Below, piece after piece: positions 1 through 64,000 of a DNA stretch of 64,000 nucleotides. Below the pieces are notes generated by a model that was not told the DNA's origin, did no database searches, and saw only the letters and a program-made list of their open reading frames with translations. A program made the position numbers and the translations under genes. How positions within the stretch are numbered: position 1 is the first letter of the stretch; the number at the start of each line of letters is the position of its first letter. The stretch is from Planctomycetaceae bacterium (GTDB lineage Bacteria > Planctomycetota > Planctomycetia > Planctomycetales > Planctomycetaceae), in assembly GCA_019636285.1 (NCBI GenBank), contig JAHBXV010000017.1, forward strand, positions 62,001 through 126,000, read 5' to 3'.

Positions 1-17
1 TCATTAAGTTGAAACAT
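1..17 (-). CDS. Possible start of a gene cut by the left window edge
   Basis: On the minus strand an ATG at 17-15 begins a frame reading M-F-Q-L-N that runs off the left edge. It is preceded by an AGGTG-like ribosome-binding sequence about eight bases upstream. It would lie directly downstream of the DUF1549/DUF1553 gene, where planctomycetes very often encode a DUF1501 protein. Only five codons are visible, so the identity is inference from context alone. Another in-window ATG at 40-38 is an alternative start in a different frame. Confidence 0.25.
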
Positions 18-73
18 CGGCGGCACCTGCCGTTTCTCATGTTCGCGGAGATCGAATCGCGAGCCAATCTGCG

Positions 74-2320
74 TCAGTGCTGGAATTCAAACTCGGCCGT
101 GTTGAGCAGCGCCCATAAGACGTCCTGCCACGCCTCTGCTCGCGGGTTGACTTCTTGCAGAGTCTGGTCGATGTCCGCCCGCTCCTGGTCGGTGGGATAT
201 CGTGCGAACGCGGCCAGGTACAGTTCGTCGGCAATGTCGCGGTCGTTGGCGCCGTTCGCCAACAGTATCGAGAGGCGTCCCTCTGTCGCCGTCACCTTGT
301 TGTGCATGGCCGGGCTGTTCACGAGATGGAGGGCCTGCGCCAGATCTGGCGAGCTGCTCCGGGCGCAATCACACGGGTTGCTTCGCTGCGGCCGGCCGAA
401 TGTCGTGAGAAACGCCGACGCAACTGTCGGGTCGGGCAGGGCGATGGCCCGTGTTCCGGGAGGTTGTCCGGGAAAGACTTCCGGCGTCTGGGTCACCTGG
501 TTGACCGCATCGAGCAGGACTTCAGCCGGAAGTCGCCGGAGGCGGCGATGGGTACAGAGTTGCCCATCCTGATCACGGTCCGGCGACAGTTCATAGTCGA
601 GTTGATAGACGCGCGAATGACAGATCGTCCGCAACAGATGCTGCGCGTCGCAGTCGTGATCCGTGAACTCTTTGGCAAGTGCATCGAGCATCGCGGGCAT
701 CGAGGCCGGGTTGGTATCGCGCAGGTCGTCCACCGGTTCGACCAATCCGCGTCCCAGCAGCGCCGCCCAATAGCGATTGGCAAAGTTTTTCGCGAAGAAC
801 GGATTGCCGCGATCCGTGATCCAGTCCGCCAGATGTTGCCGGGGATCGACTTCGGTGACCGTGGTCGCCCCGAACAGCCGTGGCTCAGCCGCAACTTGCG
901 GCTTGCGCTGAGGATTCATGGCCGCGACGGGACGAATACTTTTCGGGCCGCCAAATCGCGCCCCGCGCAAGCCGCTGTCTTTGGTCTCCAGACGCGAGAA
1001 GAAAGCCGCCAGACCGTAATAGTCGTCCTGGCTCCAGACTTCGTTCGGGTGATGGTGGCAGCGCGTGCATTGCAGGCGAACGCCCAGAAAGACCTGCGCC
1101 GTCGTTTCCGCCAGGTCTTCGACTTTCTCGTCGACGAAGTAATAGCCCACGGGACCATTGGTGAAGAGATTCCCCTGAGCCGTCAGAAGTTCCCGGGTCA
1201 TCTCGTCGATCGGCTTGTTGTCGCGGACCGATTGCCGGATCCAGCCCGAGTAGCTGGCGAGGCCCTTGTCGCCCAGGTACCGGCGATGCGCCCGCAACAG
1301 GTCGCCCCAACGCAGCGACCAATAGTCGACATACTCGGGCCGCCTTAGCAACTGGTCGACGACCGTGCTTCGCTTGTCGGCGGCTGTGTCTGCCAGGAAC
1401 ACCCGTGCCTCATCCGCGCTGGGAAGGGTGCCGATCAGGTCGAGATAAACTCGTCGCAAGAACGTGGCGTCGTCCGCCAGCGGAGCAGGGCGGACACCCA
1501 TCGTCCGCCATTCGGCCGCGACAATTTCATCGATGAAGTTCGCCTCGGCAAAATCAAATTTCTGATCCCCGGAGTAAGGAACCAGCACATCGACCGTCGC
1601 CACTTGCCCCAGGTAGCGGATGGAGACCGCCGTTCGTCCCGCCATCCGCGCCGTCACGGTTCCAGTCCGTGTGACCTCGGCAATTCGCTCTTCGCGCGTG
1701 TCGAAGAGGGCCCAACCGGTGACATCGCGGGACTCGCCATTGCCGAATGTGGCCATCACGCGGAGGCTTTGCTGCGATTCCGATTGCAGCCGCAACAGTT
1801 TCGGTTCGACTGACAGTCGCAGGCCCACCAGATCTTCGGGTGTCGGGGCGGCCCGTCCGGATGTCAGCCAGCGCCGCAGAAGTTCGGCGACTTCGGAATC
1901 TTCCGAGATCCGCCGCCCTCCTCCATGGCCGATGGCCCCAGTTGCTTTCAGCAGCAACAGACTGTCGGCTGGCGACGATGTATTGATCCGCCGTCCACGA
2001 CTCGCCTTCGTCAGGGCGTCCATGTCGGCCGGGGCGTCGAACCCGAGCAACGACAATTGCAGGCCCCCGCGTCCCTGGAAAGACCCATGACAGGCTCCCG
2101 AGTTGCATCCGGCTTTGGTTAGGGCGGGGACGATGTCGCGGCCGAAGCTGGGACTGGCTGGCGTCGTATCGTTGATCCGGTGAAACGCGGGATCGTTCGC
2201 CTCGCCAGATCCCGCGAGTACCAGCGACAGAATTAAGGAGGCCAGGCCCATCGGGAAAACAATCGCATGGACGTATGTTGATGCATTGCGATCGGTCAGA
2301 ATACTCCCCGGCCGTCGCAT
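74..2320 (-). CDS. DUF1549/DUF1553 protein with cytochrome-like motif and Big_2 domain
   Basis: Large exported planctomycete protein of 748 aa. After a hydrophobic leader (about residues 18-38) comes a planctomycete cytochrome C-like segment with a C-x3-C-H motif (C72, C76, H77). A bacterial Ig-like Big_2 segment follows at about 168-246, then DUF1549 at about 262-460, which carries a second C-x2-C-H (C418, C421, H422), and DUF1553 at about 495-720. The order and length match the family. These proteins are known to be paired with DUF1501 proteins, and one may begin just downstream at the window edge. The biochemical role is unproven; surface or periplasmic redox roles have been proposed. An internal ATG at 2251 would give a shorter leader. 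Neither start has a convincing Shine-Dalgarno sequence. The family call is secure; the start is not. Confidence 0.9.
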   Translation of the reverse strand: MRRPGSILTDRNASTYVHAIVFPMGLASLILSLVLAGSGEANDPAFHRINDTTPASPSFGRDIVPALTKAGCNSGACHGSFQGRGGLQLSLLGFDAPADMDALTKASRGRRINTSSPADSLLLLKATGAIGHGGGRRISEDSEVAELLRRWLTSGRAAPTPEDLVGLRLSVEPKLLRLQSESQQSLRVMATFGNGESRDVTGWALFDTREERIAEVTRTGTVTARMAGRTAVSIRYLGQVATVDVLVPYSGDQKFDFAEANFIDEIVAAEWRTMGVRPAPLADDATFLRRVYLDLIGTLPSADEARVFLADTAADKRSTVVDQLLRRPEYVDYWSLRWGDLLRAHRRYLGDKGLASYSGWIRQSVRDNKPIDEMTRELLTAQGNLFTNGPVGYYFVDEKVEDLAETTAQVFLGVRLQCTRCHHHPNEVWSQDDYYGLAAFFSRLETKDSGLRGARFGGPKSIRPVAAMNPQRKPQVAAEPRLFGATTVTEVDPRQHLADWITDRGNPFFAKNFANRYWAALLGRGLVEPVDDLRDTNPASMPAMLDALAKEFTDHDCDAQHLLRTICHSRVYQLDYELSPDRDQDGQLCTHRRLRRLPAEVLLDAVNQVTQTPEVFPGQPPGTRAIALPDPTVASAFLTTFGRPQRSNPCDCARSSSPDLAQALHLVNSPAMHNKVTATEGRLSILLANGANDRDIADELYLAAFARYPTDQERADIDQTLQEVNPRAEAWQDVLWALLNTAEFEFQH

Positions 2321-2453
2321 CTGCCACTTTTTTTCCGGCGAATTCTGGATCGCGGACTCCTCTTGCTGGTCACTCCTCCTCCGGCTTAAAACCCGCTTCC
2401 ATGGGTGTTCGTGCGTGGCCTGGGTGTCTGGAAGCCCGTCCAGAACTCAACGG

Positions 2454-3581
2454 ATGGAAATTGTGAAGCCATTGACCGTTCTTATTTCCAGCGTGGGAAG
2501 TTTTCTAGGGCACAACATTCTCGATGCGCTCGAACCGGTTCGCAACCGGGTGCGCGTGATCGGGACGAACCTGACGGCCGACAACGACCGCGTTTTTCGC
2601 TGCGACCGTGTCTACCTGGCTCCCCCCATCGAAGGGACGGCGGCTTTTGATCGTCACCTGGAAGAAGTCGTCGCGGCCGAGTCGCCCGATATTCTCTTTC
2701 CGGGACGCGATCACGACGTGACAGCGCTGGCCCGCTTGCGCGAACGGCGGCCCGACCTCGAGCGACACATTCCCTGTGGCCCGGCCTGGATCGCCGAGAT
2801 GATGCAGGACAAGCTCGCGACCTGGAATTTCGCCCGCGACCACGCCCTGGCCTTTGCCGAGACGGTTTCCACATCGGCATCGTCATTGGAATTGCACGCC
2901 TTCCAGCGGCGGCATGGCTTCCCGTTGATCGCGAAACCGCGCTGGGGTTACGGTTCGAATGGAGCCAGGATCGTGTTCAATGCGGCACAGTTCGAACGGG
3001 CAATTCAGTTGCCCGACTACGTCCTCCAACCGTTCCTGGCACCTCCCGCCAATCTCGCTGCGATGACACCCGATCTGTCGGCGGGTGTCCCGTTGTTCTT
3101 TGAATATCGCGACGATCAGCAATACACGACGCAGACGACCATCGGTCCTGATGGAGACTACGGCGACCCGTGCTGCACGCTGCACCACATGGTGATGGGA
3201 CGCCCCGAGCGGACCCAGTTGTGGAGCCATCCGCGGATGCTCGAAATGTCACAAGCGTGGACCGACGCGCTCGTTCGCGCGGGTTGGCGGGGCTCGGTCA
3301 ATCTGCAATGTCGGCGGCTTGCCGATGACAGCTTCATCGGCTTCGAGATCAACGGCCGCATGTCAGGCAGCTCGTCAGCCCGTTGCTTGCTGGGTTACCA
3401 CGAACCGCGAATACTCGTCACCCGATTCCTGGGACCGGACCGTTGGCCGGGCGGGGAAGACACTCCGCGCGGTCCGGGTTTCGTCGGCCGCCTGCCGACC
3501 GATGGGTACGTCGCCGATCGCGATGTCCGGACGCTCACGGCGGACCGAGTCTGGATTGCTCCCCGCCGACGTGCCGCGTGA
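2454..3581 (+). CDS. ATP-grasp domain protein
   Basis: A 375-aa protein of the ATP-grasp superfamily, enzymes that join a carboxylate to an amine, thiol or similar group through an acylphosphate. The N-terminal preATP-grasp region (about 1-110) has a nucleotide-binding-like beta strand and an S-V-G-S-F-L-G-H turn. The ATP-grasp core follows, with KPRWGYGSNG near residue 160 as the phosphate-binding loop and FEINGRMSGSSS near 300 as the metal-binding E-x-N segment. The start was chosen at 2454 because upstream codons in the same frame are not protein-like. The substrate cannot be read from the sequence. It stands alone, convergent with the mgtE-like gene (13 bases between stops) and divergent from the DUF1549 gene. 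Similar proteins are often labelled carbamoyl-phosphate-synthase-like, but that does not fix the reaction. Confidence 0.8.
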   Translation: MEIVKPLTVLISSVGSFLGHNILDALEPVRNRVRVIGTNLTADNDRVFRCDRVYLAPPIEGTAAFDRHLEEVVAAESPDILFPGRDHDVTALARLRERRPDLERHIPCGPAWIAEMMQDKLATWNFARDHALAFAETVSTSASSLELHAFQRRHGFPLIAKPRWGYGSNGARIVFNAAQFERAIQLPDYVLQPFLAPPANLAAMTPDLSAGVPLFFEYRDDQQYTTQTTIGPDGDYGDPCCTLHHMVMGRPERTQLWSHPRMLEMSQAWTDALVRAGWRGSVNLQCRRLADDSFIGFEINGRMSGSSSARCLLGYHEPRILVTRFLGPDRWPGGEDTPRGPGFVGRLPTDGYVADRDVRTLTADRVWIAPRRRAA

Positions 3582-3594
3582 CTCAGTTCCCTCA

Positions 3595-4620
3595 TCATGC
3601 CAGCAGCCACCGGGCAAGCGAAAAGTAAATCAGCAGCGTCACCATGTCGGCAGCCGCCAAGGCGATAGGACCGGCCGCGACCTGGGGTTCGCGGTGAAAG
3701 AACCTCAGGAGATTCGGGATCGCCGTGCCGATAATTGCCGCGCAGGTCACGCTCCCCGCGATCCCGCCCAGAACGCACAAGACGACGACGATCTGGCCCA
3801 GCCAGACAGCGGCCACCGTCGCGACCGTCGCCGCGCAGGCGGCCCCCAACAAGAGCCCCGTCCCCAGTTCTGCTCTCAGTTTTTTGAGAATAGCCGACAG
3901 CGTGGGCGTGGCTCCTCGCAGAGATTGCAGCGCGAGGCTCACGGACTGAATGCTGACGCTTTCCGCGAGCGCCAGCACTACCGGAATGAAGAGCGCCAGC
4001 GCGACGACTTGCTGCAGTTCGGCTTCGAACACGCCCGACAGAAAAGCCGCGAGAATGCCGCCGCCAATGTTGGCGATCAGCCACGGGAACCGGCTGCGGA
4101 AGGCCGCGAATGACGACGTCTGCTGCGCGTCGGACAGATGCACCCCGATGAGCTGAAACAGCTCGTCGTTTCCTTCGCGACGATCGGGGTCGTTCAATTC
4201 ATCGGTATACAGTTCGACATCAACAATCCCCAGCAGCCGCTTGTCGTCGTCGACGATGGGAAACGCGAGCAGGCGATGATTCGTGAAGAATTCGCACGCC
4301 TCCAGCACGGTGGCGGTGCGGGGAATGGTCTTCACCTCGCGGACCATGATGTCGACCACGCGGACCGCCGGATCGTTGAGCAGCAACCGCCGCGTCGGCA
4401 CCACGCCCAGGAGGTGATCCTCTTCATCCACGACATAGAAGTAGATGATGCGCCCGGCCGGCGGATGTCGTCGAATGGTGTCGAGCGCCTCTCCCACGGT
4501 CTGCTTCGCCGACAACCGCGCGAAGTCGGTCCGCATGTGCTCCGCCACCGAATCATTCAATCGCCGCTCCACCGGCGTCGCCGCTGTTTTCACCGTGTTG
4601 CTTTCCGAACTTACTGCCAC
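3595..4620 (-). CDS. mgtE: MgtE-type magnesium transporter lacking the N-terminal domain
   Basis: A 341-aa inner-membrane protein. Residues about 25-150 form two CBS repeats (VVDEEDHLLGVV and VDDDKRLLGIVDV are typical CBS cores). Residues about 180-341 form the five-helix MgtE membrane domain, including the SVSIQS stretch found in the transmembrane region. MgtE channels carry Mg2+ inward, and their CBS pair senses intracellular Mg2+. Full-length MgtE is about 450 aa because it carries an N-terminal superhelical domain; here the protein begins almost at the CBS repeats. The ATG overlaps the end of the upstream gene by 10 bases, so the two are probably translated together. Transport of Mg2+ or Co2+ is family knowledge; the effect of the missing N domain is unknown. 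Confidence 0.87.
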   Translation of the reverse strand: MAVSSESNTVKTAATPVERRLNDSVAEHMRTDFARLSAKQTVGEALDTIRRHPPAGRIIYFYVVDEEDHLLGVVPTRRLLLNDPAVRVVDIMVREVKTIPRTATVLEACEFFTNHRLLAFPIVDDDKRLLGIVDVELYTDELNDPDRREGNDELFQLIGVHLSDAQQTSSFAAFRSRFPWLIANIGGGILAAFLSGVFEAELQQVVALALFIPVVLALAESVSIQSVSLALQSLRGATPTLSAILKKLRAELGTGLLLGAACAATVATVAAVWLGQIVVVLCVLGGIAGSVTCAAIIGTAIPNLLRFFHREPQVAAGPIALAAADMVTLLIYFSLARWLLA

Positions 4621-5357
4621 TCTTTAATCAGGAATGGCTGCAGAAGTTTGGCGCGATCGACCTTCTGGCAATCATCCTGCATGGCAAGACTCAAGAGCAA
4701 AGCGGACGGAAGACTGTCATTCACAAGAACAACCTCGCCGTCCCAAAAACCCAGCATAACCTTGCCGCTCAACTTTCGCCCCGAGATGCGCTTCAAGTCG
4801 GCGAGATCTTTTGATCGCTGAAGCATGTCGGTCGTGAGATCGAATGGCTCCATCCAGTTGACGTCACTTTCTTCGAAAGACATCACCACGAGACCCGTGG
4901 GACAACGAACTTTCCCGATTCCTTGTGCCGCATCGGAGAATAATGTGCCCTCGCCAGTTACTGCGAACACGTTTGAATTCTGTGTCGTTTCACAAAGAGG
5001 TCGGCGCGACAAGGTTCGCATCGTTTCGTAACGAGAATCGGTCCACGCGGTGTTCTTGGCTGGCCCCGGCGGATAGGGCGAGATCAACCACATGAACACA
5101 GCGCGCCAACTCATCTGAGGAAGATCGTCCGTCCCTTGCTTCACCAAGAAGTCTTGGGGAATGCCTTGGTACCAGTCGGCCATTCCGCGGAGCTGTTGAA
5201 TGACGGAGCTGAGGTTCGTCATTCGATCTTCGAGCGCTCGATGAGTGAGCGCTACCTGAAAGGCGCCAGCCATGAGCCAGAAAATGCTCAGCACAACAAT
5301 GAGACAGGTTGCGACTGCAACCAACCGGAACGTTCTGCGGTGTTTCCGAATGATCAT
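4611..5357 (-). CDS. Membrane-anchored protein with a DUF1559-like tail
   Basis: A 248-aa protein with a basic N terminus and one transmembrane segment (about residues 11-35), followed by a soluble domain. The C-terminal half contains MSFEESDVNWMEPFDL, which resembles the closing part of planctomycete DUF1559 (pseudopilin-like) proteins, where a similar E-x-x-x-x-x-W-M-E-P pattern occurs. I did not see the usual prepilin cleavage signal, so it is not a standard DUF1559 protein. It is encoded just ahead of the mgtE-like gene with a 10-base overlap, implying one transcript. The DNA looks less GC-rich than its neighbours. Function unknown. The membrane anchor is clear, and the DUF1559 link is a resemblance judged by eye. 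Confidence 0.65.
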   Translation of the reverse strand: MIIRKHRRTFRLVAVATCLIVVLSIFWLMAGAFQVALTHRALEDRMTNLSSVIQQLRGMADWYQGIPQDFLVKQGTDDLPQMSWRAVFMWLISPYPPGPAKNTAWTDSRYETMRTLSRRPLCETTQNSNVFAVTGEGTLFSDAAQGIGKVRCPTGLVVMSFEESDVNWMEPFDLTTDMLQRSKDLADLKRISGRKLSGKVMLGFWDGEVVLVNDSLPSALLLSLAMQDDCQKVDRAKLLQPFLIKEWQ

Positions 5358-5448
5358 GGCAGAGTCCCTGAAGCCTCGCCTGCAGCGTCTGCACGCCTCA
5401 ATGCTCGCCGCTCAAGTATGTGGATCGATTAGGATCGCTACCCTCCCG

Positions 5449-6684
5449 TCACTCCGCCGCCATCCGCCTTGGAATAAACACCACCGCAACAATTCCCAAC
5501 GCGTAGATCAGCGCACACAACGAGCCGACGTACGGGTATTGGCCGCCGAGCAGGGCGAAGAGGCCCCCGGCTGCGAGGACGCCTGCCGCCGTGGCGAAGC
5601 GGCCGACGTTGAAGGCCAGGCCGCAGCCTGAGGCGCGGACGCGGGGCGGGAAGAACTCGGGGAGGAAGACGGCCAGCCAGCCGAAGAAGAGGGTCGCGAT
5701 GAACCCCTGGGCGAAGACGACCGGGTGAAACGAACTTTGCAGCGGCGCGGTGAGCTGGAACATGGCGATCGTCGAGACAACGCTGCCGATGCTGATGAGC
5801 AGGTAGCTGAGGCGTCGGCCGATGGCTTGCGTCAATTGGGCACCGAAGAAGCTTCCCAAGGCGGCACCCAGTGCCCACCAGCCCTGCGTGACGGCTTTGT
5901 AGGTCGGGTCAACGGTTCCAGCGACCTTATCGGCCCAGGGGATCATCCACTTGCTGGCCGACCAGGCGCCGACCAGGGGAATCGAGGCGACGACCATGGC
6001 CACCAGCGTGATCCTCAGGAGGTCGCCGCGAAACAGCTCACTGATGGCGGGGGGCGGACGCTTTTCGGCATGGCGATTCGCAAGCCAGGTCGGTGACTCG
6101 GGCAGAAAGAGCAGCACGACAATCCCGAGGAGCGCCGGTATTCCCGCGAGCTGAAACAGCCATCGCCACGAATCCGGAGTGATGGGGAACACGCGTGCCA
6201 GTTGCGAGAGGAGCAGAATCCCCAGATTGAGGCCGGCGCTCATCACGCCCGAGACGGTCGGCCGCGAGACGGCTGGCCAGCACTCTGCCACCAACGCCAT
6301 GCCGTTCGGCCACATCCCACCGACGCCCAACCCCACCAGAAACCGCATGAGGAGCATCTGCTCCTGCGATTGCACCCAGCCCCCCATGAGAGCGAAGACC
6401 GAGTAGAACAGAATGCTGATTCCCATCGCCCGCGTCCGGCCGATCCGATCGCCGAGGTTTCCCAGGAGGATGCCGCCAATCGCTGCCCCCAGCATCAGGG
6501 CCGCCGTGAAATAGGCAAACCAGGCCCCACCCGCCGCCGGGGTATATGCCTCGCCCAATAGACTCTTCGAGACCGACAGCGACGCCACCGGCATGAGGCC
6601 GAGTTCGATGCCGTCAAACACCAGCCCCAGGCAGGCGGCGGCCAGGACGGCCCAGCGGACACGGGGCGAAAGGGGTTCTGTCAT
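5449..6684 (-). CDS. MFS transporter
   Basis: A 411-aa major facilitator superfamily permease with about twelve predicted transmembrane segments. The family signature between helices 2 and 3 is visible as GNLGDRIGRTRAM, and the central cytoplasmic loop near residues 195-225 is short and charged. The N-terminal half resembles the aromatic-acid or sugar:H+ symporter branch (AAHS/SP-like). Planctomycetes often carry such permeases beside sugar or acid catabolism genes, and here the next genes upstream on the same strand are a beta-hydroxyacid dehydrogenase-like enzyme and a DUF6807 protein. A gap of 88 bases separates it from them, so co-transcription is possible. Fold and transport role are secure; the substrate is not readable. 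Confidence 0.88.
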   Translation of the reverse strand: MTEPLSPRVRWAVLAAACLGLVFDGIELGLMPVASLSVSKSLLGEAYTPAAGGAWFAYFTAALMLGAAIGGILLGNLGDRIGRTRAMGISILFYSVFALMGGWVQSQEQMLLMRFLVGLGVGGMWPNGMALVAECWPAVSRPTVSGVMSAGLNLGILLLSQLARVFPITPDSWRWLFQLAGIPALLGIVVLLFLPESPTWLANRHAEKRPPPAISELFRGDLLRITLVAMVVASIPLVGAWSASKWMIPWADKVAGTVDPTYKAVTQGWWALGAALGSFFGAQLTQAIGRRLSYLLISIGSVVSTIAMFQLTAPLQSSFHPVVFAQGFIATLFFGWLAVFLPEFFPPRVRASGCGLAFNVGRFATAAGVLAAGGLFALLGGQYPYVGSLCALIYALGIVAVVFIPRRMAAE

Positions 6685-6772
6685 GAAGTTACGGCCCGTT
6701 TGGAAATCTGGGTGGTGAATCAGAGAAGTGGCAGCACGACCGGACGCAGCTTCGGATCAGAGCATAACGCCA

Positions 6773-7639
6773 TCAGGCCTCTCGATGCCGCATCGCGTGG
6801 ATGACGGCACTGTTGTCGGCGTCGCCGAAGCCGAGGCGCTCGGCCGCTTCGAGCAGTCGGCAATGGGTCTCGGTCAGCGACAGGGTGCAGCCAGCGGCTT
6901 CGGCTCCCCGCAGCATCAGGCGTACGTCCTTCAAATGTTGTGACAGACGGGCTTGCACGGCGAAATCGCCCGCGATCATCTTCGGTCCCTTTGTCTCCAT
7001 CTGGCGGGAATAGGCCGCGCTGCCGAGTAGCACCTGGAGCGTCGCTGGCAGGTCGAGTCCCAGCGCCTCGGCGAAGACCAGCCCTTCAGCCACGGCAGCG
7101 CGATTGAGACCCAGCACCAGATTGCTGACGAGCTTCATGCGGGCAGCCGCCCCGGACGAGCCCACATGGAAGATGTTCTTGCCCAGCATCGGCCAGAGGT
7201 CCTCGCATTGCCGATAGGCGGCTTCGTCGCCGCTGACGATGACCGTCGCCTCGCCGCGTCGCGTGACTTCGCTGGAACCGGAGATAGGGGCATCGAGATA
7301 AACGGCCCCGCGTGACGAGAACTCGGTTGCCCAGCGCTGGCCGTCTTCCGGATCGCCGGTCGTCGTATCGATGACGATTTGGCCCGGCCTGACGTCATCC
7401 AACCACGGCGTGAGCACGTCATTGACGACATCGCTGGAAAACAGACTGACGATGATGCGATCGCAGTCGAGAAAGGGCCGGTCGCTCCACTGGGCTCCCT
7501 GCGCCAGGAACGGTTCTGCTTTCTCGCGAGTCCGATTCCAGACACGAACAGTCCAGCCGAATTCGAGCAGCCGTTCGGTGATGGCTGTTCCCATCAGCCC
7601 CAGGCCGACCACTCCAATTGGAGCCGAGGAAGCCGTCAT
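6773..7639 (-). CDS. NAD(P)-dependent beta-hydroxyacid dehydrogenase family protein
   Basis: A 288-aa cytosolic oxidoreductase of the 3-hydroxyisobutyrate dehydrogenase family. The Rossmann dinucleotide motif G-x-G-x-x-G appears at the N terminus in GVVGLGLMG, and the substrate-binding signature follows as YLDAPISGS. The catalytic-lysine region is recognisable as KLVSNLVLG. The length matches the family. Members oxidise beta-hydroxy acids such as 3-hydroxyisobutyrate or tartronate semialdehyde; which one applies here cannot be read. Its start codon overlaps the stop of the DUF6807 gene by four bases (ATGA), a strong sign of translational coupling. With the MFS gene downstream this suggests a small uptake-and-oxidation unit. 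Confidence 0.88.
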   Translation of the reverse strand: MTASSAPIGVVGLGLMGTAITERLLEFGWTVRVWNRTREKAEPFLAQGAQWSDRPFLDCDRIIVSLFSSDVVNDVLTPWLDDVRPGQIVIDTTTGDPEDGQRWATEFSSRGAVYLDAPISGSSEVTRRGEATVIVSGDEAAYRQCEDLWPMLGKNIFHVGSSGAAARMKLVSNLVLGLNRAAVAEGLVFAEALGLDLPATLQVLLGSAAYSRQMETKGPKMIAGDFAVQARLSQHLKDVRLMLRGAEAAGCTLSLTETHCRLLEAAERLGFGDADNSAVIHAMRHREA

Positions 7640-8604
7640 CGTGCCCTCTTTCGATCGGCCAGAATGTCGGCGACAGCCTTGGCGGGGTCGTAGTCGGAGC
7701 CGTCATGCACGATCGCCACGAATCGCAACCGTAGCGATTCGCCGGGTTTCACGGTGACCGTGCTGGCCAGACCCTGCTTCATCGCCGCGCGCCCGAACGG
7801 GTTGGCGACCATCAGTCCGTAGTCGCGGTTATGCCACCAGCTCTCCCGGAAGTTGTCGGGACCGGCGACCACCGTGATCCCCACAGGGCGATCCTCGCTC
7901 GTTCCCGAATAGTCGCACCACTCAGCCACCTGTCCCCAGGTGCGGGCCGCTGTGACGAGCCCGGTCGAATTGGTGATGGCCCCCCCGTTCTTTTCGATGA
8001 GTGGAGTCGCGAGCCTGACGCCGAAGCCCATTTCTTCCTGATCGCCGAACGCAAGTGGTTCCTGGTGATCCCGAAAGGTGGCTTCCCAGTCGATCCGCCA
8101 ATTGTGGTCCTGTGCGGATAAACGAAACTGATTCTGCATCATGCCCAGCGTGCGGCCGTCGCTGGCGAGCAGCTTTGACTCAATGGCGAACGTGAGACGA
8201 TTTCCTTCGACACGCGGCGGAGTGACGAACTTCACATGCTCGATCGTCCCCTTATTGCGCCAGAAGTCCTCCCCGCCGAGACTGCCGAATCCCAGCCAGA
8301 TTCCGGGATGCATCGTAGGATGATCGACGGCATCAACCCCCTCAACCGGCGGATGCGTTCGCGTGACGGCGATTCCACCCACGGTCCGCACGCTCGCAAA
8401 GCAGGGCCGACGCACGTCGGGATCGCGAAAGACGAAGTCAGCAACGGGAACGCCGCCAAGCGCGATCCGCAGACGATCGGCTTGTTCCTCCACGGAGAAC
8501 GCGAGTTTCTTCGAAATGTCATCCGCAGCCATCGCGATCGGCACGTACGCAAGCAGCAAAACCGCGATAGCACTTCGAAAACAGCGCTGCAAGTTGTTTA
8601 TCAT
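7636..8604 (-). CDS. Secreted DUF6807 (PmoA-like) protein
   Basis: A 322-aa exported protein. The first 27 residues form a signal peptide ending near A-M-A-A. The rest matches DUF6807, a family often labelled PmoA in planctomycetes and Bacteroidetes; the segment HPGIWLGFGSLGGEDFWRNK is typical. The name refers to a distant likeness and does not mean methane oxidation. Family members are usually encoded near Gfo/Idh/MocA oxidoreductases, sugar isomerases or sulfatases, which suggests a role in carbohydrate breakdown. It overlaps the downstream dehydrogenase by four bases. No catalytic residues can be named. Call based on length, leader and motif pattern. Confidence 0.82.
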   Translation of the reverse strand: MINNLQRCFRSAIAVLLLAYVPIAMAADDISKKLAFSVEEQADRLRIALGGVPVADFVFRDPDVRRPCFASVRTVGGIAVTRTHPPVEGVDAVDHPTMHPGIWLGFGSLGGEDFWRNKGTIEHVKFVTPPRVEGNRLTFAIESKLLASDGRTLGMMQNQFRLSAQDHNWRIDWEATFRDHQEPLAFGDQEEMGFGVRLATPLIEKNGGAITNSTGLVTAARTWGQVAEWCDYSGTSEDRPVGITVVAGPDNFRESWWHNRDYGLMVANPFGRAAMKQGLASTVTVKPGESLRLRFVAIVHDGSDYDPAKAVADILADRKRAR

Positions 8605-8626
8605 GGTGAGCCGTTCGAGGTCGAGC

Positions 8627-8668
8627 TAAGTCAGGTTTTCGAACGATCGTCAGGCAGAGCCTGACTTA
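8627..8668. repeat. Nested palindrome at the osmC 3' end
   Basis: An outer perfect 9-bp stem (TAAGTCAGG at 8627-8635 with CCTGACTTA at 8660-8668) encloses a smaller perfect hairpin GTCAGGCAGAGCCTGAC at 8649-8665. The right arm includes the osmC stop codon. There is no T-run, so it is not a typical intrinsic terminator. A related hairpin, GTCAGGT-TCT-ACCTGAC, occurs at 43942-43958. Confidence 0.7.
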
Positions 8669-9199
8669 CGTGACCGATTCTCCCGGCGATAAACGGCGAC
8701 AAGAAATCTTCGGCCGTGCGGCCTCACCTAGCGATTGGGCGACAACGCAGTAGCGTTCGGAGAGTTCCATCAGCTTTGTCAACTGGGCCTCGTCCGCGGT
8801 TGTTTCGAGTTCGAAGATCAACCGGATGGCTTGGAAGCCCACTGGTGTCTGTCGGTCGATGCCCAGTGTTCCCCGGAAGTCGAGATCGCCTTCGGCCGTA
8901 ATGAACCCCCGCGTGATGGGCACATTCATCGCCGTGGCGACCGCGCCGAGGGTGACTCCCACGCAGCCGATCAGCGCTTCCAGCAGCATCTCGGCTGCGC
9001 AGGTCCAGGTGCCATCGCCGCCCGCCATCGGGTGCAGCCCTGCATGCGTGATCGGACCGCGATTGGTTTTGATGTCGACGGCGAGATCGGGAATCCGTAG
9101 TTCGCCGCGTGCGGTCAACGTGCCGCGGGCCGATGCCGGATCGGATCGATACCGTTCCTTGAACGGGGCTTGTCGCCCGCGAAGTTCCTCGGGTGTCAT
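8666..9199 (-). CDS. OsmC family protein
   Basis: A 177-aa cytosolic protein of the OsmC/Ohr family, thiol peroxidases that reduce organic hydroperoxides. Both family cysteines are present: one in LIGCVGVTLGA, which begins the central helix, and one in RYCVVAQSL near the C terminus. The start at 9199 (MTPEELRG) was preferred because the sequence upstream in the frame is not protein-like and a GAGAG element precedes this ATG. It reads away from the thpR gene; about 110 bases separate them and must hold both promoters. The stop codon lies inside a palindrome. Peroxidase activity is family knowledge, and the exact substrate is unknown. Confidence 0.87.
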   Translation of the reverse strand: MTPEELRGRQAPFKERYRSDPASARGTLTARGELRIPDLAVDIKTNRGPITHAGLHPMAGGDGTWTCAAEMLLEALIGCVGVTLGAVATAMNVPITRGFITAEGDLDFRGTLGIDRQTPVGFQAIRLIFELETTADEAQLTKLMELSERYCVVAQSLGEAARPKISCRRLSPGESVT

Positions 9200-9310
9200 G
9201 ACAATTCTCTCGGTGAGTCGAGCCCCAGTCCGTGGGGGAGAGGATACCATGTTCAGCGGGTGGCGTCCCGGAACGCAGCATCGGTATCCCATCATGCTGG
9301 AAGCGAGGTC

Positions 9311-9838
9311 ATGCGGCTGTTCGTCGCAATCGAAATTCCCGAGACTGTTCGCGCGGAGGTCCAGGCGGTCGCGCCGCAACCTGGGCCGGGCCTGCGCGTG
9401 GTCAAGTCCGAGCAATGGCACCTGACTCTGCACTTCGTTGGTGAAGCCGATCTGGACGGGGTGATCGCGGCGCTGGCTGGCCTCTCATTCGAGCCGTTCG
9501 AACTCAGGCTCGCCGGGGCGGGGCAGTTTCGCGCTCGCGATGAATGTGTGCTCTGGCTCGGATTCGAGCACTCTCTTGAATTGATCGAGCTGCATAGCGA
9601 GGTTGGATGCCGACTGACGGCAGGCATCGGTTATCGGCCCGAGTCGCGACCTTATCGTCCCCATCTCACGGTGGCCCGCCGCCGGATGCGCCATGCAGGA
9701 AACGACGTCGACGGCTTTTTGGCGAACGCAGAAAACTGGCAGTCGAGCCCGTTTCGGGTCGCCGACGTCGTTCTCTTTCAGAGTGAACTGACGCCACGGG
9801 GACCGAAGTATCGCGAACGATATCGTGCGGGGCGATAG
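9311..9838 (+). CDS. thpR: RNA 2',3'-cyclic phosphodiesterase (2'-5' RNA ligase family)
   Basis: A 175-aa protein of the 2H phosphoesterase superfamily. It carries the two H-x-T-x motifs that define the active site: HLTL at residue 37 and HLTV at residue 118. The N terminus MRLFVAIEIPE is typical of ThpR. The known activity is hydrolysis of RNA 2',3'-cyclic phosphate ends, with ligase activity seen in vitro. Length and motif spacing match the family. The start was set at 9311, since the longer frame upstream is not protein-like. It is convergent with the coiled-coil membrane gene at 9860, and nothing nearby suggests a partner. Confidence 0.93.
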   Translation: MRLFVAIEIPETVRAEVQAVAPQPGPGLRVVKSEQWHLTLHFVGEADLDGVIAALAGLSFEPFELRLAGAGQFRARDECVLWLGFEHSLELIELHSEVGCRLTAGIGYRPESRPYRPHLTVARRRMRHAGNDVDGFLANAENWQSSPFRVADVVLFQSELTPRGPKYRERYRAGR

Positions 9839-9859
9839 CTGGCGATTCTCGACCAGAGT

Positions 9860-10321
9860 TCACGCCGCGCGGCGTTGTTCGCCGAGTGCCGCGACAAGGG
9901 TGGCTTCTCGAATTCCCAGCACACGGCTGACTTCTTCAGTCGTGAGCCCGGCTCGCAAGAGATTGGCTGCCCGCTGGAGTTCCGCCGGCGTCAATAACCG
10001 GTCGACGGGCAGATCCGACCGCGAGCGGGTCAGCAGGCCGTCAAGCCGGTCAATTTCCAGTCGCGCTTCCGACAAGAGCCCATCGAGCATGGCCAGGCGG
10101 TTTTCGATGCGGGCATTCACGCCGCGGCTGTAGTCGTGCAGCTCGACTTCCCACTGCCGCAGTTTCGCTTCCGGGGTCCTGCCGACATGCTCCAGTTCGT
10201 GCCGAATGACCGTCAGCGGATCCTCGGCCTGCTGGCGCTGTCGACGAACGGTGCCGCGCCACAGGGAAACCCCCAGCGCGGATCCCGCTAAGAGAAACAA
10301 GCCAATTTGAATCGCATCCAT
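9860..10321 (-). CDS. Small membrane protein with coiled coil and HTH-like C terminus
   Basis: A 153-aa protein I do not recognise for certain. Residues 3-21 are a transmembrane helix. Residues about 30-110 are charged and heptad-like, consistent with a coiled coil. The last 45 residues (ELQRAANLLRAGLTTEEVSR onward) look like a small helix-turn-helix. This layout resembles DUF6115/DUF2802-type proteins, which in other bacteria lie in flagellar gene clusters. Here the flagellar cluster is 21 kb away, so the likeness may be only structural. It sits between convergent thpR and the end of larC on the same strand. Function unknown. Confidence 0.6.
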   Translation of the reverse strand: MDAIQIGLFLLAGSALGVSLWRGTVRRQRQQAEDPLTVIRHELEHVGRTPEAKLRQWEVELHDYSRGVNARIENRLAMLDGLLSEARLEIDRLDGLLTRSRSDLPVDRLLTPAELQRAANLLRAGLTTEEVSRVLGIREATLVAALGEQRRAA

Positions 10322-10400
10322 GTCGTTCGTTCCTTCGAACGCGATAGCTAGCTCGAAGCGGAATGCGGAAAGCGTAGAGCCAGAGACTTATTTCTGTGGA

Positions 10401-11720
10401 TCAACCGTGGTCGTGATCGTGGTCGTGCCCATGGTCATGATCGTGGTGGTGATGGTCATGATCGTGATCGTGGTCATGAACGCAGTTGCCGTCTTCATCG
10501 TGATCGTGGTCATGGAGTTCCATGCCCTCGATATCCAGCCCTTCCGACGCTTCGAGCAGGAACGACGCTTCTGCCACGCGATAGACCTCGCGCAGCGGAA
10601 CCTGCTGCTCCTCGGCCACGCGGGCGCAGTCCTCGTATTCGGGCTTGAACGTGATCGACTCGCCCTCGCGCCACGCCAGCTTGCCTTCGATCGGCCCCCA
10701 GTCGGTTTCAACGGTATAGGTGTTGCGCTCGCGGACCGAACGCTCGATCGTCTGCCGGCGAATCCCCAGCGTGCCGGTCTCGGCAAACATCCGGGTCTCC
10801 AGCTCTTCCATGTCCTCGTGGTCGCACAGGACGCTCAGCATGACCCCCGGACGGCCCTTCTTCATCAGAATCGGCGTCGTGTACACATCCAGAGCGCCGG
10901 CGTCGATGAGGACTTCGCAAGTGTGGCCGATGATCTCCGGCGACACATCGTCGAGATTCGTCTGCAGCAGGATGACCTCTTCAATGTGCGGCGACGGAGT
11001 CACTTCGCCCACCACCAGCCGCAACAGGTTCGCCCGGTCGCGAAACTCCTTCGTTCCCGCGCCGTAGCCAATCGATTCGACCGTCATCGCGGGCAGCGTC
11101 TTCGAGAATCGACTGACCAGCGCCCGCACAATCGCGGCTCCCGTGGGCGTCGTCAGTTCCGCCTCGATCGGCACCTGGGCGGTTGGAATTCCCTTGAGGA
11201 GTTCGGCCGTTCCCGGAGTGGGGACCGCGCAGACGCCGTGCGCGATTGTCACGTTGCCGGACCCGGTTGGAATGGGGCTTGAGACAATGTCGTCGACGTC
11301 GAGCAGATCAAAACCGACGGCTGCGAGCGTGATGTCGAGAATCGAATCGATCGCGCCGACTTCGTGGAAATGAATTTTTTCCGGAGTGCTGCCGTGAACC
11401 TGCGCCTCGGCTCGCGCGACTTCCTCGAAAATGCTCATCGCGAGAGCACGCTGCTCGTCCGAAAGAATGTTCGAACGGCTGAGAATCTGGCGGATATCGG
11501 AAAGATGCCGATGGGCGTGCTGTTCGGGATGCGTGATGTGCAGCTTCTTGCCGCGAAATCCGCCGCGCATCACCTCCTCGATCGCGATCGAAACGCCGTC
11601 CAGCTTCAGCGAAGCGACCACTTCCTCGAGAACCTCAAACTCCACGCCAGCATCCACCAGCGCGGCGACCATCATGTCGCCACTGATTCCCGTCGCACAA
11701 TCGAGGTAGGCAATCCGCAC
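10401..11720 (-). CDS. larC: Nickel pincer cofactor biosynthesis protein LarC with His/Asp-rich tail
   Basis: A 439-aa protein of the LarC (former DUF111) family. The N terminus MRIAYLDCATGISGDMMVAA is diagnostic. LarC inserts nickel into the pyridinium-bisthiocarboxylate precursor in a CTP-dependent reaction, giving the nickel-pincer cofactor of lactate racemase and related enzymes. In Lactobacillus larC is made through a ribosomal frameshift; here it is one continuous frame. The last 40 or so residues are an extreme metal-binding-type tail of alternating H and D (about 17 His), encoded by near-tandem hexamers. No larA, larB or larE is in the window. The tail probably stores or delivers Ni2+, which is inference. 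Confidence 0.92.
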   Translation of the reverse strand: MRIAYLDCATGISGDMMVAALVDAGVEFEVLEEVVASLKLDGVSIAIEEVMRGGFRGKKLHITHPEQHAHRHLSDIRQILSRSNILSDEQRALAMSIFEEVARAEAQVHGSTPEKIHFHEVGAIDSILDITLAAVGFDLLDVDDIVSSPIPTGSGNVTIAHGVCAVPTPGTAELLKGIPTAQVPIEAELTTPTGAAIVRALVSRFSKTLPAMTVESIGYGAGTKEFRDRANLLRLVVGEVTPSPHIEEVILLQTNLDDVSPEIIGHTCEVLIDAGALDVYTTPILMKKGRPGVMLSVLCDHEDMEELETRMFAETGTLGIRRQTIERSVRERNTYTVETDWGPIEGKLAWREGESITFKPEYEDCARVAEEQQVPLREVYRVAEASFLLEASEGLDIEGMELHDHDHDEDGNCVHDHDHDHDHHHHDHDHGHDHDHDHG

Positions 11721-11820
11721 GTTGAAATGTCCCTGAGACTTAAATCGTTCCGCAAAAACCTGAACGGACGAATTCTATACCGCCCGGTGCGCAGCGTCCA
11801 AGAGCAAGATCGCGGGGAGC

Positions 11821-12174
11821 GGCCAGCCGCGAGCTTCCAGCTTCCAGCAGGGCGGAATTGACTGCTTGCGGCTGTTCGCTGGCCGCTGGCTGCCAACACC
11901 GCAGGCGTAACCCGACAAGTCTTTGCGCCGCTTCAGAAAGCCTGGATCGAATTGATTGATTCTCACAAAGCCACAAAAGTCACGGAGAAGGCGGGGCAGG
12001 AAATTCACTTCGACCGTTTACAACTTCTCCCTGCCTTTCTCCGTGCCTCTGCGCCTCCGTGAAAGCCCCTGCTTTCCGAACAACGAGACGGCGGCACTCT
12101 ATCTCGCAGTACCATTTTCCCGATTCTGATCCGTCTGCGGCCGTTCGCTGGCCGCTGGTAGCTGGCGGCTGGCC
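11821..12174. repeat. 354-bp intergenic block bounded by inverted repeats
   Basis: Most of the 511-bp gap between larC and the PfpI gene. GGCCAGCCGCGAGCTTCCAG at 11821 is matched in inverted orientation at 12154-12174, giving 19 of 21 positions over the full arms. Inside are direct copies of TGCGGCTGTTCGCTGGCCGC (11867 and, with one change, 12136). A hairpin unit of another family lies at 11961-12065. No open frame in it looks like a gene. It may be a non-autonomous element or nested repeats. Confidence 0.55.
11961..12065. repeat. Hairpin repeat of the CTCACAAAGCCAC...CTCCGTG family, copy 1
   Basis: Begins TCTCACAAAGCCAC and contains the arms CACGGAGAA (11981) and TTCTCCGTG (12038), then ends in a run of CCTCTGCGCCTCCGTG type. 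A second copy with the same order of blocks is at 63082-63182. The inner 40 bases differ between the copies, so the conserved parts are the ends and the stem. Noncoding. Confidence 0.6.
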
Positions 12175-12231
12175 GCATGCCGGCTGCTCACGGTACGATT
12201 CAATATGACACCCACCAGGAGCCGTTTTTAA

Positions 12232-12804
12232 ATGCCCGCCAAAAAAGTTCTTGTTCTCGTCGGAGATTACGTCGAGGACTACGAAGTCATGGTCCCGTTT
12301 CAGGCGTTGCTTGCCTTCGGATACGACGTACACGCCGTCTGTCCGAACAAATCGGCTGGCCAGACGGTTCGGACGGCCATTCATGACTTCGAAGGGGACC
12401 AGACATACTCGGAGAAGCCGGGCCACAATTTCGCGCTGAACGCCGACTTCGCGGCGGCCAGCGAGAAAGACTATGCCGGCCTGGTGATTCCTGGCGGCCG
12501 CGCGCCGGAATATCTGCGATTGAACGAAGCGGTGCTGAAACTGGTTCGCGACTTTTTTGCCGCTGGGAAGCCGGTGGCGGCCATTTGCCATGGCGTCCAG
12601 ATTCTTTCGGCCGCCGGAGTCTTGAAGGGGCGGCGCTGCACGGCCTATCCCGCCTGCGGACCGGAAGTGAATCTGGCCGGCGGGCAATTCGTCGCGGTCC
12701 CGGTCGACCAGGCGTATGTGGAAGGCAACCTGGTGACCGCTCCCGCCTGGCCCGCTCATCCCACGTTCGTGCGGGAGTTCGTCAAGCTGTTGGGGCCCGC
12801 GTAG
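12232..12804 (+). CDS. DJ-1/PfpI family protein
   Basis: A 190-aa protein of the DJ-1/PfpI superfamily, class I glutamine amidotransferase-like fold. The nucleophile elbow is AAICHGVQ with Cys at residue 119, preceded by the [11 protein letters not shown] loop that holds the conserved Gly pair and the acidic residue. Length and pattern match the PfpI/YhbO-type subfamily, whose members are described as proteases, chaperones or glyoxalase/deglycase-like enzymes. An AGGAG element lies 10 bases before the ATG. It is preceded by the repeat-rich block and followed by a palindromic repeat, so it is probably transcribed alone. The particular activity cannot be chosen from sequence. Confidence 0.9.
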
Positions 12805-12832
12805 TGTTCTATCAATGTGAAAGACTTAAGTT

Positions 12833-12916
12833 GGGTGGCACGCCCTGAAGGCTTTGCGAAAGGGCGTGGGAGTCATCGATTTGCCACGCCCTTCGAAGAC
12901 TCAAGGCGTGCCACCC
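12833..12916. repeat. Double-stem palindrome, GGGTGGCACGCC family
   Basis: Outer arms GGGTGGCACGCC (12833-12844) and GGCGTGCCACCC (12905-12916) are a perfect 12-bp inverted repeat. An inner stem, GGGCGTGG (12862) with CCACGCCC (12884), lies within. It fills the gap between the PfpI gene and the DUF423 gene. A left half of the same family is at 63014-63046. Confidence 0.75.
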
Positions 12917-12953
12917 GACCCGTTTACAGTTTCGTCTTCGTCGAGAGCTCACC

Positions 12954-13409
12954 ATGCCTCAGTCACTTTCCTGGACGAGAACCGGAGCCGTACTGGCCGG
13001 TTTGGCCGTTGTGTGCGGCGCGTTCGCCGCCCATGGTCTGAACACCCACTTCGCCGACATTTACGCCGGGCAGACACGAGTCGTCGCGGGCGTAACTGTT
13101 CCCCTCGCCGAAAAGTACCTCGAAGACTTCAAGACCGGGGCCGAGTACCAGATGTACCACTCGCTGGCACTGCTCGCGGTGGGCCTCGTCTCGACGATGC
13201 GGCCAAGCCGTTCGCTGAATTGGGCCGGTTGGTCGTTTCTCGGCGGGATCGTGCTGTTCTCGGGAAGCCTGTACGCCCTGACCCTCTTGAACATCCCGAA
13301 ACTTGGAATGATTACACCGATCGGCGGCGTCCTGTTTCTCGCGGGCTGGGGATTCCTGGCGCACGCCACGTGCCCAAAGTGTGCGCCAACAACCGATCCT
13401 GCGATCTGA
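12954..13409 (+). CDS. DUF423 family membrane protein
   Basis: A 151-aa integral membrane protein with about four hydrophobic segments. The N-terminal pattern GLAVVCGAFAAHGL is the hallmark of DUF423 (YgdD family). Typical members are about 120-130 aa. This one is longer because of an extra loop after the AAHGL segment (roughly residues 35-60) and a short Cys-containing tail (CPKCAPTT). The family's function is unknown. A GAG-rich sequence precedes the ATG by a few bases. It is convergent with the MscS-family gene, with eight bases between the stops. Confidence 0.87.
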   Translation: MPQSLSWTRTGAVLAGLAVVCGAFAAHGLNTHFADIYAGQTRVVAGVTVPLAEKYLEDFKTGAEYQMYHSLALLAVGLVSTMRPSRSLNWAGWSFLGGIVLFSGSLYALTLLNIPKLGMITPIGGVLFLAGWGFLAHATCPKCAPTTDPAI

Positions 13410-13417
13410 CGGCCTGC

Positions 13418-16400
13418 CTAAGACGTCGGGTTAGGCAGCGCGCTTTCCTCCTGCGTGTCGTGCGGCGCATGCCCGTTTGTCGACGACCCGGCGATCACGT
13501 CTACCGTCCGCGAGCCGCGCGGCAGGTCGATCACGTGCAGGTCCATTTGCGGGAAGGCAATGGAAATTCCTTCTTCCCGGAAGCGCTGCGAGATGTTTGT
13601 ATAGACGTCGTGAATAGTCTGCAACCGGACATCCAGCGTCGGCAGATAGACACGGAGCACGAATTGCATCGTGCTGGGTCCAAACCCGTCCATCACCGAA
13701 TGCGGCGCCGGCTCCGGCAACACATGCGGATATTGCTTCGCGATGTCCAGGAGCAACTCGCGGACGCGGTTGGGGTCCGTTCCATAAGCCACGCCGACGC
13801 GGAATTCCAGGCGGTTAGTCTTGTTGCTGAGCGTCCAGTTCACGAGTTTTCCCGTCACGAGTTCCTTGTTCGGAACGATCAACTCCTTGCAGTCCCAGTC
13901 CTGGATAGTCGTCGCGCGAAACTGAATGCGGGCCACGGTGCCTGTCACGTCGCCAATCGTGACGACATCGCCGACACGCAGCGGCCGCTCGAACAGCAGG
14001 ATGATTCCCGACACGAAATTGGCGAAAATCTCCTGCAAGCCAAAACCGAGACCCACCGACGCCGCGGCAACCAGCCACTGCACCTTCGACCAGCCGATCC
14101 CAAGCTGTGAAAAACCAACGATCACCCCCACCGTGACAATGGCATAGCGCACGAATAACGAAAACGCATCGCGCAATCCGGTATCGAGCGGCATGTGTTC
14201 GAGCACGGTGACATTCATCAGACCGGGAATGTTCCGCAACAAGACCACCGCGAGGGCAAAGACCAGGATGGCGATCAAGACGTCCATCACCGTCACCGAT
14301 TTGGCGACCGACACGGTCTGAATCGTTTTCTCTCCGTTCTCGCCAATGGCTTCGGTCGAACGATCGACCGTGGTTTCCCAGACGGTCCAGTTGTTGAAGA
14401 CCGTCAATGCGGGAACGACCTCCGACCATGTCCAGACCATGCCAAGCACCAGGACGGTCCACAGCGACGCATCGAGGAGCCGCCGCACCTGGTTCACGAC
14501 CAGACCGAGGTCGAACTTCCGTGAAATATGTTGTATTCCCTCTTCTCGACCGACGAGCGACCCCTGTCGTTCCTGCTGAAGTTCCGACTCAGCGAGCGCC
14601 CGCTGTTCCTGAGCCTGGCGGATCGCGAGGCGTTTGCGCTGCATCGAGATCCACCGCACGACGAGCGCCCTCACGACGACGATCACGAGGCAGATGGCGA
14701 CCGTTTCCTGCACCCGCAGCGCCAGCCGTTGCGCAGAGTAGTAGTAGCCCGCCGCGGTCATCACGATGAGGGCTGACGGAACCACCCAGGCGGCCATCCG
14801 CCCCATCCGCCACCAGCGGGCGGCCCACCGCGTATCGGGATCGTCGGCAATATCATCCAGCGAAACGGCCGTGACCCGCAGGGCAAACACTTGCAGCACC
14901 AGCATCAGACCGATGAAGACGAATCGCGCCATCGCGTCGACTTCCGGCGATTCCTCGAGCGACACCAGAAAACTCGTGAGCAGAACAGCCGGCGTCCCGA
15001 ACAAGAGAACATTCCGAGTGCGGTTGTGAATGCGGCGGATCGTCGCGACGTTCCAGTGAAAGTGCTGTTGGAACAGCCCGCGCCGGCAGGCCGCCGTCCG
15101 CAAAAGCTCGATCATCAGGAGGAACGTCGTTGTTTCGCTGAGCGCCGAGCTGATCCCCATGGCCAGCTCAGTGCCGGGGGCAGCCGCTTCCGCGCGCCAG
15201 GCAAGAAACCACCCGAATGCCGGCCAACCCCCCAGGAAGAGCGTCAGCGCGGTGGCTTGCAGCGTGACGCCGTAATCCCGGCAGGCACCATCGGCGGCGA
15301 CATCTCCCAATTCCCAAAGTCTGCGGCGAGCCCAGAACCGGCACCCGACGACCACGAGCAAACCGAGACAGGCGACCAGGTAGGTGGCCGGGTGCTGCCG
15401 CGGCTCGCTCGCCAAAGCCTGCCCATAGGTCGCCCAGTCTTCGCGATGGACCAGCTTCTGGACGCCATCCATCGCCAGTCGAGCCTCGGTCGCTTCCAGC
15501 CAGTCGCCCGAGCGAATCCACAAGACGCGCTCGTCGACATAATTCCGGGCTTCTCGCGCCTCGGCCGCCAGCGACTGCTGGGCCGAGTCGAGACTGACCA
15601 GCAGGTCGAACTCGCGAATCGTGCTCGCGTGCAGCTCCGAGACGAGTTCTCGCTTGCGCTTCAGCAATTCCTCCGCCTGGGCACGCAGGGTCTCCCTCGT
15701 CAGCACCTGGTCGTCGAGCTTCAGCGTCTCGATGGCCGATTTGACGGACGACGCGACGTCCGACAATGCCGCGAGCTGATTGTCGAGGTTAAAGAGTTCC
15801 AGGCGCGACGCGCGCACTTTCTCGCGTCGTGCGTCGATTTCCGCTTCGATCTGGTTCGGCACAGGGAGAATCTGCCGCTGACGACGCAGCAGCAGCCCGA
15901 CCGATTCCGACAGGCCGAGTGCCTCGGCCATCTGGGTGATCCGATCCGACTCGGTCTTGATGGCCGCCAGTTTCGCTTTGGCCTGGTCGACCTGCGCGCT
16001 CAGGCTCTGGTTCTCTTCGGTCTGCCGGTGATTGCGCTCGGCGAGCGCCTGGTTGTTGTCCGCCAACGGGCGCAACAGCGGATGGGCCAGGGCCGCTTCG
16101 CGCTGGGCCATGTAAAGCTGTTCGGCGGCTTCCTGTTTGCGCAACTGATCGCGTCGTTCCGCGAGGATGTGCGATTCTTCGGTCAACAGGGCAATGCGAC
16201 GATTCAGCAAGTCTCGCTGTTCCCGCAGCAGCGTCGCCGCTTCCGACGACTCGGACCATTGGAGCTCCGCCTGAAGCTGAGCCAGTCGACGTTCCAAGCG
16301 ATCCTGTCGCGAGCGCAGTTGCAGCAGCCGCGACTGCGTGACGGCCACGGCTTCGTTGTCCGGGGCCGGGGCCTCGATCTGTTTCTTGATCTCATCGAGT

Positions 16401-16984
16401 TCCGCCTGAACCGCCGTGGCCAGCATCGGCAACTCTTTCAGCCGGTTGGCCCGCGTGGCGGCCTCCGCTTCCAGCGTTGCCACCTGTTTCTTCAATCCCC
16501 GTTCGGGGTCGTCAAGCTGCGTCTGAATCTCGGACAGTTGCTTGAGAACCGCGTCCAGACCTTCGAGTTTTTCGGGCTCGACGCGCGGCTTTTGCGGCAG
16601 GTTGGCAATTTCCTGCCGCGTGGCCTGAAGATCGGCCGGCAGCGTCTCCAGCTTCTTGCGAAACGACTGACCCTTTTCGATCGCCGCATCCCGCTGGAGC
16701 AGTTCCTCCCGCGCCTTGTTCAGCCATTCGGTGGCGGCCTGTTTGACCGCTGCTTCGAGCGATTCGCTCTCGCCGACCTGCTTGATCGCCGAATCGATCC
16801 GGGACACCGAAAGTGCATCGGGAGTCGTCGGTGGAGTCGCGGCGTTCTGAGCGGCCACGGTCCCGATCAGTGTCGCTGTGGCGATCAGAAAGCAAATCCC
16901 GAACCGGACAGTCGCCATTCCGGAGAACTCTGGACGTTCAGCTTTTGGCCGATCGGGAACTCGTGAACTCACGTCGCCAGGCAT
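13418..16984 (-). CDS. Large MscS-family mechanosensitive channel (MscK-like)
   Basis: About 1188 aa with this start. After an N-terminal signal-like helix (MATVRFGICFLIATATLI) come about 500 residues of charged, Gln/Glu/Leu-rich periplasmic coiled coil. Then follow roughly ten transmembrane helices and a C-terminal MscS core. The core shows the pore-helix region (LVAAASVGLGFGLQEIFANF) and the beta-domain signature around GDVTGTVARIQFRATTI. MscK/KefA and YbdG-like channels share this plan; they open under membrane tension to release solutes after osmotic downshift. The start at 16984 was chosen because an AAGAG element precedes that ATG. An ATG at 17071 (longer) or at 16918 (at the signal helix) are alternatives. 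Confidence 0.88.
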   Translation of the reverse strand: MPGDVSSRVPDRPKAERPEFSGMATVRFGICFLIATATLIGTVAAQNAATPPTTPDALSVSRIDSAIKQVGESESLEAAVKQAATEWLNKAREELLQRDAAIEKGQSFRKKLETLPADLQATRQEIANLPQKPRVEPEKLEGLDAVLKQLSEIQTQLDDPERGLKKQVATLEAEAATRANRLKELPMLATAVQAELDEIKKQIEAPAPDNEAVAVTQSRLLQLRSRQDRLERRLAQLQAELQWSESSEAATLLREQRDLLNRRIALLTEESHILAERRDQLRKQEAAEQLYMAQREAALAHPLLRPLADNNQALAERNHRQTEENQSLSAQVDQAKAKLAAIKTESDRITQMAEALGLSESVGLLLRRQRQILPVPNQIEAEIDARREKVRASRLELFNLDNQLAALSDVASSVKSAIETLKLDDQVLTRETLRAQAEELLKRKRELVSELHASTIREFDLLVSLDSAQQSLAAEAREARNYVDERVLWIRSGDWLEATEARLAMDGVQKLVHREDWATYGQALASEPRQHPATYLVACLGLLVVVGCRFWARRRLWELGDVAADGACRDYGVTLQATALTLFLGGWPAFGWFLAWRAEAAAPGTELAMGISSALSETTTFLLMIELLRTAACRRGLFQQHFHWNVATIRRIHNRTRNVLLFGTPAVLLTSFLVSLEESPEVDAMARFVFIGLMLVLQVFALRVTAVSLDDIADDPDTRWAARWWRMGRMAAWVVPSALIVMTAAGYYYSAQRLALRVQETVAICLVIVVVRALVVRWISMQRKRLAIRQAQEQRALAESELQQERQGSLVGREEGIQHISRKFDLGLVVNQVRRLLDASLWTVLVLGMVWTWSEVVPALTVFNNWTVWETTVDRSTEAIGENGEKTIQTVSVAKSVTVMDVLIAILVFALAVVLLRNIPGLMNVTVLEHMPLDTGLRDAFSLFVRYAIVTVGVIVGFSQLGIGWSKVQWLVAAASVGLGFGLQEIFANFVSGIILLFERPLRVGDVVTIGDVTGTVARIQFRATTIQDWDCKELIVPNKELVTGKLVNWTLSNKTNRLEFRVGVAYGTDPNRVRELLLDIAKQYPHVLPEPAPHSVMDGFGPSTMQFVLRVYLPTLDVRLQTIHDVYTNISQRFREEGISIAFPQMDLHVIDLPRGSRTVDVIAGSSTNGHAPHDTQEESALPNPTS

Positions 16985-17515
16985 GTCGTTGCTCTTTTCG
17001 CCGTGATTCGTGCGGAAAGTCGGTCGACAGGAAGAGGTCGCGAACCGCGGCCGGCTTTCGCCAGCATGCACGAATGCGTGTTCGTTTCGTCGAACGTCGG
17101 CGACTCTTGCGTCGCTCGGACGACCGCCATCTTCCCTGGAATGCGGTGTTCATGGAACGCTTGGACGAGATTCGACATCGCGCCGGCCGATTCGGGTGGA
17201 CCGCGCTGAAGCAAAGAGCCATGTCGATTCGTCACTCGGGCTCCCGCCCGTCATTCCTTGGTATCCCGCAACCGGACCGCGTCTGTCAACCGGAGATCGA
17301 TCTGGTGATCGCATCGGCACTCCCACGGGCGTGCCGGTGTCGGTTGCCGGTCCAGTCCGGCTCGGCTAGTCTCAAGTCGAGAAGAAACCGCGTGTTCCGA
17401 CGCGAATCCGTTTCGCAGGGAAGCAATTCTCGCGAGATTCCGCTCCGGAACGATCCTGGGAATCAACCGAGTCCGGGAACTCGAATTTTTCTGTCTTTTC
17501 TGGAGTGAGCTGACG
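16985..17515. other. Intergenic gap between the MscS-family gene and mdh
   Basis: The two flanking genes are divergent, so this 530-bp gap must contain both promoters. Open frames on either strand here have no protein-like character. I saw no palindromic repeat, RNA gene or clear promoter pair. If the longer start at 17071 is used for the channel, the gap shrinks to about 440 bp. Confidence 0.5.
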
Positions 17516-18508
17516 ATGACCGCCCCGATTCATGTCGCCGTGACTGGTGCCGCCGGGCAGATTGGCTACGCCGCGATTTTCCGTTTGGCGTCCGGCGAAA
17601 TCTTTGGACCCGACCAGCCGGTGGTGTTGCACCTGATCGAACTGCCGCAGGCGATGGGCGCGCTCGACGGCGTTCATATGGAACTCGACGACTGCGCGTT
17701 CCCGACGCTGGCCGGCGTGGTCAAGTCCGACAGCGATCACCTCGAAGACGGCTTTGCCGGCTGCCACTGGGTGCTCCTGGTCGGCAGTATTCCCCGCAAG
17801 GCGGGCATGGAGCGGGCCGACCTCATTCGCATCAACGGGCCGATTTTCACCCAAACCGGCAAGGCCATTCAGGCGGCTGCCGACAAGAACGTCCGCGTGG
17901 TCGTCGTCGGCAACCCGTGCAATACGAACTGCCTGATCGCCATGTCGCACGCCCCCAACGTGCCCCGCGAAAACTGGTTCGCCATGACCCGGCTCGACCA
18001 GAATCGCGCCGTGGCCCAGCTCGCGAACAAGGCCGGCGTCGCCATCAAGGACGTCGGCAACGTCGCCATCTGGGGCAACCACTCAGCCACCCAGTTCCCC
18101 GACTTCCTGAACGCCAAGATCAATGGCAAAGCCGCGACCTCGGTCATCACCGACTCGGCCTGGCTGAAGAGCGACTTCGTTTCGACCGTCCAGCAGCGCG
18201 GAGCCGCGGTGATCAAGGCGCGTGGCGCCTCGTCGGCTGCCTCCGCTGCCAACGCCGCGCTCGACACCGTGAAGGGTGTCATTCGCCCGACTCCGGCCGG
18301 TACGTGCGTCTCGGCCGCCGTCTACACCGATGGCAGCCAGTACGGAATTCCCGAAGGAATCGTCTGCGGTCTGCCCCTTTCCAGCGATGGCAAAACCTGG
18401 AAGGTGCTGCCGGGGTATGAAATTGATGACTACAGCCGCGGCATGATCGATGCCAGCGTCAAGGAACTGCTGCAGGAACGCGACACTGTTAAGGATCTGC
18501 TGCCATAG
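17516..18508 (+). CDS. mdh: Malate dehydrogenase
   Basis: A 330-aa NAD-dependent malate dehydrogenase that interconverts malate and oxaloacetate in the TCA cycle. The N terminus [12 protein letters not shown] is the G-x-x-G-x-x-G Rossmann loop of the cytosolic-type (MDH type 2) subfamily. The substrate-binding arginines appear in the RKAGMER mobile loop and in MTRLDQNRA. The catalytic histidine is in [12 protein letters not shown]. Length is normal. A GGAG element sits about eight bases before the ATG. It is transcribed alone, with a large leader upstream and a palindromic repeat just downstream. Assignment is firm. Confidence 0.96.
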
Positions 18509-18548
18509 TCTGCCGCCTTGGGGTTTTGCGAATCGCGGGCGTGAATTC

Positions 18549-18632
18549 GTCGAGTGTCGAGAGTCCAGAGTCGAGGAAGACCAGGGAATGCGTGAGTCAT
18601 TCTCACTCGACCCTGGACACTCGACTCTCGAC
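18549..18632. repeat. Inverted repeat, GTCGAGTGTCGAG family, copy 1
   Basis: Left block GTCGAGTGTCGAGAGTCCAG starts at 18549. The right block at 18601-18632 (TCTCACTCGACCCTGGACAC onward) is its imperfect inverted complement. A second copy at 42382-42465 shares an identical 31-base left block and a very similar right block, while the spacer between them differs. It lies between mdh and sppA. Confidence 0.8.
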
Positions 18633-18717
18633 TGCATTGCAAAGTCAGCCGAATGTGAAGCTGCAAAGGCCCTAGCCATAGCAGTCGTCCGATTGCCCAC
18701 TTGAACAGGGACTCGTC

Positions 18718-20517
18718 ATGACAGTCCGTCGATTCGCTCCGTTCGCGGCTTGCCTGTTGGTACTGGCCGGTTTCTCGTCGACACTCCGCGCGGCCGACAA
18801 AGACGAGGCCAAACCAGCGCCCAAAGTCAGCACGTGGGCGCACATCGAACTCAAGGGGGGCTATCCCGAAGGGTCCACATTGCCGGGCCTGTTCGGAGAA
18901 TTGCAGGAATCGCTCGACGCAGGACTCGGTCGTCTGCGTCGAGCGGCCAGCGATTCCGATATCGAGGGCGTGCTGCTGCACATCAAGGGGCCGTCCATCG
19001 GTTGGGCCAAGCTGAACGAGTTTCGCCACGCGATCGCCCAAGTTCGCGCGGCGGGCCGTCCGGTTCATGCCTGGATGGATAGCCCGACGACGAAGGACTA
19101 TCTCCTCGCGACCGCGTGCGAGAAGATCGTCATTCCCGAGTCCGGCATCCTGATGATGCCCGGCTTGCGCTCCGAGGTGACGTTCTACAAGAACCTGTTC
19201 GACAAACTGTCGATTGAACCACAGATTTTGCGAGTCGGCGAATTCAAATCGGCTGCCGAGCCCTACAGCCGCACCGAAATGAGCGGCCCCTTCCGTGAAG
19301 AGATGGAGGCCATTCTCGACGACTACCACCAGCAGATGCTCCAGATGATTGCCGACTCGCGGAAGATTTCCGTCGAGAAGGCGGGAGAACTCGTCGACCA
19401 GGGCGTCTTGACCGCCGCCGAAGCTCGCGACGCGGGCCTGATCGACGCCATTTCCTATGAAGACGAATTCCAGAAATCGCTCCCCGGCGATCCGGCGGCG
19501 AAGCTAAAGCTCGTCATGGGGTACGGCAAGAAGAAACTGGATACCGATTTCAGCGGCTTCAACGGCTTCATCAAAATGATGAACCTGCTGGCCGGCGTCG
19601 AACCGCAGCAACGGAAGTCGAAGAACCCAAAAATCGCCGTCATTTCCGCGGTCGGCGTCATCATGCCGGGCAAGAGCCAAAGCGATCTTCTGGGAACCGA
19701 AGTCCTGGGGGCCGAGACGCTCATCAAGGCGATTCGACAGGCCCGTGATGACGAGACCGTCAAGGCCATCGTGCTGCGGATCGACAGCCCCGGCGGCAGC
19801 GCGCTGGCCAGCGACCTGATGTGGCACGAACTGGAAGTCGTCGGCAAGCCCGTTATCGCCAGCATGGGCGACACGGCGGCCAGCGGCGGCTACTACATCG
19901 CGATGGGAGCCGACCGCATTTTCGCCGAGCCCGGCACGCTAACCGGTTCGATTGGCGTGGTCGGTGGAAAGATCGCCTTCGACGGCCTGTTCCAGAAGGT
20001 GGGGGTCAACACGAGCGTCGTGCAGCGCGGCAAGAACGCCGGCATCCTGAGCATGACGATGCCCTTCTCCGAGAGCGAACGGGCCGCGATGCAGAAGCTG
20101 CTTGACGACATCTATCGGCAGTTCACCACCAAGGCAGCGGACGGCCGCAAGATGGAAGTCGACAAGCTCGAAAAGCTCGCACGCGGCCGCGTCTACACGG
20201 GCAGCCAAGCCCTGAAGATCGGTCTGGTTGATGAACTGGGAACGCTTGAGGACGCCATCGCCGCAGCCAAGAAGGCGGCAAACATCCCCGAAGGGGACAA
20301 GGTCGAAAAACTGCTGTTGCCGAAGGCCGTCAGCCCCCTGGAACAGTTGTTCGGCCCGCTGGAAGAATCGACATCGCTCCGTTCGGCAGGCCGCGCTTCG
20401 CTCGTGGACCTCCTGCCTGCCTCGTTGCACAATGTCCTGGAAGCGGTCTCGCTGTCGGACCTCCTCGCTCGCGAGCGCATCCTCACCGTCCTCCCCTACA
20501 AAATCCAAATCGACTAA
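18718..20517 (+). CDS. sppA: Signal peptide peptidase SppA, long form
   Basis: A 599-aa S49-family peptidase, the 67-kDa type with two tandem domains. An N-terminal signal anchor covers about residues 7-23. The catalytic lysine is K177 in VGEFKSAAEP of the first domain, and the nucleophile serine is S389 in AASGGYYIAMG of the second, as in E. coli SppA. SppA degrades signal peptides left in the membrane after secretion and forms a tetrameric dome on the periplasmic side. The length is typical. An intrinsic terminator follows the stop. A second, short-form SppA-type gene is at 52590, so the organism has both types. Confidence 0.94.
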   Translation: MTVRRFAPFAACLLVLAGFSSTLRAADKDEAKPAPKVSTWAHIELKGGYPEGSTLPGLFGELQESLDAGLGRLRRAASDSDIEGVLLHIKGPSIGWAKLNEFRHAIAQVRAAGRPVHAWMDSPTTKDYLLATACEKIVIPESGILMMPGLRSEVTFYKNLFDKLSIEPQILRVGEFKSAAEPYSRTEMSGPFREEMEAILDDYHQQMLQMIADSRKISVEKAGELVDQGVLTAAEARDAGLIDAISYEDEFQKSLPGDPAAKLKLVMGYGKKKLDTDFSGFNGFIKMMNLLAGVEPQQRKSKNPKIAVISAVGVIMPGKSQSDLLGTEVLGAETLIKAIRQARDDETVKAIVLRIDSPGGSALASDLMWHELEVVGKPVIASMGDTAASGGYYIAMGADRIFAEPGTLTGSIGVVGGKIAFDGLFQKVGVNTSVVQRGKNAGILSMTMPFSESERAAMQKLLDDIYRQFTTKAADGRKMEVDKLEKLARGRVYTGSQALKIGLVDELGTLEDAIAAAKKAANIPEGDKVEKLLLPKAVSPLEQLFGPLEESTSLRSAGRASLVDLLPASLHNVLEAVSLSDLLARERILTVLPYKIQID

Positions 20518-20524
20518 CCCCAAC

Positions 20525-20565
20525 AGCGCTCCCCTTAGCCGCGACCCACCGGGGAGCGCTTTCTT
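20525..20565 (+). terminator. Intrinsic terminator after sppA
   Basis: A perfect 10-bp stem, AGCGCTCCCC (20525-20534) and GGGGAGCGCT (20551-20560), with a 16-base loop, is followed by TTCTT. The T-rich tail is on the plus side only, so it mainly serves sppA. The sulfatase gene ends eight bases beyond the stem on the other strand. Confidence 0.8.
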
Positions 20566-20567
20566 AA

Positions 20568-22718
20568 TTATTTCTCCTGCGCCCCACCGAGCGCGGCCAA
20601 AATCCGCTCACTAACCCGCCCGGTATATTCCCCGCGCTTCGTCGCGGCTTCGATTGCGGGCAAGACCGGCCGCGCGGCTTCTCCGAGTTGTTCCAGCGCG
20701 ATGGCCGCCGTCAGCCCAACACTATCCTGCGGATGCCCCAACGCCTCCGCCAGCACGGGCAATCCCACGTCTGCCTTTCCGGCCTTCACCAATCCCTTGG
20801 CAATCACCACCCGAAGTTCCGGCGCCTGAGTTGTTTGAAGCATCGCTTCAAGCTCGCGCGGCCAGTCGGAAGATTTGGCCCATCCAGTCCGCCCATCAAC
20901 CTGGTTCGCCAGTTGCCAATAGCGAACGGCTGTCGGGCTGTTGGAATCAAACTCCACTGTCCGATGATCTTGCGAGAACAGTTCCTTCAATCGCGGAAGC
21001 GCTCCTTGCTTGTCGAGCACGTCGCGCCAATGCTCGGGCCCATCGTCCGTACCCGCTGCGATCGACTCCTCGCCGACGGTATATCTCACGACAGCGCTGT
21101 CGCGGTACCCGATGCGAAACGCCTGAAATTCCACCACCTGGCTATCCTCGAGCATGAGCGGACCATCGACGACCTGCAACGGTTCGCTGCTTCCTGCGAC
21201 GCGCCAACCGATCGAAGAGCCGACGGTCCCCGGGACCAGGTTCAACGTGCTCTTGCCACCGTCACGAGCGACGCGTTGAACGCCGGGACTCGCAGTCTTC
21301 GACCACTTGCCCCCCGGCCGCTTCAGTTCATCAAGCGTCGGCTCGGGGACCAATGCCAGATCGCCGATCCCGGTCATCCAGCGATCCAGTTCGCCCCGCA
21401 TTTCTACGAGCACCGCCGCATACGCAGGATCCTCCGCCAGATTGTTCAGTTCGTGCGGATCAGCCTCGGTGTCATAGAGTTCCTCGATCGGCTTCTGGTC
21501 ACGAAAAAACAGGGCCACTTCAGGCGACAACTGACCCGCTGCATCGAGCCGCCGCAGCTCCCGCATCGTCGGCATCTGGTCCATGTAGTTGATTCGCTGT
21601 GCATAGGTCACCCAGGGCATGAAGTTCCGCAGGTAGTGGAATCGCTTGTCGCGCACGCTGCGAATGATGTCATACGCTTCATCCATCCGGTCGCGATGAC
21701 CATAAACGTAGTCGCGCGGCTCAGCTTTCCGCGGACCTAAGAACGCCTGCCCCTGCAAATGTGCGGGAATCGGCAAGCCCGCCAGCGACAGCATGGTCGG
21801 CGCAAAGTCGACAAAGGCGACCAGCTCGTCCCGCACTTTGCCGGGAGCAACCGCTTCAGGATCTTCGGGAGACGCCCACTTCCGCCACTTTTCCGGGACG
21901 CGGACAATCAAGGGAACCTGCGTTCCCGAGTCGTACAGCCACCGCTTGCAGCGGGGCAGGCCGCGACCATGATCGCCCCAGAACCAGACGATCGTGTCGT
22001 CCGCCAGCCCCTCGCGTTCGAGTCGTTCGAGAATCGCCCCCACCTGGCCGTCCATGGCAGTGATGTTGTCGGCATAGTTCGCCAGATCACGGCGCACCAG
22101 CGGCGTATCGGGATAATACGGCGGGACGTTCGCCGTCGCCGGGTCGTGCCGCACAGAAGGGGCCAGGGCCGCGACCAGTTTTTGCGTTTGTGCGGAGGGA
22201 TCGCGAATCTGGCTTTCGTGCGTGGTTGTAAAGTTGATGACTGCAAAGAACGGCTGACCCTCCGCGCGGCTGCTCCAGTCGGCCTTGTTGCTGCTCGCAT
22301 CCCAGACCGTCGCCGGTGCATCGAACTGGTAGTCGGTCTTCGCGTTGTTCGTGCAGTAGTAGCCGGCCGCTCGAAGGTACTCGGGAAAGCAGCGCACGAA
22401 GGCGGGGGGAATCCCCTTGCACCGCATGTGCTGCGTCCCAATGCTCGGCGGATACATCCCGGTGATCAGTCCACTCCGCGCCGGCGCGCAGACCCCCGCA
22501 TGGGAGAAACACCGCGTGAACCGCACCCCCTCGGCCGCCAGCCGGTCGATGTGGGGCGAGATCGCATAACGGTCGCCATAACACCCCAGGTCCGGGCTGA
22601 TGTCCTCCGTGCTGATCCACAAGATATTCGGCCGCTTGGCCGTGGTCTGGTCAGCCGCCGCCAGCGGGCAAGCCAGTCCGACGAGTATCCAGACGCCGAG
22701 AATCAGGCATCGAAACAT
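20568..22718 (-). CDS. Exported sulfatase with HEAT-like C-terminal repeats
   Basis: A 716-aa secreted type I sulfatase. A signal peptide (residues about 1-22) is followed by RPNILWISTED, the first metal-binding strand. The formylglycine motif is C-A-P-A-R (Cys about residue 77), which needs FGE-type activation. Further metal-binding segments appear as GDHGRGLPRCK. The heparan-N-sulfatase-like branch is the closest by general look. After the catalytic domain, the last 180 or so residues contain helical repeats (VLAEALGHPQDSVGLTAAI) like HEAT repeats. The start at 22718 has an AAGGA element nine bases upstream; the ATG at 22745 has none. The polysaccharide substrate is unknown. Confidence 0.92.
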   Translation of the reverse strand: MFRCLILGVWILVGLACPLAAADQTTAKRPNILWISTEDISPDLGCYGDRYAISPHIDRLAAEGVRFTRCFSHAGVCAPARSGLITGMYPPSIGTQHMRCKGIPPAFVRCFPEYLRAAGYYCTNNAKTDYQFDAPATVWDASSNKADWSSRAEGQPFFAVINFTTTHESQIRDPSAQTQKLVAALAPSVRHDPATANVPPYYPDTPLVRRDLANYADNITAMDGQVGAILERLEREGLADDTIVWFWGDHGRGLPRCKRWLYDSGTQVPLIVRVPEKWRKWASPEDPEAVAPGKVRDELVAFVDFAPTMLSLAGLPIPAHLQGQAFLGPRKAEPRDYVYGHRDRMDEAYDIIRSVRDKRFHYLRNFMPWVTYAQRINYMDQMPTMRELRRLDAAGQLSPEVALFFRDQKPIEELYDTEADPHELNNLAEDPAYAAVLVEMRGELDRWMTGIGDLALVPEPTLDELKRPGGKWSKTASPGVQRVARDGGKSTLNLVPGTVGSSIGWRVAGSSEPLQVVDGPLMLEDSQVVEFQAFRIGYRDSAVVRYTVGEESIAAGTDDGPEHWRDVLDKQGALPRLKELFSQDHRTVEFDSNSPTAVRYWQLANQVDGRTGWAKSSDWPRELEAMLQTTQAPELRVVIAKGLVKAGKADVGLPVLAEALGHPQDSVGLTAAIALEQLGEAARPVLPAIEAATKRGEYTGRVSERILAALGGAQEK

Positions 22719-22849
22719 CCGGGGAGTCCTTCGAAACGAGTCCATCGAGAGGTTCGCCTAGATTGTCGCCCCCGTCCCCGTCCGGCAACCCCACGACGGC
22801 ACCGAACGTTTCAGGCGATCCGCCCTCCACCAAAAAACCAGTCCGCACG

Positions 22850-22878
22850 CGGACATCGCTCCGACGATCGCGTATGAT
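22850..22878 (+). promoter_or_regulatory. Sigma70-type promoter for the tRNA gene
   Basis: The -10 hexamer is TATGAT at 22873-22878, and the -35 is CGGACA at 22850-22855 (four of six match TTGACA). The spacer is the optimal 17 bases. The following stretch GTCCCGAC is GC-rich as in stable-RNA promoters, and the tRNA begins 12 bases after the -10. Confidence 0.55.
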
Positions 22879-22890
22879 GTCCCGACTTCG

Positions 22891-22963
22891 GGGCCTGTAG
22901 CTCAACGGTTAGAGCAGAGGACTCATAATCCTTTGGTTCTGGGTTCGAATCCCAGCGGGCCCA
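22891..22963 (+). tRNA. tRNA with CAT anticodon, probably tRNA-Ile2
   Basis: The full cloverleaf can be folded. The acceptor is GGGCCTG/CGGGCCC, the D stem GCTC/GAGC, the anticodon stem GAGGA/TCCTT with loop CTCATAA, and the T stem CTGGG/CCCAG with loop TTCGAAT. The discriminator is A, and CCA is not encoded. The anticodon is CAT. Overall resemblance (GGGCCT acceptor, GACTCATAATC loop region, TTGG variable region) favours the lysidine-modified isoleucine tRNA that reads ATA rather than elongator Met, but sequence inspection alone does not settle this. Confidence 0.93.
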
Positions 22964-23025
22964 GTTCTGTTTTTTCGTGGTCGTGGCGATAAATGTCGGG
23001 GCTCCCAGGCATGAGAGGCGTCCAG

Positions 23026-24222
23026 ATGCGATCGATTCCTCGTACCAGCATCGTGGCAGCTCTCTTCGCGCTGTTCTTGGCCGAAGTTTCCTTCGCGCAG
23101 GCTCCGGCACGCACGGTCGATGTTTCCACGTTCGCCGAACTTGTCACCGCCGTCCGCGATGCCCGGCCTGGGACGACGATTCGGCTGGCTCCTGGCGAGT
23201 ATCGGGGCAATCTGCATTGGCCGAATCTTCGCGGGAGCGAAGGCGAGCCGATTGTGATTGCCGCGCGCGATTCCGCCAATCCCCCCGTCATCCTTGGCGG
23301 CGCGAATGGCATTCAGCTCAACAGTCCCGCGTATGTCGAACTGCGAAACCTTGTTTTTCGCGGTGCGACCGGCAATGGCTTGAACATTGACGATGGCGGC
23401 AACCCCGATCAGCCGGCCCATCATCTGGTGCTCAGCGGCCTGCAAATTCGCGATGTCGGCCCGGCCGGAAATCACGATGGCATCAAGCTGTCGGGGGTCG
23501 ATGACTTTCAGATTGTGGATTGCCTCGTCGAACGCTGGGGCGACGGCGGCTCCGCGATAGATATGGTCGGCTGCCACAACGGCGAGATTGTCGGGTGCCA
23601 GTTCCGCCATCGGGCCGAAATTCCCGCCAACGGCGTGCAGACCAAGGGCGGCAGCTCGAAAGTCGCCGTGCGGCGTTGCCGCTTTGAAGACGCGGGCGAT
23701 CGCGGCGTCAACATCGGCGGCAGCACGGGCCGCGAGTTCTTTCGGCCGCGCTCAGCCAATTACGAGGCGAAGGACATCACCGTCGAGGACTGCACGTTCA
23801 TCGGGTCGGGGACTCCCATCGCGTTCGTCGGTGTCGATGGCGCTGTCGTCCGCCACAACACCATCTATCGTCCCCGCCGCTGGGTCATGCGGATCCTTCA
23901 GGAAACCCAGGCCGCCGAGTTCGTTCCCTGTCGAAATGGGGACTTCTCGAACAACCTTGTCGTCTTCCGCGTGAGTGACCTGCGGAGCATCATCAACATC
24001 GGCGGCGGCACCGCCCCGGGGACGTTCGAGTTCGAGAGAAATCACTGGTTCTGCGAAGACGCTCCGCTACGCGAAGACCGCCTGGGACTGCCGTCGAAAG
24101 AGCGTGGCGGCCGTTATGGTTTCGACCCACTGTTCGTCGATCCCGCGAACGGTGACTTGGCGCTGCAACCCAAGTCGCCCGTCCGAAACGCCGGTGTTCG
24201 TCCGCCGGCGGCGCCACAATAA
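23026..24222 (+). CDS. Secreted right-handed beta-helix protein
   Basis: A 398-aa exported protein. A signal peptide (about residues 1-25) ends near V-S-F-A-Q. The body is a series of short parallel beta-helix coils with many Gly, Asn and Asp turns, such as GNGLNIDDGGN, NHDGIKLSG and DRGVNIGGSTG, as in pectate-lyase-like or NosD/DUF1565 folds. Such proteins bind or cleave polysaccharides, but no lyase active-site set can be named here. The start at 23026 has AGAGG seven bases upstream; two in-frame ATGs further up (22993, 23011) lack this. It begins 62 bases after the tRNA. Fold call good, activity unknown. Confidence 0.82.
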   Translation: MRSIPRTSIVAALFALFLAEVSFAQAPARTVDVSTFAELVTAVRDARPGTTIRLAPGEYRGNLHWPNLRGSEGEPIVIAARDSANPPVILGGANGIQLNSPAYVELRNLVFRGATGNGLNIDDGGNPDQPAHHLVLSGLQIRDVGPAGNHDGIKLSGVDDFQIVDCLVERWGDGGSAIDMVGCHNGEIVGCQFRHRAEIPANGVQTKGGSSKVAVRRCRFEDAGDRGVNIGGSTGREFFRPRSANYEAKDITVEDCTFIGSGTPIAFVGVDGAVVRHNTIYRPRRWVMRILQETQAAEFVPCRNGDFSNNLVVFRVSDLRSIINIGGGTAPGTFEFERNHWFCEDAPLREDRLGLPSKERGGRYGFDPLFVDPANGDLALQPKSPVRNAGVRPPAAPQ

Positions 24223-24292
24223 CGTCAGGGTCTCAAGGGCGAACGACGGCGACAGCTTCCCACACATTCGACAACACCCACCGTCACTCAAT

Positions 24293-24330
24293 TCTTCTCC
24301 GCGTCCTCAGCGACCTCCGCGGTGAAACTT
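24293..24330. repeat. Degenerate right end of the CTCCGTG repeat family
   Basis: The stretch TTCTCCGCGTCCTCAGCGAC and the following CCTCCGCGGTGAAAC resemble the right-hand part of the repeats at 11961-12065 and 63082-63182. There is no matching left part. Weak similarity judged by eye. Confidence 0.35.
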
Positions 24331-24338
24331 TTGAATTC

Positions 24339-25160
24339 TTATCCCGTCGCAAAGTCCGTCAATCCAAACACAAACTCCGGGCGATCCATCACACGACGGC
24401 TTCCCAGCCACATCCGGCTGAGCGTCCGGACGGGCTCAAATCCGAGAGCATTCGCCACGCGGATCGCCTCCGCGTTGGAGTCCGGCAAGTCCCAATAGAC
24501 GGTCTGCGTGATTCCTTCGAGCAGCCTATCCGCAATCGCATGCGCTCCTTCGCTCGAGTCCGCGATCACCGGCCCCAGAGAGGCGGCGACCCGACCCGAT
24601 CGAATCATCCCATAGCCGTTCGCGACGCACACGACGCGCGAGTCCTTCGCCAGCCGCTTCAAATAGTCAGAGCGATCCGCCCCGAAGGCTCGTGCATCGA
24701 GCGCGGGAACGTGGAAATCGTTCGTTGTCATGCTGATGGAAACCCCCTTCTCGTGACCAGCACGAACGTATCGCTTCAGTCCATACTCCGCACAAAAGCC
24801 AAGCTGCTCATAAACGGTGGCTCCTTCGGGAGTGGCATCGAGTTTGATGCAGGGGATGCCCGATTCCAGCAGCCAGTCGATCGCCCGCTGCATCAAGGCG
24901 GTCGCAATCCCCCGACGGCGAAAGTCGGGATGGACGAGCATCATCCCGATCCAGGCCACGTCCCGGCCGTGTGACGTTGTGGTGATCGTCCCGACAGGGC
25001 GACCCAGCACTTCAGCCACGAAGCAACCCCCGGGCTGATGTTCCAAGAGTCGGGTTAAGTCGGGTCGGGTCTGATTCCACCCGGCCAGTTCAACGAGCGA
25101 CAGCATGACGTCAATGTCGCCAAGCTCCATCGGACGAATCACGGGCGATGAAGATTCCAC
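24339..25160 (-). CDS. GNAT family N-acetyltransferase, two-domain
   Basis: A 273-aa cytosolic enzyme. The first half is a standard GNAT fold with the acetyl-CoA pyrophosphate loop in HPDFRRRGIATALMQRA (about residues 77-93). The C-terminal half (about 150-273) resembles the second acetyltransferase-like domain found in this subfamily and ends with VANALGFEPVRTLSRMWLG. Such proteins acetylate small molecules or proteins; the acceptor is unknown. The start MESSSPVIRPME is followed at once by the domain. Downstream on the same strand nothing continues for 100 bases, and it is convergent with the beta-helix gene. Upstream lie the hicA fragment and its operon. Confidence 0.87.
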   Translation of the reverse strand: MESSSPVIRPMELGDIDVMLSLVELAGWNQTRPDLTRLLEHQPGGCFVAEVLGRPVGTITTTSHGRDVAWIGMMLVHPDFRRRGIATALMQRAIDWLLESGIPCIKLDATPEGATVYEQLGFCAEYGLKRYVRAGHEKGVSISMTTNDFHVPALDARAFGADRSDYLKRLAKDSRVVCVANGYGMIRSGRVAASLGPVIADSSEGAHAIADRLLEGITQTVYWDLPDSNAEAIRVANALGFEPVRTLSRMWLGSRRVMDRPEFVFGLTDFATG

Positions 25161-25198
25161 GCTCGCCCTCGTGCTGGAAATGACACAACGTCGACGGT

Positions 25199-25240
25199 CT
25201 AATCCCGCAACTCGTGCAGGACGCGCCCGCGCCGGTGGTA
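25199..25240 (-). pseudogene. Fragment resembling the 3' end of a DUF1501 gene
   Basis: On the minus strand this stretch reads R-G-R-V-L-H-E-L-R-D-stop, almost the same as the last residues of the DUF1501 protein encoded at 26673 (RGRVLHELRG-stop). About 31 bases match with three differences. The upstream part of the fragment does not match that gene. It may be a relic of a lost paralogue or of a recombination that placed the hic operon here. Confidence 0.35.
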
Positions 25241-25317
25241 GATCTCTTGGATTTGCGTTACCTGTGCGTGGAATGGGACACCAAACTAAACGGACCCGCT
25301 GCGAGCCGAAGTGTTCG

Positions 25318-25613
25318 CTACGTTTCGGCAGTCCGCGAATGGTCGTCCGCCTCTTGGTCGTCAGGCGGGGGAGACGACGGCAACCCCAGCAGTTCTCGGA
25401 ATTCCTTGACCGTCAACTCAGCGCTGCGAATTAACGAGCGAAGTAACCCAGACTTCAATGGCCTGTTTCCATGTCGCGGGATCGTGAGATTATAGCGGTG
25501 GCCAGGCCGCTTGAGAGTAACGTGACTTCCTTTGAGCGGACCTCTTGAAATCCCACTTTGCCGAAGGCGCGGATCGCTTCATCGGCCGTGACGGACGGCA
25601 GCTCGTCAGACAT
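25318..25613 (-). pseudogene. hicA: hicA toxin gene with a single-base frameshift
   Basis: The ATG at 25613 overlaps the hicB stop by eight bases (ATGTCTGA). The first 28 codons read like HicA (MSDELPSVTADEAIRAFGKV, then GFQEVRSK). Then the frame runs into unrelated codons and stops at 25456. If one base is restored after CGCTCAAAG (about 25529), the frame continues as G-S-H-V-T-L-K-R-P-G, then NLTIPRHGNRPLKSGLL, and ends at TAG 25318, giving a 98-aa protein. This contains the GSH catalytic histidine and the dsRBD-like end of HicA mRNA interferases. As sequenced, the toxin is not made in full. A GG versus GGG run suggests a one-base deletion or a sequencing error. Confidence 0.85.
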
Positions 25614-25959
25614 TCACCAGGACTTTCTTCCGTAGAACGACGTCTTCGTTCATCGGAACGGCCTCCTTTGTCCAAGGAATTTCTCCCGTTGAAACATACT
25701 CAGCCAACGACACCTCTAACGCCTCGCGAATGTTTGCGACTGCCTCGTCGACTGTATCGCCGTCACTAACGGTCCCTGGAAGCTGGACCGCATACGCCGT
25801 ATAGCCATCCGTGTCTTGACAGACGGCGATATCCACCGAGAACTTTGTTCCGGGTGGGACCAACCTGACTTCGCTGAATGTTGCGGACTCAAAACCGAGA
25901 CTTGGACTTCCGGCCGGAAGGGCAACGGGCGTGTCCGGATGCTCTTGAGAATTGCTCAT
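25606..25959 (-). CDS. hicB: HicB family antitoxin
   Basis: A 117-aa protein with the HicB fold: KFSVDIAVCQDTDGYTAYAV, then LPGTVSDGDTVDEAVANI and REALEVSLAEY. HicB neutralises the HicA mRNA interferase and usually represses its own promoter. Before the HicB core is a 35-residue Ser/Pro-rich extension, and after it a short charged tail in place of a clear ribbon-helix-helix or HTH domain. The gene order is hicB then hicA, the reverse of the classic order but known in several phyla. Both neighbours overlap it: the upstream gene by four bases and hicA by eight. Because hicA is frameshifted, this may be an orphan antitoxin. Confidence 0.9.
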   Translation of the reverse strand: MSNSQEHPDTPVALPAGSPSLGFESATFSEVRLVPPGTKFSVDIAVCQDTDGYTAYAVQLPGTVSDGDTVDEAVANIREALEVSLAEYVSTGEIPWTKEAVPMNEDVVLRKKVLVNV

Positions 25960-26414
25960 GATCGAGATCCTTCGAAGCCTGGGGACTTCTGCACTTGCAC
26001 ACGATGGGTTCCCAGCAATTCATCTTCGCATAGCAATTCCAAGGCATACACTCCGTACCTCGGGCTGGGCAACAAAGGCAAGGCAATCGATCCCTCGACC
26101 GTTTGGAGCGGATCGCTACAGGACAAATCGAACGAAATCACAAACAGCACGGAATTGTCCTGAAGGTCGACATACCGCAATTGGAACGACTTTTTGCCGT
26201 TCAGCTCCGTCAAGCTCAAATAAACTTGCGGCGAGCCAGCCGTACGGACTTTCTCCAGCCGCACGCCTTTGTTGATTTCCTCTACTGTAGGCCCCGCTCC
26301 TTCTGGACTCTTGTAAAGGACCGAGAAGACGCCGCAGATGAGATACTTGCCGGTTGCTCTGTCCTGGTAGACATGATCCGCGACAAGGAGGGCTTGCAGG
26401 ACAGGCATGGACAC
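25956..26414 (-). CDS. Conserved small protein, DUF6941-like, first gene of the hic operon
   Basis: A 152-aa soluble protein beginning MSMPVLQALLVADHVYQDRA, with no signal or membrane segment. It looks all-beta, with a closing YGVYALELLCEDELLGTHRV strand pattern. The opening resembles the DUF6941 family seen in planctomycetes and other bacteria; I am moderately sure of the family and the function is unknown. It overlaps hicB by four bases (ATGA), so the three genes form one translational unit. An imperfect 6-bp inverted repeat, GCGGAC/GTCCGC, lies about 65 bases upstream (near 26480-26503) and could be an operator. This is an inference, since HicB proteins bind short palindromes. Confidence 0.65.
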   Translation of the reverse strand: MSMPVLQALLVADHVYQDRATGKYLICGVFSVLYKSPEGAGPTVEEINKGVRLEKVRTAGSPQVYLSLTELNGKKSFQLRYVDLQDNSVLFVISFDLSCSDPLQTVEGSIALPLLPSPRYGVYALELLCEDELLGTHRVQVQKSPGFEGSRS

Positions 26415-26672
26415 CAGAAGAAAACTCCCTACGTAACGAGATGCGGACTACCACGCATTCCGTCCACGGAATTGAGCGGACGCTGTTGAACGCTTGTCCG
26501 CAAGACCGTACTCAGGAAATTGTAGGTGTTCCCTGATCCTGAGGTCGACTGAAATTGCTTCGAAATGTACGATCGGTCAATCCAACTCTTTCGTGTTGAC
26601 CCCGAAAAGCTCGCATGTTTTCGTTGCAGTCACTGCGAGTCCCGGCAATCTGAGACCTCAATTCAGAGATGC

Positions 26673-28073
26673 TCAACCCCGCAACTCGTGCAGCACGCGC
26701 CCACGCGTCAACGGCAGCGGTCGGCCTTCGACGTCGTGGACAATCGTGTCGGGTTCGAAACCCAGGCAGTCGAACACCGTTGCCAGGTAGTCGGCTGGCC
26801 GAATTGGTTCGGTGATTGGTTCGGCGGCGTGCTTGTCGGTCGCTCCCAGCACGACACCACCTTGAATTCCGCCGCCGGCGAGCGCGATCGAGAAGACACG
26901 GCCCCAGTGATCGCGCCCCGCGCGGGCGTTGATCTTGGGCGTGTGGCCGAATTCCGAGACCAGGCAGACGAGTGTCTCGTCGAGGAGTCCCCGCTCGCTC
27001 AGGTCTTCGATCAAGGCCGAACAGACCTGATCGAAGGTGGGCATCAGCCAGCCCTTCAGGCTTTCGCTGTGCTTGTCGTGCGTGTCCCATCCGCCGCTGT
27101 TGGGTTTCTGCTTATCGATGTTCGCCCAATGCACCTGCACCAGTGAAACACCCGCTTCGACGAGGCGGCGGGCGAGAAGCACGCTTTGCCCCTGCCGCGT
27201 TCGTCCGTAACGATCCCGGACTGCATCGGGCTCTGCTTTCAGGTCGAAGGCCGCCCGAGCAGCGCCGCCGGCAATCAGGTTGAGGGCCTTTTGCTGATAG
27301 ATATCGTAATTGGCGACCTCGGCGGCTCGCTCCATGCCATCGATCTGGCTGTTCACCCGTTCGAGCAGCGATAACCGGCGATCGAAGCGGCCGGTCGACA
27401 TCCCCTCGGGCAAGTCGCAACCGGGAGCGGTGAAGGTTGGGTCTTCCGGTTCGCAGACCAGCAGCCACGGGTCGTACTTCCGCCCCAACAGGCCCGCGTC
27501 CGTACCAGGCCACGGATCCTGACCGCCGTTGTTCGCAAGCCCGCGCGGCAACGCGATCGACGCAGGAAGGCCGCCGCGCGACGTGCAGACTGCTTGTACC
27601 AGAGCGTTCAACGAGGGATAATCGTTCGGTTTCCCCGGTGCGGAATTCTCACGGCTGAGGGGGATGTGCGGCATGCCCGTCAGCATCTGGTAGCCGCTGG
27701 TGGAGTGGGCATTATCGCCGGTCACCATCGAGCGGATGACCGCGATCCGATCGGTCAGCCGTGCCAGTTGCGGCATCAGCTCACCGACGAACAATCCCGG
27801 CGTTGCGGTGGCAATGGTTCCGAAGTCTCCGCGAATCTGATCAGGAGCCTCCGGCTTCGGATCCCAGGTTTCGTGCTGGGGACCGCCGCCGCTATGGAAC
27901 AGCACGATCACCGACTTCGCCGTCCCCGCTCGTCGAGCCGGTTCGGAGTGGGCTCGCGACCGCAATAACTGCGGCAGCGACAACCCGCCCAGCCCGATCG
28001 CCCCCAGCCGCAGCCAGTCGCGGCGAGAGTGTCGGACCATCGGCCAGGCAAGACGGTCGAGTGCGGACGTCAT
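26673..28073 (-). CDS. DUF1501 protein with twin-arginine signal
   Basis: A 466-aa protein of the DUF1501 family, an alkaline-phosphatase-like fold abundant in planctomycetes. A twin-arginine-type leader is visible (HSRRDWLRLGAIGLGGLSLP), so it is probably exported folded. Family motifs include SVIVLFHSGGGPQHETWDPK near residue 50, SMVTGDNAHSTSGYQMLTG near 110 and FGHTPKINARAGRDHWG near 380. The start at 28073 has GAGGAG eight bases upstream; the ATG at 28097 does not. DUF1501 genes are generally paired with DUF1549/DUF1553 genes; here no such partner is adjacent. The role is unknown. Confidence 0.9.
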   Translation of the reverse strand: MTSALDRLAWPMVRHSRRDWLRLGAIGLGGLSLPQLLRSRAHSEPARRAGTAKSVIVLFHSGGGPQHETWDPKPEAPDQIRGDFGTIATATPGLFVGELMPQLARLTDRIAVIRSMVTGDNAHSTSGYQMLTGMPHIPLSRENSAPGKPNDYPSLNALVQAVCTSRGGLPASIALPRGLANNGGQDPWPGTDAGLLGRKYDPWLLVCEPEDPTFTAPGCDLPEGMSTGRFDRRLSLLERVNSQIDGMERAAEVANYDIYQQKALNLIAGGAARAAFDLKAEPDAVRDRYGRTRQGQSVLLARRLVEAGVSLVQVHWANIDKQKPNSGGWDTHDKHSESLKGWLMPTFDQVCSALIEDLSERGLLDETLVCLVSEFGHTPKINARAGRDHWGRVFSIALAGGGIQGGVVLGATDKHAAEPITEPIRPADYLATVFDCLGFEPDTIVHDVEGRPLPLTRGRVLHELRG

Positions 28074-28303
28074 TACGGAACTCCTCGGCGAGTGCATCGT
28101 CGGGAACAGCGGCGAGACTTCACTTTCGCATCCAAGTTCGTCGATTCGTCACCCCCTGTCAATTCGATTGCCTGCCAGGCATGTGAACAAACGATCTGGT
28201 TTGTTCCGTCCCTGGTCGCAATCCCTCTCCACAGACGCTTAAAATGTTGCCACTCCGTTGGTGCGATCGGCTTTCATCTTTTCCCGACCAAGGATTCACC
28301 TCC

Positions 28304-29233
28304 ATGACTCAGGCGTTGTCGCGTCGTTCTTTCCTCGCTCATTCGGCCCTGGCCTGCGGCGGGCTGATGTTCTCCCGCTCCCTGTTTGCTCAGGCCGGTA
28401 AGCAGCCCCTTTACGAGATTTCGCTGGCACAGTGGTCGCTTCACAAGGCGTTCTTCGGGCAAGGGGGAGCCGAGAAGCGCGACCCGATGGACTTCGCGAA
28501 GATCGCCAAGGAAGAATGCGGCATCAACGCAGTCGAGTTTGTAAACCAGTTCTACAAGGACAAGAAGGGCGACGACGCGACCGTTCAGGAACTCAAGAAG
28601 CGGTCCGACGACCTCGGCGTCAAGAATCTGCTCATCATGTGCGATGGTGAAGGACGTCTGGGCGACCCCAACGAAGCCGGGCGCGCGAAAGCCGTCGAGA
28701 ATCACCTCCGCTGGGCCGAATGGGCCAAGATGCTGGGCTGCCACTCGATTCGCGTGAACGCCGCCAGCGAAGGCTCCTACTGGGATCAGATCAGCCTCGC
28801 CGCTGATGGTCTCCATCGTCTCTCCGAAGCCTGCGCGTCGCAGTACGGGATCAACGTCATCGTCGAAAACCACGGCGGGCTGTCGTCCAACGGCAAGTGG
28901 CTGTCGGAAGTCATGCGGCGCGTCGGTCTGCCAAGCTGCGGCACGCTGCCGGACTTCGGCAACTTCCGGGTCGCCAACAACGTGTGGTACGACCGCTACA
29001 TCGGAATGGCTGAACTGATGCCGTTCGCCAAGGGTGTCTCCGCCAAGTCGCACGACTTCGACGCCGAAGGCAACGAGACCGCGACCGACTACCGCCGGAT
29101 GATGCAGATCGTCCTGTCGTTTGGTTATCGCGGCTACGTGGGCATCGAGTACGAAGGGAGCAAGCTTCCCGAACTCGAAGGCATTGCCGCGACCAAGAAG
29201 CTGCTGGAAACCGTCCGTACGGAAATCGGCTGA
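28304..29233 (+). CDS. Exported sugar phosphate isomerase/epimerase-like protein
   Basis: A 309-aa protein with a twin-arginine signal ([20 protein letters not shown]) and a xylose-isomerase-like TIM barrel. Acidic metal ligands of the AP-endonuclease-2 superfamily are visible: E in [10 protein letters not shown] and H in VIVENHGG, H in KSHDFDAEG, and the closing E in GIEYEG. Members isomerise or epimerise sugars, or serve as inosose dehydratase-like enzymes; planctomycetes carry many of unknown substrate. An AAGGA element sits nine bases before the ATG at 28304. It is transcribed alone, divergent from the DUF1501 gene, and a palindromic repeat follows. Confidence 0.87.
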
Positions 29234-29258
29234 GAACCGAATGCATTGACGCTTTATT

Positions 29259-29337
29259 CGTGTGCCACTGGCTCGGCCAGTGTGTCTTAAGTTTTTGGCT
29301 CTATAAGAAAATGCACTGGCGAAGCCAGTGGCACACG
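29259..29337. repeat. Double-hairpin palindrome, GTGTGCCACTGGC family
   Basis: The outer arms CGTGTGCCACTGGC (29259-29272) and GCCAGTGGCACACG (29324-29337) are perfectly complementary. Each arm is also half of a local hairpin (CACTGGC-TCG-GCCAGTG on the left, CACTGGC-GAA-GCCAGTG on the right). It fills most of the gap between the isomerase-like gene and the dehydrogenase gene. A left half of the same element is at 43875-43911. Confidence 0.8.
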
Positions 29338-29396
29338 AGGACCAAAAGCACGCCCTCGTTGGAAGAACTGTTCCCCCCCTCCTTGATGGGTTCAAG

Positions 29397-30662
29397 ATGA
29401 TCAAATTGAAAACTGTGACGCTGCTCGCGGCACTCGCCGTGAGTCTTGGCTGGTCTGTCTCCGGTTGGGCTCAGAAGGTCGACGAATCACCGCTCGCCCT
29501 GAAGCCGGTCAAGGCGTTTCCCGAGGTGGAATTCACCGGCTGGGACCATGAAGACAACGGCAAGGTCAATCCGCTCCGTCCCATTCTGTTGACGAACGCC
29601 GGCGACGCCTCCGGCCGCATCTTCGTGCCGACCCAGCAGGGGACGATTCACTCGTTCCCGGCCGATGGCTCGGCGAAAAAGACGTCGGTCTTCATGGACC
29701 TGTCGTCGAAGGTGCAGTACATCGACAAGGAGAACGAAGAGGGCTTCCTGGGCCTCGCGTTTTCACCGAACTACAAAGAAGACGGCGAGTTCTACGCCTA
29801 CTACACCACCAAGGACGAAGCCCATACGTCAGTCGTCAGTCGGTTTCGCCGAAACCCCAATCATCCCGAAATTGCCGATCCTTCCAGTGAGCAGGAAATC
29901 CTCCGGATTCCCCAGCCATTCTGGAATCACAACGGCGGCACCATCTGCTTCGGGCCGGATGGTTACCTCTATATTGCGCTGGGTGATGGCGGGGCCGGGA
30001 ACGACCCTCTGAATCATGCCCAGAATCTCCAGACTCTCCTGGGTTCCATCCTGCGGATTGACGTGACGAAGAAGGATCAGGGCTTGGCCTACGCCATTCC
30101 CAAGGATAATCCCTTCGTCAATCTGATTGCTCCCGGCGGCAAGCAGGCCATCGCGCGGGGCGAAATCTTCGCCTATGGCATGCGGAACCCCTGGCGGATG
30201 TCCTTCGATCGCAAGACCGGAGACTTCTGGGTGGCCGATGTCGGCCAGAACGTGTGGGAAGAGATCAACATTGTCACCAAGGGGGGGAACTACGGCTGGA
30301 ACCTTCGTGAATCCAAGCATCCCTTCGCCCCCAACGGAACGTCGAGTGATAAGACGCTGATCGATCCGATCTGGGAATACCACCATGACCTCGGCAAATC
30401 GATCACCGGCGGAAACGTCTATCGGGGCAAGAAACTGCCAGAATTGCAGGGGTATTACCTCTACGCCGACTACGTTTCGGGCCTCATCTGGGCTCTGAAA
30501 TACGATGCCGCGAAGAAGCAGGTCGTCGAAAACCGCTCGATCCCCATCGACCAGAAGCTCCCCATCATCAGCTTCGGCGAAGACGAAGACGGCGAAGTCT
30601 ACTTCACCGCCGTCGATCCGGTGGGGAATGGCATCTATCGGTTCGACCGCGCCACGAAGTGA
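29397..30662 (+). CDS. PQQ-dependent sugar dehydrogenase (glucose/sorbosone dehydrogenase family)
   Basis: A 421-aa secreted six-bladed beta-propeller. The signal peptide covers residues about 1-23 (ending S-G-W-A-Q). Characteristic GSDH motifs are EEGFLGLAFSPNY, FWNHNGGTICFGPDGYLYI with the catalytic histidine, GMRNPWRMSFDRKTGDFWV and YADYVSGLIWAL. The soluble PQQ glucose dehydrogenase and Hhip-like proteins share this fold, so PQQ binding is likely but not proven. The start at 29397 was chosen because the signal peptide begins there. An intrinsic terminator follows. Probably periplasmic aldose oxidation; the substrate is unknown. Confidence 0.9.
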   Translation: MIKLKTVTLLAALAVSLGWSVSGWAQKVDESPLALKPVKAFPEVEFTGWDHEDNGKVNPLRPILLTNAGDASGRIFVPTQQGTIHSFPADGSAKKTSVFMDLSSKVQYIDKENEEGFLGLAFSPNYKEDGEFYAYYTTKDEAHTSVVSRFRRNPNHPEIADPSSEQEILRIPQPFWNHNGGTICFGPDGYLYIALGDGGAGNDPLNHAQNLQTLLGSILRIDVTKKDQGLAYAIPKDNPFVNLIAPGGKQAIARGEIFAYGMRNPWRMSFDRKTGDFWVADVGQNVWEEINIVTKGGNYGWNLRESKHPFAPNGTSSDKTLIDPIWEYHHDLGKSITGGNVYRGKKLPELQGYYLYADYVSGLIWALKYDAAKKQVVENRSIPIDQKLPIISFGEDEDGEVYFTAVDPVGNGIYRFDRATK

Positions 30663-30705
30663 CGCCATCTGGCGACCGCCGACCACACCGTTGACGACAC
30701 GCGAG

Positions 30706-30734
30706 GCCCGGGGAGTTGCTCCCCGGGCTTTTTT
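30706..30734 (+). terminator. Intrinsic terminator after the sugar dehydrogenase
   Basis: A perfect 10-bp GC-rich stem, GCCCGGGGAG and CTCCCCGGGC, with the 3-base loop TTG is followed at once by six T residues. A textbook Rho-independent terminator. Confidence 0.92.
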
Positions 30735-30974
30735 CATGCGCGGATTCGGCAGCCCCTGCCGGAGTTCACCGAACCCGTTACGGAATCGTTGACCGGATCG
30801 CGCTTTTCGCCCGGAAATACTGGAGTTACGTCAAATTCTCGAAATCGATCATCTGGACACCGTCTCGCGGCTTTCAGTATCACCCCTCCGTTCCATCTCC
30901 CACGAAATCAAATTTACTCGTCACAGACAGGCAGCGGCCGAGCCGAAGAGGGCTTGCCGCTTGCGGAGGGGCTC
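30735..30974 (+). other. Leader region upstream of flhA
   Basis: 240 bases between the preceding terminator and the flhA start. It must hold the flhA promoter. I looked for sigma28 (TAAA-N15-GCCGATAA) and sigma54 (TGGCAC-N5-TTGCA) patterns and found none convincing. The last bases carry a strong ribosome-binding sequence, GGAGGGG, four bases before the ATG. Confidence 0.4.
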
Positions 30975-33104
30975 ATGCCCGTTGCGGATTCACACGAACC
31001 GAAGAGCCTTTGGGCGGTCTCGCAGGGACTGATCTTTCCAGTCCTGATCGTGATGGCCGTCCTGGTGATTATTTCACCGCTCCCGCCGTTCGTGATGGAC
31101 CTGCTCCTCGCCGGCAACGTCACCGTCTCCGTCGTCATCCTCCTGACGACCATCTACGTCGGCAAGCCGCTCGAATTCAGCGTCTTCCCCTCGCTGCTCC
31201 TGGGCACGACCCTGGCGCGGCTGGTCCTCAACGTCGCCACCACCCGGCTCATTCTCACCCGGGCCGCCATCGACGGAACCTCGGCCGCCGGGGGCGTGGT
31301 GGAAGCCTTCGGCCAGTTCGTGGCCGGCGGCCAACTGGTGGTCGGCCTCGTGCTGTTCACCATCCTCGTCATCATTCAGTTCGTCGTCATCACCAAGGGT
31401 GCCACCCGCATCAGCGAAGTGGCCGCCCGATTCGCCCTCGACGGCATGCCCGGCAAGCAGATGGCCATTGACGCCGATCTGAACGCGGGATTGATTACCC
31501 AGGAAGTCGCCAAGGCCCGGCGGGCGGAAGTCTCGCAGCAGGCCGACTTCTACGGGGCCATGGACGGTGCCAGCAAGTTCGTCCGCGGCGATGCGATCGC
31601 CGGGATCATCATCACGCTGATCAACATCGTCGGCGGTCTCATCATCGGCATGGTGATGCACGGCAAGTCGTTCCAGGAAGCCCTGGAGATCTACACGACG
31701 CTGACCGTCGGCGACGGACTGGTCTCGCAGGTTCCCGCGTTCCTCATCTCGCTGGCCGCTGGTCTGTTGGTCACGCGATCGTCGGCTCATTCGAACCTGT
31801 CGCAGGACGTGCTCGGACAGACGTTCAAACACTCCGAAGCCCTCTTCATCGCCTCGGCGTTCGTGACGGCTCTCGCCTTCACCGGACTTCCGATGGTCAC
31901 CATGTTGACGCTGGGCGGCAGTTGCGCGGTGATCGGCTTCTCGCTTCGGAAAACAAAAAAGCAGACGCAGCAGGCCGAGAAGCAGGAAGCCCAACAGAAG
32001 GAAGAAGCGGCCGCATCCCCGGAAGCCAAGCCGGAAGATAACCTTCTTGTTGATCCTCTCGAACTGGAACTGGGCTATGGCTTGATTCGCCTGGCCGATC
32101 CGGCGTCCGGCGGCGACCTGCTCGATCGCATCACCCGGCTGCGGCACAAGATTGCCCAGGATCTGGGAATCATCCTTCCCAAGGTCCGCCTCCGCGACAA
32201 CGTCCGCCTCGATCAACGCTCCTATCAGATCAAGCTTCGTGATGTGCCGATCGCCTGGGGAGAACTCTTCCCCGAAGGCCGCCTGGCCATCGATACCGGC
32301 ATGGTCACCGGACCGATCCCCGGCATCGAAACCCGCGAGCCCGCATTCGGCCGACCGGCCAAGTGGATTGATGCGGGCCTCTCCGAACGGGCAGAACTGC
32401 TCGGTTACAGCGTTGTCGAACCGGCAGCCGTGGCGATGACCCACCTGACCGAAGTCGTTCGCGAACACGCCGACGAACTCCTCAGCCGCCAGCACGTCCA
32501 CGAACTGCTGGCCAACCTTAAAGAGCGTTCACCCAAGGTCGTCGAAGAACTGGTTCCCGATCTGCTCAAGCCCTCGCAGGTCCACCAGATTCTGTCGAAC
32601 CTCCTCCGTGAGCGTGTGCCGATTCGCGATCTGGAAACCATTCTGGAAACGCTCGGCACCTATGCCGACCGCACCAAGGATCTCACGATTCTGACGGAGT
32701 ATGCCCGCCATTCGCTCAGCCGTGTGATCTGCCGCGAGCATCGGGACCGCAACCGCGTACTGCACGTCGTCACGCTCGATCCCGCCGTCGAGGACGTTCT
32801 CGCCGCGGGCATGGAATTCTCCGAGCGGGGCCTGGTCATCAAGTTGTCGCCGCAGGTGGGCGAAGCCGTGACGCAGGAACTGGCCCGCCAGTTGAAGAAA
32901 CTCGTCGACGCTGGTCACGCACCGGTCGTTCTGTGCAGCCCGCAGATTCGCGCCGGGCTCCGGCAGCTGACTCAGAACGCGCTCCCGAAATTGGCCGTGC
33001 TCAGCCTCAACGAAGTCACTCGCGACACAGCTGTCGAACCGCACGCACAAGTCACGCTCGCGGCCATCAAATCACCGCCGCAAAGAACACCCGTTAAGAC
33101 CTGA
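30975..33104 (+). CDS. flhA: Flagellar export apparatus protein FlhA
   Basis: A 709-aa inner-membrane core of the flagellar type III export gate. The N-terminal 330 residues hold about eight transmembrane helices, with the conserved cytoplasmic loop RISEVAARFALDGMPGKQMA (FHIPEP signature region). A linker with Gln/Glu/Ala repeats follows (about residues 335-365), then the cytoplasmic ring domain that docks chaperone-substrate complexes. Length and domains are normal. The ATG at 30975 is preceded by GGAGGGG and begins the family-like N terminus; upstream codons in the frame are not conserved-looking. It is the first gene of flhA-flhF-flhG-small gene-fliA, so this organism very probably makes a flagellum. 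Confidence 0.95.
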   Translation: MPVADSHEPKSLWAVSQGLIFPVLIVMAVLVIISPLPPFVMDLLLAGNVTVSVVILLTTIYVGKPLEFSVFPSLLLGTTLARLVLNVATTRLILTRAAIDGTSAAGGVVEAFGQFVAGGQLVVGLVLFTILVIIQFVVITKGATRISEVAARFALDGMPGKQMAIDADLNAGLITQEVAKARRAEVSQQADFYGAMDGASKFVRGDAIAGIIITLINIVGGLIIGMVMHGKSFQEALEIYTTLTVGDGLVSQVPAFLISLAAGLLVTRSSAHSNLSQDVLGQTFKHSEALFIASAFVTALAFTGLPMVTMLTLGGSCAVIGFSLRKTKKQTQQAEKQEAQQKEEAAASPEAKPEDNLLVDPLELELGYGLIRLADPASGGDLLDRITRLRHKIAQDLGIILPKVRLRDNVRLDQRSYQIKLRDVPIAWGELFPEGRLAIDTGMVTGPIPGIETREPAFGRPAKWIDAGLSERAELLGYSVVEPAAVAMTHLTEVVREHADELLSRQHVHELLANLKERSPKVVEELVPDLLKPSQVHQILSNLLRERVPIRDLETILETLGTYADRTKDLTILTEYARHSLSRVICREHRDRNRVLHVVTLDPAVEDVLAAGMEFSERGLVIKLSPQVGEAVTQELARQLKKLVDAGHAPVVLCSPQIRAGLRQLTQNALPKLAVLSLNEVTRDTAVEPHAQVTLAAIKSPPQRTPVKT

Positions 33105-33183
33105 TGACATAGCGACATAGTCCAGATCGTCCCTGTCCTTCGCATCTCTCGAAACCGGTTGGTCATCCGACAGGATCGAAAAC

Positions 33184-34650
33184 ATGAGTTCCGACATCCG
33201 CATCTTCACCGCAGAATCGATGGACGCTGCCCTCGAGCTGGTGCGTCGCGATCTGGGAAGCGACGCGATCATCCTGCACACGCGGCAAATCGAAAAAAGG
33301 CGGTTGCTCCCCTGGCCGCGCGTCATTCAGGAAGTCGAAATCACGGCCGGAGTCGGCGTCAAACTGAAATCCTCGTCCGCGCGAACCGCACCTGAGCCAG
33401 CCGCGGTCGTCGCCGAGCCCGCACGAAGCAGCAAGCCGGTCGCGCCCCCCACGCGCTCCCACGAAGACTTGGCACCGCCACCGGCATTGCTGTCTGGTGG
33501 AACAACCATTGCCGCCCGTTCCCGCCGAAACGCGGAACCAGTCGTCACGCCCGAACTGCCGGTTTCCGAACCAGTCGCCAAGAAGGTTGAGGCACCTCCG
33601 GCCGCTGCTCCAATCGTTGCTCCACTTCCGCCCGTAACGGCACCGATCAGCCGCCGTGTTCCGTCGACCGTCATTGCCACTCGTCTGGCCGCGGCCGGCG
33701 ATCCGACCGCCGACATCCAGCAACGGCTTGACCTGCTGCAGAAGATGATCGCCGATCTGGGGCGCAAGCCCCGCAATGAAATCCTGGGGGACGTCCCGCC
33801 CGAACTCTTCCACGTCTATACGCAGCTCTTGGATGCCGAAGTCGACGAGGAGAGCGCCCGCGACCTGGTCGCCGCCCTCAAGCGGACCGCCACGCCCGAG
33901 CAGCTCGCCGACTCCCGAGCCACGATGTCCGTCCTGACCGCGCTCATTGAAAAGAAGATGCCTACGACGGGTCCATTGCGTCCCGAACGCGGCTTGCGAA
34001 GTGTCGTAGCGTTTGTCGGACCCACGGGCGTCGGCAAGACAACCACGCTCGCCAAGATGGCTGCGAACTACCGCCTGCGGGAAGGTTTGCGAGTGGGCCT
34101 GGTGACGGTCGACACCTACCGCATTGCCGCCGTCGAACAATTGAGAACCTATGCCGACATCATCGACCTGCCGATGAAGGTCGTGACGAGCCCGAAGGAA
34201 ATGCGCCGGGCGCTGGATGAGCTGGCCGGTCTCGATCTGGTCTTCATCGACACTGCGGGCCGCAGTCCGCGCGATGACCTGAAGTTGCAGGAGCTCAAGT
34301 CGCTGCTCGACGAAGCCCGCGCCGATCAGGTCTACCTGGTTCTCAGCCTGTCGGCTGGTGCCCGGGCGATTGAAGCCGCCGCTGAACAGTTCCGTTGCGT
34401 CAGTCCCACGGCTGCGATTCTCACCAAGCTCGATGAAGCCCTGGGTTGTGGATCCCTGGTTTCACTTCCGGAGCGCATTGGACTCCCGGTTAGCTACCTC
34501 ACGATGGGTCAGGACGTTCCCGACGACATCGAGCCGGCCCAGTCGAGCCGCATGGCTCAGTTGGCGCTCGGGCTCGATTCCGTTCGCTCGCTGCCGGTTG
34601 GTGACGACTCGATGGCAAGCATCGCACGTCACCCAGCCATGCGAAGTTGA
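33184..34650 (+). CDS. flhF: Flagellar biosynthesis GTPase FlhF
   Basis: A 488-aa SRP-type GTPase that sets where flagella are built. The N-terminal 60 residues are the basic B domain, then a long Pro/Ala-rich linker (about 65-165), the N domain (about 180-270) and the G domain. The P-loop GPTGVGKTTT starts at residue 279; later motifs are DTYRIAAVEQL and DTAGRSPRDD, as in FtsY/Ffh relatives. FlhF acts with FlhG, which is encoded next, after 87 bases. The order flhA-flhF-flhG-fliA is widely conserved. All nucleotide-binding motifs are intact. Confidence 0.94.
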   Translation: MSSDIRIFTAESMDAALELVRRDLGSDAIILHTRQIEKRRLLPWPRVIQEVEITAGVGVKLKSSSARTAPEPAAVVAEPARSSKPVAPPTRSHEDLAPPPALLSGGTTIAARSRRNAEPVVTPELPVSEPVAKKVEAPPAAAPIVAPLPPVTAPISRRVPSTVIATRLAAAGDPTADIQQRLDLLQKMIADLGRKPRNEILGDVPPELFHVYTQLLDAEVDEESARDLVAALKRTATPEQLADSRATMSVLTALIEKKMPTTGPLRPERGLRSVVAFVGPTGVGKTTTLAKMAANYRLREGLRVGLVTVDTYRIAAVEQLRTYADIIDLPMKVVTSPKEMRRALDELAGLDLVFIDTAGRSPRDDLKLQELKSLLDEARADQVYLVLSLSAGARAIEAAAEQFRCVSPTAAILTKLDEALGCGSLVSLPERIGLPVSYLTMGQDVPDDIEPAQSSRMAQLALGLDSVRSLPVGDDSMASIARHPAMRS

Positions 34651-34737
34651 GAGACGCCGCCCCTTTCGTTCCGGGCAACGCAGACTGCTTCATCACGCAT
34701 CGAATCTTAATTTCGTCCTTCGGACTACGACGCCAGT

Positions 34738-35655
34738 ATGACCGCCGCAACGCTCGCTTCGCCGCCGCTGCAGCACGACCAGGCTCTGAGCCTGCGACGT
34801 CTGATCCAGGAACGTACGCCGCGATCCGTCGCGAACGCCGATCGCCACACGTGCCCGACAGTCGCCGTCACCAGCGGCAAGGGGGGAGTGGGGACCAGCC
34901 ATATCGCGCTGAACCTGGCTTTGAGTCATGCCCGTGCGGGGCAACAGGTTGGCCTGATCGACGCGCACACCGGATTGTCCTGTGCCGATCTGCTCACGGG
35001 CAGCACCGGTTACTGGAACCTGGAACACGTACTCGCCGGGGCGAGACGCCTGAACGAAGTCATCCTGAACGGGCCGGAAGGTCTGCAAATCGTCACTGGC
35101 GGCGCGGAACTGCACGCGCTGTCGAAGGTGCCCGATTCGGCTCGGCTCGGAATCGTAAGACAACTCGAAGAGTGGGAATCGTCCCTGGATCTCCTGGTGA
35201 TTGATGCCGGCACCGGCGGTCACGATGTCGCCCGCCAGTTCGCGGCCGCCGCCGGGCAGATCATCGTCGTCGGCACGCCGGAAGCCACGGCGATCGCCGA
35301 TGCTTATGCAACGATTAAACGACTGTCGGCCTCGCGCGAGTCCAAGCTCGTGTTCCTCATTAACCAGGTGGAAGACGAAGCACTCGCCGACCAGATCGCC
35401 GCGCGAATCCGACACACGTCCCGCGAGTTCCTTCGCCGCGATGTCCTCGCCGGGCTCGCGATCCCTTACGACACAACCGTGAAAGAAGCAGTCCGGCGAC
35501 GCCGGCCGTTCCTGGACGTCGATCCGACGTGTCCGGCATCGCGATCGATCGGGCAGTTGGCACGGCGGCTGGAGGAATGGCGAAGCGGAGTTACGCCGGA
35601 TTCCTCATGGATTCGCCGGCTCTGGGCGACGATCGAAAGTCGCCAGTCGCCGTGA
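34738..35655 (+). CDS. flhG: FlhG-like MinD/ParA-family protein with altered P-loop
   Basis: A 305-aa homologue of FlhG (YlxH/MotR), the MinD-type ATPase that limits flagellar number together with FlhF. The deviant Walker A reads SGKGGVGTS: the signature lysine K48 is present, but the P-loop lysine that contacts the phosphates (normally G-K-[ST]) is Thr53. The next motif, normally D-A-D-x-G, reads LIDAHTGLSCADLL. The third motif, VIDAGTGGHD, keeps its aspartate. The N-terminal 40 residues include the basic/Gln stretch LRRLIQERT, like the FlhF-activating region. Context makes the FlhG identity strong, yet ATP binding or hydrolysis may be lost. Confidence 0.86.
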   Translation: MTAATLASPPLQHDQALSLRRLIQERTPRSVANADRHTCPTVAVTSGKGGVGTSHIALNLALSHARAGQQVGLIDAHTGLSCADLLTGSTGYWNLEHVLAGARRLNEVILNGPEGLQIVTGGAELHALSKVPDSARLGIVRQLEEWESSLDLLVIDAGTGGHDVARQFAAAAGQIIVVGTPEATAIADAYATIKRLSASRESKLVFLINQVEDEALADQIAARIRHTSREFLRRDVLAGLAIPYDTTVKEAVRRRRPFLDVDPTCPASRSIGQLARRLEEWRSGVTPDSSWIRRLWATIESRQSP

Positions 35656-35734
35656 AATGAACTTCAGACTTTGTGAAACAGTCGATGAGAGTCTTAACAC
35701 ATTTCGTCGACCGGATCGGTTAGGGAAAATTTCT

Positions 35735-35762
35735 TAAAGGGAGTGATTGTAGCGACCGATAG
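35735..35762 (+). promoter_or_regulatory. Candidate sigma28 (FliA) promoter
   Basis: TAAAG at 35735-35739 and CCGATAG at 35756-35762 resemble the FliA consensus TAAAGTTT-N11-GCCGATAA, with a spacing one base longer than in E. coli. It lies about 60 bases ahead of the small membrane gene and 345 bases ahead of fliA, so it could give autoregulation of the sigma factor. Confidence 0.4.
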
Positions 35763-35823
35763 TCTTCCTACTTGACCGCGCGACTTGCTGCGCGGCAGGG
35801 CGGGCCGACTTCGGGAGCGATCG

Positions 35824-36063
35824 ATGAGTCAGGCGTTTGGCGTGCGACTGGGGCTGCTCGGCTTCGCAACGTCGATCGTCCTGGACGGTGTCGGGGTATC
35901 GACGGACTTCGTGGCCGTTGCGACTCGGGCGCTGGTGGTGATGCTGGGCCTTTGGGCCCTCGGAGCGTTGATCGGCTGGATGGCCGACATGGCGGTGCAG
36001 GAAGGGACGCGCCGCGAGTTCGAGCGCATGCTCGCGGAACTTGACGGCGTGGCAAATACGTGA
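35824..36063 (+). CDS. Small membrane protein between flhG and fliA
   Basis: A 79-aa protein with two hydrophobic segments (about residues 8-20 and 32-52) and a charged amphipathic C-terminal helix (QEGTRREFERMLAELDGV). GGAG precedes the ATG by six bases, and codon use is like the neighbours, so it is probably real. I do not recognise a family. Its place between flhG and fliA suggests a link with flagellar assembly or regulation, but that is inference only. The gene ends 42 bases before the fliA ATG. A possible FliA-type promoter lies upstream. Confidence 0.65.
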   Translation: MSQAFGVRLGLLGFATSIVLDGVGVSTDFVAVATRALVVMLGLWALGALIGWMADMAVQEGTRREFERMLAELDGVANT

Positions 36064-36105
36064 TGCTTGCTTGTCCCTTTTTTCGGGACAGGCTGATGAG
36101 ATTCC

Positions 36106-36900
<795 letters not shown>

Positions 36901-36930
36901 CCGCCAGGCTCCGAGACTCAAGAAACACAA

Positions 36931-36966
36931 GAAGCCCGAGGCGCGATGCCTCGGGCTTCTTGCTTT
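36931..36966. terminator. Terminator between fliA and typA
   Basis: A perfect 12-bp stem, GAAGCCCGAGGC (36931-36942) and GCCTCGGGCTTC (36948-36959), with a 5-base loop is followed by TTGCTTT on the plus side. On the minus side the sequence after the stem is also T-rich (TTGTGTTTCTTG), so it could serve both convergent genes. Confidence 0.8.
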
Positions 36967-36987
36967 ATCGCATCCGGAATCTCTCTG

Positions 36988-37010
36988 CCTTCCGCTCTCA
37001 GCTTTCCGCT
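36988..37010. repeat. Single arm of the CTTTCCGCTCTC repeat family
   Basis: CCTTCCGCTCTCAGCTTTCC followed by GCT matches one arm of the inverted repeat at 61825-61886. It ends on the last bases of typA, so the typA stop codon partly overlaps it. No partner arm was found nearby. Confidence 0.4.
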
Positions 37011-38853
37011 AAGAAACTCCCGCCAGCGCCCGGTTCGACTTCTTGCGCTCATTCTCCGTCAGACCGATCTTACGCAGACGAATCGCCGTCGGGGTCACTT
37101 CCACGTACTCATCATCCTCGATGTACTCAAGGGCTGCTTCCAGCGACATCAGACGCGGCGGCTTCAGGATGACGTTGTCGTCCGAGCCCGATGCCCGCAT
37201 GTTCGTCAGCTTCTTTTCCTTGATCGGGTTGACGACCATGTCGTTGTCGCGCGAGTTCTCGCCGACGATCATCCCTTCGTAAACATCGTCGCCCGGAGCC
37301 ACGAATAGGTCCGAACGCTCTTGCAGCTTGTTGAGCGCGAAGGCCACTGCCTTGCCGCGTTCCTGCGAGACCAGCACGCCGTTCAGACGATGCGGCACTT
37401 CATCCGCCATCGGCTTATAGCTGTCGAACTGGTGGTGAATGATCGCTTCACCCTTCGTGGCGTTCAGCATCCGGGTTCGAATCCCAATCAGGCCACGGGC
37501 AGGGATCGAGAACCGCAGGTGCGTCATCCCGGTCGTTCCGGTCACCATGTCGACCAGTTCGCCGCGGCGACCGCCGACGATTTCCATGACGGGGCCGACA
37601 TCGGTTTGCGGGACGTCGACAATCAGCACTTCAAACGGCTCGTGCCATTCGCCGTCGATCCGCTTGCGAATGACCTGCGGCTTCCCGACCGACAGCTCAT
37701 AGCCTTCACGACGCATCGATTCGATGAGCACCGACAGGTGGAGCACGCCGCGGCCTGAGACCACGAACGCTTCCTTGTCGTTTGATTCTTCGACGCGGAG
37801 CGCCACGTTCGCTTCGAGTTCCCGCGTCAGCCGTTCGCGTAGGTGGCGGCTGGTCAGGTACTTGCCGGCTCCCTGGCCCTGGCCGGCGAGCGGCGAACTG
37901 TTGATGGTGAAGACCATCGACAGCGTCGGCTCGTCCACCTTGATGCGCGGCAGCGGCCGAGGATCGAGCGGGTCGGTCACGGTATCGCCGATTTCCGGCT
38001 TCGACAGACCAACGAGGGCAACAATGTCGCCAGCCGTCCCGACTTCCACGGCGTTCCGGCCCAACTTGTCGAAGACTTCAACCGAAACGACCTTCTCCGG
38101 CTTGTTCGAGCCGTCGGCCTTGGTCAGAACGACCTGCTGACCGGGCTTGATCGAACCACTGACGATCTTGCCGGTAGCAATCCGCCCGACGAACGACGAG
38201 TACGACAGCGACGTCACCATCATCTGCAGCGGGCCGTCGGGATCGACCAGCGGACCCGGAATCTTGTCGATGATCATTTCCAAGAGCGGCTGGATGGTGT
38301 CCGTTCGCACGGACGGGTCGTGCGTCGCGAAACCGGCGCGGCCGCTGGCGAAGATGTACGGAAAATCGAGTGTCTCGTCGTCGGCTCCCAGTTCCACGAA
38401 CAGGTCGAAGGTTTCCGACAACGCTTCCTGCGGGCGGGCGTCGAGACGGTCGACCTTGTTGACGACGACGATCGGCTTCAGGCCAACTTCCAACGCCTTC
38501 TGGAGCACGAAGCGGGTCTGCGGACGCGGCCCTTCGAAGGCGTCGACGAGCACGAGGCAGCCGTCGGCCATTTGCAGCACGCGTTCGACTTCGCCGCCGA
38601 AGTCGGCGTGGCCGGGGGTGTCGATGATGTTCACTTTCACGCCGTCGAACGACAGGGCGATGTTCTTGGCGAGAATCGTGATGCCACGTTCCCGCTCCTG
38701 ATCGTTCGAGTCGAGCATGCACTCCTGGTTGAGCTGCGCGTCGCGGAACTGCCCGCTGCTTTTGAGCAGGCTGTCCACCAGAGTGGTTTTTCCATGGTCA
38801 ACGTGGGCAATGATGGCCACGTTGCGAAGATCGTTTCGACGGTTCATGGGCAT
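37009..38853 (-). CDS. typA: Translational GTPase TypA/BipA
   Basis: A 614-aa ribosome-binding GTPase of the EF-G/LepA class, involved in 50S assembly at low temperature and in stress responses. The G domain motifs are all present: [15 protein letters not shown] (G1), RGITI (G2), [14 protein letters not shown] (G3), and NKVDR in [12 protein letters not shown] (G4). Domain II, the EF-G III/V-like domains and the BipA-specific C-terminal domain follow (about residues 300-600), with [14 protein letters not shown] typical of TypA. Length is normal. The start is MPMNRRND, with a second ATG two codons later. It is convergent with fliA across a terminator. Confidence 0.96.
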
Positions 38854-39190
38854 GGTCTGTCAACACCGGGAACGGGCGGCTGAAAGCCGGAAGGTTATGG
38901 AACAGAAAGAGTTGCGACTGTGGAGGCGGACCGTCAGGGGGGCGAATCGGCAGCGGGAACGGCGGGACACTCCGGCAAAATCTGCCGGAAGTCTAGCAAG
39001 CAAGGGCGGTTCCGGAAAGCCCTTGTTTTTGAAGAACCCGCGAAGAGTTTCCGGCCGACGCCACGTCAACACCCGTGACGCAACCGATTCTGGCGGCCAA
39101 AATCGCCGCGGAATCCGGATCCAGGAGGCGGTGTCAGAGCGCTTTCGGCTCTTAACCATCAACCCTCAACCATCGACCATAAACCCGCCG
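38854..39190. other. Intergenic gap between typA and the zinc-ribbon membrane gene
   Basis: 337 bases that must hold the typA promoter (both genes read leftwards). No gene-like frame. Near the zinc-ribbon gene stop, 39153-39183 contains three near copies of AACCATCAACC type, a low-complexity repeat. Nothing else was recognised. Confidence 0.45.
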
Positions 39191-41008
39191 CTACGGCGGC
39201 GACACATCACCACCCGCTGCCGGCGCCGCCGCTGGGTCCGCTCCCATCATCGCCGGATCCATACCGGCGTCTGCCGGCGCGGCATTGGTCGGAGCCCCGC
39301 CGGTGCCGTCACCAACGGGAAGAATTCCGGAAATCAATCCAGCCACCGCGAGGATGAGCAGGAACATCAGCATGACCGACGCAATTGCCTGGGTCAGGCA
39401 GCCCGAGCGGGCTTCGTTCCAGTAGTTGACGGTGAAGAAGATGTTGCCGAACGGCACCAGCAATACGATCAATCCCCAGACCGTGCTTTGGGCAAAGGCC
39501 GCGGAAACCATGTTGAAGTGACCGGTGACGTCGGCAAACAGCGTCCCGTAATACACGCCAATCAGAATCGTGGCCATAATGCCCATTTGGCTGCCCGAGA
39601 TGGCCCCGTAGAGCATGCCCCCGATTCCCCCCAGCAGCGCGCAGATCAGCACTACGACGGCGGCTTCCACCAGCACTTGCGGCAAAGTCTTGGGTTTCTC
39701 GTCGTCGGCATCCTCGCCGCGAGGCAGAATCGCCTTGTACTTCTTCTGCTTGGCCTGGCCGACCAGACCCATCGTGTCGCGGAAGTAGTACGCGAACTGG
39801 CCGTTGGTCCGAATGTTGAACAGCATCGTGAAGCCAACGGGCAACAGCGACGCCAGGAAGATCGCAGCCGGCGCGATCAGCACCGTGTAGTCGACCGGAG
39901 CCAACGTTTTCGGCTCCTTGTTCTCCTGCTTCTGCTTATCAGCTTCGGACATTCGCTCTAAGGCCAGGTTGTGCCGGTTGATCTCGGCGTTCGATTCCAT
40001 GGTCTGCACGAAGGAAGCCAGCGTGTTGCCGTAAAGCGCCCCCACCACGGCAAATCCCGCGATCGTCAGCAGGTTCGTCGCGAGGAACAGCGTCGTCCAG
40101 ACGATGACCGGCTTCAGCAACTGGGCCCATGCCGGCACCACTTTCCAGAACAGCCAGCCCGGCAGATCGATCGGCATCGCCAGGTGCGACATGGCGATCG
40201 GCAGCATCGACAAGAGAATCAGGTAGCCAATCCCCACGCCGATGTAGAGCACATATTCGGGCATTCCCCCGAATTCGGTCATCACGTAGCCAATCGCCGC
40301 CGGCAACGCGATGACGGGCAAACCGAAAATCACGTTCCAGACCAGGAACTTCATCCCCAGCGCGCTCGCCAGGAAGAAATCGAACGGAAAACGTTTGAAC
40401 TTATCCTTCTTTTCCAGCGACATATCGATGACCGCCGCGTTCAGGCAGCTCAGCCAGCCGGGAATCACCATCACCGAGACGATGGCAAAACCCGCGAAGA
40501 ACACGCGTGGCGGAACCGGCGAAATGTAGAGGTACAGAAACGCTGCTCCCAGGAAAAACAGCGCGCTGATCAGCGTATACATCATCGTCCGCCAGGCCAT
40601 CGCCTGGTTGCGGCCCACGAACCGCCAGCCATCTTTCCAGACGGTCGCGTAAAACTGATCCGGGTCGGGGCCTTTCAGCAGTTTCTTGCGGGCAGCGACC
40701 CCCAGGCCTCCGGTCGCCAGATCGATGCCGCACTCCGGACATTCAATGTCCTCTTCCGTCACGTCGCTTCCGCACTTGGGGCACACGCGCGACCGGTGAT
40801 CTTCCACGCTCTTCAGGTCGAGATTCGCCAGAAAATCCGACGAGTCCTGCTCTTTGCGAGCCTTGGCTTTCGAGGGCTTTTTCGCAGCCGACTCGGCTGG
40901 CACGGGAATGCGCGCCTGGCAGGCCGGGCATTTCACGGCTTTGCCGCGTGCCGCATCGGGAACATTCAGGGCTTTGTCACACTCGGGGCAGCGAACTTTG
41001 ACGGGCAT
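39191..41008 (-). CDS. Zinc-ribbon multi-pass membrane protein (Yip1-like)
   Basis: A 605-aa protein. The N terminus has two putative zinc ribbons: CPECDKALNVP with KCPACQARIPVP (residues about 8-35), and VCPKCGSDVTEEDIECPECG (about 75-95). About ten hydrophobic segments follow in two blocks, separated by a charged cytoplasmic stretch near residues 345-370. The end is a Pro/Ala/Gly/Met-rich tail. The layout resembles planctomycete proteins annotated as Yip1 or MJ0042-type zinc-finger proteins. No enzyme motif was seen. It is transcribed alone on the minus strand. Role unknown, possibly membrane organisation; the fold assignment is by eye. Confidence 0.72.
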   Translation of the reverse strand: MPVKVRCPECDKALNVPDAARGKAVKCPACQARIPVPAESAAKKPSKAKARKEQDSSDFLANLDLKSVEDHRSRVCPKCGSDVTEEDIECPECGIDLATGGLGVAARKKLLKGPDPDQFYATVWKDGWRFVGRNQAMAWRTMMYTLISALFFLGAAFLYLYISPVPPRVFFAGFAIVSVMVIPGWLSCLNAAVIDMSLEKKDKFKRFPFDFFLASALGMKFLVWNVIFGLPVIALPAAIGYVMTEFGGMPEYVLYIGVGIGYLILLSMLPIAMSHLAMPIDLPGWLFWKVVPAWAQLLKPVIVWTTLFLATNLLTIAGFAVVGALYGNTLASFVQTMESNAEINRHNLALERMSEADKQKQENKEPKTLAPVDYTVLIAPAAIFLASLLPVGFTMLFNIRTNGQFAYYFRDTMGLVGQAKQKKYKAILPRGEDADDEKPKTLPQVLVEAAVVVLICALLGGIGGMLYGAISGSQMGIMATILIGVYYGTLFADVTGHFNMVSAAFAQSTVWGLIVLLVPFGNIFFTVNYWNEARSGCLTQAIASVMLMFLLILAVAGLISGILPVGDGTGGAPTNAAPADAGMDPAMMGADPAAAPAAGGDVSPP

Positions 41009-41125
41009 ATTCCTGGCAATCCGCTGGGAAACGCGAAGTCGCGAAGACGAATGGTCATGGGTGAAAACACCATACCCGACCCGGAAACGGCTCGGTAGTC
41101 GCCTCGTCCACCGTTTAACGGGAAA

Positions 41126-42310
41126 TCACGACCTCGGGACAACCACATGCTGACGGATCGTCACCCGGCCGACTGCCGCTTCGTCGATCGTGATCCCCAA
41201 GCCCGGCCCCGTCAGTTCGTCCGCGTAGCCGCCTCGGCCGAACGTCAGATCCTCGCGCGTCAGGGGTTCCCGCACCAGAAAACGGTCGTAACTTCCCTCC
41301 AGGAACCGGATGTTCGCCACCGACGTCGCGAAATGCCGCCCCGCCGCCGACAGAATCCCCGTCTCGCCCACCTGGCACCCGAGCTGATACCCAAGCCCCG
41401 CCTGGTGCGCGAGCGCCGCCAGTTTGAGGCATGGCAGGAACCCGCCGCACTTCGAAAGCCGCAGGTTGAACAGGTCGCAAGTCCCTTCCTCGATAGCTCT
41501 TCGGGCATCCAGCTCACTGCACAGCGATTCATCCAGCATCAGCGGAACACCCAGCTTTCCTCGTAGCGCCGCGAGTCCCCCAACCTCGGCGTGTGGCACC
41601 GGTTGTTCCAGGCTCGACAGTCGATACGGAACCAGCCGTTCGACGTGCCGCTGGAGGTTCTCGCAGGTCCAGGCTTCGTTGGCATCGCCGCGCAGATCGA
41701 ATCGCGATCCCAGCATCCAGCGCAACCGGCGGAGCAGGGTGCGGTCATTGACACCGGCGACGCCCAGTTTCACCTTGGCCGCCGCGAACCCGTAGTACCG
41801 CAGCTTGAGCGCCCGCTCGATCTGTTTCCAACGGCTCATCGCCGTGAAGGCCGCCGAATACCGCACCCGGGGGGCGTGCTCCCGGATCGCCGAGGCCGCC
41901 GGAAAATTCGACGTCACGTGCGACAACGGCACGCCCGCCTCTCGGCAGACCGCATCCAGGACGCTCAGTTCGATCGCCGTCCGCACCGAGTTGCCGTAGC
42001 AGTCACGCGGATCGGGCTTCAGCCCCGGCAGCCGAAAGCGTTCGAGGCGTCCCAGCCAGCCGGCCAGGTTCGCTTCCGAGCCCCCCAGCCCGGCTGCCCA
42101 GTCGGTTCCGGTGAGCAGCTCCCACGAGTCGTCGATCGTCTCGCCCGTCACATACTCGCGCGGCAGCCCCTCACCCCAGCCGACGGTCCCCGAGTCCAAC
42201 TCGCACCGAACCACCAGCGAATCGGTCTCGTCACGCGAGTGCGACGCGTGCGTGATCGTCTTCCGCAGCGGAATCCGCACATGCAAGACAGAGAACTGGG
42301 AGATACGCAT
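41126..42310 (-). CDS. Enolase-superfamily enzyme (mandelate racemase/muconate lactonizing type)
   Basis: A 394-aa enzyme. The N-terminal capping domain is followed by a TIM barrel with the muconate-lactonizing-enzyme subgroup residues. The K-x-K base lies in AAKVKLGVAG, and the metal ligands are D in RGDANEAW, E in LEQPVPH and D/E in LMLDESLCS. The second catalytic lysine is in LSKCGGF. This pattern fits dipeptide epimerases, o-succinylbenzoate synthases or cycloisomerases. Substrate specificity cannot be read, and no menaquinone or peptidoglycan genes are adjacent. The start at 42310 has the normal N terminus (MRISQFSVLHVRIPL). Active site complete, so probably functional. Confidence 0.87.
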   Translation of the reverse strand: MRISQFSVLHVRIPLRKTITHASHSRDETDSLVVRCELDSGTVGWGEGLPREYVTGETIDDSWELLTGTDWAAGLGGSEANLAGWLGRLERFRLPGLKPDPRDCYGNSVRTAIELSVLDAVCREAGVPLSHVTSNFPAASAIREHAPRVRYSAAFTAMSRWKQIERALKLRYYGFAAAKVKLGVAGVNDRTLLRRLRWMLGSRFDLRGDANEAWTCENLQRHVERLVPYRLSSLEQPVPHAEVGGLAALRGKLGVPLMLDESLCSELDARRAIEEGTCDLFNLRLSKCGGFLPCLKLAALAHQAGLGYQLGCQVGETGILSAAGRHFATSVANIRFLEGSYDRFLVREPLTREDLTFGRGGYADELTGPGLGITIDEAAVGRVTIRQHVVVPRS

Positions 42311-42381
42311 CGTCGTCTACTGATCGAACCCGTGCCGCGGCCCCTCAAAACACGGCGACTGTAGCGGCGACTCCGTGGAGG

Positions 42382-42465
42382 GTCGAGTGTCGAGAGTCCA
42401 GAGTCGAGGAAGGCGAAGCGATTCTTCAGTCTTCTCACTCGACTCTAGACGCTCGACCCTCGACC
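42382..42465. repeat. Inverted repeat, GTCGAGTGTCGAG family, copy 2
   Basis: The left 31-base block (42382-42412) is identical to 18549-18579. The right block from 42433 (TCTCACTCGACTCTAGACGC onward) is its imperfect inverted complement. It lies in the 400-bp gap between the enolase-superfamily gene and hpnH. Confidence 0.8.
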
Positions 42466-42611
42466 GAACTCTCGACTCGACCCAACTTCCCAATCGTGCT
42501 AAAAGTTCTTCCAGGAAAAGGTTTTCCGGCCTCCGCAACTGACGCGGCGGCATCGAGGGAATGCAGTTTCTTCGTGGCGGCAAATGGTTCGCCGATTGAC
42601 GAAGAGCTTCC

Positions 42612-42683
42612 GTCAAAACCCGGTTGGCGGCCCAGAAAAGTCGACTGATTCAGGGCGACTTGCGACGTCCAGAGGGTTTTGAC
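42612..42683. repeat. Inverted repeat, GTCAAAACCC family, copy 1
   Basis: Begins GTCAAAACCCGGTTGGCGGC and ends GTCCAGAGGGTTTTGAC. The 10-base ends are perfectly complementary. A second copy at 60754-60834 shares both ends, with different interior sequence. It lies immediately upstream of the hpnH-like gene and may overlap its promoter. Confidence 0.75.
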
Positions 42684-42711
42684 GGTATTAAGAACTGTGG
42701 GGGAGAGCAGG

Positions 42712-43854
42712 ATGGCGGTTCCCGTTTCGCAGATGTGGACAGTGGCCAGCTACGTGTTGTCGCAGCGGCTGCGCGGCGTGAAGCGCTATCCGCTGGTGCT
42801 CATGCTCGAACCCCTGTTCCGCTGCAATCTCGCCTGCGCGGGCTGCGGGAAGATTCAGTACCCCACCGACATTCTCCGTAAGAACCTCTCGCCGGAAGAC
42901 TGCTTCCGCGCGGTCGACGAATGCGGCGCCCCGATCGTGAGCATTCCCGGCGGCGAGCCGCTCCTCCACCCGCAGATTGACGAAATCGTCGCGGGGCTGG
43001 TGGCTCGCAAGAAGTACATCTACCTGTGTACCAACGCGCTATTGCTCGAAAAGCACCTGCACCGCTTTCAGCCGTCCAAGTACCTCACGTTCTCGATCCA
43101 TCTCGACGGCCCCCGCGAAGAGCACGATTTCGCCGTCTGCCGGGACGGGGTCTACGACATCGCCATCGCCGCGATTAAATCCGCCCTCACCCGCGGCTTC
43201 CGCGTCACCACGAACTCCACCGTCTTCAACAACGGCGACCCGGCCGCCATGCGGCAGATGTTTGACGACCTGATGGACCTGGGCGTCGAAGGGATGATGC
43301 TCTCGCCCGGCTACCCCTACGAGAAAGCCCCCGCGCAGGATCTGTTCCTTCAGCGCCGGCAGACCGAAAGCCTCTTCCGGCGGATGCTGCACCGCGCGAA
43401 GCGCCGCTGGAAGTTCAACCTGTCCCCCCTCTTTCTCGAGTTCCTGCAAGGCCGCTGGGACCTGGAATGCACCCCGTGGGGGACGCCGACCTACAACCTC
43501 TTCGGCTGGCAGAAGCCCTGCTACCTGTTGCAGGAAGGGACGGCGGCCACGTTCCAGGAACTGATGGAAACGACCGAGTGGGAACGCTACGGCCGAGCCA
43601 GCGGCAACCCCAAGTGCGCCAACTGCATGGTCCACTGCGGCTACGAACCGACCGCCGTCGCCGAAACCTTCGGCTCCGTGCGCGGCTTCCTGAAAGTCGT
43701 CGCCCTCACCCTCTTCGGCACCGGCCGCGGCCCAGCCTTGGAAGAGCCGGAACCCCCGACCCACGCCGCCCCCCCGCCCCCGGAAGTCGTCCCTCTCACA
43801 CTCCCCCCGCGCCGCCAAAGAGAAACCGAAACCGTCGGCGCCTCGCGGCCGTAG
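42712..43854 (+). CDS. hpnH: HpnH-like radical SAM protein
   Basis: A 380-aa radical S-adenosylmethionine enzyme. The [4Fe-4S] motif C-x3-C-x2-C is at C38, C42 and C45 (CNLACAGC), followed by the SAM-binding [11 protein letters not shown]. The whole protein looks like HpnH, which joins adenosyl to diploptene to make adenosylhopane, the first step of extended hopanoid side chains. C-terminal cysteines in [12 protein letters not shown] are typical of the family. The last 45 residues are Pro-rich. The start at 42712 has GGGGGAGAG upstream; the longer frame does not look coding. No squalene-hopene cyclase or other hpn gene lies in the window. Confidence 0.9.
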
Positions 43855-43874
43855 GGATTGGCAACAACTGCATC

Positions 43875-43911
43875 CGCGTGTGCCACTGGCTCTGCCAGTG
43901 TGGCTTTAGCC
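43875..43911. repeat. Half copy of the GTGTGCCACTGGC palindrome
   Basis: GTGTGCCACTGGCTCTGCCA with the following GTGTGGCTTTAG matches the left part of the element at 29259-29337. The right arm is absent; a different hairpin begins about 30 bases further on. Confidence 0.6.
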
Positions 43912-43941
43912 AATCGGTAGCAGGAATTAGATAGTTGGTAG

Positions 43942-43958
43942 GTCAGGTTCTACCTGAC
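43942..43958. repeat. GTCAGGT-TCT-ACCTGAC hairpin
   Basis: A perfect 7-bp stem with a 3-base loop, closely like the inner hairpin at 8649-8665. It stands between the half palindrome and the first GGGTGGCCCC element. No T-run follows. Confidence 0.55.
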
Positions 43959-43972
43959 TACGACTCACACAT

Positions 43973-44167
43973 GGGTGGCCCCGGTTGCTTCGCAACCGTT
44001 GGGGGCCGTCAGGCCACAGAGGTTTTTCCATGGAAGAGTTCGCAGATCCAAATGAGCGACATTGTCCCGCACAACAATTTCGGCCGCGTCGACCGCACGT
44101 AACTCCTCCACCTGCTAACACGTAGGCCTCGCGGCCCCCAACGGTTGTGGAGCAACCGGGCCCACCC
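43973..44167. repeat. GGGTGGCCCCGG element 1, with long inverted ends
   Basis: The 195-bp element starts GGGTGGCCCCGGTTGCTTCG and ends CGGTTGTGGAGCAACCGGGC followed by CCACCC. The ends are inverted complements over about 37 positions with roughly four mismatches. The interior has no gene. About 50 bases of the left end recur at 47158 and 47936. The layout is that of a miniature inverted-repeat element; no transposase is in the window. Confidence 0.75.
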
Positions 44168-44235
44168 TCGATTGCAACGAGAATTGCAGGGGAGTGATAG
44201 TGGCTCCAAATCCTCAATCTGCATAGGCGGATCAC

Positions 44236-45279
44236 ATGATTCACAACTGTGGGAAACTGCTCGCCTTCGCCGCTTTGACGTCTGGCATTCTCGTTGCCAC
44301 GTGCCTTGCCGAGAATCCCTCTGCCGAGGAGGCCGGATCGATTCCAGTGGGGTATTCGTGGTACGAATCCAAAAGGCCGCGTTCTGAAGAGGAGTTGTGG
44401 ACCGGTTTTCAACAAATGGTCGATGAATGCCAGGTCACCGACGAGCGGCTTTATCAGGCCTACAGAGCGATTACGGCTAACGGCGGTCGAATAGGTACGG
44501 GATCTCGCGCACTCATCAATGGAAAACCAAAACGCCTTTGGGAAGCCAGCAGTTTTGCCAATGATCTGGAAATCCCGACGACGCGAGAAGAGGACCGCTT
44601 CTATCTGGAGGAGTGCACAAGGTGCTTTCGCCGTTGCCTTCCGGCACTGGTTGATTTGCGGCCCCTGTATTGTTTGCGCACCTACCTGACGACTCCGTTG
44701 ACGGACCAAGAGATTGGGATGCTTTCCAAGATTGTGAGCGATCCGTACGTTATCGAGTTAGGTTTTGGGGGAGACGGATTCAACGACGCAACAGCCGCGA
44801 TCTTAAAAGAGCCTACCAGGCTCAGGGGACTGTGGCTCGTCAAAACGTCGATATCAGACGATACGTTACCGCTGATCGCCGCGCTCGATACTCTTCAAAC
44901 GGTCGATCTGTCTGGCAACAGCCTTTCTGGGCCAGCGATCCTGCACAACTTGAAGCATCTGTCGCTGACCAGTCTTGATCTGTCGCACACATTCATCGAA
45001 GACGACAGTCTTCACGTGTGTCAAGAGATGAAGCAGCTAGAAAGCCTTGGCCTGGCCGGGACGACAATATCGACCAAAGCGATCAGTCACCTGAGTCATC
45101 TGGAAAAGCTGCGATGGTTGGACGTGTCCGATACGTGTATCGACGACAGTAGCGTGGACCTTTTGATCCGTCACAGAAAGCTTCAAACACTCATCGTCGA
45201 CAAGCGAGCCTTGAGCGAGTCCGCGCGGGCGACGCTGCATAGGAGACTGCCGAAGTGTCATGTTTCGGAGAAGGAGTAG
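44236..45279 (+). CDS. Secreted leucine-rich repeat protein
   Basis: A 347-aa protein with a signal peptide (residues about 1-25, ending T-C-L-A). Residues about 195-340 are leucine-rich repeats of a regular 23-24 residue period: LQTVDLSGNSLSG, LTSLDLSHTFIEDDSL, LESLGLAGTTISTKAI and LRWLDVSDTCIDDSSV. LRR proteins of this type bind other proteins. Residues 25-190 show no known domain. It is the first gene of the accessory island and begins 68 bases after the inverted-repeat element. The DNA looks less GC-rich than the core genes, which suggests transfer. The partner and role are unknown. Confidence 0.78.
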   Translation: MIHNCGKLLAFAALTSGILVATCLAENPSAEEAGSIPVGYSWYESKRPRSEEELWTGFQQMVDECQVTDERLYQAYRAITANGGRIGTGSRALINGKPKRLWEASSFANDLEIPTTREEDRFYLEECTRCFRRCLPALVDLRPLYCLRTYLTTPLTDQEIGMLSKIVSDPYVIELGFGGDGFNDATAAILKEPTRLRGLWLVKTSISDDTLPLIAALDTLQTVDLSGNSLSGPAILHNLKHLSLTSLDLSHTFIEDDSLHVCQEMKQLESLGLAGTTISTKAISHLSHLEKLRWLDVSDTCIDDSSVDLLIRHRKLQTLIVDKRALSESARATLHRRLPKCHVSEKE

Positions 45280-45311
45280 CCGGCGCCACCCTTGGAGAGA
45301 AGAGGGGATCA

Positions 45312-45926
45312 ATGCCCGGCTTAGTCGATCCACGGAACAGTGGCCGCAGTCGCTGGTACAACAACTGGCCCGCGGTCATCCATGCGGTTGGACTGTTCGG
45401 AGTCGTCGCAATTCTGGCATGGGCACTCCAGCCTGGTGAGAGTCCTCAAGTGATCGAAGCATCGGCCTTCACCGAGGCGGATGCGATTTCAAGACTCTTG
45501 CAAAGGTTCGGAACCGATATTGCGCGCGCCCGAGTTCGATATACCGGCTCGACGGCGGCCGTGATGACCGACACATCCATGAAATACGGCCTCGGCAGAA
45601 CGCCATCGTCAGGTTTCTTTGAATTCACCGGCGAAGCGGAGTATTGGCCATCAAAGCCGTGCTGGACATGTCAAATCGCCGAGCGAAAGATGCCCGGCCG
45701 CCTCTGCGTCCCATTCCGCTCACCCCGTGGCGACATGCTGTTCGTCATTCTTTACGATGCACGTATTGAATTCAATCAAGTCGATTCACGGCAGACGATT
45801 AACAGGGACGGAGCATCCATTGACGACATCCTTGGTCAGTTTTCGGGGTTCGCTTGCGAAAACGTGACGACAGACCAGGGAAAAGGTCAAATGGTGAGGT
45901 CGATTATTAGTGGCTTGGTGCAATAA
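45312..45926 (+). CDS. Single-pass membrane protein of unknown function
   Basis: A 204-aa protein with one transmembrane helix at about residues 22-39 (VIHAVGLFGVVAILAWAL) and a soluble C-terminal domain presumably outside the cytoplasm. A CWTC pair (WPSKPCWTCQIAER) could be redox-active or metal-binding, but no thioredoxin fold is evident. An AGGGGATCA ribosome-binding region precedes the ATG at 45312. It follows the LRR gene by 32 bases and may share its transcript. I do not recognise a family. Confidence 0.6.
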   Translation: MPGLVDPRNSGRSRWYNNWPAVIHAVGLFGVVAILAWALQPGESPQVIEASAFTEADAISRLLQRFGTDIARARVRYTGSTAAVMTDTSMKYGLGRTPSSGFFEFTGEAEYWPSKPCWTCQIAERKMPGRLCVPFRSPRGDMLFVILYDARIEFNQVDSRQTINRDGASIDDILGQFSGFACENVTTDQGKGQMVRSIISGLVQ

Positions 45927-45969
45927 GAACGACTGGCCTTGCTTGGAAGAAATGGGATGAGTTATCGCG

Positions 45970-46422
45970 ATGGACAATCTCGTCTGGCATTACCGTCCCG
46001 TGCATGCTTCCGATTTCTTCATTCGTGCGGATCTTTCAGCCCACGGAATGCCTGGCCGTTTTGAACAGCTATGGGCGAACCGGGAAAAGGGCCGCGTCTT
46101 CCGAATCTGCTGCGTGCCTTTTTTTGCATACGGCATCGCTCTGCGGGACATGGTAGAAACCGACGACGAATTCACCTTTCAACGAATCGTGTCTAAAGGT
46201 GGCCACCGAACGCTGCGAGTTGCAGTAGCGAACAGAATCAATGAAGTTCATCTTCATGGAATTCTTCATGACTGGGTTGTGAAATCTGGTCTGCTACATG
46301 AATGGTATTCCGACGGCTACTTGGCAGTTGATTTGCCGCCTGAGATTGACGAGGCCAAGAATATCGAAACGCTCGACGATTTGGAGCGGAAGGGCGAGAT
46401 CTCAATGGAAGTGATCGACTGA
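45970..46422 (+). CDS. DUF4265 family protein
   Basis: A 150-aa soluble protein. The central segment FEQLWANREKGRVFRICCVP with FFAYGIALRDMVETDD is typical of DUF4265. Family members are small, widely scattered among bacteria and often sit in variable islands; their function has not been settled to my knowledge. The C terminus is acidic (DEAKNIETLDDLERKGE). It begins 43 bases after the membrane-protein gene and is convergent with the next gene. The island context suggests an immunity or defence role, but this is inference. Confidence 0.8.
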   Translation: MDNLVWHYRPVHASDFFIRADLSAHGMPGRFEQLWANREKGRVFRICCVPFFAYGIALRDMVETDDEFTFQRIVSKGGHRTLRVAVANRINEVHLHGILHDWVVKSGLLHEWYSDGYLAVDLPPEIDEAKNIETLDDLERKGEISMEVID

Positions 46423-46473
46423 AAGCATCGCTGGTTGCGCTCGCCACGCCGTCCAAACCGAAGTCACTCCCTC

Positions 46474-47130
46474 TCAGCTCCCCCAATACTCTTTCAGCCC
46501 CGCTTCAATCATTGGGTGTTGGAACTCCCGATGGGGATCGGACAGTTGCAGCAGGAGATACTCGCGCACGGCTTCGCGCTGAGCGGGAGAAAGGCCGTCG
46601 AATCGGGACATCATGCCGTCGTCCTGATACGTCAGAATGAACACGACGTCGCTGGAAGTTATCCGGCCTTCCAGTTCGGCGACCATGAATGCCGGAAGAT
46701 GGAACCGCATCCCTTCCGCGTCAAAATAGGAGAGGCTCGTACAACACCGATCGAGCTCCTCAACCGGAATGGCAGTCCAGTCCTGCTTTTCGTCGTCCGC
46801 GCGAAGCTTCGCGAGAGTCTCCGGACCGGCGTACTTATCGAGACCTTGTCCCTGCCGAAGACCAATTCCATCGCCGAGCGTCACCCCTTCGAAGGCGTTG
46901 CGAATCAGCTCCAGCACTCGGGCCTTCTGCAGGTTGAGCTTCCGGCGGTCCGCGGGAAAAACCTCAATGAAGCCGCGGGCTTCCAGGTCAACCCAGGTCT
47001 GCTGCCAGATCTCCGGCTCCAGAATGGTCTCGACCCCGTCGACGACGAGCCATGCGAGATCCGCCTCGCGAAACCATTCGACCCGTTCAACTCGGCCGTC
47101 AATCTCGCGGGTGAAGACGATCTTATTCAT
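46474..47130 (-). CDS. DUF6714-like protein
   Basis: A 218-aa soluble protein beginning MNKIVFTREIDGRVERVEWF. The C-terminal 130 residues (LIRNAFEGVTLGDGIGL and later QHPMIEAGLKEYWGS) resemble DUF6714, a planctomycete-rich family of unknown function. The open frame extends upstream to 47214, but those codons come from the GGGTGGCCCC repeat, so the start was set at 47130. It is the only minus-strand gene in the island. The family assignment is from general pattern and should be treated as moderate. There is no signal or membrane segment. Confidence 0.7.
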   Translation of the reverse strand: MNKIVFTREIDGRVERVEWFREADLAWLVVDGVETILEPEIWQQTWVDLEARGFIEVFPADRRKLNLQKARVLELIRNAFEGVTLGDGIGLRQGQGLDKYAGPETLAKLRADDEKQDWTAIPVEELDRCCTSLSYFDAEGMRFHLPAFMVAELEGRITSSDVVFILTYQDDGMMSRFDGLSPAQREAVREYLLLQLSDPHREFQHPMIEAGLKEYWGS

Positions 47131-47157
47131 GCTCTTCACCTCGACGGTGAGCAGAAG

Positions 47158-47274
47158 GGGTGGCCCCGGTTGCTCCGCAACCGGGGGGCCGTCAGGCCAC
47201 AGAGGTTCTCCCACACTTTGTCAAATCGCCGATTTGATCGTATCCTCACGGAACTTCGCGCGGAAGACCACCAC
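47158..47274. repeat. GGGTGGCCCCGG element 2 (117-bp direct repeat, left copy)
   Basis: A 117-bp block that recurs at 47936-48052 with only three differences, in the same orientation and 778 bp apart. The two copies bracket the SUKH gene. The first 50 or so bases also match element 1 at 43973. It lies between the divergent DUF6714-like gene and the SUKH gene. Confidence 0.85.
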
Positions 47275-47433
47275 ATGCTTATGCTCTTAACTTCGCCGTT
47301 GATTAGCCGTTTCCATATAGGCACAACGCGATCACGAGCTTCTCGGTCCTTTCGTCCTCTGCGTTACGGGGCAACGGAGCCACTGACTGTCATTCGTCGA
47401 AAACAATTCACAAGGCCTGGAAACGGGGGAGCA

Positions 47434-47925
47434 GTGGAAACAATCGCATCTCTTTACTCACGCTGCTGCACGCATCGTTTTCCGTCCGTAGCGCGTGACG
47501 AAATCGATCGTCTCGAAAGTCAGATTGGCAGAAGTCTTCCCGGGGACTATCGAAAGTTTCTTCTTGAATTCAATGGCGGGGTGTTCAGGGGAGCGACAAT
47601 CAATCTCCCTGAGCCGCTGACGGTCGAATGGAGAGATGGGCCTGTGACTCACACCGAGGACGAGCTGGATTGCCTTTATGGACTCCGCGCCCCGTTTGAT
47701 TTTGCGATTCTAGAAAGTCCGTCGAATTTGACGCTCCTTGAACAAGGAGATCCCATCGAGTTGCTTCCGATGGGTTACACCGCATGCGGTTCCCTGCTGT
47801 TGCTGGGCTTGGATCCGGATATTGAAGGGTCGATCCTGATCAAGTTTCCCAGCGATCAGAATGCCTTCGAAATCGCGGACGGAATCGAGTCGTTCTTCGA
47901 CCTGCTATCGGTGGATGAGGAATGA
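47434..47925 (+). CDS. SMI1/KNR4 (SUKH) family protein
   Basis: A 163-aa soluble protein with the SUKH fold: EIDRLESQIGRSLPGDYRKF, then LLEFNGGVF, and later LLPMGYTACGSLLLLGLDP and a FFDLLSVDEE end. SUKH proteins are known immunity proteins that neutralise polymorphic toxins, often nucleases or deaminases. No toxin gene is seen nearby. The start is probably the GTG at 47434, with GGGGGAGCA directly upstream; the open frame continues far back without coding character. It is flanked on both sides by the 117-bp repeat, so it has the look of a movable cassette. Confidence 0.83.
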   Translation: METIASLYSRCCTHRFPSVARDEIDRLESQIGRSLPGDYRKFLLEFNGGVFRGATINLPEPLTVEWRDGPVTHTEDELDCLYGLRAPFDFAILESPSNLTLLEQGDPIELLPMGYTACGSLLLLGLDPDIEGSILIKFPSDQNAFEIADGIESFFDLLSVDEE

Positions 47926-47935
47926 CACTTCGAAT

Positions 47936-48105
47936 GGGTGGCCCCGGTTGCTCCGCAACCGGGGGGCCGTCAGGCCACAGAGGTTCTCCCACACTTTGTC
48001 AAATCGCCGAGTGGATCGTATCCTCACGGAACTTCGCGCGGAATACCACCACGCCCGTGCGGCCGTTTTTCAGCTCCCAAACGGTTGCGTAGCAATTGGG
48101 ACCGC
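47936..48105. repeat. GGGTGGCCCCGG element 3 (117-bp direct repeat, right copy, plus inverted end)
   Basis: Positions 47936-48052 repeat 47158-47274 with three changes. After them, CCCAAACGGTTGCGTAGCAA (from about 48077) is a degenerate inverted complement of the left end, so this copy keeps both ends, as element 1 does. It sits 10 bases after the SUKH stop and just before the 83-aa gene. Confidence 0.8.
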
Positions 48106-48147
48106 GTGGCGAGTTCCCTCATGAAAAAAGCGAGACGGGGAACGCCA

Positions 48148-48399
48148 ATGAGCAAAGAGATCAGCGTCAAAGAGGCCTATCTTGCGATGTATTCGTTCCT
48201 GGATGAGCTGTACTCGAAGTATGGCTACGAACAGCTTGGCGGCTTGCTCGGGGGCATGAGCCTGCTTCCTGATGGCTCAACAGCCGATGAAGCCATCTGG
48301 CATGACTGGCTCAGATGCATTGAAAAGGCGAAAGCCGGTCAGATCGACGCGGAATTACGGCTCAATAGGCACGACGGAGCCAATCCCAATCGACCATAA
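48148..48399 (+). CDS. 83-aa conserved-looking protein
   Basis: A small soluble protein beginning MSKEISVKEAYLAMYSFLDE, with LGGLLGGMSLLPDGSTADEA and a W-x-D-W-L segment. The pattern is helical, and I have the impression of a small family that occurs in immunity-gene islands, but I cannot name it. The ATG at 48148 has ACGGGGA upstream; an in-frame ATG at 48121 is possible. It follows the third repeat element by about 40 bases and closes the accessory island. Function unknown. Confidence 0.6.
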   Translation: MSKEISVKEAYLAMYSFLDELYSKYGYEQLGGLLGGMSLLPDGSTADEAIWHDWLRCIEKAKAGQIDAELRLNRHDGANPNRP

Positions 48400-48475
48400 T
48401 CTTGCCTGGTGAGCGGACGAATCGTCCCAGTTCCACTCCCTGTGGCAACGTCCGACTTTGCAAGACGACACGGCG

Positions 48476-48892
48476 CTACCGCGCGCTCGCCAACCGCTCA
48501 AACCCCATCACCGATCCCGACTTTCCCGCAGACGCTTCCGGGTTCGGGTCCATCTCCGCGTATTGTTCCGCGCAGTGGCGGCAGCGGGAGAGGTGGCGGT
48601 CGACGGCTTCCCGCTTTTCCTCGCTCAGGCGTCGGGCCAGATAGTCCGGCGCGAGGTCCAGGCATTCGGGGCAGCTGATCTTCGCGACGTTATCGACAGC
48701 ACCTGCCGGAGCCACGCTTCGCGGGACCAGCCAGACGGCGGCGACAAGGACGGCGACCAGTCCCGTACCGGCTGCCACGCGAGCCACGCGACGGCGAGTC
48801 GTCTTCCAGCGAAGACGCGTCGACAGGTCGCTCAGGCACCCCACGGGGCAGCGGGACCATTCGTTCGGCGTTTCGGGAGTTGGCTCGGTCAT
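48476..48892 (-). CDS. Membrane protein with zinc-finger (anti-sigma-like) domain
   Basis: A 138-aa protein with a transmembrane helix at about residues 41-57 (AAGTGLVAVLVAAVWLV). After it comes a zf-HC2-like motif: CPECLDLAPDYLARRLSEEK, followed by H-L-S-R-C-R-H-C. In zinc-binding anti-sigma factors the H-x3-C-x2-C set binds zinc and lies before the membrane helix. Here the order is reversed, so the zinc site would be on the other side of the membrane or the topology is inverted. No ECF sigma gene is adjacent. It is divergent from the Crp-type regulator, with about 245 bases between. Confidence 0.65.
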   Translation of the reverse strand: MTEPTPETPNEWSRCPVGCLSDLSTRLRWKTTRRRVARVAAGTGLVAVLVAAVWLVPRSVAPAGAVDNVAKISCPECLDLAPDYLARRLSEEKREAVDRHLSRCRHCAEQYAEMDPNPEASAGKSGSVMGFERLASAR

Positions 48893-49137
48893 GGAACAGT
48901 TCGATCGTCAGAAACGGAGAAGATTCTCGCCAGATATCGCGTGATGCGGGAAGTATCGACGCCGCTTCGGGCCGGAACTGTAAGCCGTCCCACAAAATCT
49001 GGTGTTTGTTCGACGAACGTCGGAAATTCCGGGGGGCGTCGATCCCGGAATAGACATTTCATCGCGTATCGTCAAGATAGATGGGTCGTCGCCGGCGCGG
49101 GATTTCCGTCGGCGTGGACCGCCGGGCGGATCGCTTC

Positions 49138-49818
49138 ATGGATCGACTCTGGTTCTTCAAACGGTGCTCGCTGTTCGAACAGCTCGATTCCTCCGAATTG
49201 GGGGAACTGGAGCGCGTGTCGCGGGTCCGTACATTCACGCGTCGCGAAGCCATCTACGCCCCGCGAGACGAAGCCGACAGCGTGCTGCTGGTCGCCCTGG
49301 GCCGCGTCAAAATCTATCACCTGACGGCTGACGGGAAAGAGACCGTCATGGGCTTCATCGACGTCGGCGAAATCTTCGGAGAGCTGTCGGCAATCGACGG
49401 CGTGGCCCGCGAGGAATTCGCCGAGGCGATGGAAGCGACGCGCGTGGTGGCCATCCCCCGCCGCGACTTCTCCCGACTGCTCGAACGCCGGCCCGAACTG
49501 TCGCTGAAGCTCACCAGACTGATCGGCCTGCGCCGCCGGCAGATCGAACGCCGACTGAAGTCGATGCTCTTCCAGTCCCACCGCGAACGCCTGCTGGGGC
49601 TCCTGGTCGAACTCGGCGAGAAATACGGCCAGACGTCGGAATGCGGGACGCTGCTGTCGATCCGCCTGTCGCACCAGGAATTGGCGAGCATCATCGGCAG
49701 CACCCGCGAAACGATCACCCTGCTGCTGGGAGCCTTCCAGAACGAAGGCATCCTCCGCGTCATCCGCCGCCGCATCTGCATCCGCAACCTGGCCAGCTTG
49801 CAGGCGATGCAGTCGTAG
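49138..49818 (+). CDS. Crp/Fnr family transcriptional regulator
   Basis: A 226-aa cytosolic regulator. The N-terminal cyclic-nucleotide-binding-type beta roll (about residues 8-120) includes GKETVMGFIDVGEIFGELSA. The C-terminal winged helix (about 145-215) carries LSHQELASIIGSTRETITLL as the recognition part. The ligand is unknown; the FNR set of N-terminal cysteines for an iron-sulfur cluster is not present. The start at 49138 gives the usual family length; the frame also has an ATG at 49081 with an Arg-rich extension. It is divergent from the zinc-finger membrane gene, whose promoter it might control. Confidence 0.88.
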   Translation: MDRLWFFKRCSLFEQLDSSELGELERVSRVRTFTRREAIYAPRDEADSVLLVALGRVKIYHLTADGKETVMGFIDVGEIFGELSAIDGVAREEFAEAMEATRVVAIPRRDFSRLLERRPELSLKLTRLIGLRRRQIERRLKSMLFQSHRERLLGLLVELGEKYGQTSECGTLLSIRLSHQELASIIGSTRETITLLLGAFQNEGILRVIRRRICIRNLASLQAMQS

Positions 49819-49855
49819 GTAATGCAACGCCGAGAACTCAGTAATCCAAAAAACA

Positions 49856-49894
49856 AAAAACCTCCCTCTCCCCAGGCGATCGGGGAGAAGGAGG
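49856..49894 (-). terminator. Terminator of the Pro/Ala-rich protein gene
   Basis: On the minus strand the stem CCTCCTTCTCCCC (49894-49882) pairs with GGGGAGAGGGAGG (49873-49861), with one internal mismatch area and an 8-base loop. It is followed by TTTTTTG and a further T-run. It lies 43 bases after the stop of the gene at 49938. Confidence 0.75.
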
Positions 49895-49937
49895 TGAGGC
49901 TCGATTCAGACGTGGGATTCCGAATCGGCTGATCCCT

Positions 49938-52127
49938 CTAATCTTCGTCGATGCCGACGGCGAATTCGACCGGATTGGAGACGAACTCGTCGTGCGAGGC
50001 CTGGCTGCCGAACAGGTAGAGTCGGCCGCGGAACCAGGCCGCGTGGTCGAGCGTTCCTTCGACAACGTCTTTGTCACGGGCCAGCGACACCACGTCAGCC
50101 CCATAGGCAGCCGGGGCGTAACGGGCCGGGTTGGCTTCGAACCGGAGCTTGGCATCGGCCGACGCGAAGTGATACTTCTGGCCGCGATAGGCCGATTCGA
50201 ACTGCGTCTGGGCGTCGCGGAGTTCGCGCTGGTCCCGCAGTGTCACCGGACAGAATCCCTTCAGGCCCGTCATGCCATCGCGTTCACGAATCCGTCGCAT
50301 CTTTTCGTCGGCTTCCGAAGGCGCTGCCTTGGCCACGGGAGCCGCGTTCGCCGCCGGTGTCTGCGGCAAGAGGGCAGGGGCGCCGTTGGTGGTTCGTGCG
50401 GGCTTTTCCGCAACCGCGGCCTTGGCGGGCGACGGTGCGAAGGGATCGTCCAAGGTTGGTGCCGCCAAGGCTGGAGCAGCCGCGGCCGGTTCCTTTTTCG
50501 GCTCCGGTTCGATCGGCTGGCTGGCGAACGGGTCTTCGGCAAACGGATCGGCGGCGGGTTCGGTCTTGGCCGTCGCGGCAGCTTCGGCCTCCAGTGGAGG
50601 AAGCTCGAGGCGCGGCGCTCCCGGAGCCTCCAGGATTGGCTGTTCCGTCGTTGCGGGAGCCTTGGCCTGCGCGGTCTCGGCGGGAGCCGCTGCCTCTTCC
50701 ATGGTCATGTCGACGTCGTCGGCTTCGTCGAGTGCCAGACCCGTAAAGGGTGTCTCTTTCTGAACACCGTCGGCGGCAGCTTCCGACATTTCCGGGAAGG
50801 CATTCGCCAGATCGAATGGATCAGCTTCCGGCGACTTCGTCTCGGCCGTGCCGGCCACGTCTAGCCCATTTGTCGCAGGTGCGGCCGGTTCCGGGACGAA
50901 CGCCGGTGCGTCGTCAGCAACGGGCGGCAGCATGGGCAGTCCCGGAGCCGAACGAGCCGTCGCAATCCCAGGAGCAGCCTGCGGTGTCGCCGGGGCGGCC
51001 GCCGGTTGCGGAGCAGGCGGTAAAGCCAGCGAAGGTCCGTTCGCGGGGGCCTGCGTCGCTGTTGCCACGGGCTGCTGTGTGACGGGCTGCTGCGGCGCCG
51101 GTGAAATCACCGGCTGTTGCACAGGCGCGGCTTCGACGCGCGGAGTCGTCGTCGCGGCGAACTGCGGCGCGCCCCCCGTCGGTGACGGAGGAACTCCGTA
51201 CGCGTCGAGAACATTCGTCACGATGGGCGTTGCCGATGGTACCGCCGAGATCATCGCCGGCGGAGCCGATTGCGGCGCGGCCGGCATCATGCGCGCCGGG
51301 GCCTCATCCTCGCCCGGTGCGGGAGGAACCATTCCTTGGGTCCGCGCATAGTCCGGCGGAGTCGGAGCGACGTTCGTCGGTGCATAAGGCTGAGCCGGCT
51401 GAGCGGACTTGCCGCCCACCAGCTTCTTGAAGAACCCGGTGACCGGGTTTCCCTTCGGCGCGGGTTGCGGCATCCCCGTGTATTGGGGCTGCTGATTGTA
51501 TTGCGGTTGCTGATAGCTGGGCTGCGCCATCGACGCCGGGTACGTCTGGTACGCGGGTGCCTGGGCTGGCTGACCCTGGGGCTGATAGTAGCCGTTCGAT
51601 CCCGGCGGCACGCGCATGCCCGGAGCCACTGCGTTTCCGTACTGGGCCGAGGGGCGCGGCATGCCAGCCGGCGTGGCACCGGGACGGGCATACTGCTGCG
51701 GCGGACGTGGCCCCGAGGGTACCTGTCCCGGCTGCGGCGCGTATCCCGGTCGCTGCTGTTGCATGGGTTGGTAGTTGGGCGTCATCGGTCGGCCACCCGC
51801 TTGCGGAGCCTGGTAGACAGGCTGGTTGGCCGGGGCCTGGCCGCCGGGCGATTGCAGGTATTCGGGGACTTCGCGACCGTCCTGGCGATAGAGCATCTCC
51901 AGTTGACGGCTGATATCGCTATTGGCGGGCGCGGTCCCCTGAACTTGGCTGACCGATCCGCCCGTGGGAACCGGCTTCAGTTGCGGCTGCACGCCACCCT
52001 GGAGGACCGGCGTCAACATCGGCGCGGGCTGCGCGTCGAGAAGCCCGTTCCACATGCCCGCCTGACCGATCACGCCGATCGCGACCGATCGCCACAGCCA
52101 CGTTCGCCGGTAGTTTGGACCAAACAT
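49938..52127 (-). CDS. Large Pro/Ala/Gln-rich exported protein with YHS-like C terminus
   Basis: A 729-aa protein. The N terminus (MFGPNYRRTWLWRSVAIGVI) looks like a signal peptide. Residues about 30-610 are low complexity, rich in Pro, Ala, Gln, Gly and Tyr, with QPQYNQQPQYTGMPQ-like stretches and no defined fold. The last 110 residues are a structured domain (GLKGFCPVTLRDQRELRDA then YHFASADAKLRFEANPARYAP) that resembles two copies of a YHS-type metal-binding motif. The start at 52127 has AAGGAGC upstream; the frame above it is not protein-like. A terminator follows. Possibly a cell-surface or envelope protein; function unknown. Confidence 0.72.
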   Translation of the reverse strand: MFGPNYRRTWLWRSVAIGVIGQAGMWNGLLDAQPAPMLTPVLQGGVQPQLKPVPTGGSVSQVQGTAPANSDISRQLEMLYRQDGREVPEYLQSPGGQAPANQPVYQAPQAGGRPMTPNYQPMQQQRPGYAPQPGQVPSGPRPPQQYARPGATPAGMPRPSAQYGNAVAPGMRVPPGSNGYYQPQGQPAQAPAYQTYPASMAQPSYQQPQYNQQPQYTGMPQPAPKGNPVTGFFKKLVGGKSAQPAQPYAPTNVAPTPPDYARTQGMVPPAPGEDEAPARMMPAAPQSAPPAMISAVPSATPIVTNVLDAYGVPPSPTGGAPQFAATTTPRVEAAPVQQPVISPAPQQPVTQQPVATATQAPANGPSLALPPAPQPAAAPATPQAAPGIATARSAPGLPMLPPVADDAPAFVPEPAAPATNGLDVAGTAETKSPEADPFDLANAFPEMSEAAADGVQKETPFTGLALDEADDVDMTMEEAAAPAETAQAKAPATTEQPILEAPGAPRLELPPLEAEAAATAKTEPAADPFAEDPFASQPIEPEPKKEPAAAAPALAAPTLDDPFAPSPAKAAVAEKPARTTNGAPALLPQTPAANAAPVAKAAPSEADEKMRRIRERDGMTGLKGFCPVTLRDQRELRDAQTQFESAYRGQKYHFASADAKLRFEANPARYAPAAYGADVVSLARDKDVVEGTLDHAAWFRGRLYLFGSQASHDEFVSNPVEFAVGIDED

Positions 52128-52589
52128 CGAAGTTGCTCCTTGATCTCGCTGACATCGGATCAATCCGATGCAGGGAAGCGTCCGGCGTCCCACGCGCCCC
52201 GCTTCCGATTTGTCACCTGATCGCGCTCGGTGCCCCGGTGATCTGTCCGGCGGCAGGCCAAGGCCGACTGTCCGCCCGGTGAGGGTCACCCGGAGGCTTC
52301 AGCCCGCAGGTAAGTGATCGACTTACCGGTTGTGCCGGGTACGACGGTTCCAACGCCCGCATCGCGGAAAAAACCGGCTCGACCGATTCGCCCGGTACGA
52401 AAGGAATACCCCGCAGACCGGCCGTAATTCCCCCGGTTTAACACGAGGGGCGAATGAGGCGGCCGAGTCGCGGTCGCTGGACGCCATCCGCGCTCGCCGG
52501 ATAACCTCGCTCCAGCGATCGTAACTGCCAGTGACACTTGGCTTCGCGGTACGCTCGACTTGTTTTGACAGTGCCCCAAGAGGTTCGAC
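52128..52589. other. Intergenic gap with divergent promoters
   Basis: About 460 bp between the Pro/Ala-rich protein gene (minus) and the short sppA gene (plus), so promoters for both must lie here. No palindromic repeat of the families seen elsewhere, no RNA gene and no coding-like frame were found. Confidence 0.45.
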
Positions 52590-53627
52590 ATGCCGCCCGA
52601 ATCACCGATTTTTGAATCCACGTCCGTGAAGTCCCCCGCCGCCCCCATTGTCGTGCAGACGGGGGCATCGCTGGCGACGGTCTGGTTCTCTCGCCTGCTG
52701 ATCCTGCTCCTCGGGCTGTCGGTTCTGTTCAACCTCGCGCTGTACTCGGCTTGGGGCCAATACTTCGCCGCGCTCGAGCCGCCGCAGGAGACGTTCATTT
52801 CCGGTTCGCGGACAGCCTCGGAAAGAATCGTGCGAATCACGATCTCCGGCACGATCATGCCCCCCTTCACGGAGCGTTGGCTGGAGCAGATCAAGAAGGC
52901 CGCCGACGACGACAACGTGAAAGGCGTGCTGCTGGCTGTCGACAGCCCTGGGGGACTCGTCGCGGACAGTCACCAGATCTATCACGCCCTCAAAAAGCTG
53001 CTCGAAAAGAAACCGATCATCGTCCAGATGAAGCGGCTGGCGGCTTCCGGCGGCTACTACGTCGCGATGGGCGCGGGCCCCAAGGGAAAAATCTTCGCCG
53101 AACCCACGACCTGGACCGGTTCGATCGGCGTCATCATGCCCCGCTACGAATTTGGCGAACTGGCCGACAAACTGGGCATCCGCTCGGCTCCGCTCAAGAC
53201 CGGAGAATTCAAGGACACCCTCAGTCCGTTTCAGCCAATGTCCGACAGTGAAAAGGCGCTCTGGATGGACATTCTCAATCAGAGCTACGAACAGTTCGTC
53301 ACCGTCATCGACGACAACCGCGACACGCTCGACCGCGACGGCGTCGTCAAACTGGCGACCGGGCAGGTCTATACGGCTCGCGATGCCCAAAAAAATGGGC
53401 TGATCGACGAAGTGGGCTTCGAGGAAGACGCGCTCAAGGCGCTTGAAACGCAACTGGGCGGCAAGACTTACCGATTCGTCGAGTACCAGCATCCCGTCGG
53501 GTTGTTCGATCTCCTGCTGGGACAGGCCAAGGCTGAAGAAATCAATCCGCTGTCGCAATTGCTCGATGCATCAACGCCCCGCGCCTGGTTCCACTGCTCA
53601 GGACTGACACCGGCGCTGTCGCGATAA
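52590..53627 (+). CDS. sppA: Signal peptide peptidase SppA, short form
   Basis: A 345-aa S49-family peptidase of the 36-kDa type, found in many bacteria. A transmembrane anchor covers about residues 33-53. The nucleophile serine is S153 in RLAASGGYYVAMG, and the general-base lysine is K208 in TGEFKDTLSPF; the single domain assembles as an octamer in B. subtilis. The C-terminal extension (about residues 300-345) is not part of the core. This and the long-form gene at 18718 make two SppA types in one window. A palindromic repeat follows the stop. Activity on signal peptides is family knowledge. Confidence 0.92.
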   Translation: MPPESPIFESTSVKSPAAPIVVQTGASLATVWFSRLLILLLGLSVLFNLALYSAWGQYFAALEPPQETFISGSRTASERIVRITISGTIMPPFTERWLEQIKKAADDDNVKGVLLAVDSPGGLVADSHQIYHALKKLLEKKPIIVQMKRLAASGGYYVAMGAGPKGKIFAEPTTWTGSIGVIMPRYEFGELADKLGIRSAPLKTGEFKDTLSPFQPMSDSEKALWMDILNQSYEQFVTVIDDNRDTLDRDGVVKLATGQVYTARDAQKNGLIDEVGFEEDALKALETQLGGKTYRFVEYQHPVGLFDLLLGQAKAEEINPLSQLLDASTPRAWFHCSGLTPALSR

Positions 53628-53640
53628 GCCCCATGATTGA

Positions 53641-53700
53641 GTAACCCGAAGCGTCAGCGTGGGCGCCTTTGTTCTCGCCCTCGCTGACGCTTCGGGTTAC
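53641..53700. repeat. GTAACCCGAAGCGTCAGCG palindrome
   Basis: Perfect 19-bp arms, GTAACCCGAAGCGTCAGCG (53641-53659) and CGCTGACGCTTCGGGTTAC (53682-53700), with a 22-base centre. There is no T-run. It lies between convergent genes. I know this motif as a frequent intergenic repeat of planctomycete genomes; only one copy is in this window. Confidence 0.8.
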
Positions 53701-53744
53701 AAGAAGAGACCGCGCGTTTCGGCAGTTCTTGCCCCACCAACGCG

Positions 53745-54584
53745 TCAGTTCCAGCCGGAAATCATCCGTTCGGCTTCGAGCTGTTGGGCTCGCAGCAGCG
53801 ACCGGTCCCCGGAAGGACAGCGGCGCAGGCACTGCTCGAACAGGTCGATGGCGATTCCCGGCCGCCCCGACTTCAGTGAGACCAAAGCTAGGTCGCGCTG
53901 TTCGTCGTAACCCGTCGGATGCAGGGCCGTCAGACGGCGCTGCACGAACCAGGCATTCGCCCAGTCGTTTTCGCGCACATAGACCGCCTTCAGGTTGTTG
54001 AGCATGCGGATCACGATGTCGCGATGGCTGGCAGGTTCCAGCGTGCGGGCGATTTCACGGCCGCTCAGTCCGCTGACCGACCGCAGCCAGGCCAGCGTCC
54101 TGTCATAGTCGCGAATCGCGCCGCCGTGAAACGCATCGAGAAACAGCGGGCCATCCGATGACTCGTACCGCGTCAGAAAGTGAGCCGGGGCCGCGATGCC
54201 ATACAGTTCGACCCCCGCCTGCCGCGCGACGGCCACATAGACCAGCGACAAACTGATGGGAATGCCCACGCCCGTTTCGACAACCCGATGAAGATAACTG
54301 CATTCGGCGCGATGGTAGGCTTCGCGATCGCCGTGCAGGCCATGCATCCCGGCCAGACACTTGGACAGCTCGCGCAGCAATTGCCGATCGGTGCCCGAAC
54401 GGGCGAGAGGACCGGCGAGTTCAGCCGAACGCCGCTTGATCCAGCCCAGCGTCGTCGACTCATCAAAGGTTGGATAGGCGTCGCGGGCGATTTCCAGCGC
54501 GACACGAACGACGTCCACGTCGCTCTGTCGCGCCACCAGCCGTGCGAATTCCGCACTCGATTCCAACCAATCCGCGTCCAACAT
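53745..54584 (-). CDS. SirB1/transglutaminase-like protein with TPR-like tail
   Basis: A 279-aa cytosolic protein of the SirB1 family. The segment GVGIPISLSLVYVAVARQAG followed by LYGIAAPAHFLTRYE and FLDAFHGGAIRDYD is the SirB1/transglutaminase-like core (about residues 90-190). The C-terminal part (about 190-279) has TPR-like helices (NLKAVYVRENDWANAWFVQ). Family members are conserved beside heme or release-factor genes in proteobacteria, but their biochemical role is unclear. There is no signal sequence. It is convergent with the short sppA, with a palindromic repeat between. Family call good, function unproven. Confidence 0.82.
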   Translation of the reverse strand: MLDADWLESSAEFARLVARQSDVDVVRVALEIARDAYPTFDESTTLGWIKRRSAELAGPLARSGTDRQLLRELSKCLAGMHGLHGDREAYHRAECSYLHRVVETGVGIPISLSLVYVAVARQAGVELYGIAAPAHFLTRYESSDGPLFLDAFHGGAIRDYDRTLAWLRSVSGLSGREIARTLEPASHRDIVIRMLNNLKAVYVRENDWANAWFVQRRLTALHPTGYDEQRDLALVSLKSGRPGIAIDLFEQCLRRCPSGDRSLLRAQQLEAERMISGWN

Positions 54585-54737
54585 CGCTCACCCAATCACA
54601 CACTGTCGAGACGTTCGATCATAGGTCGGGATGACGGATGCGTCGAGGCGGCTTTTGACGATTCACGAGCGGATTTCGTCATCTGCGATTTGAAGACGGA
54701 GCTCGGGTTGACACGATGCTTGCTGTAGGCGTTTCCC

Positions 54738-56003
54738 TCACGGAAGCTCGCCGACATTTGAAATGCCATCGGTACCCGGTGCGAAGATGTTGTTCACGAA
54801 CCGCAAGCCTTGCGGCGCATTGTGGCCGTTCTCGATGAGAACCGTGTAGCGGTATCGCGGTGGACCAATCGATTGCACGACATTGCCGTCGATCAGGACA
54901 TCCGTCAGCGGCGGATCATCGGGCTGCTGGCCTCGGTCGAACCGGATCGGCATGCTCTCGGTCCCCCAGATCCAGGCTGCGTCGCCGTGACCGAAATCGC
55001 TGATGATGTTGTGCGCGACAATCGACGAGCCATCTGTGTTTTCGGGATGAGCCGCCGCGCCGGGCATGAGGCCGATCGCCCACAGGCTGTTGCGGGTGAA
55101 CTGATTTCCCAGGATCAGCACGTTGCGCGAACCATGCATCGCCTTCATGCCGATGAACGAATTGACCACGACGTTTTGCGAGACAATGACCTGGTCGCAG
55201 TGCAGATCGATTCCCTGTGCCGCGTTCTCGATGTGGTTTCCGATGATGCGAGTCCCGCGCGCGATCTCCGGCGACGTGACAATAATCCCAGAGCCCTGCT
55301 GCCAGTTGTCGGTCCGTTCGGCGTTCCAGAGTTGTTCACTCGTCAGCCGTCCTTTGACGGCGTTCTTGCGCACAAACTGACCCAGCTTGTGTTCTTCCAG
55401 GATTTCGCGGGTGGGGAGCAACCGTTCTTCAAGGATCGTGTTCCCTTCGATGAGCGTCCCCGTCGAGGCCCCGATGCTGATTCCCGATCCATCGGTGCAG
55501 CGGAACGCATAACCCCAGTCTTCGCTGGCGGTCCGATCGTCGACCGAGATTCGCATGTAGTTGCGAATCAGCGAATGGCTGATGCGGCAGCGGTGCGATC
55601 CCCGCACAACGATGGCGGCCGAGTTCGTGGTATTGTCGAGCACGCGAACGTTGTCAACCACCACATCGCGCGAGTGCAGAATCAGGATTCCCTCGCTCCG
55701 CGTTTCCCGCCGTTCCGCCGGCCGTGTGAGCGTCAGGTCCGCGACTCGTGCCTGATCGGCTCGCTCGATCTCCAGAATCGGATGATCGGGATTATGCTGC
55801 ACGATGCAACCGGGCCCCACCAGCCCGGTCCCTTCACCACGGATGCGAATCTTCTCGTGGATGTCATAGGTGCCGGCCGGAACCGTCACCACCTGGCCCG
55901 GATGAGCATCGAGCGCGGCCTGGATCGACGGGTACTCGGCGACCGATGGCCCTCCAGCCGTCATCACGAACGCCATCCACCAGCCGACAATCCCGCCGCT
56001 CAT
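54738..56003 (-). CDS. Secreted beta-helix protein
   Basis: A 421-aa exported protein. The leader is MSGGIVGWWMAFVMTAGGPS. Residues about 25-70 (YPSIQAALDAHPGQVVTVPA) are the usual start of pectate-lyase-like folds. The rest is a right-handed parallel beta-helix with coils such as RDVVVDNVRVLDNTTNSAA, ENAAQGIDLHCDQVIVSQNV and RNVLILGNQFTRNSL. There is no recognisable lyase triad. The start at 56003 was chosen to begin at the leader; the frame goes back to 56072. It is on the same strand as the next gene upstream (74 bases apart) and may be co-transcribed with it. Confidence 0.8.
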   Translation of the reverse strand: MSGGIVGWWMAFVMTAGGPSVAEYPSIQAALDAHPGQVVTVPAGTYDIHEKIRIRGEGTGLVGPGCIVQHNPDHPILEIERADQARVADLTLTRPAERRETRSEGILILHSRDVVVDNVRVLDNTTNSAAIVVRGSHRCRISHSLIRNYMRISVDDRTASEDWGYAFRCTDGSGISIGASTGTLIEGNTILEERLLPTREILEEHKLGQFVRKNAVKGRLTSEQLWNAERTDNWQQGSGIIVTSPEIARGTRIIGNHIENAAQGIDLHCDQVIVSQNVVVNSFIGMKAMHGSRNVLILGNQFTRNSLWAIGLMPGAAAHPENTDGSSIVAHNIISDFGHGDAAWIWGTESMPIRFDRGQQPDDPPLTDVLIDGNVVQSIGPPRYRYTVLIENGHNAPQGLRFVNNIFAPGTDGISNVGELP

Positions 56004-56076
56004 CCGCGCCGCCTTCTCTACGACAATTCCATCATTTCGCCCCCGGTCGCCACGACTGGGGGCATCCTTCAATCTC

Positions 56077-57327
56077 TCACCCGCGCGGATCGACCATCAG
56101 ATCGGGATGCGGCGCATGCGGATAATCAACCGGTTGGTACGCAATCGCCAGTTCCGGCGTCTCGATCAGCTTGCCCTTCATGGCGTGCGAATGCAGGGCG
56201 CGATCAAGAATCCCGCTCGTCAGCAATGTTCGCTCCACGGGATAGGCCGGCTGGCCCGTATAGACCATCCGCTCAAACGCCTTGAGCAGATACGCGAAGT
56301 GAGGATGGCGAGGCGTCGTTCGCTCGTCGAAGGCGGTGACAATTGGCACAGGATTATCACGAAGCTTCAGCGCGGTCGAAGTGCCGACAACCGTATTCAG
56401 CATGAAGACCGCGCCGGTCAGGCCATCGAGATACTCGAACAGAAAGAGCGCGGCTTTCGGATCCTGGCGAGGATCGGGATTTCCCTCTTTGGGCGTCGCG
56501 GCATACGCGGCATCGAACGCGGCCTTCGAAACCGTTCCGTTGTCGAGAGCTTCCCACACCGCCGAACCGGTCAGGCAGCGCACGTTCCGCACGCCGCGTT
56601 CCGCACCCCGGCGTCGTTCGACAATGGTCTGATAGAACTCCAGCGCATGGAACCCATAAATCTCCAGCCCGTCATAGCCAATGCCGACGGCCGCTTCGAC
56701 GTCGCAGTTCCACGGGAGTTCCGGATCTGGCAGTCGATAGCCAACCGGCATTGATGAGCCGGCCATCATCGGGAACTTCAATTCCTTCGACCGGTCATAC
56801 ATCCAGCGGGCATCCTGCCAGACCGGGCCGAGGTGCTTATCGTTAAACACAGGGACCGAACGCCCGCAGTCGGCGAACGTCTGAGTGATTTCTTCCCAGA
56901 ACCGCCGCCGCGGATACATCTGCTGGCCGATCTCGTTGAGCGGATAGTCGCCATGCTCGCCGATGCTCAGCACGCCATCAACGGCCAGCTCTTTTCCCCC
57001 TAGTGTGAGCGCTTCGCGAATCGTCGGCACAATGGGGACGTTGTGTTTGGCGCAGGTCTCGCGAGCCAGATCATCCCTAGGGAACTGATCGACATAGACC
57101 GCGACCAGTTCCAGCGCGGGCCCCGGACCGCCTGTCTGTTCCCAACCATCAAGAATCTTGCCGAGAATGACGTCGGCGTGCGAGCGAGGGAAATACACTG
57201 TGACGACAGCCGCAACTTTTTTTCGCGGCGACTTCGCGGGCGCGGCATGAATTCCGGAAGATGTGGCGAGCGAACCGAGTGCGATCGCAGTCAGTTCGAG
57301 GACTTCCCGACGCGAGATGGCTTTCAT
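56077..57327 (-). CDS. Twin-arginine-exported protein of unknown function
   Basis: A 416-aa protein with a TAT leader (ISRREVLELTAIALGS). The mature part begins KKVAAVVTVYFPRSHADVIL and contains LSIGEHGDYPLNEIGQQMYP, a pattern I associate with a planctomycete and acidobacterial family of unknown function; it looks alpha/beta, with a possible binding site around HGDYP and NDKHLGPVW. There is no Rossmann G-x-G-x-x-G at the start, so a Gfo/Idh oxidoreductase is unlikely. The start at 57327 was set at the TAT leader. It is divergent from the next gene (83 bases) and upstream of the beta-helix gene. Confidence 0.7.
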   Translation of the reverse strand: MKAISRREVLELTAIALGSLATSSGIHAAPAKSPRKKVAAVVTVYFPRSHADVILGKILDGWEQTGGPGPALELVAVYVDQFPRDDLARETCAKHNVPIVPTIREALTLGGKELAVDGVLSIGEHGDYPLNEIGQQMYPRRRFWEEITQTFADCGRSVPVFNDKHLGPVWQDARWMYDRSKELKFPMMAGSSMPVGYRLPDPELPWNCDVEAAVGIGYDGLEIYGFHALEFYQTIVERRRGAERGVRNVRCLTGSAVWEALDNGTVSKAAFDAAYAATPKEGNPDPRQDPKAALFLFEYLDGLTGAVFMLNTVVGTSTALKLRDNPVPIVTAFDERTTPRHPHFAYLLKAFERMVYTGQPAYPVERTLLTSGILDRALHSHAMKGKLIETPELAIAYQPVDYPHAPHPDLMVDPRG

Positions 57328-57410
57328 GTGAGACCTCCATGCGTCACAACATGAGCCATCGCCGTCGCGACTGCAACCCGGACCTTCAAGACCCAATCGA
57401 GGAGAGAACC

Positions 57411-59063
57411 ATGCCCGGTGATCCGGTCACGCGCGCCTGTCGGGATTCTCGGCTTCGTTCTCTGTTCGCGATCACCGCGCTAGGGGGCCTCCTCCTTGCG
57501 GCGGCCTCCGAACTGCCTGCCGAGGAACTGCTCGACGAGACGAACGCCATCACGATTTTCGCGTTCGACGATCAGACGATTCCCTTCTCGCAGAACCTGC
57601 GGCTGGAGATGCGGCAGCCCGTCCGTCACCCGGAAAACCCGGTCGTCGCACGCGGCCCGGCTGGTTCGGTCGATGCATTCGCCGTGCAGTTCTACGGGTC
57701 CGTCCTGCGCGACGGCGACCGCTTTCGCATGTGGTACGTCGCGGTCGGCGACGAGGCCGATCGCACTCGGTCGGCGTCCGCGCGCTGGCGGCCGGCATAT
57801 GCGGAAAGCACTGACGGCGTCCATTGGACGAAACCCAACCTCGGCCTCGTCCAATATGCGGGAAGCACTGCCAACAACCTAGTTCGTCTCGACCCGCCGG
57901 GACTGGGCATGATCAATCTGAAAGTGCTCGAAGACCACACGGAAACCGATCCGGCCCGACGCTACAAGATCACGACGCATGCCTACTTTCGCGACAAACG
58001 GCGGCTGGGAACCTTGGCTCCATTCGTCAGCGCGGACGGCCTGACCTGGCGGCAGGCAACCCCCGCGACGTATGTGAATGGCGAACTGTCGAAAGACGAC
58101 CTGGTTCTGCCGGGTGTCCACTTCGAGCCGTGCGGCGGTCTCTATCAGTGGGATGGCTGCTACTTCATCTGCGGCCAGAACGCGATGAACGCCCCGCGCT
58201 CTTACCAGGGGCGCATCACCCGCATGTACCGGTCTCGCGATTTCGTGAACTGGTCGCCCACCAGCCACGTCGGCTTTGTTCGCGATGTGCAGCATGGCTC
58301 GTGGGGACCGGGCCGCAGTCTGGAAGGTGAACAGTGCCACGAAGGGATCAGCGTCTGGAATCGACGCAATGTGCTGTTGGGCGTCGTCGGCCTCTGGCAT
58401 GGCGCGACCGAATGGAAAGACATTCGCGTCGATCTCGGCTTCGTGCTCAGCAACAACGGCCTGCATTTCCGCGAACCGGTCCATGAATGGGTCTTCCTCA
58501 AGCGTGGAGCAGACGGCACCTGGGACCAGGGAGGACTGTTGCAGGGGCAGGGCTTCGAGAACGTCGGCGAATACACCTACATCTACTATGGGGCCTGGGA
58601 TCCGCGCTGCACCGGCCAACCGAAGGCTCAACCGCGCGGCGGAGTAGGTCTCGCAGTCCTTCCTCGCGACCGCTTTGGCGATCTCGTCGTCGAACTGGCT
58701 GGCAAGGGGACCGGCGACTACCAGCTTCAGGAGATCGACAGCGAGTTCGTCACCAGCGCGATCGAACTGCCGAAAGCCGAGTCACACCGGTTCACGCTCA
58801 ACGCGGCGGGACTGGGATCAGACGCCGCACTGCGAATCGACTTGCTCGATGCGGTTGAGACCCCTCTGCCGGGCTACAGCGGCGAACAGGCGGCGCTGGT
58901 CCGAGAGGACGGCTTTCAGACGCCCATCGAGTGGGGCGGACGGGTGCAATTGACCGACTTGCCCAACCGAGTTCGCCTGCGAGTTCGTTTTGAAGGTGAG
59001 AAGAACGCCGCGATCCGCTTCAGCGCCCTGTCGATCTGGCCCGCTGTCAGTTCCCGCTATTGA
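57411..59063 (+). CDS. Secreted glycoside-hydrolase-like beta-propeller protein
   Basis: A 550-aa exported protein. The signal peptide (residues about 1-32) ends near A-S-E-L-P-A. The middle part (about 45-400) has repeated motifs FRMWYVAVGDE, AYAESTDGVHWTKPNLGLV and YKITTHAYFRDKRRLG, as in GH32/GH43/GH130-like five-bladed propellers. A beta-sandwich C-terminal domain follows (about 430-550). The catalytic acid and base cannot be picked out with certainty. GAGGAGAG precedes the ATG at 57411 by four bases, which fixes the start. The 3' end overlaps the convergent export gene by 17 bases. Confidence 0.75.
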   Translation: MPGDPVTRACRDSRLRSLFAITALGGLLLAAASELPAEELLDETNAITIFAFDDQTIPFSQNLRLEMRQPVRHPENPVVARGPAGSVDAFAVQFYGSVLRDGDRFRMWYVAVGDEADRTRSASARWRPAYAESTDGVHWTKPNLGLVQYAGSTANNLVRLDPPGLGMINLKVLEDHTETDPARRYKITTHAYFRDKRRLGTLAPFVSADGLTWRQATPATYVNGELSKDDLVLPGVHFEPCGGLYQWDGCYFICGQNAMNAPRSYQGRITRMYRSRDFVNWSPTSHVGFVRDVQHGSWGPGRSLEGEQCHEGISVWNRRNVLLGVVGLWHGATEWKDIRVDLGFVLSNNGLHFREPVHEWVFLKRGADGTWDQGGLLQGQGFENVGEYTYIYYGAWDPRCTGQPKAQPRGGVGLAVLPRDRFGDLVVELAGKGTGDYQLQEIDSEFVTSAIELPKAESHRFTLNAAGLGSDAALRIDLLDAVETPLPGYSGEQAALVREDGFQTPIEWGGRVQLTDLPNRVRLRVRFEGEKNAAIRFSALSIWPAVSSRY

Positions 59064-60540
59064 ACTGCGCCGCCGCGAGTCCGAACAGCGCCCCTTCGAA
59101 GAGGTGCCGTTCCACGAACGCGCCAATGGCTTCAATCTTGGTGTATTGCAGCAGAATGTAGTCACCCGGCTGAATGACGACTCGTTCCGCCGGATCGCGG
59201 AGCGCGCGATAGATGTCGATATGAATCGTCAACTGGCTGCCGTCGGGCATGGGCCGCAACACAACGACGCTGCTGCCGGAAATCGAAACGTCGGCATTCA
59301 ATGCCGAGACGCCGCCCGGACTCGATTGAGACCGTGACCCGCCCCCTCCGCCCGCTCGCGTCCCCTGGGCAATCGCAATCGCCTCGAGGATGTTGAGGTC
59401 GTAATCGCGCGGCAGCGTGTACTGACCCCCGCCGAGGAGACCGCCGGTGTAGAAGACCTCGGTATCGCGCGACTCAATGAAGACGATGTCGCCATCGTGC
59501 AGAATGACATCGGCCTGCCGAACGTCAATCTCCTCGCCGGGGCCAAGTCGAATGGGGATTCGGACAACGCGACGTGCGTCGAATTCATTTCCGTGCAAAC
59601 TGGGAAGAGCCCCGTATTGCCGCGACCAGTCCTCCACGGGCATCATCCCGCCGGGCGGCAGCATGGGCGATTCCGCTGGCCACCCAGGAGCCTGGGGCAT
59701 CGCGGGGCCCATGACACCCTGCGAAGGATAACCGGCACCTGGTGGAGGAAAACCGTGCATATCGGGACTTTGACCCCGGACAACAGCACGTGGCGGCGAG
59801 TGACCACCGGCACCGGCCGGCAGCGGCGTGACCGGTTCGCGACGAATGATATAAATCGCATTCTCGGCATCCAGGCCGGGCAACCCGCCGGTCTCAGCCA
59901 GGGCATGCAGAACGTCGTTCTCGTAAATCGGCAGGCTGACAACGCGGCCATTGCCACGCTTCAAGAGGCCCAGGTTGATCTGACCGGGACCGCCGGCTGC
60001 CTGCAAATCGTTTCCGGCTTCCTGACGAATCACCAGTACCCGGTACTGACGGGGGCGTTGCAAACTGACGAGAATTCGCTCGGCTTCGGGATTCAGCAGT
60101 TGCCGTTCGACGAGGTACTTGTGCCGCAGCAGTTGTTCAATCTGCATGACGGTCATGCCGCGAACCGAGATCGATCCGATGAGCGGCAGCGAGATCGTCC
60201 CGTCGTCGCGCACGGGAATGGGAAATCCGAACGCCGGTTTCATGTCGCGGTCGCCGTTGGTCGGCAGAAAGACCGGAGGCACCTGGCCGCGATCGCCCAG
60301 CTCGCCCTCGATATACACGGCCAGCACGTCGCCAGAATCGACAATGTGTGCCGGAGGCTTATCGCGGCGCAACAGTCCCAGATCGATCGTCTGCTTGTCG
60401 TTGCGATCGCCAAGCTTGTACTCATCGCCGAGGTAGCGGGCGGGAACTCCATCCAGCGGCCGAAATGCGGCGCAGCCCGAAAGCAGCCCGACGGCGAGCA
60501 GCCCGAACGCACCACAAGCGACAAGAACGCGCGACTTCAT
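59047..60540 (-). CDS. Polysaccharide export lipoprotein (Wza-like)
   Basis: A 497-aa outer-membrane auxiliary protein. A lipobox is visible in GLLSGCAA (Cys about residue 23). The Poly_export domain follows (HIVDSGDVLAVYIEGELGDR), then SLBB-type segments (VRQADVILHDGDIVFIESRD near 350), and a C-terminal amphipathic helix (ERHLFEGALFGLAAAQF) that would form the outer-membrane pore as in Wza. It exports capsule or exopolysaccharide with a Wzc-type kinase, not seen here. A Gly/Pro/Met-rich insert (about 220-290) is unusual. The start at 60540 was chosen from the lipobox spacing. It overlaps the convergent gene by 17 bases. Confidence 0.87.
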   Translation of the reverse strand: MKSRVLVACGAFGLLAVGLLSGCAAFRPLDGVPARYLGDEYKLGDRNDKQTIDLGLLRRDKPPAHIVDSGDVLAVYIEGELGDRGQVPPVFLPTNGDRDMKPAFGFPIPVRDDGTISLPLIGSISVRGMTVMQIEQLLRHKYLVERQLLNPEAERILVSLQRPRQYRVLVIRQEAGNDLQAAGGPGQINLGLLKRGNGRVVSLPIYENDVLHALAETGGLPGLDAENAIYIIRREPVTPLPAGAGGHSPPRAVVRGQSPDMHGFPPPGAGYPSQGVMGPAMPQAPGWPAESPMLPPGGMMPVEDWSRQYGALPSLHGNEFDARRVVRIPIRLGPGEEIDVRQADVILHDGDIVFIESRDTEVFYTGGLLGGGQYTLPRDYDLNILEAIAIAQGTRAGGGGGSRSQSSPGGVSALNADVSISGSSVVVLRPMPDGSQLTIHIDIYRALRDPAERVVIQPGDYILLQYTKIEAIGAFVERHLFEGALFGLAAAQFNSGN

Positions 60541-60753
60541 CCGCGGATTTCCCAGGACGGGATGTTCCATTGGACTCGACCAGGAGTTCGAGCGCTGGCC
60601 ATCCCAAGGGACGCGCCGTCTCGATTCCCGAACCGGTTCGGGTGTAAGTCATCCGCGGCGGGCGGGTCAATTCGTGGACGTGCGTTTGGGAACCGGAGAA
60701 CCCCGTTTTCGCGCCGACCGGAAGCAGATTCGGCAGAAACCGCCAGAGCCTCA

Positions 60754-60834
60754 GTCAAAACCCTGTTGGCGGCTGAAGAATGTCTCGAAAACTGACGACA
60801 GTCCCGTCGTCCAGAGGGTTTTGAAACCACCTGT
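60754..60834. repeat. Inverted repeat, GTCAAAACCC family, copy 2
   Basis: Begins GTCAAAACCCTGTTGGCGGC and ends CGTCCAGAGGGTTTTGA; both ends match 42612-42683, and the middle differs. It fills the 306-bp gap between the export lipoprotein gene and the RNase HII-like gene (both minus), just after the stop of the latter. Apart from it, the gap shows nothing recognisable. Confidence 0.75.
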
Positions 60835-60846
60835 AGACAGAACGCA

Positions 60847-61800
60847 TTACCGCTCGCGCCAGATGTCTCGACGCGACAGCCCCAGCCGGATCATCGTCGC
60901 TTCGATCTCGGAAAAGAATCTCCGCGCATCGAGCGGATAGCCTTGCGTTCGCCGAAGTTCCGGATGATGTCCCCGGAAGAACTCGTTGAACTGGATCATT
61001 GTCAGTTCACGAATGTACTTGCAGACCATCGAGGCATACGCGACTGGCAGATGATGTTCCGACCGCGGCTCGAACCGCAACTCCGTCTTGCCGATCCGAT
61101 AGCGGCTCGATTCAGGGCCTTCGGCGAGTGTCTGCACGAAGCGGCCATCCGCCAACTCCAACAGCAGCGGCAGATACCGGGCTCGCCCGCCATGCTTGTC
61201 CGACAGCACCAGCGTCGGCTCCGCCGCGTCGAAGGGACAGACCTGCGCGATCAGCTCCAGCAGGCACCGCGACGCCACCACCGCCTTGTTGTCCCATTGG
61301 TCAAGGCGGTTGTTCCACTCGCCCGGCCAGACAACCACCGACCGCACGGCGATGAGTCGGATCGAATGATCGGCCAGAATCGTCTTCCATCGTCCCAGCA
61401 ACTCGATGTCGGCCTCCGGCAGTCGCGTGTGTGGCAACGGAACGCCAATCTCCGCCAGCCAGTGCGGTTCCAGATAGCCGGGCATCAGGTGATGACACAA
61501 TTCCGACAGAGCGTATGGATGCCACTCGAGCAATTGCAGCAGCGGCCAGACGCCGCGCTCCAGCGGTTCCAGGAAGCCGGGCTTGTAAACCGTTTTGGAG
61601 TCCGCGACCTGCCAACGATCGTCAGCCGGCGCGCGATGCGCCGTGAGAATGTCGGCAAACAGTTCATACAGCGATGTCTGCTCCGGGTGACCCGGTACTT
61701 CCCAGACAGTCGCGGTCCCGACAAACGGCCCCAGGTTCGGACCGAGGCCTGCCTCATCAACTCCAATCAACAGCGCCACGCGCGCTCCCTCGCCTCTCAA
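60847..61800 (-). CDS. Divergent RNase HII-like protein
   Basis: A 317-aa protein, larger than RNase HII (about 200 aa). The motifs are in the right order: GVDEAGLGPNLGPF (D15, E16; RNase HII has DEAGRGP), VADSKTVYK (DSK motif), LSDKHGGR (third acidic position), YASMVCKYIRELT (like ASIVAKVTRD, with E for D), and LRRTQGYPLD (like the GYGT end). Between the second and third motifs lies an insert of about 100 residues (LLEWHPYALSELCHHL onward). I infer an RNase H fold and two-metal catalysis, possibly on RNA-DNA hybrids or another substrate. The start at 61800 has no strong ribosome-binding sequence, and a GTG seven codons later is possible. Confidence 0.65.
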   Translation of the reverse strand: MRGEGARVALLIGVDEAGLGPNLGPFVGTATVWEVPGHPEQTSLYELFADILTAHRAPADDRWQVADSKTVYKPGFLEPLERGVWPLLQLLEWHPYALSELCHHLMPGYLEPHWLAEIGVPLPHTRLPEADIELLGRWKTILADHSIRLIAVRSVVVWPGEWNNRLDQWDNKAVVASRCLLELIAQVCPFDAAEPTLVLSDKHGGRARYLPLLLELADGRFVQTLAEGPESSRYRIGKTELRFEPRSEHHLPVAYASMVCKYIRELTMIQFNEFFRGHHPELRRTQGYPLDARRFFSEIEATMIRLGLSRRDIWRER

Positions 61801-61824
61801 ACTGAGAAAATGTCATGAGCTGAA

Positions 61825-61886
61825 AGCGAAAAGCTGAAAGCCAGACGTGCCCATGCCTCAAATTCTCTGGCTTTCCGCTCTCCGCT
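61825..61886. repeat. Inverted repeat, AGCTGAAAGCCAGA family
   Basis: AGCGAAAAGCTGAAAGCCAG (61825) and TCTGGCTTTCCGCTCTCCGC (61866) are inverted complements over 21 positions with three mismatches and a 20-base loop. It lies between the RNase HII-like gene and the metallo-beta-lactamase-fold gene. A lone arm is at 36988-37010. Confidence 0.65.
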
Positions 61887-61898
61887 TCCTGCTTTCCG

Positions 61899-62957
61899 CT
61901 ATCGAACCGCATACGTCCTGGGTTCACTCTCCGGCCCGATGCGCAGCGCGTACGATTTACCATCGGCCGCTACCGAGGCCGCGATCCAATTCCCCTGGCA
62001 TGCCGAGGTGGTGTCGCGATTGGCGATGAAAGCCGCCGGAGTCTGTGCGTCGTCAGCGAGGTTTACGTTGCGATGCAACTGATAAATGTCTTTGAGCGAC
62101 TTCCCTTCCCGCAGCGTGGCTAGGACATCCGCATGCCCTCCCTTGGTCGGACCGTTGCAGAAGACCGCTACGACGGGGTCGATCGCCAGCACCAGGGCCG
62201 GATTGTTGCTGACCGGCAGTCCATGATGCGTGACCATGAACAGGTCGACCTGCCCCAGCGGATTGTTGGGAGTCACGAGTTTCGCTTCCACGTTCCACGT
62301 CAGGTCGCCGCAGCACAAAAAGCGAAAGCCGCCGAACTCCAGCAAGAGACTCAGACTCTTGGCATTGTCGGAGGTGTCTTCCGGCTGCGGAACATGACGT
62401 TTCGCGAAGGGGTTCGGTTCGCCAGTGTTCGCCGCGACCTCGCCGCTGGCCGTCATCACCGTCATGCTCAGCGGAGTCTTCGACGACTTCAGAGGAACCT
62501 TGTCGCCCACCTTCAAGGTCTTCGACCGGTTCTGCGACGCGGCCCGGTACAGCGCGGCCCGGTCCGGGAAAGCCGGGTCTTCGGAGAGCGTGTCTGGCAA
62601 CCCCCGGTCCCAGAAGTTGCGAATCGTGATCGCATCGGCCAAGGCCGCATGGTTGCCGAAATGATCGAGATGCCAGTGCGAAACAATCGCATGATCGAGC
62701 GAATCCTTCTTCGCCACTTCGCGCAGCACCTTCAGGATGCGATCGCGATCCCGGCCCGCATTATCGGGGTATCCCGAGTCGATCAGGATCGATTCGCCAT
62801 CCGGCGTCACGAACAGTGTCGCCGCTCCCCCTTCGACATCAATGAAGTAAATGTCCAACCGCCCGTTCGACTCATCGGCCCACGTGACGCCAGCCAATAA
62901 CAAGAACAGCGTGGTCGCGAAGCCGACAAAGCGAACCAGTCTTTGCGGTCGATTCAT
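61899..62957 (-). CDS. Secreted metallo-beta-lactamase-fold protein (ComEC/Rec2-type domain)
   Basis: A 352-aa exported hydrolase-like protein. The signal peptide covers about residues 1-27 (ending G-V-T-W-A). The domain begins LDIYFIDVEGGAATLFVTPD, as in the ComEC/Rec2 C-terminal beta-lactamase domain and related stand-alone proteins. The metal motif H-x-H-x-D-H is in SHWHLDHFGNH, and a later ligand lies in FLCCGDLTWNVE. It lacks the membrane channel of ComEC, so a DNA-uptake role is not implied. The substrate could be a phosphodiester or an ester. The start at 62957 was set at the leader, with GGAAGAA upstream. Confidence 0.83.
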   Translation of the reverse strand: MNRPQRLVRFVGFATTLFLLLAGVTWADESNGRLDIYFIDVEGGAATLFVTPDGESILIDSGYPDNAGRDRDRILKVLREVAKKDSLDHAIVSHWHLDHFGNHAALADAITIRNFWDRGLPDTLSEDPAFPDRAALYRAASQNRSKTLKVGDKVPLKSSKTPLSMTVMTASGEVAANTGEPNPFAKRHVPQPEDTSDNAKSLSLLLEFGGFRFLCCGDLTWNVEAKLVTPNNPLGQVDLFMVTHHGLPVSNNPALVLAIDPVVAVFCNGPTKGGHADVLATLREGKSLKDIYQLHRNVNLADDAQTPAAFIANRDTTSACQGNWIAASVAADGKSYALRIGPESEPRTYAVR

Positions 62958-63013
62958 GGCAGTTCTTCCGAAGGGAAATGGGAGCGAGTGGCGAACAGAA
63001 TTGTAGCGAAATC

Positions 63014-63046
63014 GGTGGCACGCCATGAGTCTTCGAGTGCGTGACG
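63014..63046. repeat. Left half of the GGGTGGCACGCC palindrome
   Basis: GGTGGCACGCCATGAGTCTT and the next bases match the outer part of the element at 12833-12916 (compare GACTCAAGGCGTGCCACC there). No right arm is present. It lies upstream of the metallo-beta-lactamase-fold gene. Confidence 0.5.
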
Positions 63047-63081
63047 AAATATGTCACTGGGAAGGAGCTGACTGACTGGGT

Positions 63082-63182
63082 TCTCACAAAGCCACCAAGG
63101 CACGGAGAAAGACAGTCAGGCAATTCCCCACAGCTCTTGATAAATCATCCTTGCCCTCTCCGTGCCTTCGTGCCTCAGTGAG
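63082..63182. repeat. Hairpin repeat of the CTCACAAAGCCAC...CTCCGTG family, copy 2
   Basis: Starts TCTCACAAAGCCACCAAGGC, includes the arms CACGGAGA and TCTCCGTG, and ends CTTCGTGCCTCAGTGAGA-like. It shares order and ends with 11961-12065. It lies between two minus-strand genes. Confidence 0.6.
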
Positions 63183-63211
63183 ATCCACTGCCTTTCATTT
63201 CGACAAAAGAA

Positions 63212-64000
63212 TCAGGACTGGGTCGCGGGGGGCCGCTCAGCCGCGATCATCGTCGTCTTCCCGGCGACCCGTGCGACGAACAGCACACCCGGCCGGTTTC
63301 CCGGCAGCGGCAACTGCGACCGCAACTCTTCCGCACGAACCGGCACATGGCGGCACTTGATCTCCAACTGGCCAAAGTCCGATTTGCGGAACCAGTCGCG
63401 CAAGTCGCGCGGTCGCTTGGGAAGTTCCGTCACCACGCGAAACGGGCTGACGAACGGCGAGTCGACCAGCGTGTCACCCGTCAAATACTCCTCCGCTTCG
63501 TCGAGGCGACAGAGCCCCATGTCTTCCGCGATCCGTTCGACCAGCCCTGCCCGCACGACAGCCGGGTCGGGATCGTAGAGATACGTCTTCAGTCCACTAC
63601 GAGACGCGAGATTTTCCAGCGGATGGCCGATCACCGTCTGACCGGCCGGCAGCACCGTCGCGCGATACTGGCCCGGTTGGCAGAGGTCGCCGAACCAGAT
63701 GGTCGCTTCCTTGCACTCGCCCTCGAGGCTGATGAGCTCAATTTCCGCATCGGGAAACTTGCCGCCAAAATTGCTCGCCGGGCCCACCTTGATAGCTCCG
63801 CCGCGGACACGCTCGGTCAATACCTGCAACCAGTCGAGCGGCGGAACGTAGTCTTCTAGACGCCGGGCTCGTCCGGACGCCCCCGCGCGGCGGTCGGGAT
63901 CACAATGCACAGATCCCGGAATGTCGTCCAGCGTCGTGACGTCCATGGTGCGGGTCGTGACGCGCTCTGCCACTCCATAAACCTCGGCATTCCAAACCGC
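63212..64000 (-). CDS. THUMP-like/SAM-methyltransferase-associated protein, 5' part missing
   Basis: At least 262 codons, open to the right window edge, so the N-terminal part lies outside. The visible part holds IKVGPASNFGGKFPDAEIEL, then SLEGECKEATIWFGDL, and YLYDPDPAVVRAGLVERIA, the signature of the THUMP-like domain in the C-terminal half of a class I methyltransferase-like family. The end (LEIKCRHVPVRAEELRSQLP) matches. The methyltransferase domain would be upstream, beyond the window. A GTG at 63973 could be an internal start, but the frame remains open beyond it. The substrate (probably nucleic acid or a small molecule) is unknown. Confidence 0.78.
   Translation of the reverse strand, partial: AVWNAEVYGVAERVTTRTMDVTTLDDIPGSVHCDPDRRAGASGRARRLEDYVPPLDWLQVLTERVRGGAIKVGPASNFGGKFPDAEIELISLEGECKEATIWFGDLCQPGQYRATVLPAGQTVIGHPLENLASRSGLKTYLYDPDPAVVRAGLVERIAEDMGLCRLDEAEEYLTGDTLVDSPFVSPFRVVTELPKRPRDLRDWFRKSDFGQLEIKCRHVPVRAEELRSQLPLPGNRPGVLFVARVAGKTTMIAAERPPATQS

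Follow-up and report, generated by a model that had tools for sequence, protein, structure and literature searches.

The window, that is, the whole stretch of 64,000 nucleotides analysed here (Planctomycetaceae bacterium, contig JAHBXV010000017.1, positions 62,001 to 126,000), contains three related elements that lie among genes for an LRR protein, one unassigned protein, a DUF4265 protein, a DUF6714 protein and a SUKH protein. All three window elements sit between annotated-like ORFs; element 3 starts about 10 bp past the stop codon of the SUKH gene, and element 2 is upstream of the DUF6714 start by about 25 bp. They are built from REPs as follows, with the scores of model R1 in brackets:

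43973 to 44167, + strand: element 1, a REPIN of two inverted REPs, heads outward, and a spacer (43-nt arms, DNA fold z -8.12)
43973 to 44022, + strand: left REP of element 1 (49.4 bits, E 1.2e-7 in the window), which begins GG-GTGG, with the foot at 43975-43978, hairpin A at 43979-44003, hairpin B at 44004-44015 (loop GTCA) and the tail to 44022
44118 to 44167, - strand: right REP of element 1, a weaker copy with four broken pairs (21.6 bits, E 0.021 in the window)
47158 to 47205, + strand: REP of element 2, its right partner lost (56.8 bits, E 4.7e-9), with foot GTGG, hairpin A at 47164-47186, hairpin B at 47187-47198 (loop GTCA) and tail
47206 to 47274, + strand: leftover spacer of element 2, common to element 3 (117 bp from 47158, 97.4%)
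47936 to 47983, + strand: left REP of element 3 (56.8 bits, E 4.7e-9), with foot GTGG, hairpin A at 47942-47964, hairpin B at 47965-47976 and tail
about 48076 to 48105, - strand: degenerate right REP of element 3, its head lost (28-nt inverted match, 82%, to the head of element 1)

The preliminary description of this DNA had placed the three elements correctly and had recognised that element 2 has no inverted right end. It had also ascribed inverted ends to two of the three, which holds for element 1, where ends of 43 nt, 88% complementary, stand 109 nt apart within 195 bp, whereas the right end of element 3 has decayed (28 nt, 82%) and gives no R1 match at E<=1 in the window. The right REP of element 1 has no R1 match at E<=1 in the genome-wide search. 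Elements 2 and 3 have 117 bp in common at 97.4%, and only about 58 bp are common to element 1. Element 1 counts as a REPIN and element 3 as one in decay; element 2 is a truncated sister of the latter. A putative direct repeat across element 2 was also noticed by eye.

Folded as single-stranded DNA, element 1 reaches -59.2 kcal/mol (z -8.12), and none of 200 shuffles was as good, as was also the case for the REP of element 2 (0/200). For the left REP of element 1, 11 of 200 shuffles were as good; its minimum-energy structure contains hairpins A and B, and its centroid only A. The GGGTRGC head has its foot unpaired in the minimum-energy fold of 4/4 units.

Copies in the genome and the RAYT gene

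The preliminary description had proposed a BLASTN search of the genome and had held that restriction of the copies to this locus would argue against a mobile element. The search returned 15 distinct units on 8 contigs (distinct places counted by hand), and a covariance model gave 15 genome matches at E<=0.01, in a list that overlaps the BLASTN list and is not identical to it. The exact 16-mer GGGTGGCCCCGGTTGC occurs 13 times genome-wide and its reversed control 0 times; with up to three mismatches it is found 8 times in the window against 1.29 expected (0/100 shuffles reach 8), a count that includes several three-mismatch matches unrelated to the elements. Two inverted REPs and a spacer that together form one long hairpin, that is, REPINs, are seen in element 1 and on contigs C26 and C81. 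Target-site duplications, also named in the preliminary description as something to look for, did not appear: none of at least 2 bp was detected in any of 10 units.

The decisive evidence comes from outside the window. On contig C59, two head-out REP copies flank an intact gene for a 170-aa Y1_Tnp protein, one REP 69 bp upstream and the other 21 bp downstream. The protein passes the NCBI curated RAYT model NF047646 REP_Tyr_transpos (99.8 bits, cut-off 80) and stays below the cut-off of the IS200 transposase model NF033573 (32.7 bits, cut-off 55). Its HuH histidines H60 and H62 and its tyrosine Y131 are invariant in 26/26 aligned relatives, and the best match to the predicted fold of one relative is 4er8, the structure of a RAYT in complex with a REP hairpin (E 1.5e-8). 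The C59 locus is a REPtron, a RAYT gene between two copies of its own REP. This is the one full-length gene of its RAYT clade in the genome (100%), where two others match at 35-37%. Contig C2 has one REP next to the 3' end of the same gene (residues 138-169; 82.9% over 152 bp), so at least one copying or movement of the gene has taken place. The spacers of the other units, C2 excepted, have no match to the RAYT gene. The spacers of elements 2 and 3 were considered as sites of a RAYT remnant (7/12 residues around WSSAR in element 2 by tblastn, E 1.7), a candidate that was dropped; with a RAYT profile run over the six frames of the window, no spacer remnant was present among the best 15 rows, themselves noise.

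REP architecture and mobility in relatives

Most clade RAYTs in relatives have flanking REPs built to the same plan, in which a head with a canonical GTRG foot is followed by a variable hairpin. The head columns are nearly invariant in 32 flanking units (alignment A1), the head having been part of the search pattern. Of 33 pattern-found units, three (L045, L057 and a duplicate nested at L053) were dropped for this alignment, and L039 and L062 each contributed one unit picked by eye. In these 32 units both hairpins show strong covariation: 13 of 14 pairs had changed on both sides, and such changes amounted to 135 cells, compared with an average of 41 over 500 shuffles, which never reached this value, and with 5-19 when the pairing was slid; covariation by further pair types did not rise above shuffles (190/500). 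The second mini-hairpin (B) has a GNA or GNNA loop in 28/32 units and is followed by a CAAGARG tail. This loop count is the one to trust because the selection of A1 used no loop, unlike a 42-unit count, in which 9 units from L093-L097 were found with a pattern already asking for a G-N-A type loop, and a further 22-unit set found with R1, which favours such loops. Among the flanking units 28/33 are oriented head-out.

What sets these elements apart from textbook REPs is this second mini-hairpin, which is very stable and conserved in most relatives. GNA loops are reported as extraordinarily stable in DNA in the text available to us of PMC4686876, and the text seen of PMC3733652, PMC6006769, PMC8266576 and PMC3116915 (figures and supplements aside) gave no description of a GNA-loop second hairpin. 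A literature search returned no paper joining "mini-hairpin" with "extragenic palindromic".

Among 98 relatives, none of the same genus as the host of the window, REPs of the same plan are present in 24/24 genomes with a clade RAYT, as opposed to 24/74 without a close RAYT. The association was also seen in the 7 genomes that contributed nothing to the model (7/7, p 7.6e-4). A flanking REP was found by pattern at 18 of 30 RAYT loci (one of them degenerate) and by eye at two more; around one third of the examined loci yielded no such REP with these patterns, L098 having none. Hairpin A tracks RAYT similarity with a Mantel r of 0.466 (0/20000 permutations; host phylogeny not controlled for). The test drew on 22 of the 41 loci that have a RAYT match, with one arm of L054 trimmed by hand; loci lacking a clear flanking REP were left out, as were some that have one (L057, L061, L099 and L100 among them). 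Genome G076 carries 16 exact 16-mers, the nearest of which is about 4 kb away from its single RAYT match at E<=1e-15 (37%).

At one orthologous site in a same-genus pair of relatives, G003 and G058, a REPIN of the former is absent from the latter, with breakpoints that are not exact. This was the informative one of three sites tried, since at L197 and L203 the two flanks were not found together. The REPINs of G087 have a different head and extra outer inverted flanks, for which reason this genome was left out of the site comparison. The copies elsewhere in the genome and the site without the element in a relative agree with the dispersed, non-autonomous inverted-repeat family that the preliminary description had envisaged.

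Mode of spread and alternative explanations

The REP hairpins are probably spread by a known kind of transposase, one that acts on single strands and is encoded at another place in the genome: the REPs, paired in places as REPINs, are very probably non-autonomous and mobilised in trans by the C59 RAYT (TnpA-REP, a HuH/Y1 transposase). The REPs in genomes without a close RAYT, the distance between RAYT match and REP in G076 and the RAYT loci that lack such a REP count against this reading. Each REP consists of a GTRG foot, a hairpin A of about 10 bp that would carry the specificity, a mini-hairpin B (4 bp, loop GNA or GNNA) and a tail resembling CAAGARG. When the strand is exposed, for instance during replication, the RAYT, if still active at present, would bind the foot and the hairpins and cut beside them by means of its catalytic tyrosine, and the freed REPIN would then be joined to another single-stranded intergenic site without target-site duplication.

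The 693-bp REP-RAYT-REP unit on C59 might instead be an autonomous IS200-type insertion sequence, with the other copies as its internal-deletion derivatives. Its ends are inverted copies and the C2 remnant points to a gene that was copied or moved at least once; however, there is a single full-length clade gene in the genome, the protein passes the RAYT model and fails the IS200 one, and the spacers outside C2 do not match the gene, so that we regard this origin as unlikely, while granting it some weight. Inverted ends, as in the 195-bp unit, would also be expected of a MITE of a DDE-type insertion sequence moved by cut-and-paste with terminal inverted repeats and target-site duplication, but 10/10 units are free of a duplication of at least 2 bp, none of constant length being found, each end consists of two covarying hairpins and the gene between two copies encodes a RAYT rather than a DDE enzyme, all of which makes such an origin extremely improbable.

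A main role of the hairpins in RNA, whether as terminators, in stabilising mRNA or in regulating the adjoining small genes, is likewise quite doubtful. All three elements are intergenic, near the SUKH stop (element 3) and the DUF6714 start (element 2), and such secondary roles of REPs elsewhere are described in the text seen of PMC6006769, but positions 43500-48500 gave no Rfam match at gathering thresholds, the extraordinary stability of GNA loops is stated for DNA (PMC4686876, available text) and the REPs are linked to a RAYT. The preliminary description had further suggested a family able to move or recombine gene cassettes, in which case the elements would delimit and recombine the small accessory genes. 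Elements 2 and 3 do form near-identical direct repeats around the SUKH gene, a possible substrate for ordinary homologous deletion; nevertheless, only the REP is common to element 1 and elements 2 and 3, the other units seen sit in unrelated places and an unsystematic inspection gave no sign that intervening genes travel with the elements, which leaves a cassette system highly improbable.

Within the RAYT-driven spread of REPs, recognition in this clade may be two-part, as we tentatively propose with somewhat less than even confidence. Hairpin A would act as a private lock pairing each RAYT with its own REP, and the shared GNA/GNNA mini-hairpin and CAAGARG tail, DNA-specific and found from planctomycetes to Desulfarculales, would position cleavage or protect the excised strand. 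If true, this would define a REP class by a conserved DNA mini-hairpin, of which the literature text seen gives no description. At 22 loci in relatives hairpin A has diversified with the RAYT while hairpin B and the tail have been kept, providing a series for the choice of its own REP by a RAYT, and an apparently unnamed repeat family becomes a testable RAYT/REP pair. RAYTs in Desulfarculales MAGs have neighbouring REPs of this plan, which, barring a binning error, suggests transfer between phyla.

Comparison with known systems

IS200/IS605 elements are characterised by the HuH/Y1 fold, hairpin recognition and a lack of target-site duplication. The window family has the same fold, hairpins and no such duplication, but the C59 protein falls under the IS200 model cut-off and non-autonomous paired copies dominate. 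In the text available for PMC6006769 (Quentin 2018), class 3 TnpA-Y1 is common in planctomycetes and, like the system described here, has its Y1 gene flanked by repeated secondary structures; its foot is CnGA and its Y motif carries Q, in contrast to GTRG and YIHLNP. TIRtrons or TIRYTs, as the accessible text of Di Nocera 2013 (PMC3733652) presents them, consist of a Y1 gene between long terminal inverted repeats with dispersed copies, some of the repeats being self-complementary or "double palindromic", and R. baltica is given as a planctomycete case. The C59 gene is similarly flanked by inverted repeats with dispersed copies, and an overlap between both families is possible. Most TIRs are stated there to be unrelated to REPs and many have GGGGWSAS, whereas the window repeats have the REP foot and GGGTRGC heads without GGGGWSAS (by eye, from a text comparison only).

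The preliminary description knew of no described system that matched the elements; REP/REPIN sequences with a RAYT transposase do. According to the text seen of PMC3116915, PMC8266576 and PMC6006769, these have a GT[AG]G foot at the hairpin base, inverted pairs and intergenic copies, and in REPtrons the Y1 transposase gene is flanked by the same repeat, with one REP type per RAYT. These features recur in the window family, the intergenic position as seen for the three window elements. The family differs from the systems as described there by its low copy number in the genome of the window (about 15 units) and by what is added to each REP, a CAAGARG tail and a covarying second mini-hairpin whose loop is GNA/GNNA. 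The window family is a variant of this known system and not a nameless family.

Three related elements and their copies in the genome

The three elements announced in the preliminary description exist at the positions it assigned to them. Each is built of REPs, taken here as a GTRG foot followed by hairpin A, mini-hairpin B and a tail, two of which in inverted order with a spacer form a REPIN:

43973-44167: element 1, a REPIN
47158-47274: element 2, without its right part
47936-48105: element 3, with a decayed right end

Element 1 is a 195-bp unit whose inverted arms of 43 nt are 88% complementary. Elements 2 and 3 have 117 bp in common at 97.4%, including the spacer, against only about 58 bp in common with element 1, and are therefore sisters. 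The further copies expected of a mobile family were found: BLASTN with element 1 as query against the 6.37-Mb genome (113 contigs) located 15 distinct units on 8 contigs, by our own count of distinct places in the result. An exact 16-mer from the elements occurs 13 times genome-wide, and its reversed control is absent. Besides element 1, pairs of REPs with their heads pointing outward lie on contigs C26 (213 bp), C81 (199 bp), C59 (693 bp) and C55 (987 bp). The C55 pair (42932-43918; L032), where an internal stretch of roughly 170 bp occurs twice in direct orientation at 74%, looks like two REPINs with one end gone from each. A lone REP of another hairpin type lies on contig C22 (50645-50695; 52.6 bits). 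A GTCGAG-rich inverted repeat with arms of 28-30 nt precedes a radical SAM gene at 42372-42467 of the window, and a similar GTCGAGAGT-rich tract adjoins the C26 unit.

Between the elements lie genes for an LRR protein, for a product with no match in Pfam, and for DUF4265, DUF6714 and SUKH (SMI1/KNR4) proteins. The row that these five small genes form at 44236-48400 resembles an accessory island, perhaps one of immunity type; SUKH proteins can act as immunity proteins. No tie between the island genes and the REP elements was seen. The repeats of elements 2 and 3 could permit loss of the SUKH gene by recombination.

A REP-associated transposase and its occurrence with REPs

On C59, the head-out REP pair encloses a Y1_Tnp gene whose product (170 aa from its ATG) reaches 99.8 bits with the NCBI equivalog model for REP-associated tyrosine transposase (RAYT; cut-off 80) and 32.7 bits with the IS200 model, under the cut-off of 55. 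Without exception, the 26 aligned relatives keep the HuH histidines H60 and H62 and the tyrosine Y131. By sequence, the solved structure closest to the C59 product is 4er8, a RAYT (TnpA-REP) bound to a REP hairpin, though the match is weak (E 9.5e-4); the predicted fold of the relative at locus L115 (mean pLDDT 87.3) has the same top match (E 1.5e-8, TM 0.73), with IS200-type transposases close behind. The titled RAYT records nearest to this organism's are planctomycete MAGs. Contig C2 carries a second, decayed RAYT copy: next to a REP there, 152 bp of DNA match the part for RAYT residues 138-169 at 82.9%.

The association was evaluated in 98 other genomes, with RAYT presence set at a match of 110 bits or more. 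Matches to R1, a covariance model of the REP, were obtained in 24 of 24 genomes with RAYT (median 36.5; counts near 62 per genome are lower bounds) and in 24 of 74 without such a RAYT (median 0). Since 17 of the 24 RAYT genomes had supplied sequences to R1, the remaining seven constitute the fairer test, and all seven of these genomes outside the model have matches (p 7.6e-4). RAYT loci of titled records show an R1 match at 20 of 80, namely at all 15 loci listed first (L106-L120) and at 5 of the other 65; when 18 of these 20 were compared with earlier-used loci, 5 were identical and 13 new. Four of the 20 belong to records of Desulfarculales, which are of a phylum other than planctomycetes. 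Double-hairpin REPs flank RAYT relatives in Desulfarculales MAGs (L115:1352-2060, also L114, L118 and L122), owing either to transfer or to binning error.

RAYT distance correlates with hairpin-A distance at 22 of 41 loci (Mantel r 0.466, 0 of 20000 permutations), with host phylogeny uncontrolled. Two genomes (G051 and G023) each have two RAYTs with different hairpins, and in G013 the hairpins of its RAYTs are alike. Some results speak against the RAYT/REP reading: the 24 of 74 genomes that have R1 matches and lack such a RAYT, the 5 of 33 flanking units that are not head-out, and the two cases that follow. In genome G076, which contains 16 exact 16-mers, a single RAYT match reaches E<=1e-15 (37%), and the copy closest to it is some 4 kb away; a separate count gives three family matches, the places of two being unlisted. 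At L098 a clade RAYT is present and the pattern search found no REP of this plan. Contig C1 of G087 (L186-L214, even numbers) has about 100 R1 matches, many of them in near-identical REPINs of about 185 bp, with heads GGTTGGCC and further inverted flanks outside. In G063, a genome of another family within the class, R1-type REPs form tandem arrays that repeat at fixed intervals, among them 99 bp and 229 bp.

Examples of tandem arrays of R1 matches on contig C1 of G063
2654809-2655152: R1 matches
4971128-4972776: R1 matches
7236059-7237430: R1 matches

Two hairpins and a conserved loop

Around clade RAYTs of other genomes the REP plan consists of GG, the canonical foot GTRG (GTAG and GTGG both occur in the family), hairpin A (roughly 10 bp), hairpin B (roughly 4 bp) and CAAGARG. 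At least one REP lies within 350 bp at 18 of 30 RAYT loci by pattern (one degenerate) and at two more by eye; of 33 flanking units found by pattern, 28 are head-out and 5 are not. In a MAFFT alignment of 32 units from 18 genomes, 95.5% of cells are paired and 13 of 14 pairs have changed on both sides. Cells changed on both sides number 135, against a shuffle mean of 41 (0 of 500 as high) and 5-19 with partners slid; for further pair types the covariation measure in this alignment was not above shuffles (190/500). DNA folding of four REPs (two from the window, that of C59 and one from a Desulfarculus MAG) gave minimum-energy structures with both hairpins formed and the foot unpaired in every case; 11, 0, 2 and 0 of 200 shuffles, respectively, fold equally well, and the centroid fold keeps hairpin A alone in the element 1 and C59 REPs.

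The loop of hairpin B is GNA in 22 and GNNA in 6 of the 32 units, selected without regard to the loop (28/32 together, vs 5.1% in shuffled tails). The units that the model located afterwards, a biased sample, agree in 21 of 22 cases. Extraordinary stability is ascribed to DNA mini-hairpins that combine a GNA or GNNA loop with G-C pairs (PMC4686876). These loops and their stability in DNA suggest that the working form of the REP may be single-stranded DNA. At L112, L116 and L117 the region of hairpin A exceeds the usual length by about 40 nt, and the GNA loop of hairpin B and the CAAGAGG tail are retained.

Mobility, mechanism and known systems

Target-site duplications, which the preliminary description proposed to look for, were absent at 2 bp or more in all ten units checked (five from the window's genome, four from G076 and one from G003). 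For the same-genus pair G003/G058, one of three sites tried was informative: the flanks of a 148-bp REPIN of G003 lie 57 bp apart in G058 vs 292, and the REPIN is absent there, with inexact breakpoints because the intergenic DNA differs otherwise too.

Published work describes RAYTs as binding REPs in single-stranded form, cleaving next to them and transferring strands; the GTAG foot takes part in the choice of the cutting site, and the likely moving unit is the REPIN (PMC8266576, PMC6006769, PMC3116915). By analogy, the C59 RAYT would bind, cut beside and transfer the REPs described here, hairpin A would be the source of specificity and hairpin B would have a role common to the family. A foot change shifted the cutting site in one tested system (PMC8266576), and it is a testable prediction that GTAG or GTGG would bear on the cutting site here as well.

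The preliminary description knew of no described system matching these elements; REPs, REPINs and RAYTs are nevertheless known systems, and REPs in planctomycetes have already been published (PMC3733652). No description of the GNA double hairpin was found in the portions of the published REP/RAYT text covered, figures aside; Di Nocera et al. name 'double palindromic' terminal repeats, shown in a figure (PMC3733652). The elements constitute a REP/RAYT system with the GNA double hairpin as a candidate new trait, or possibly a mere further member of the known systems.
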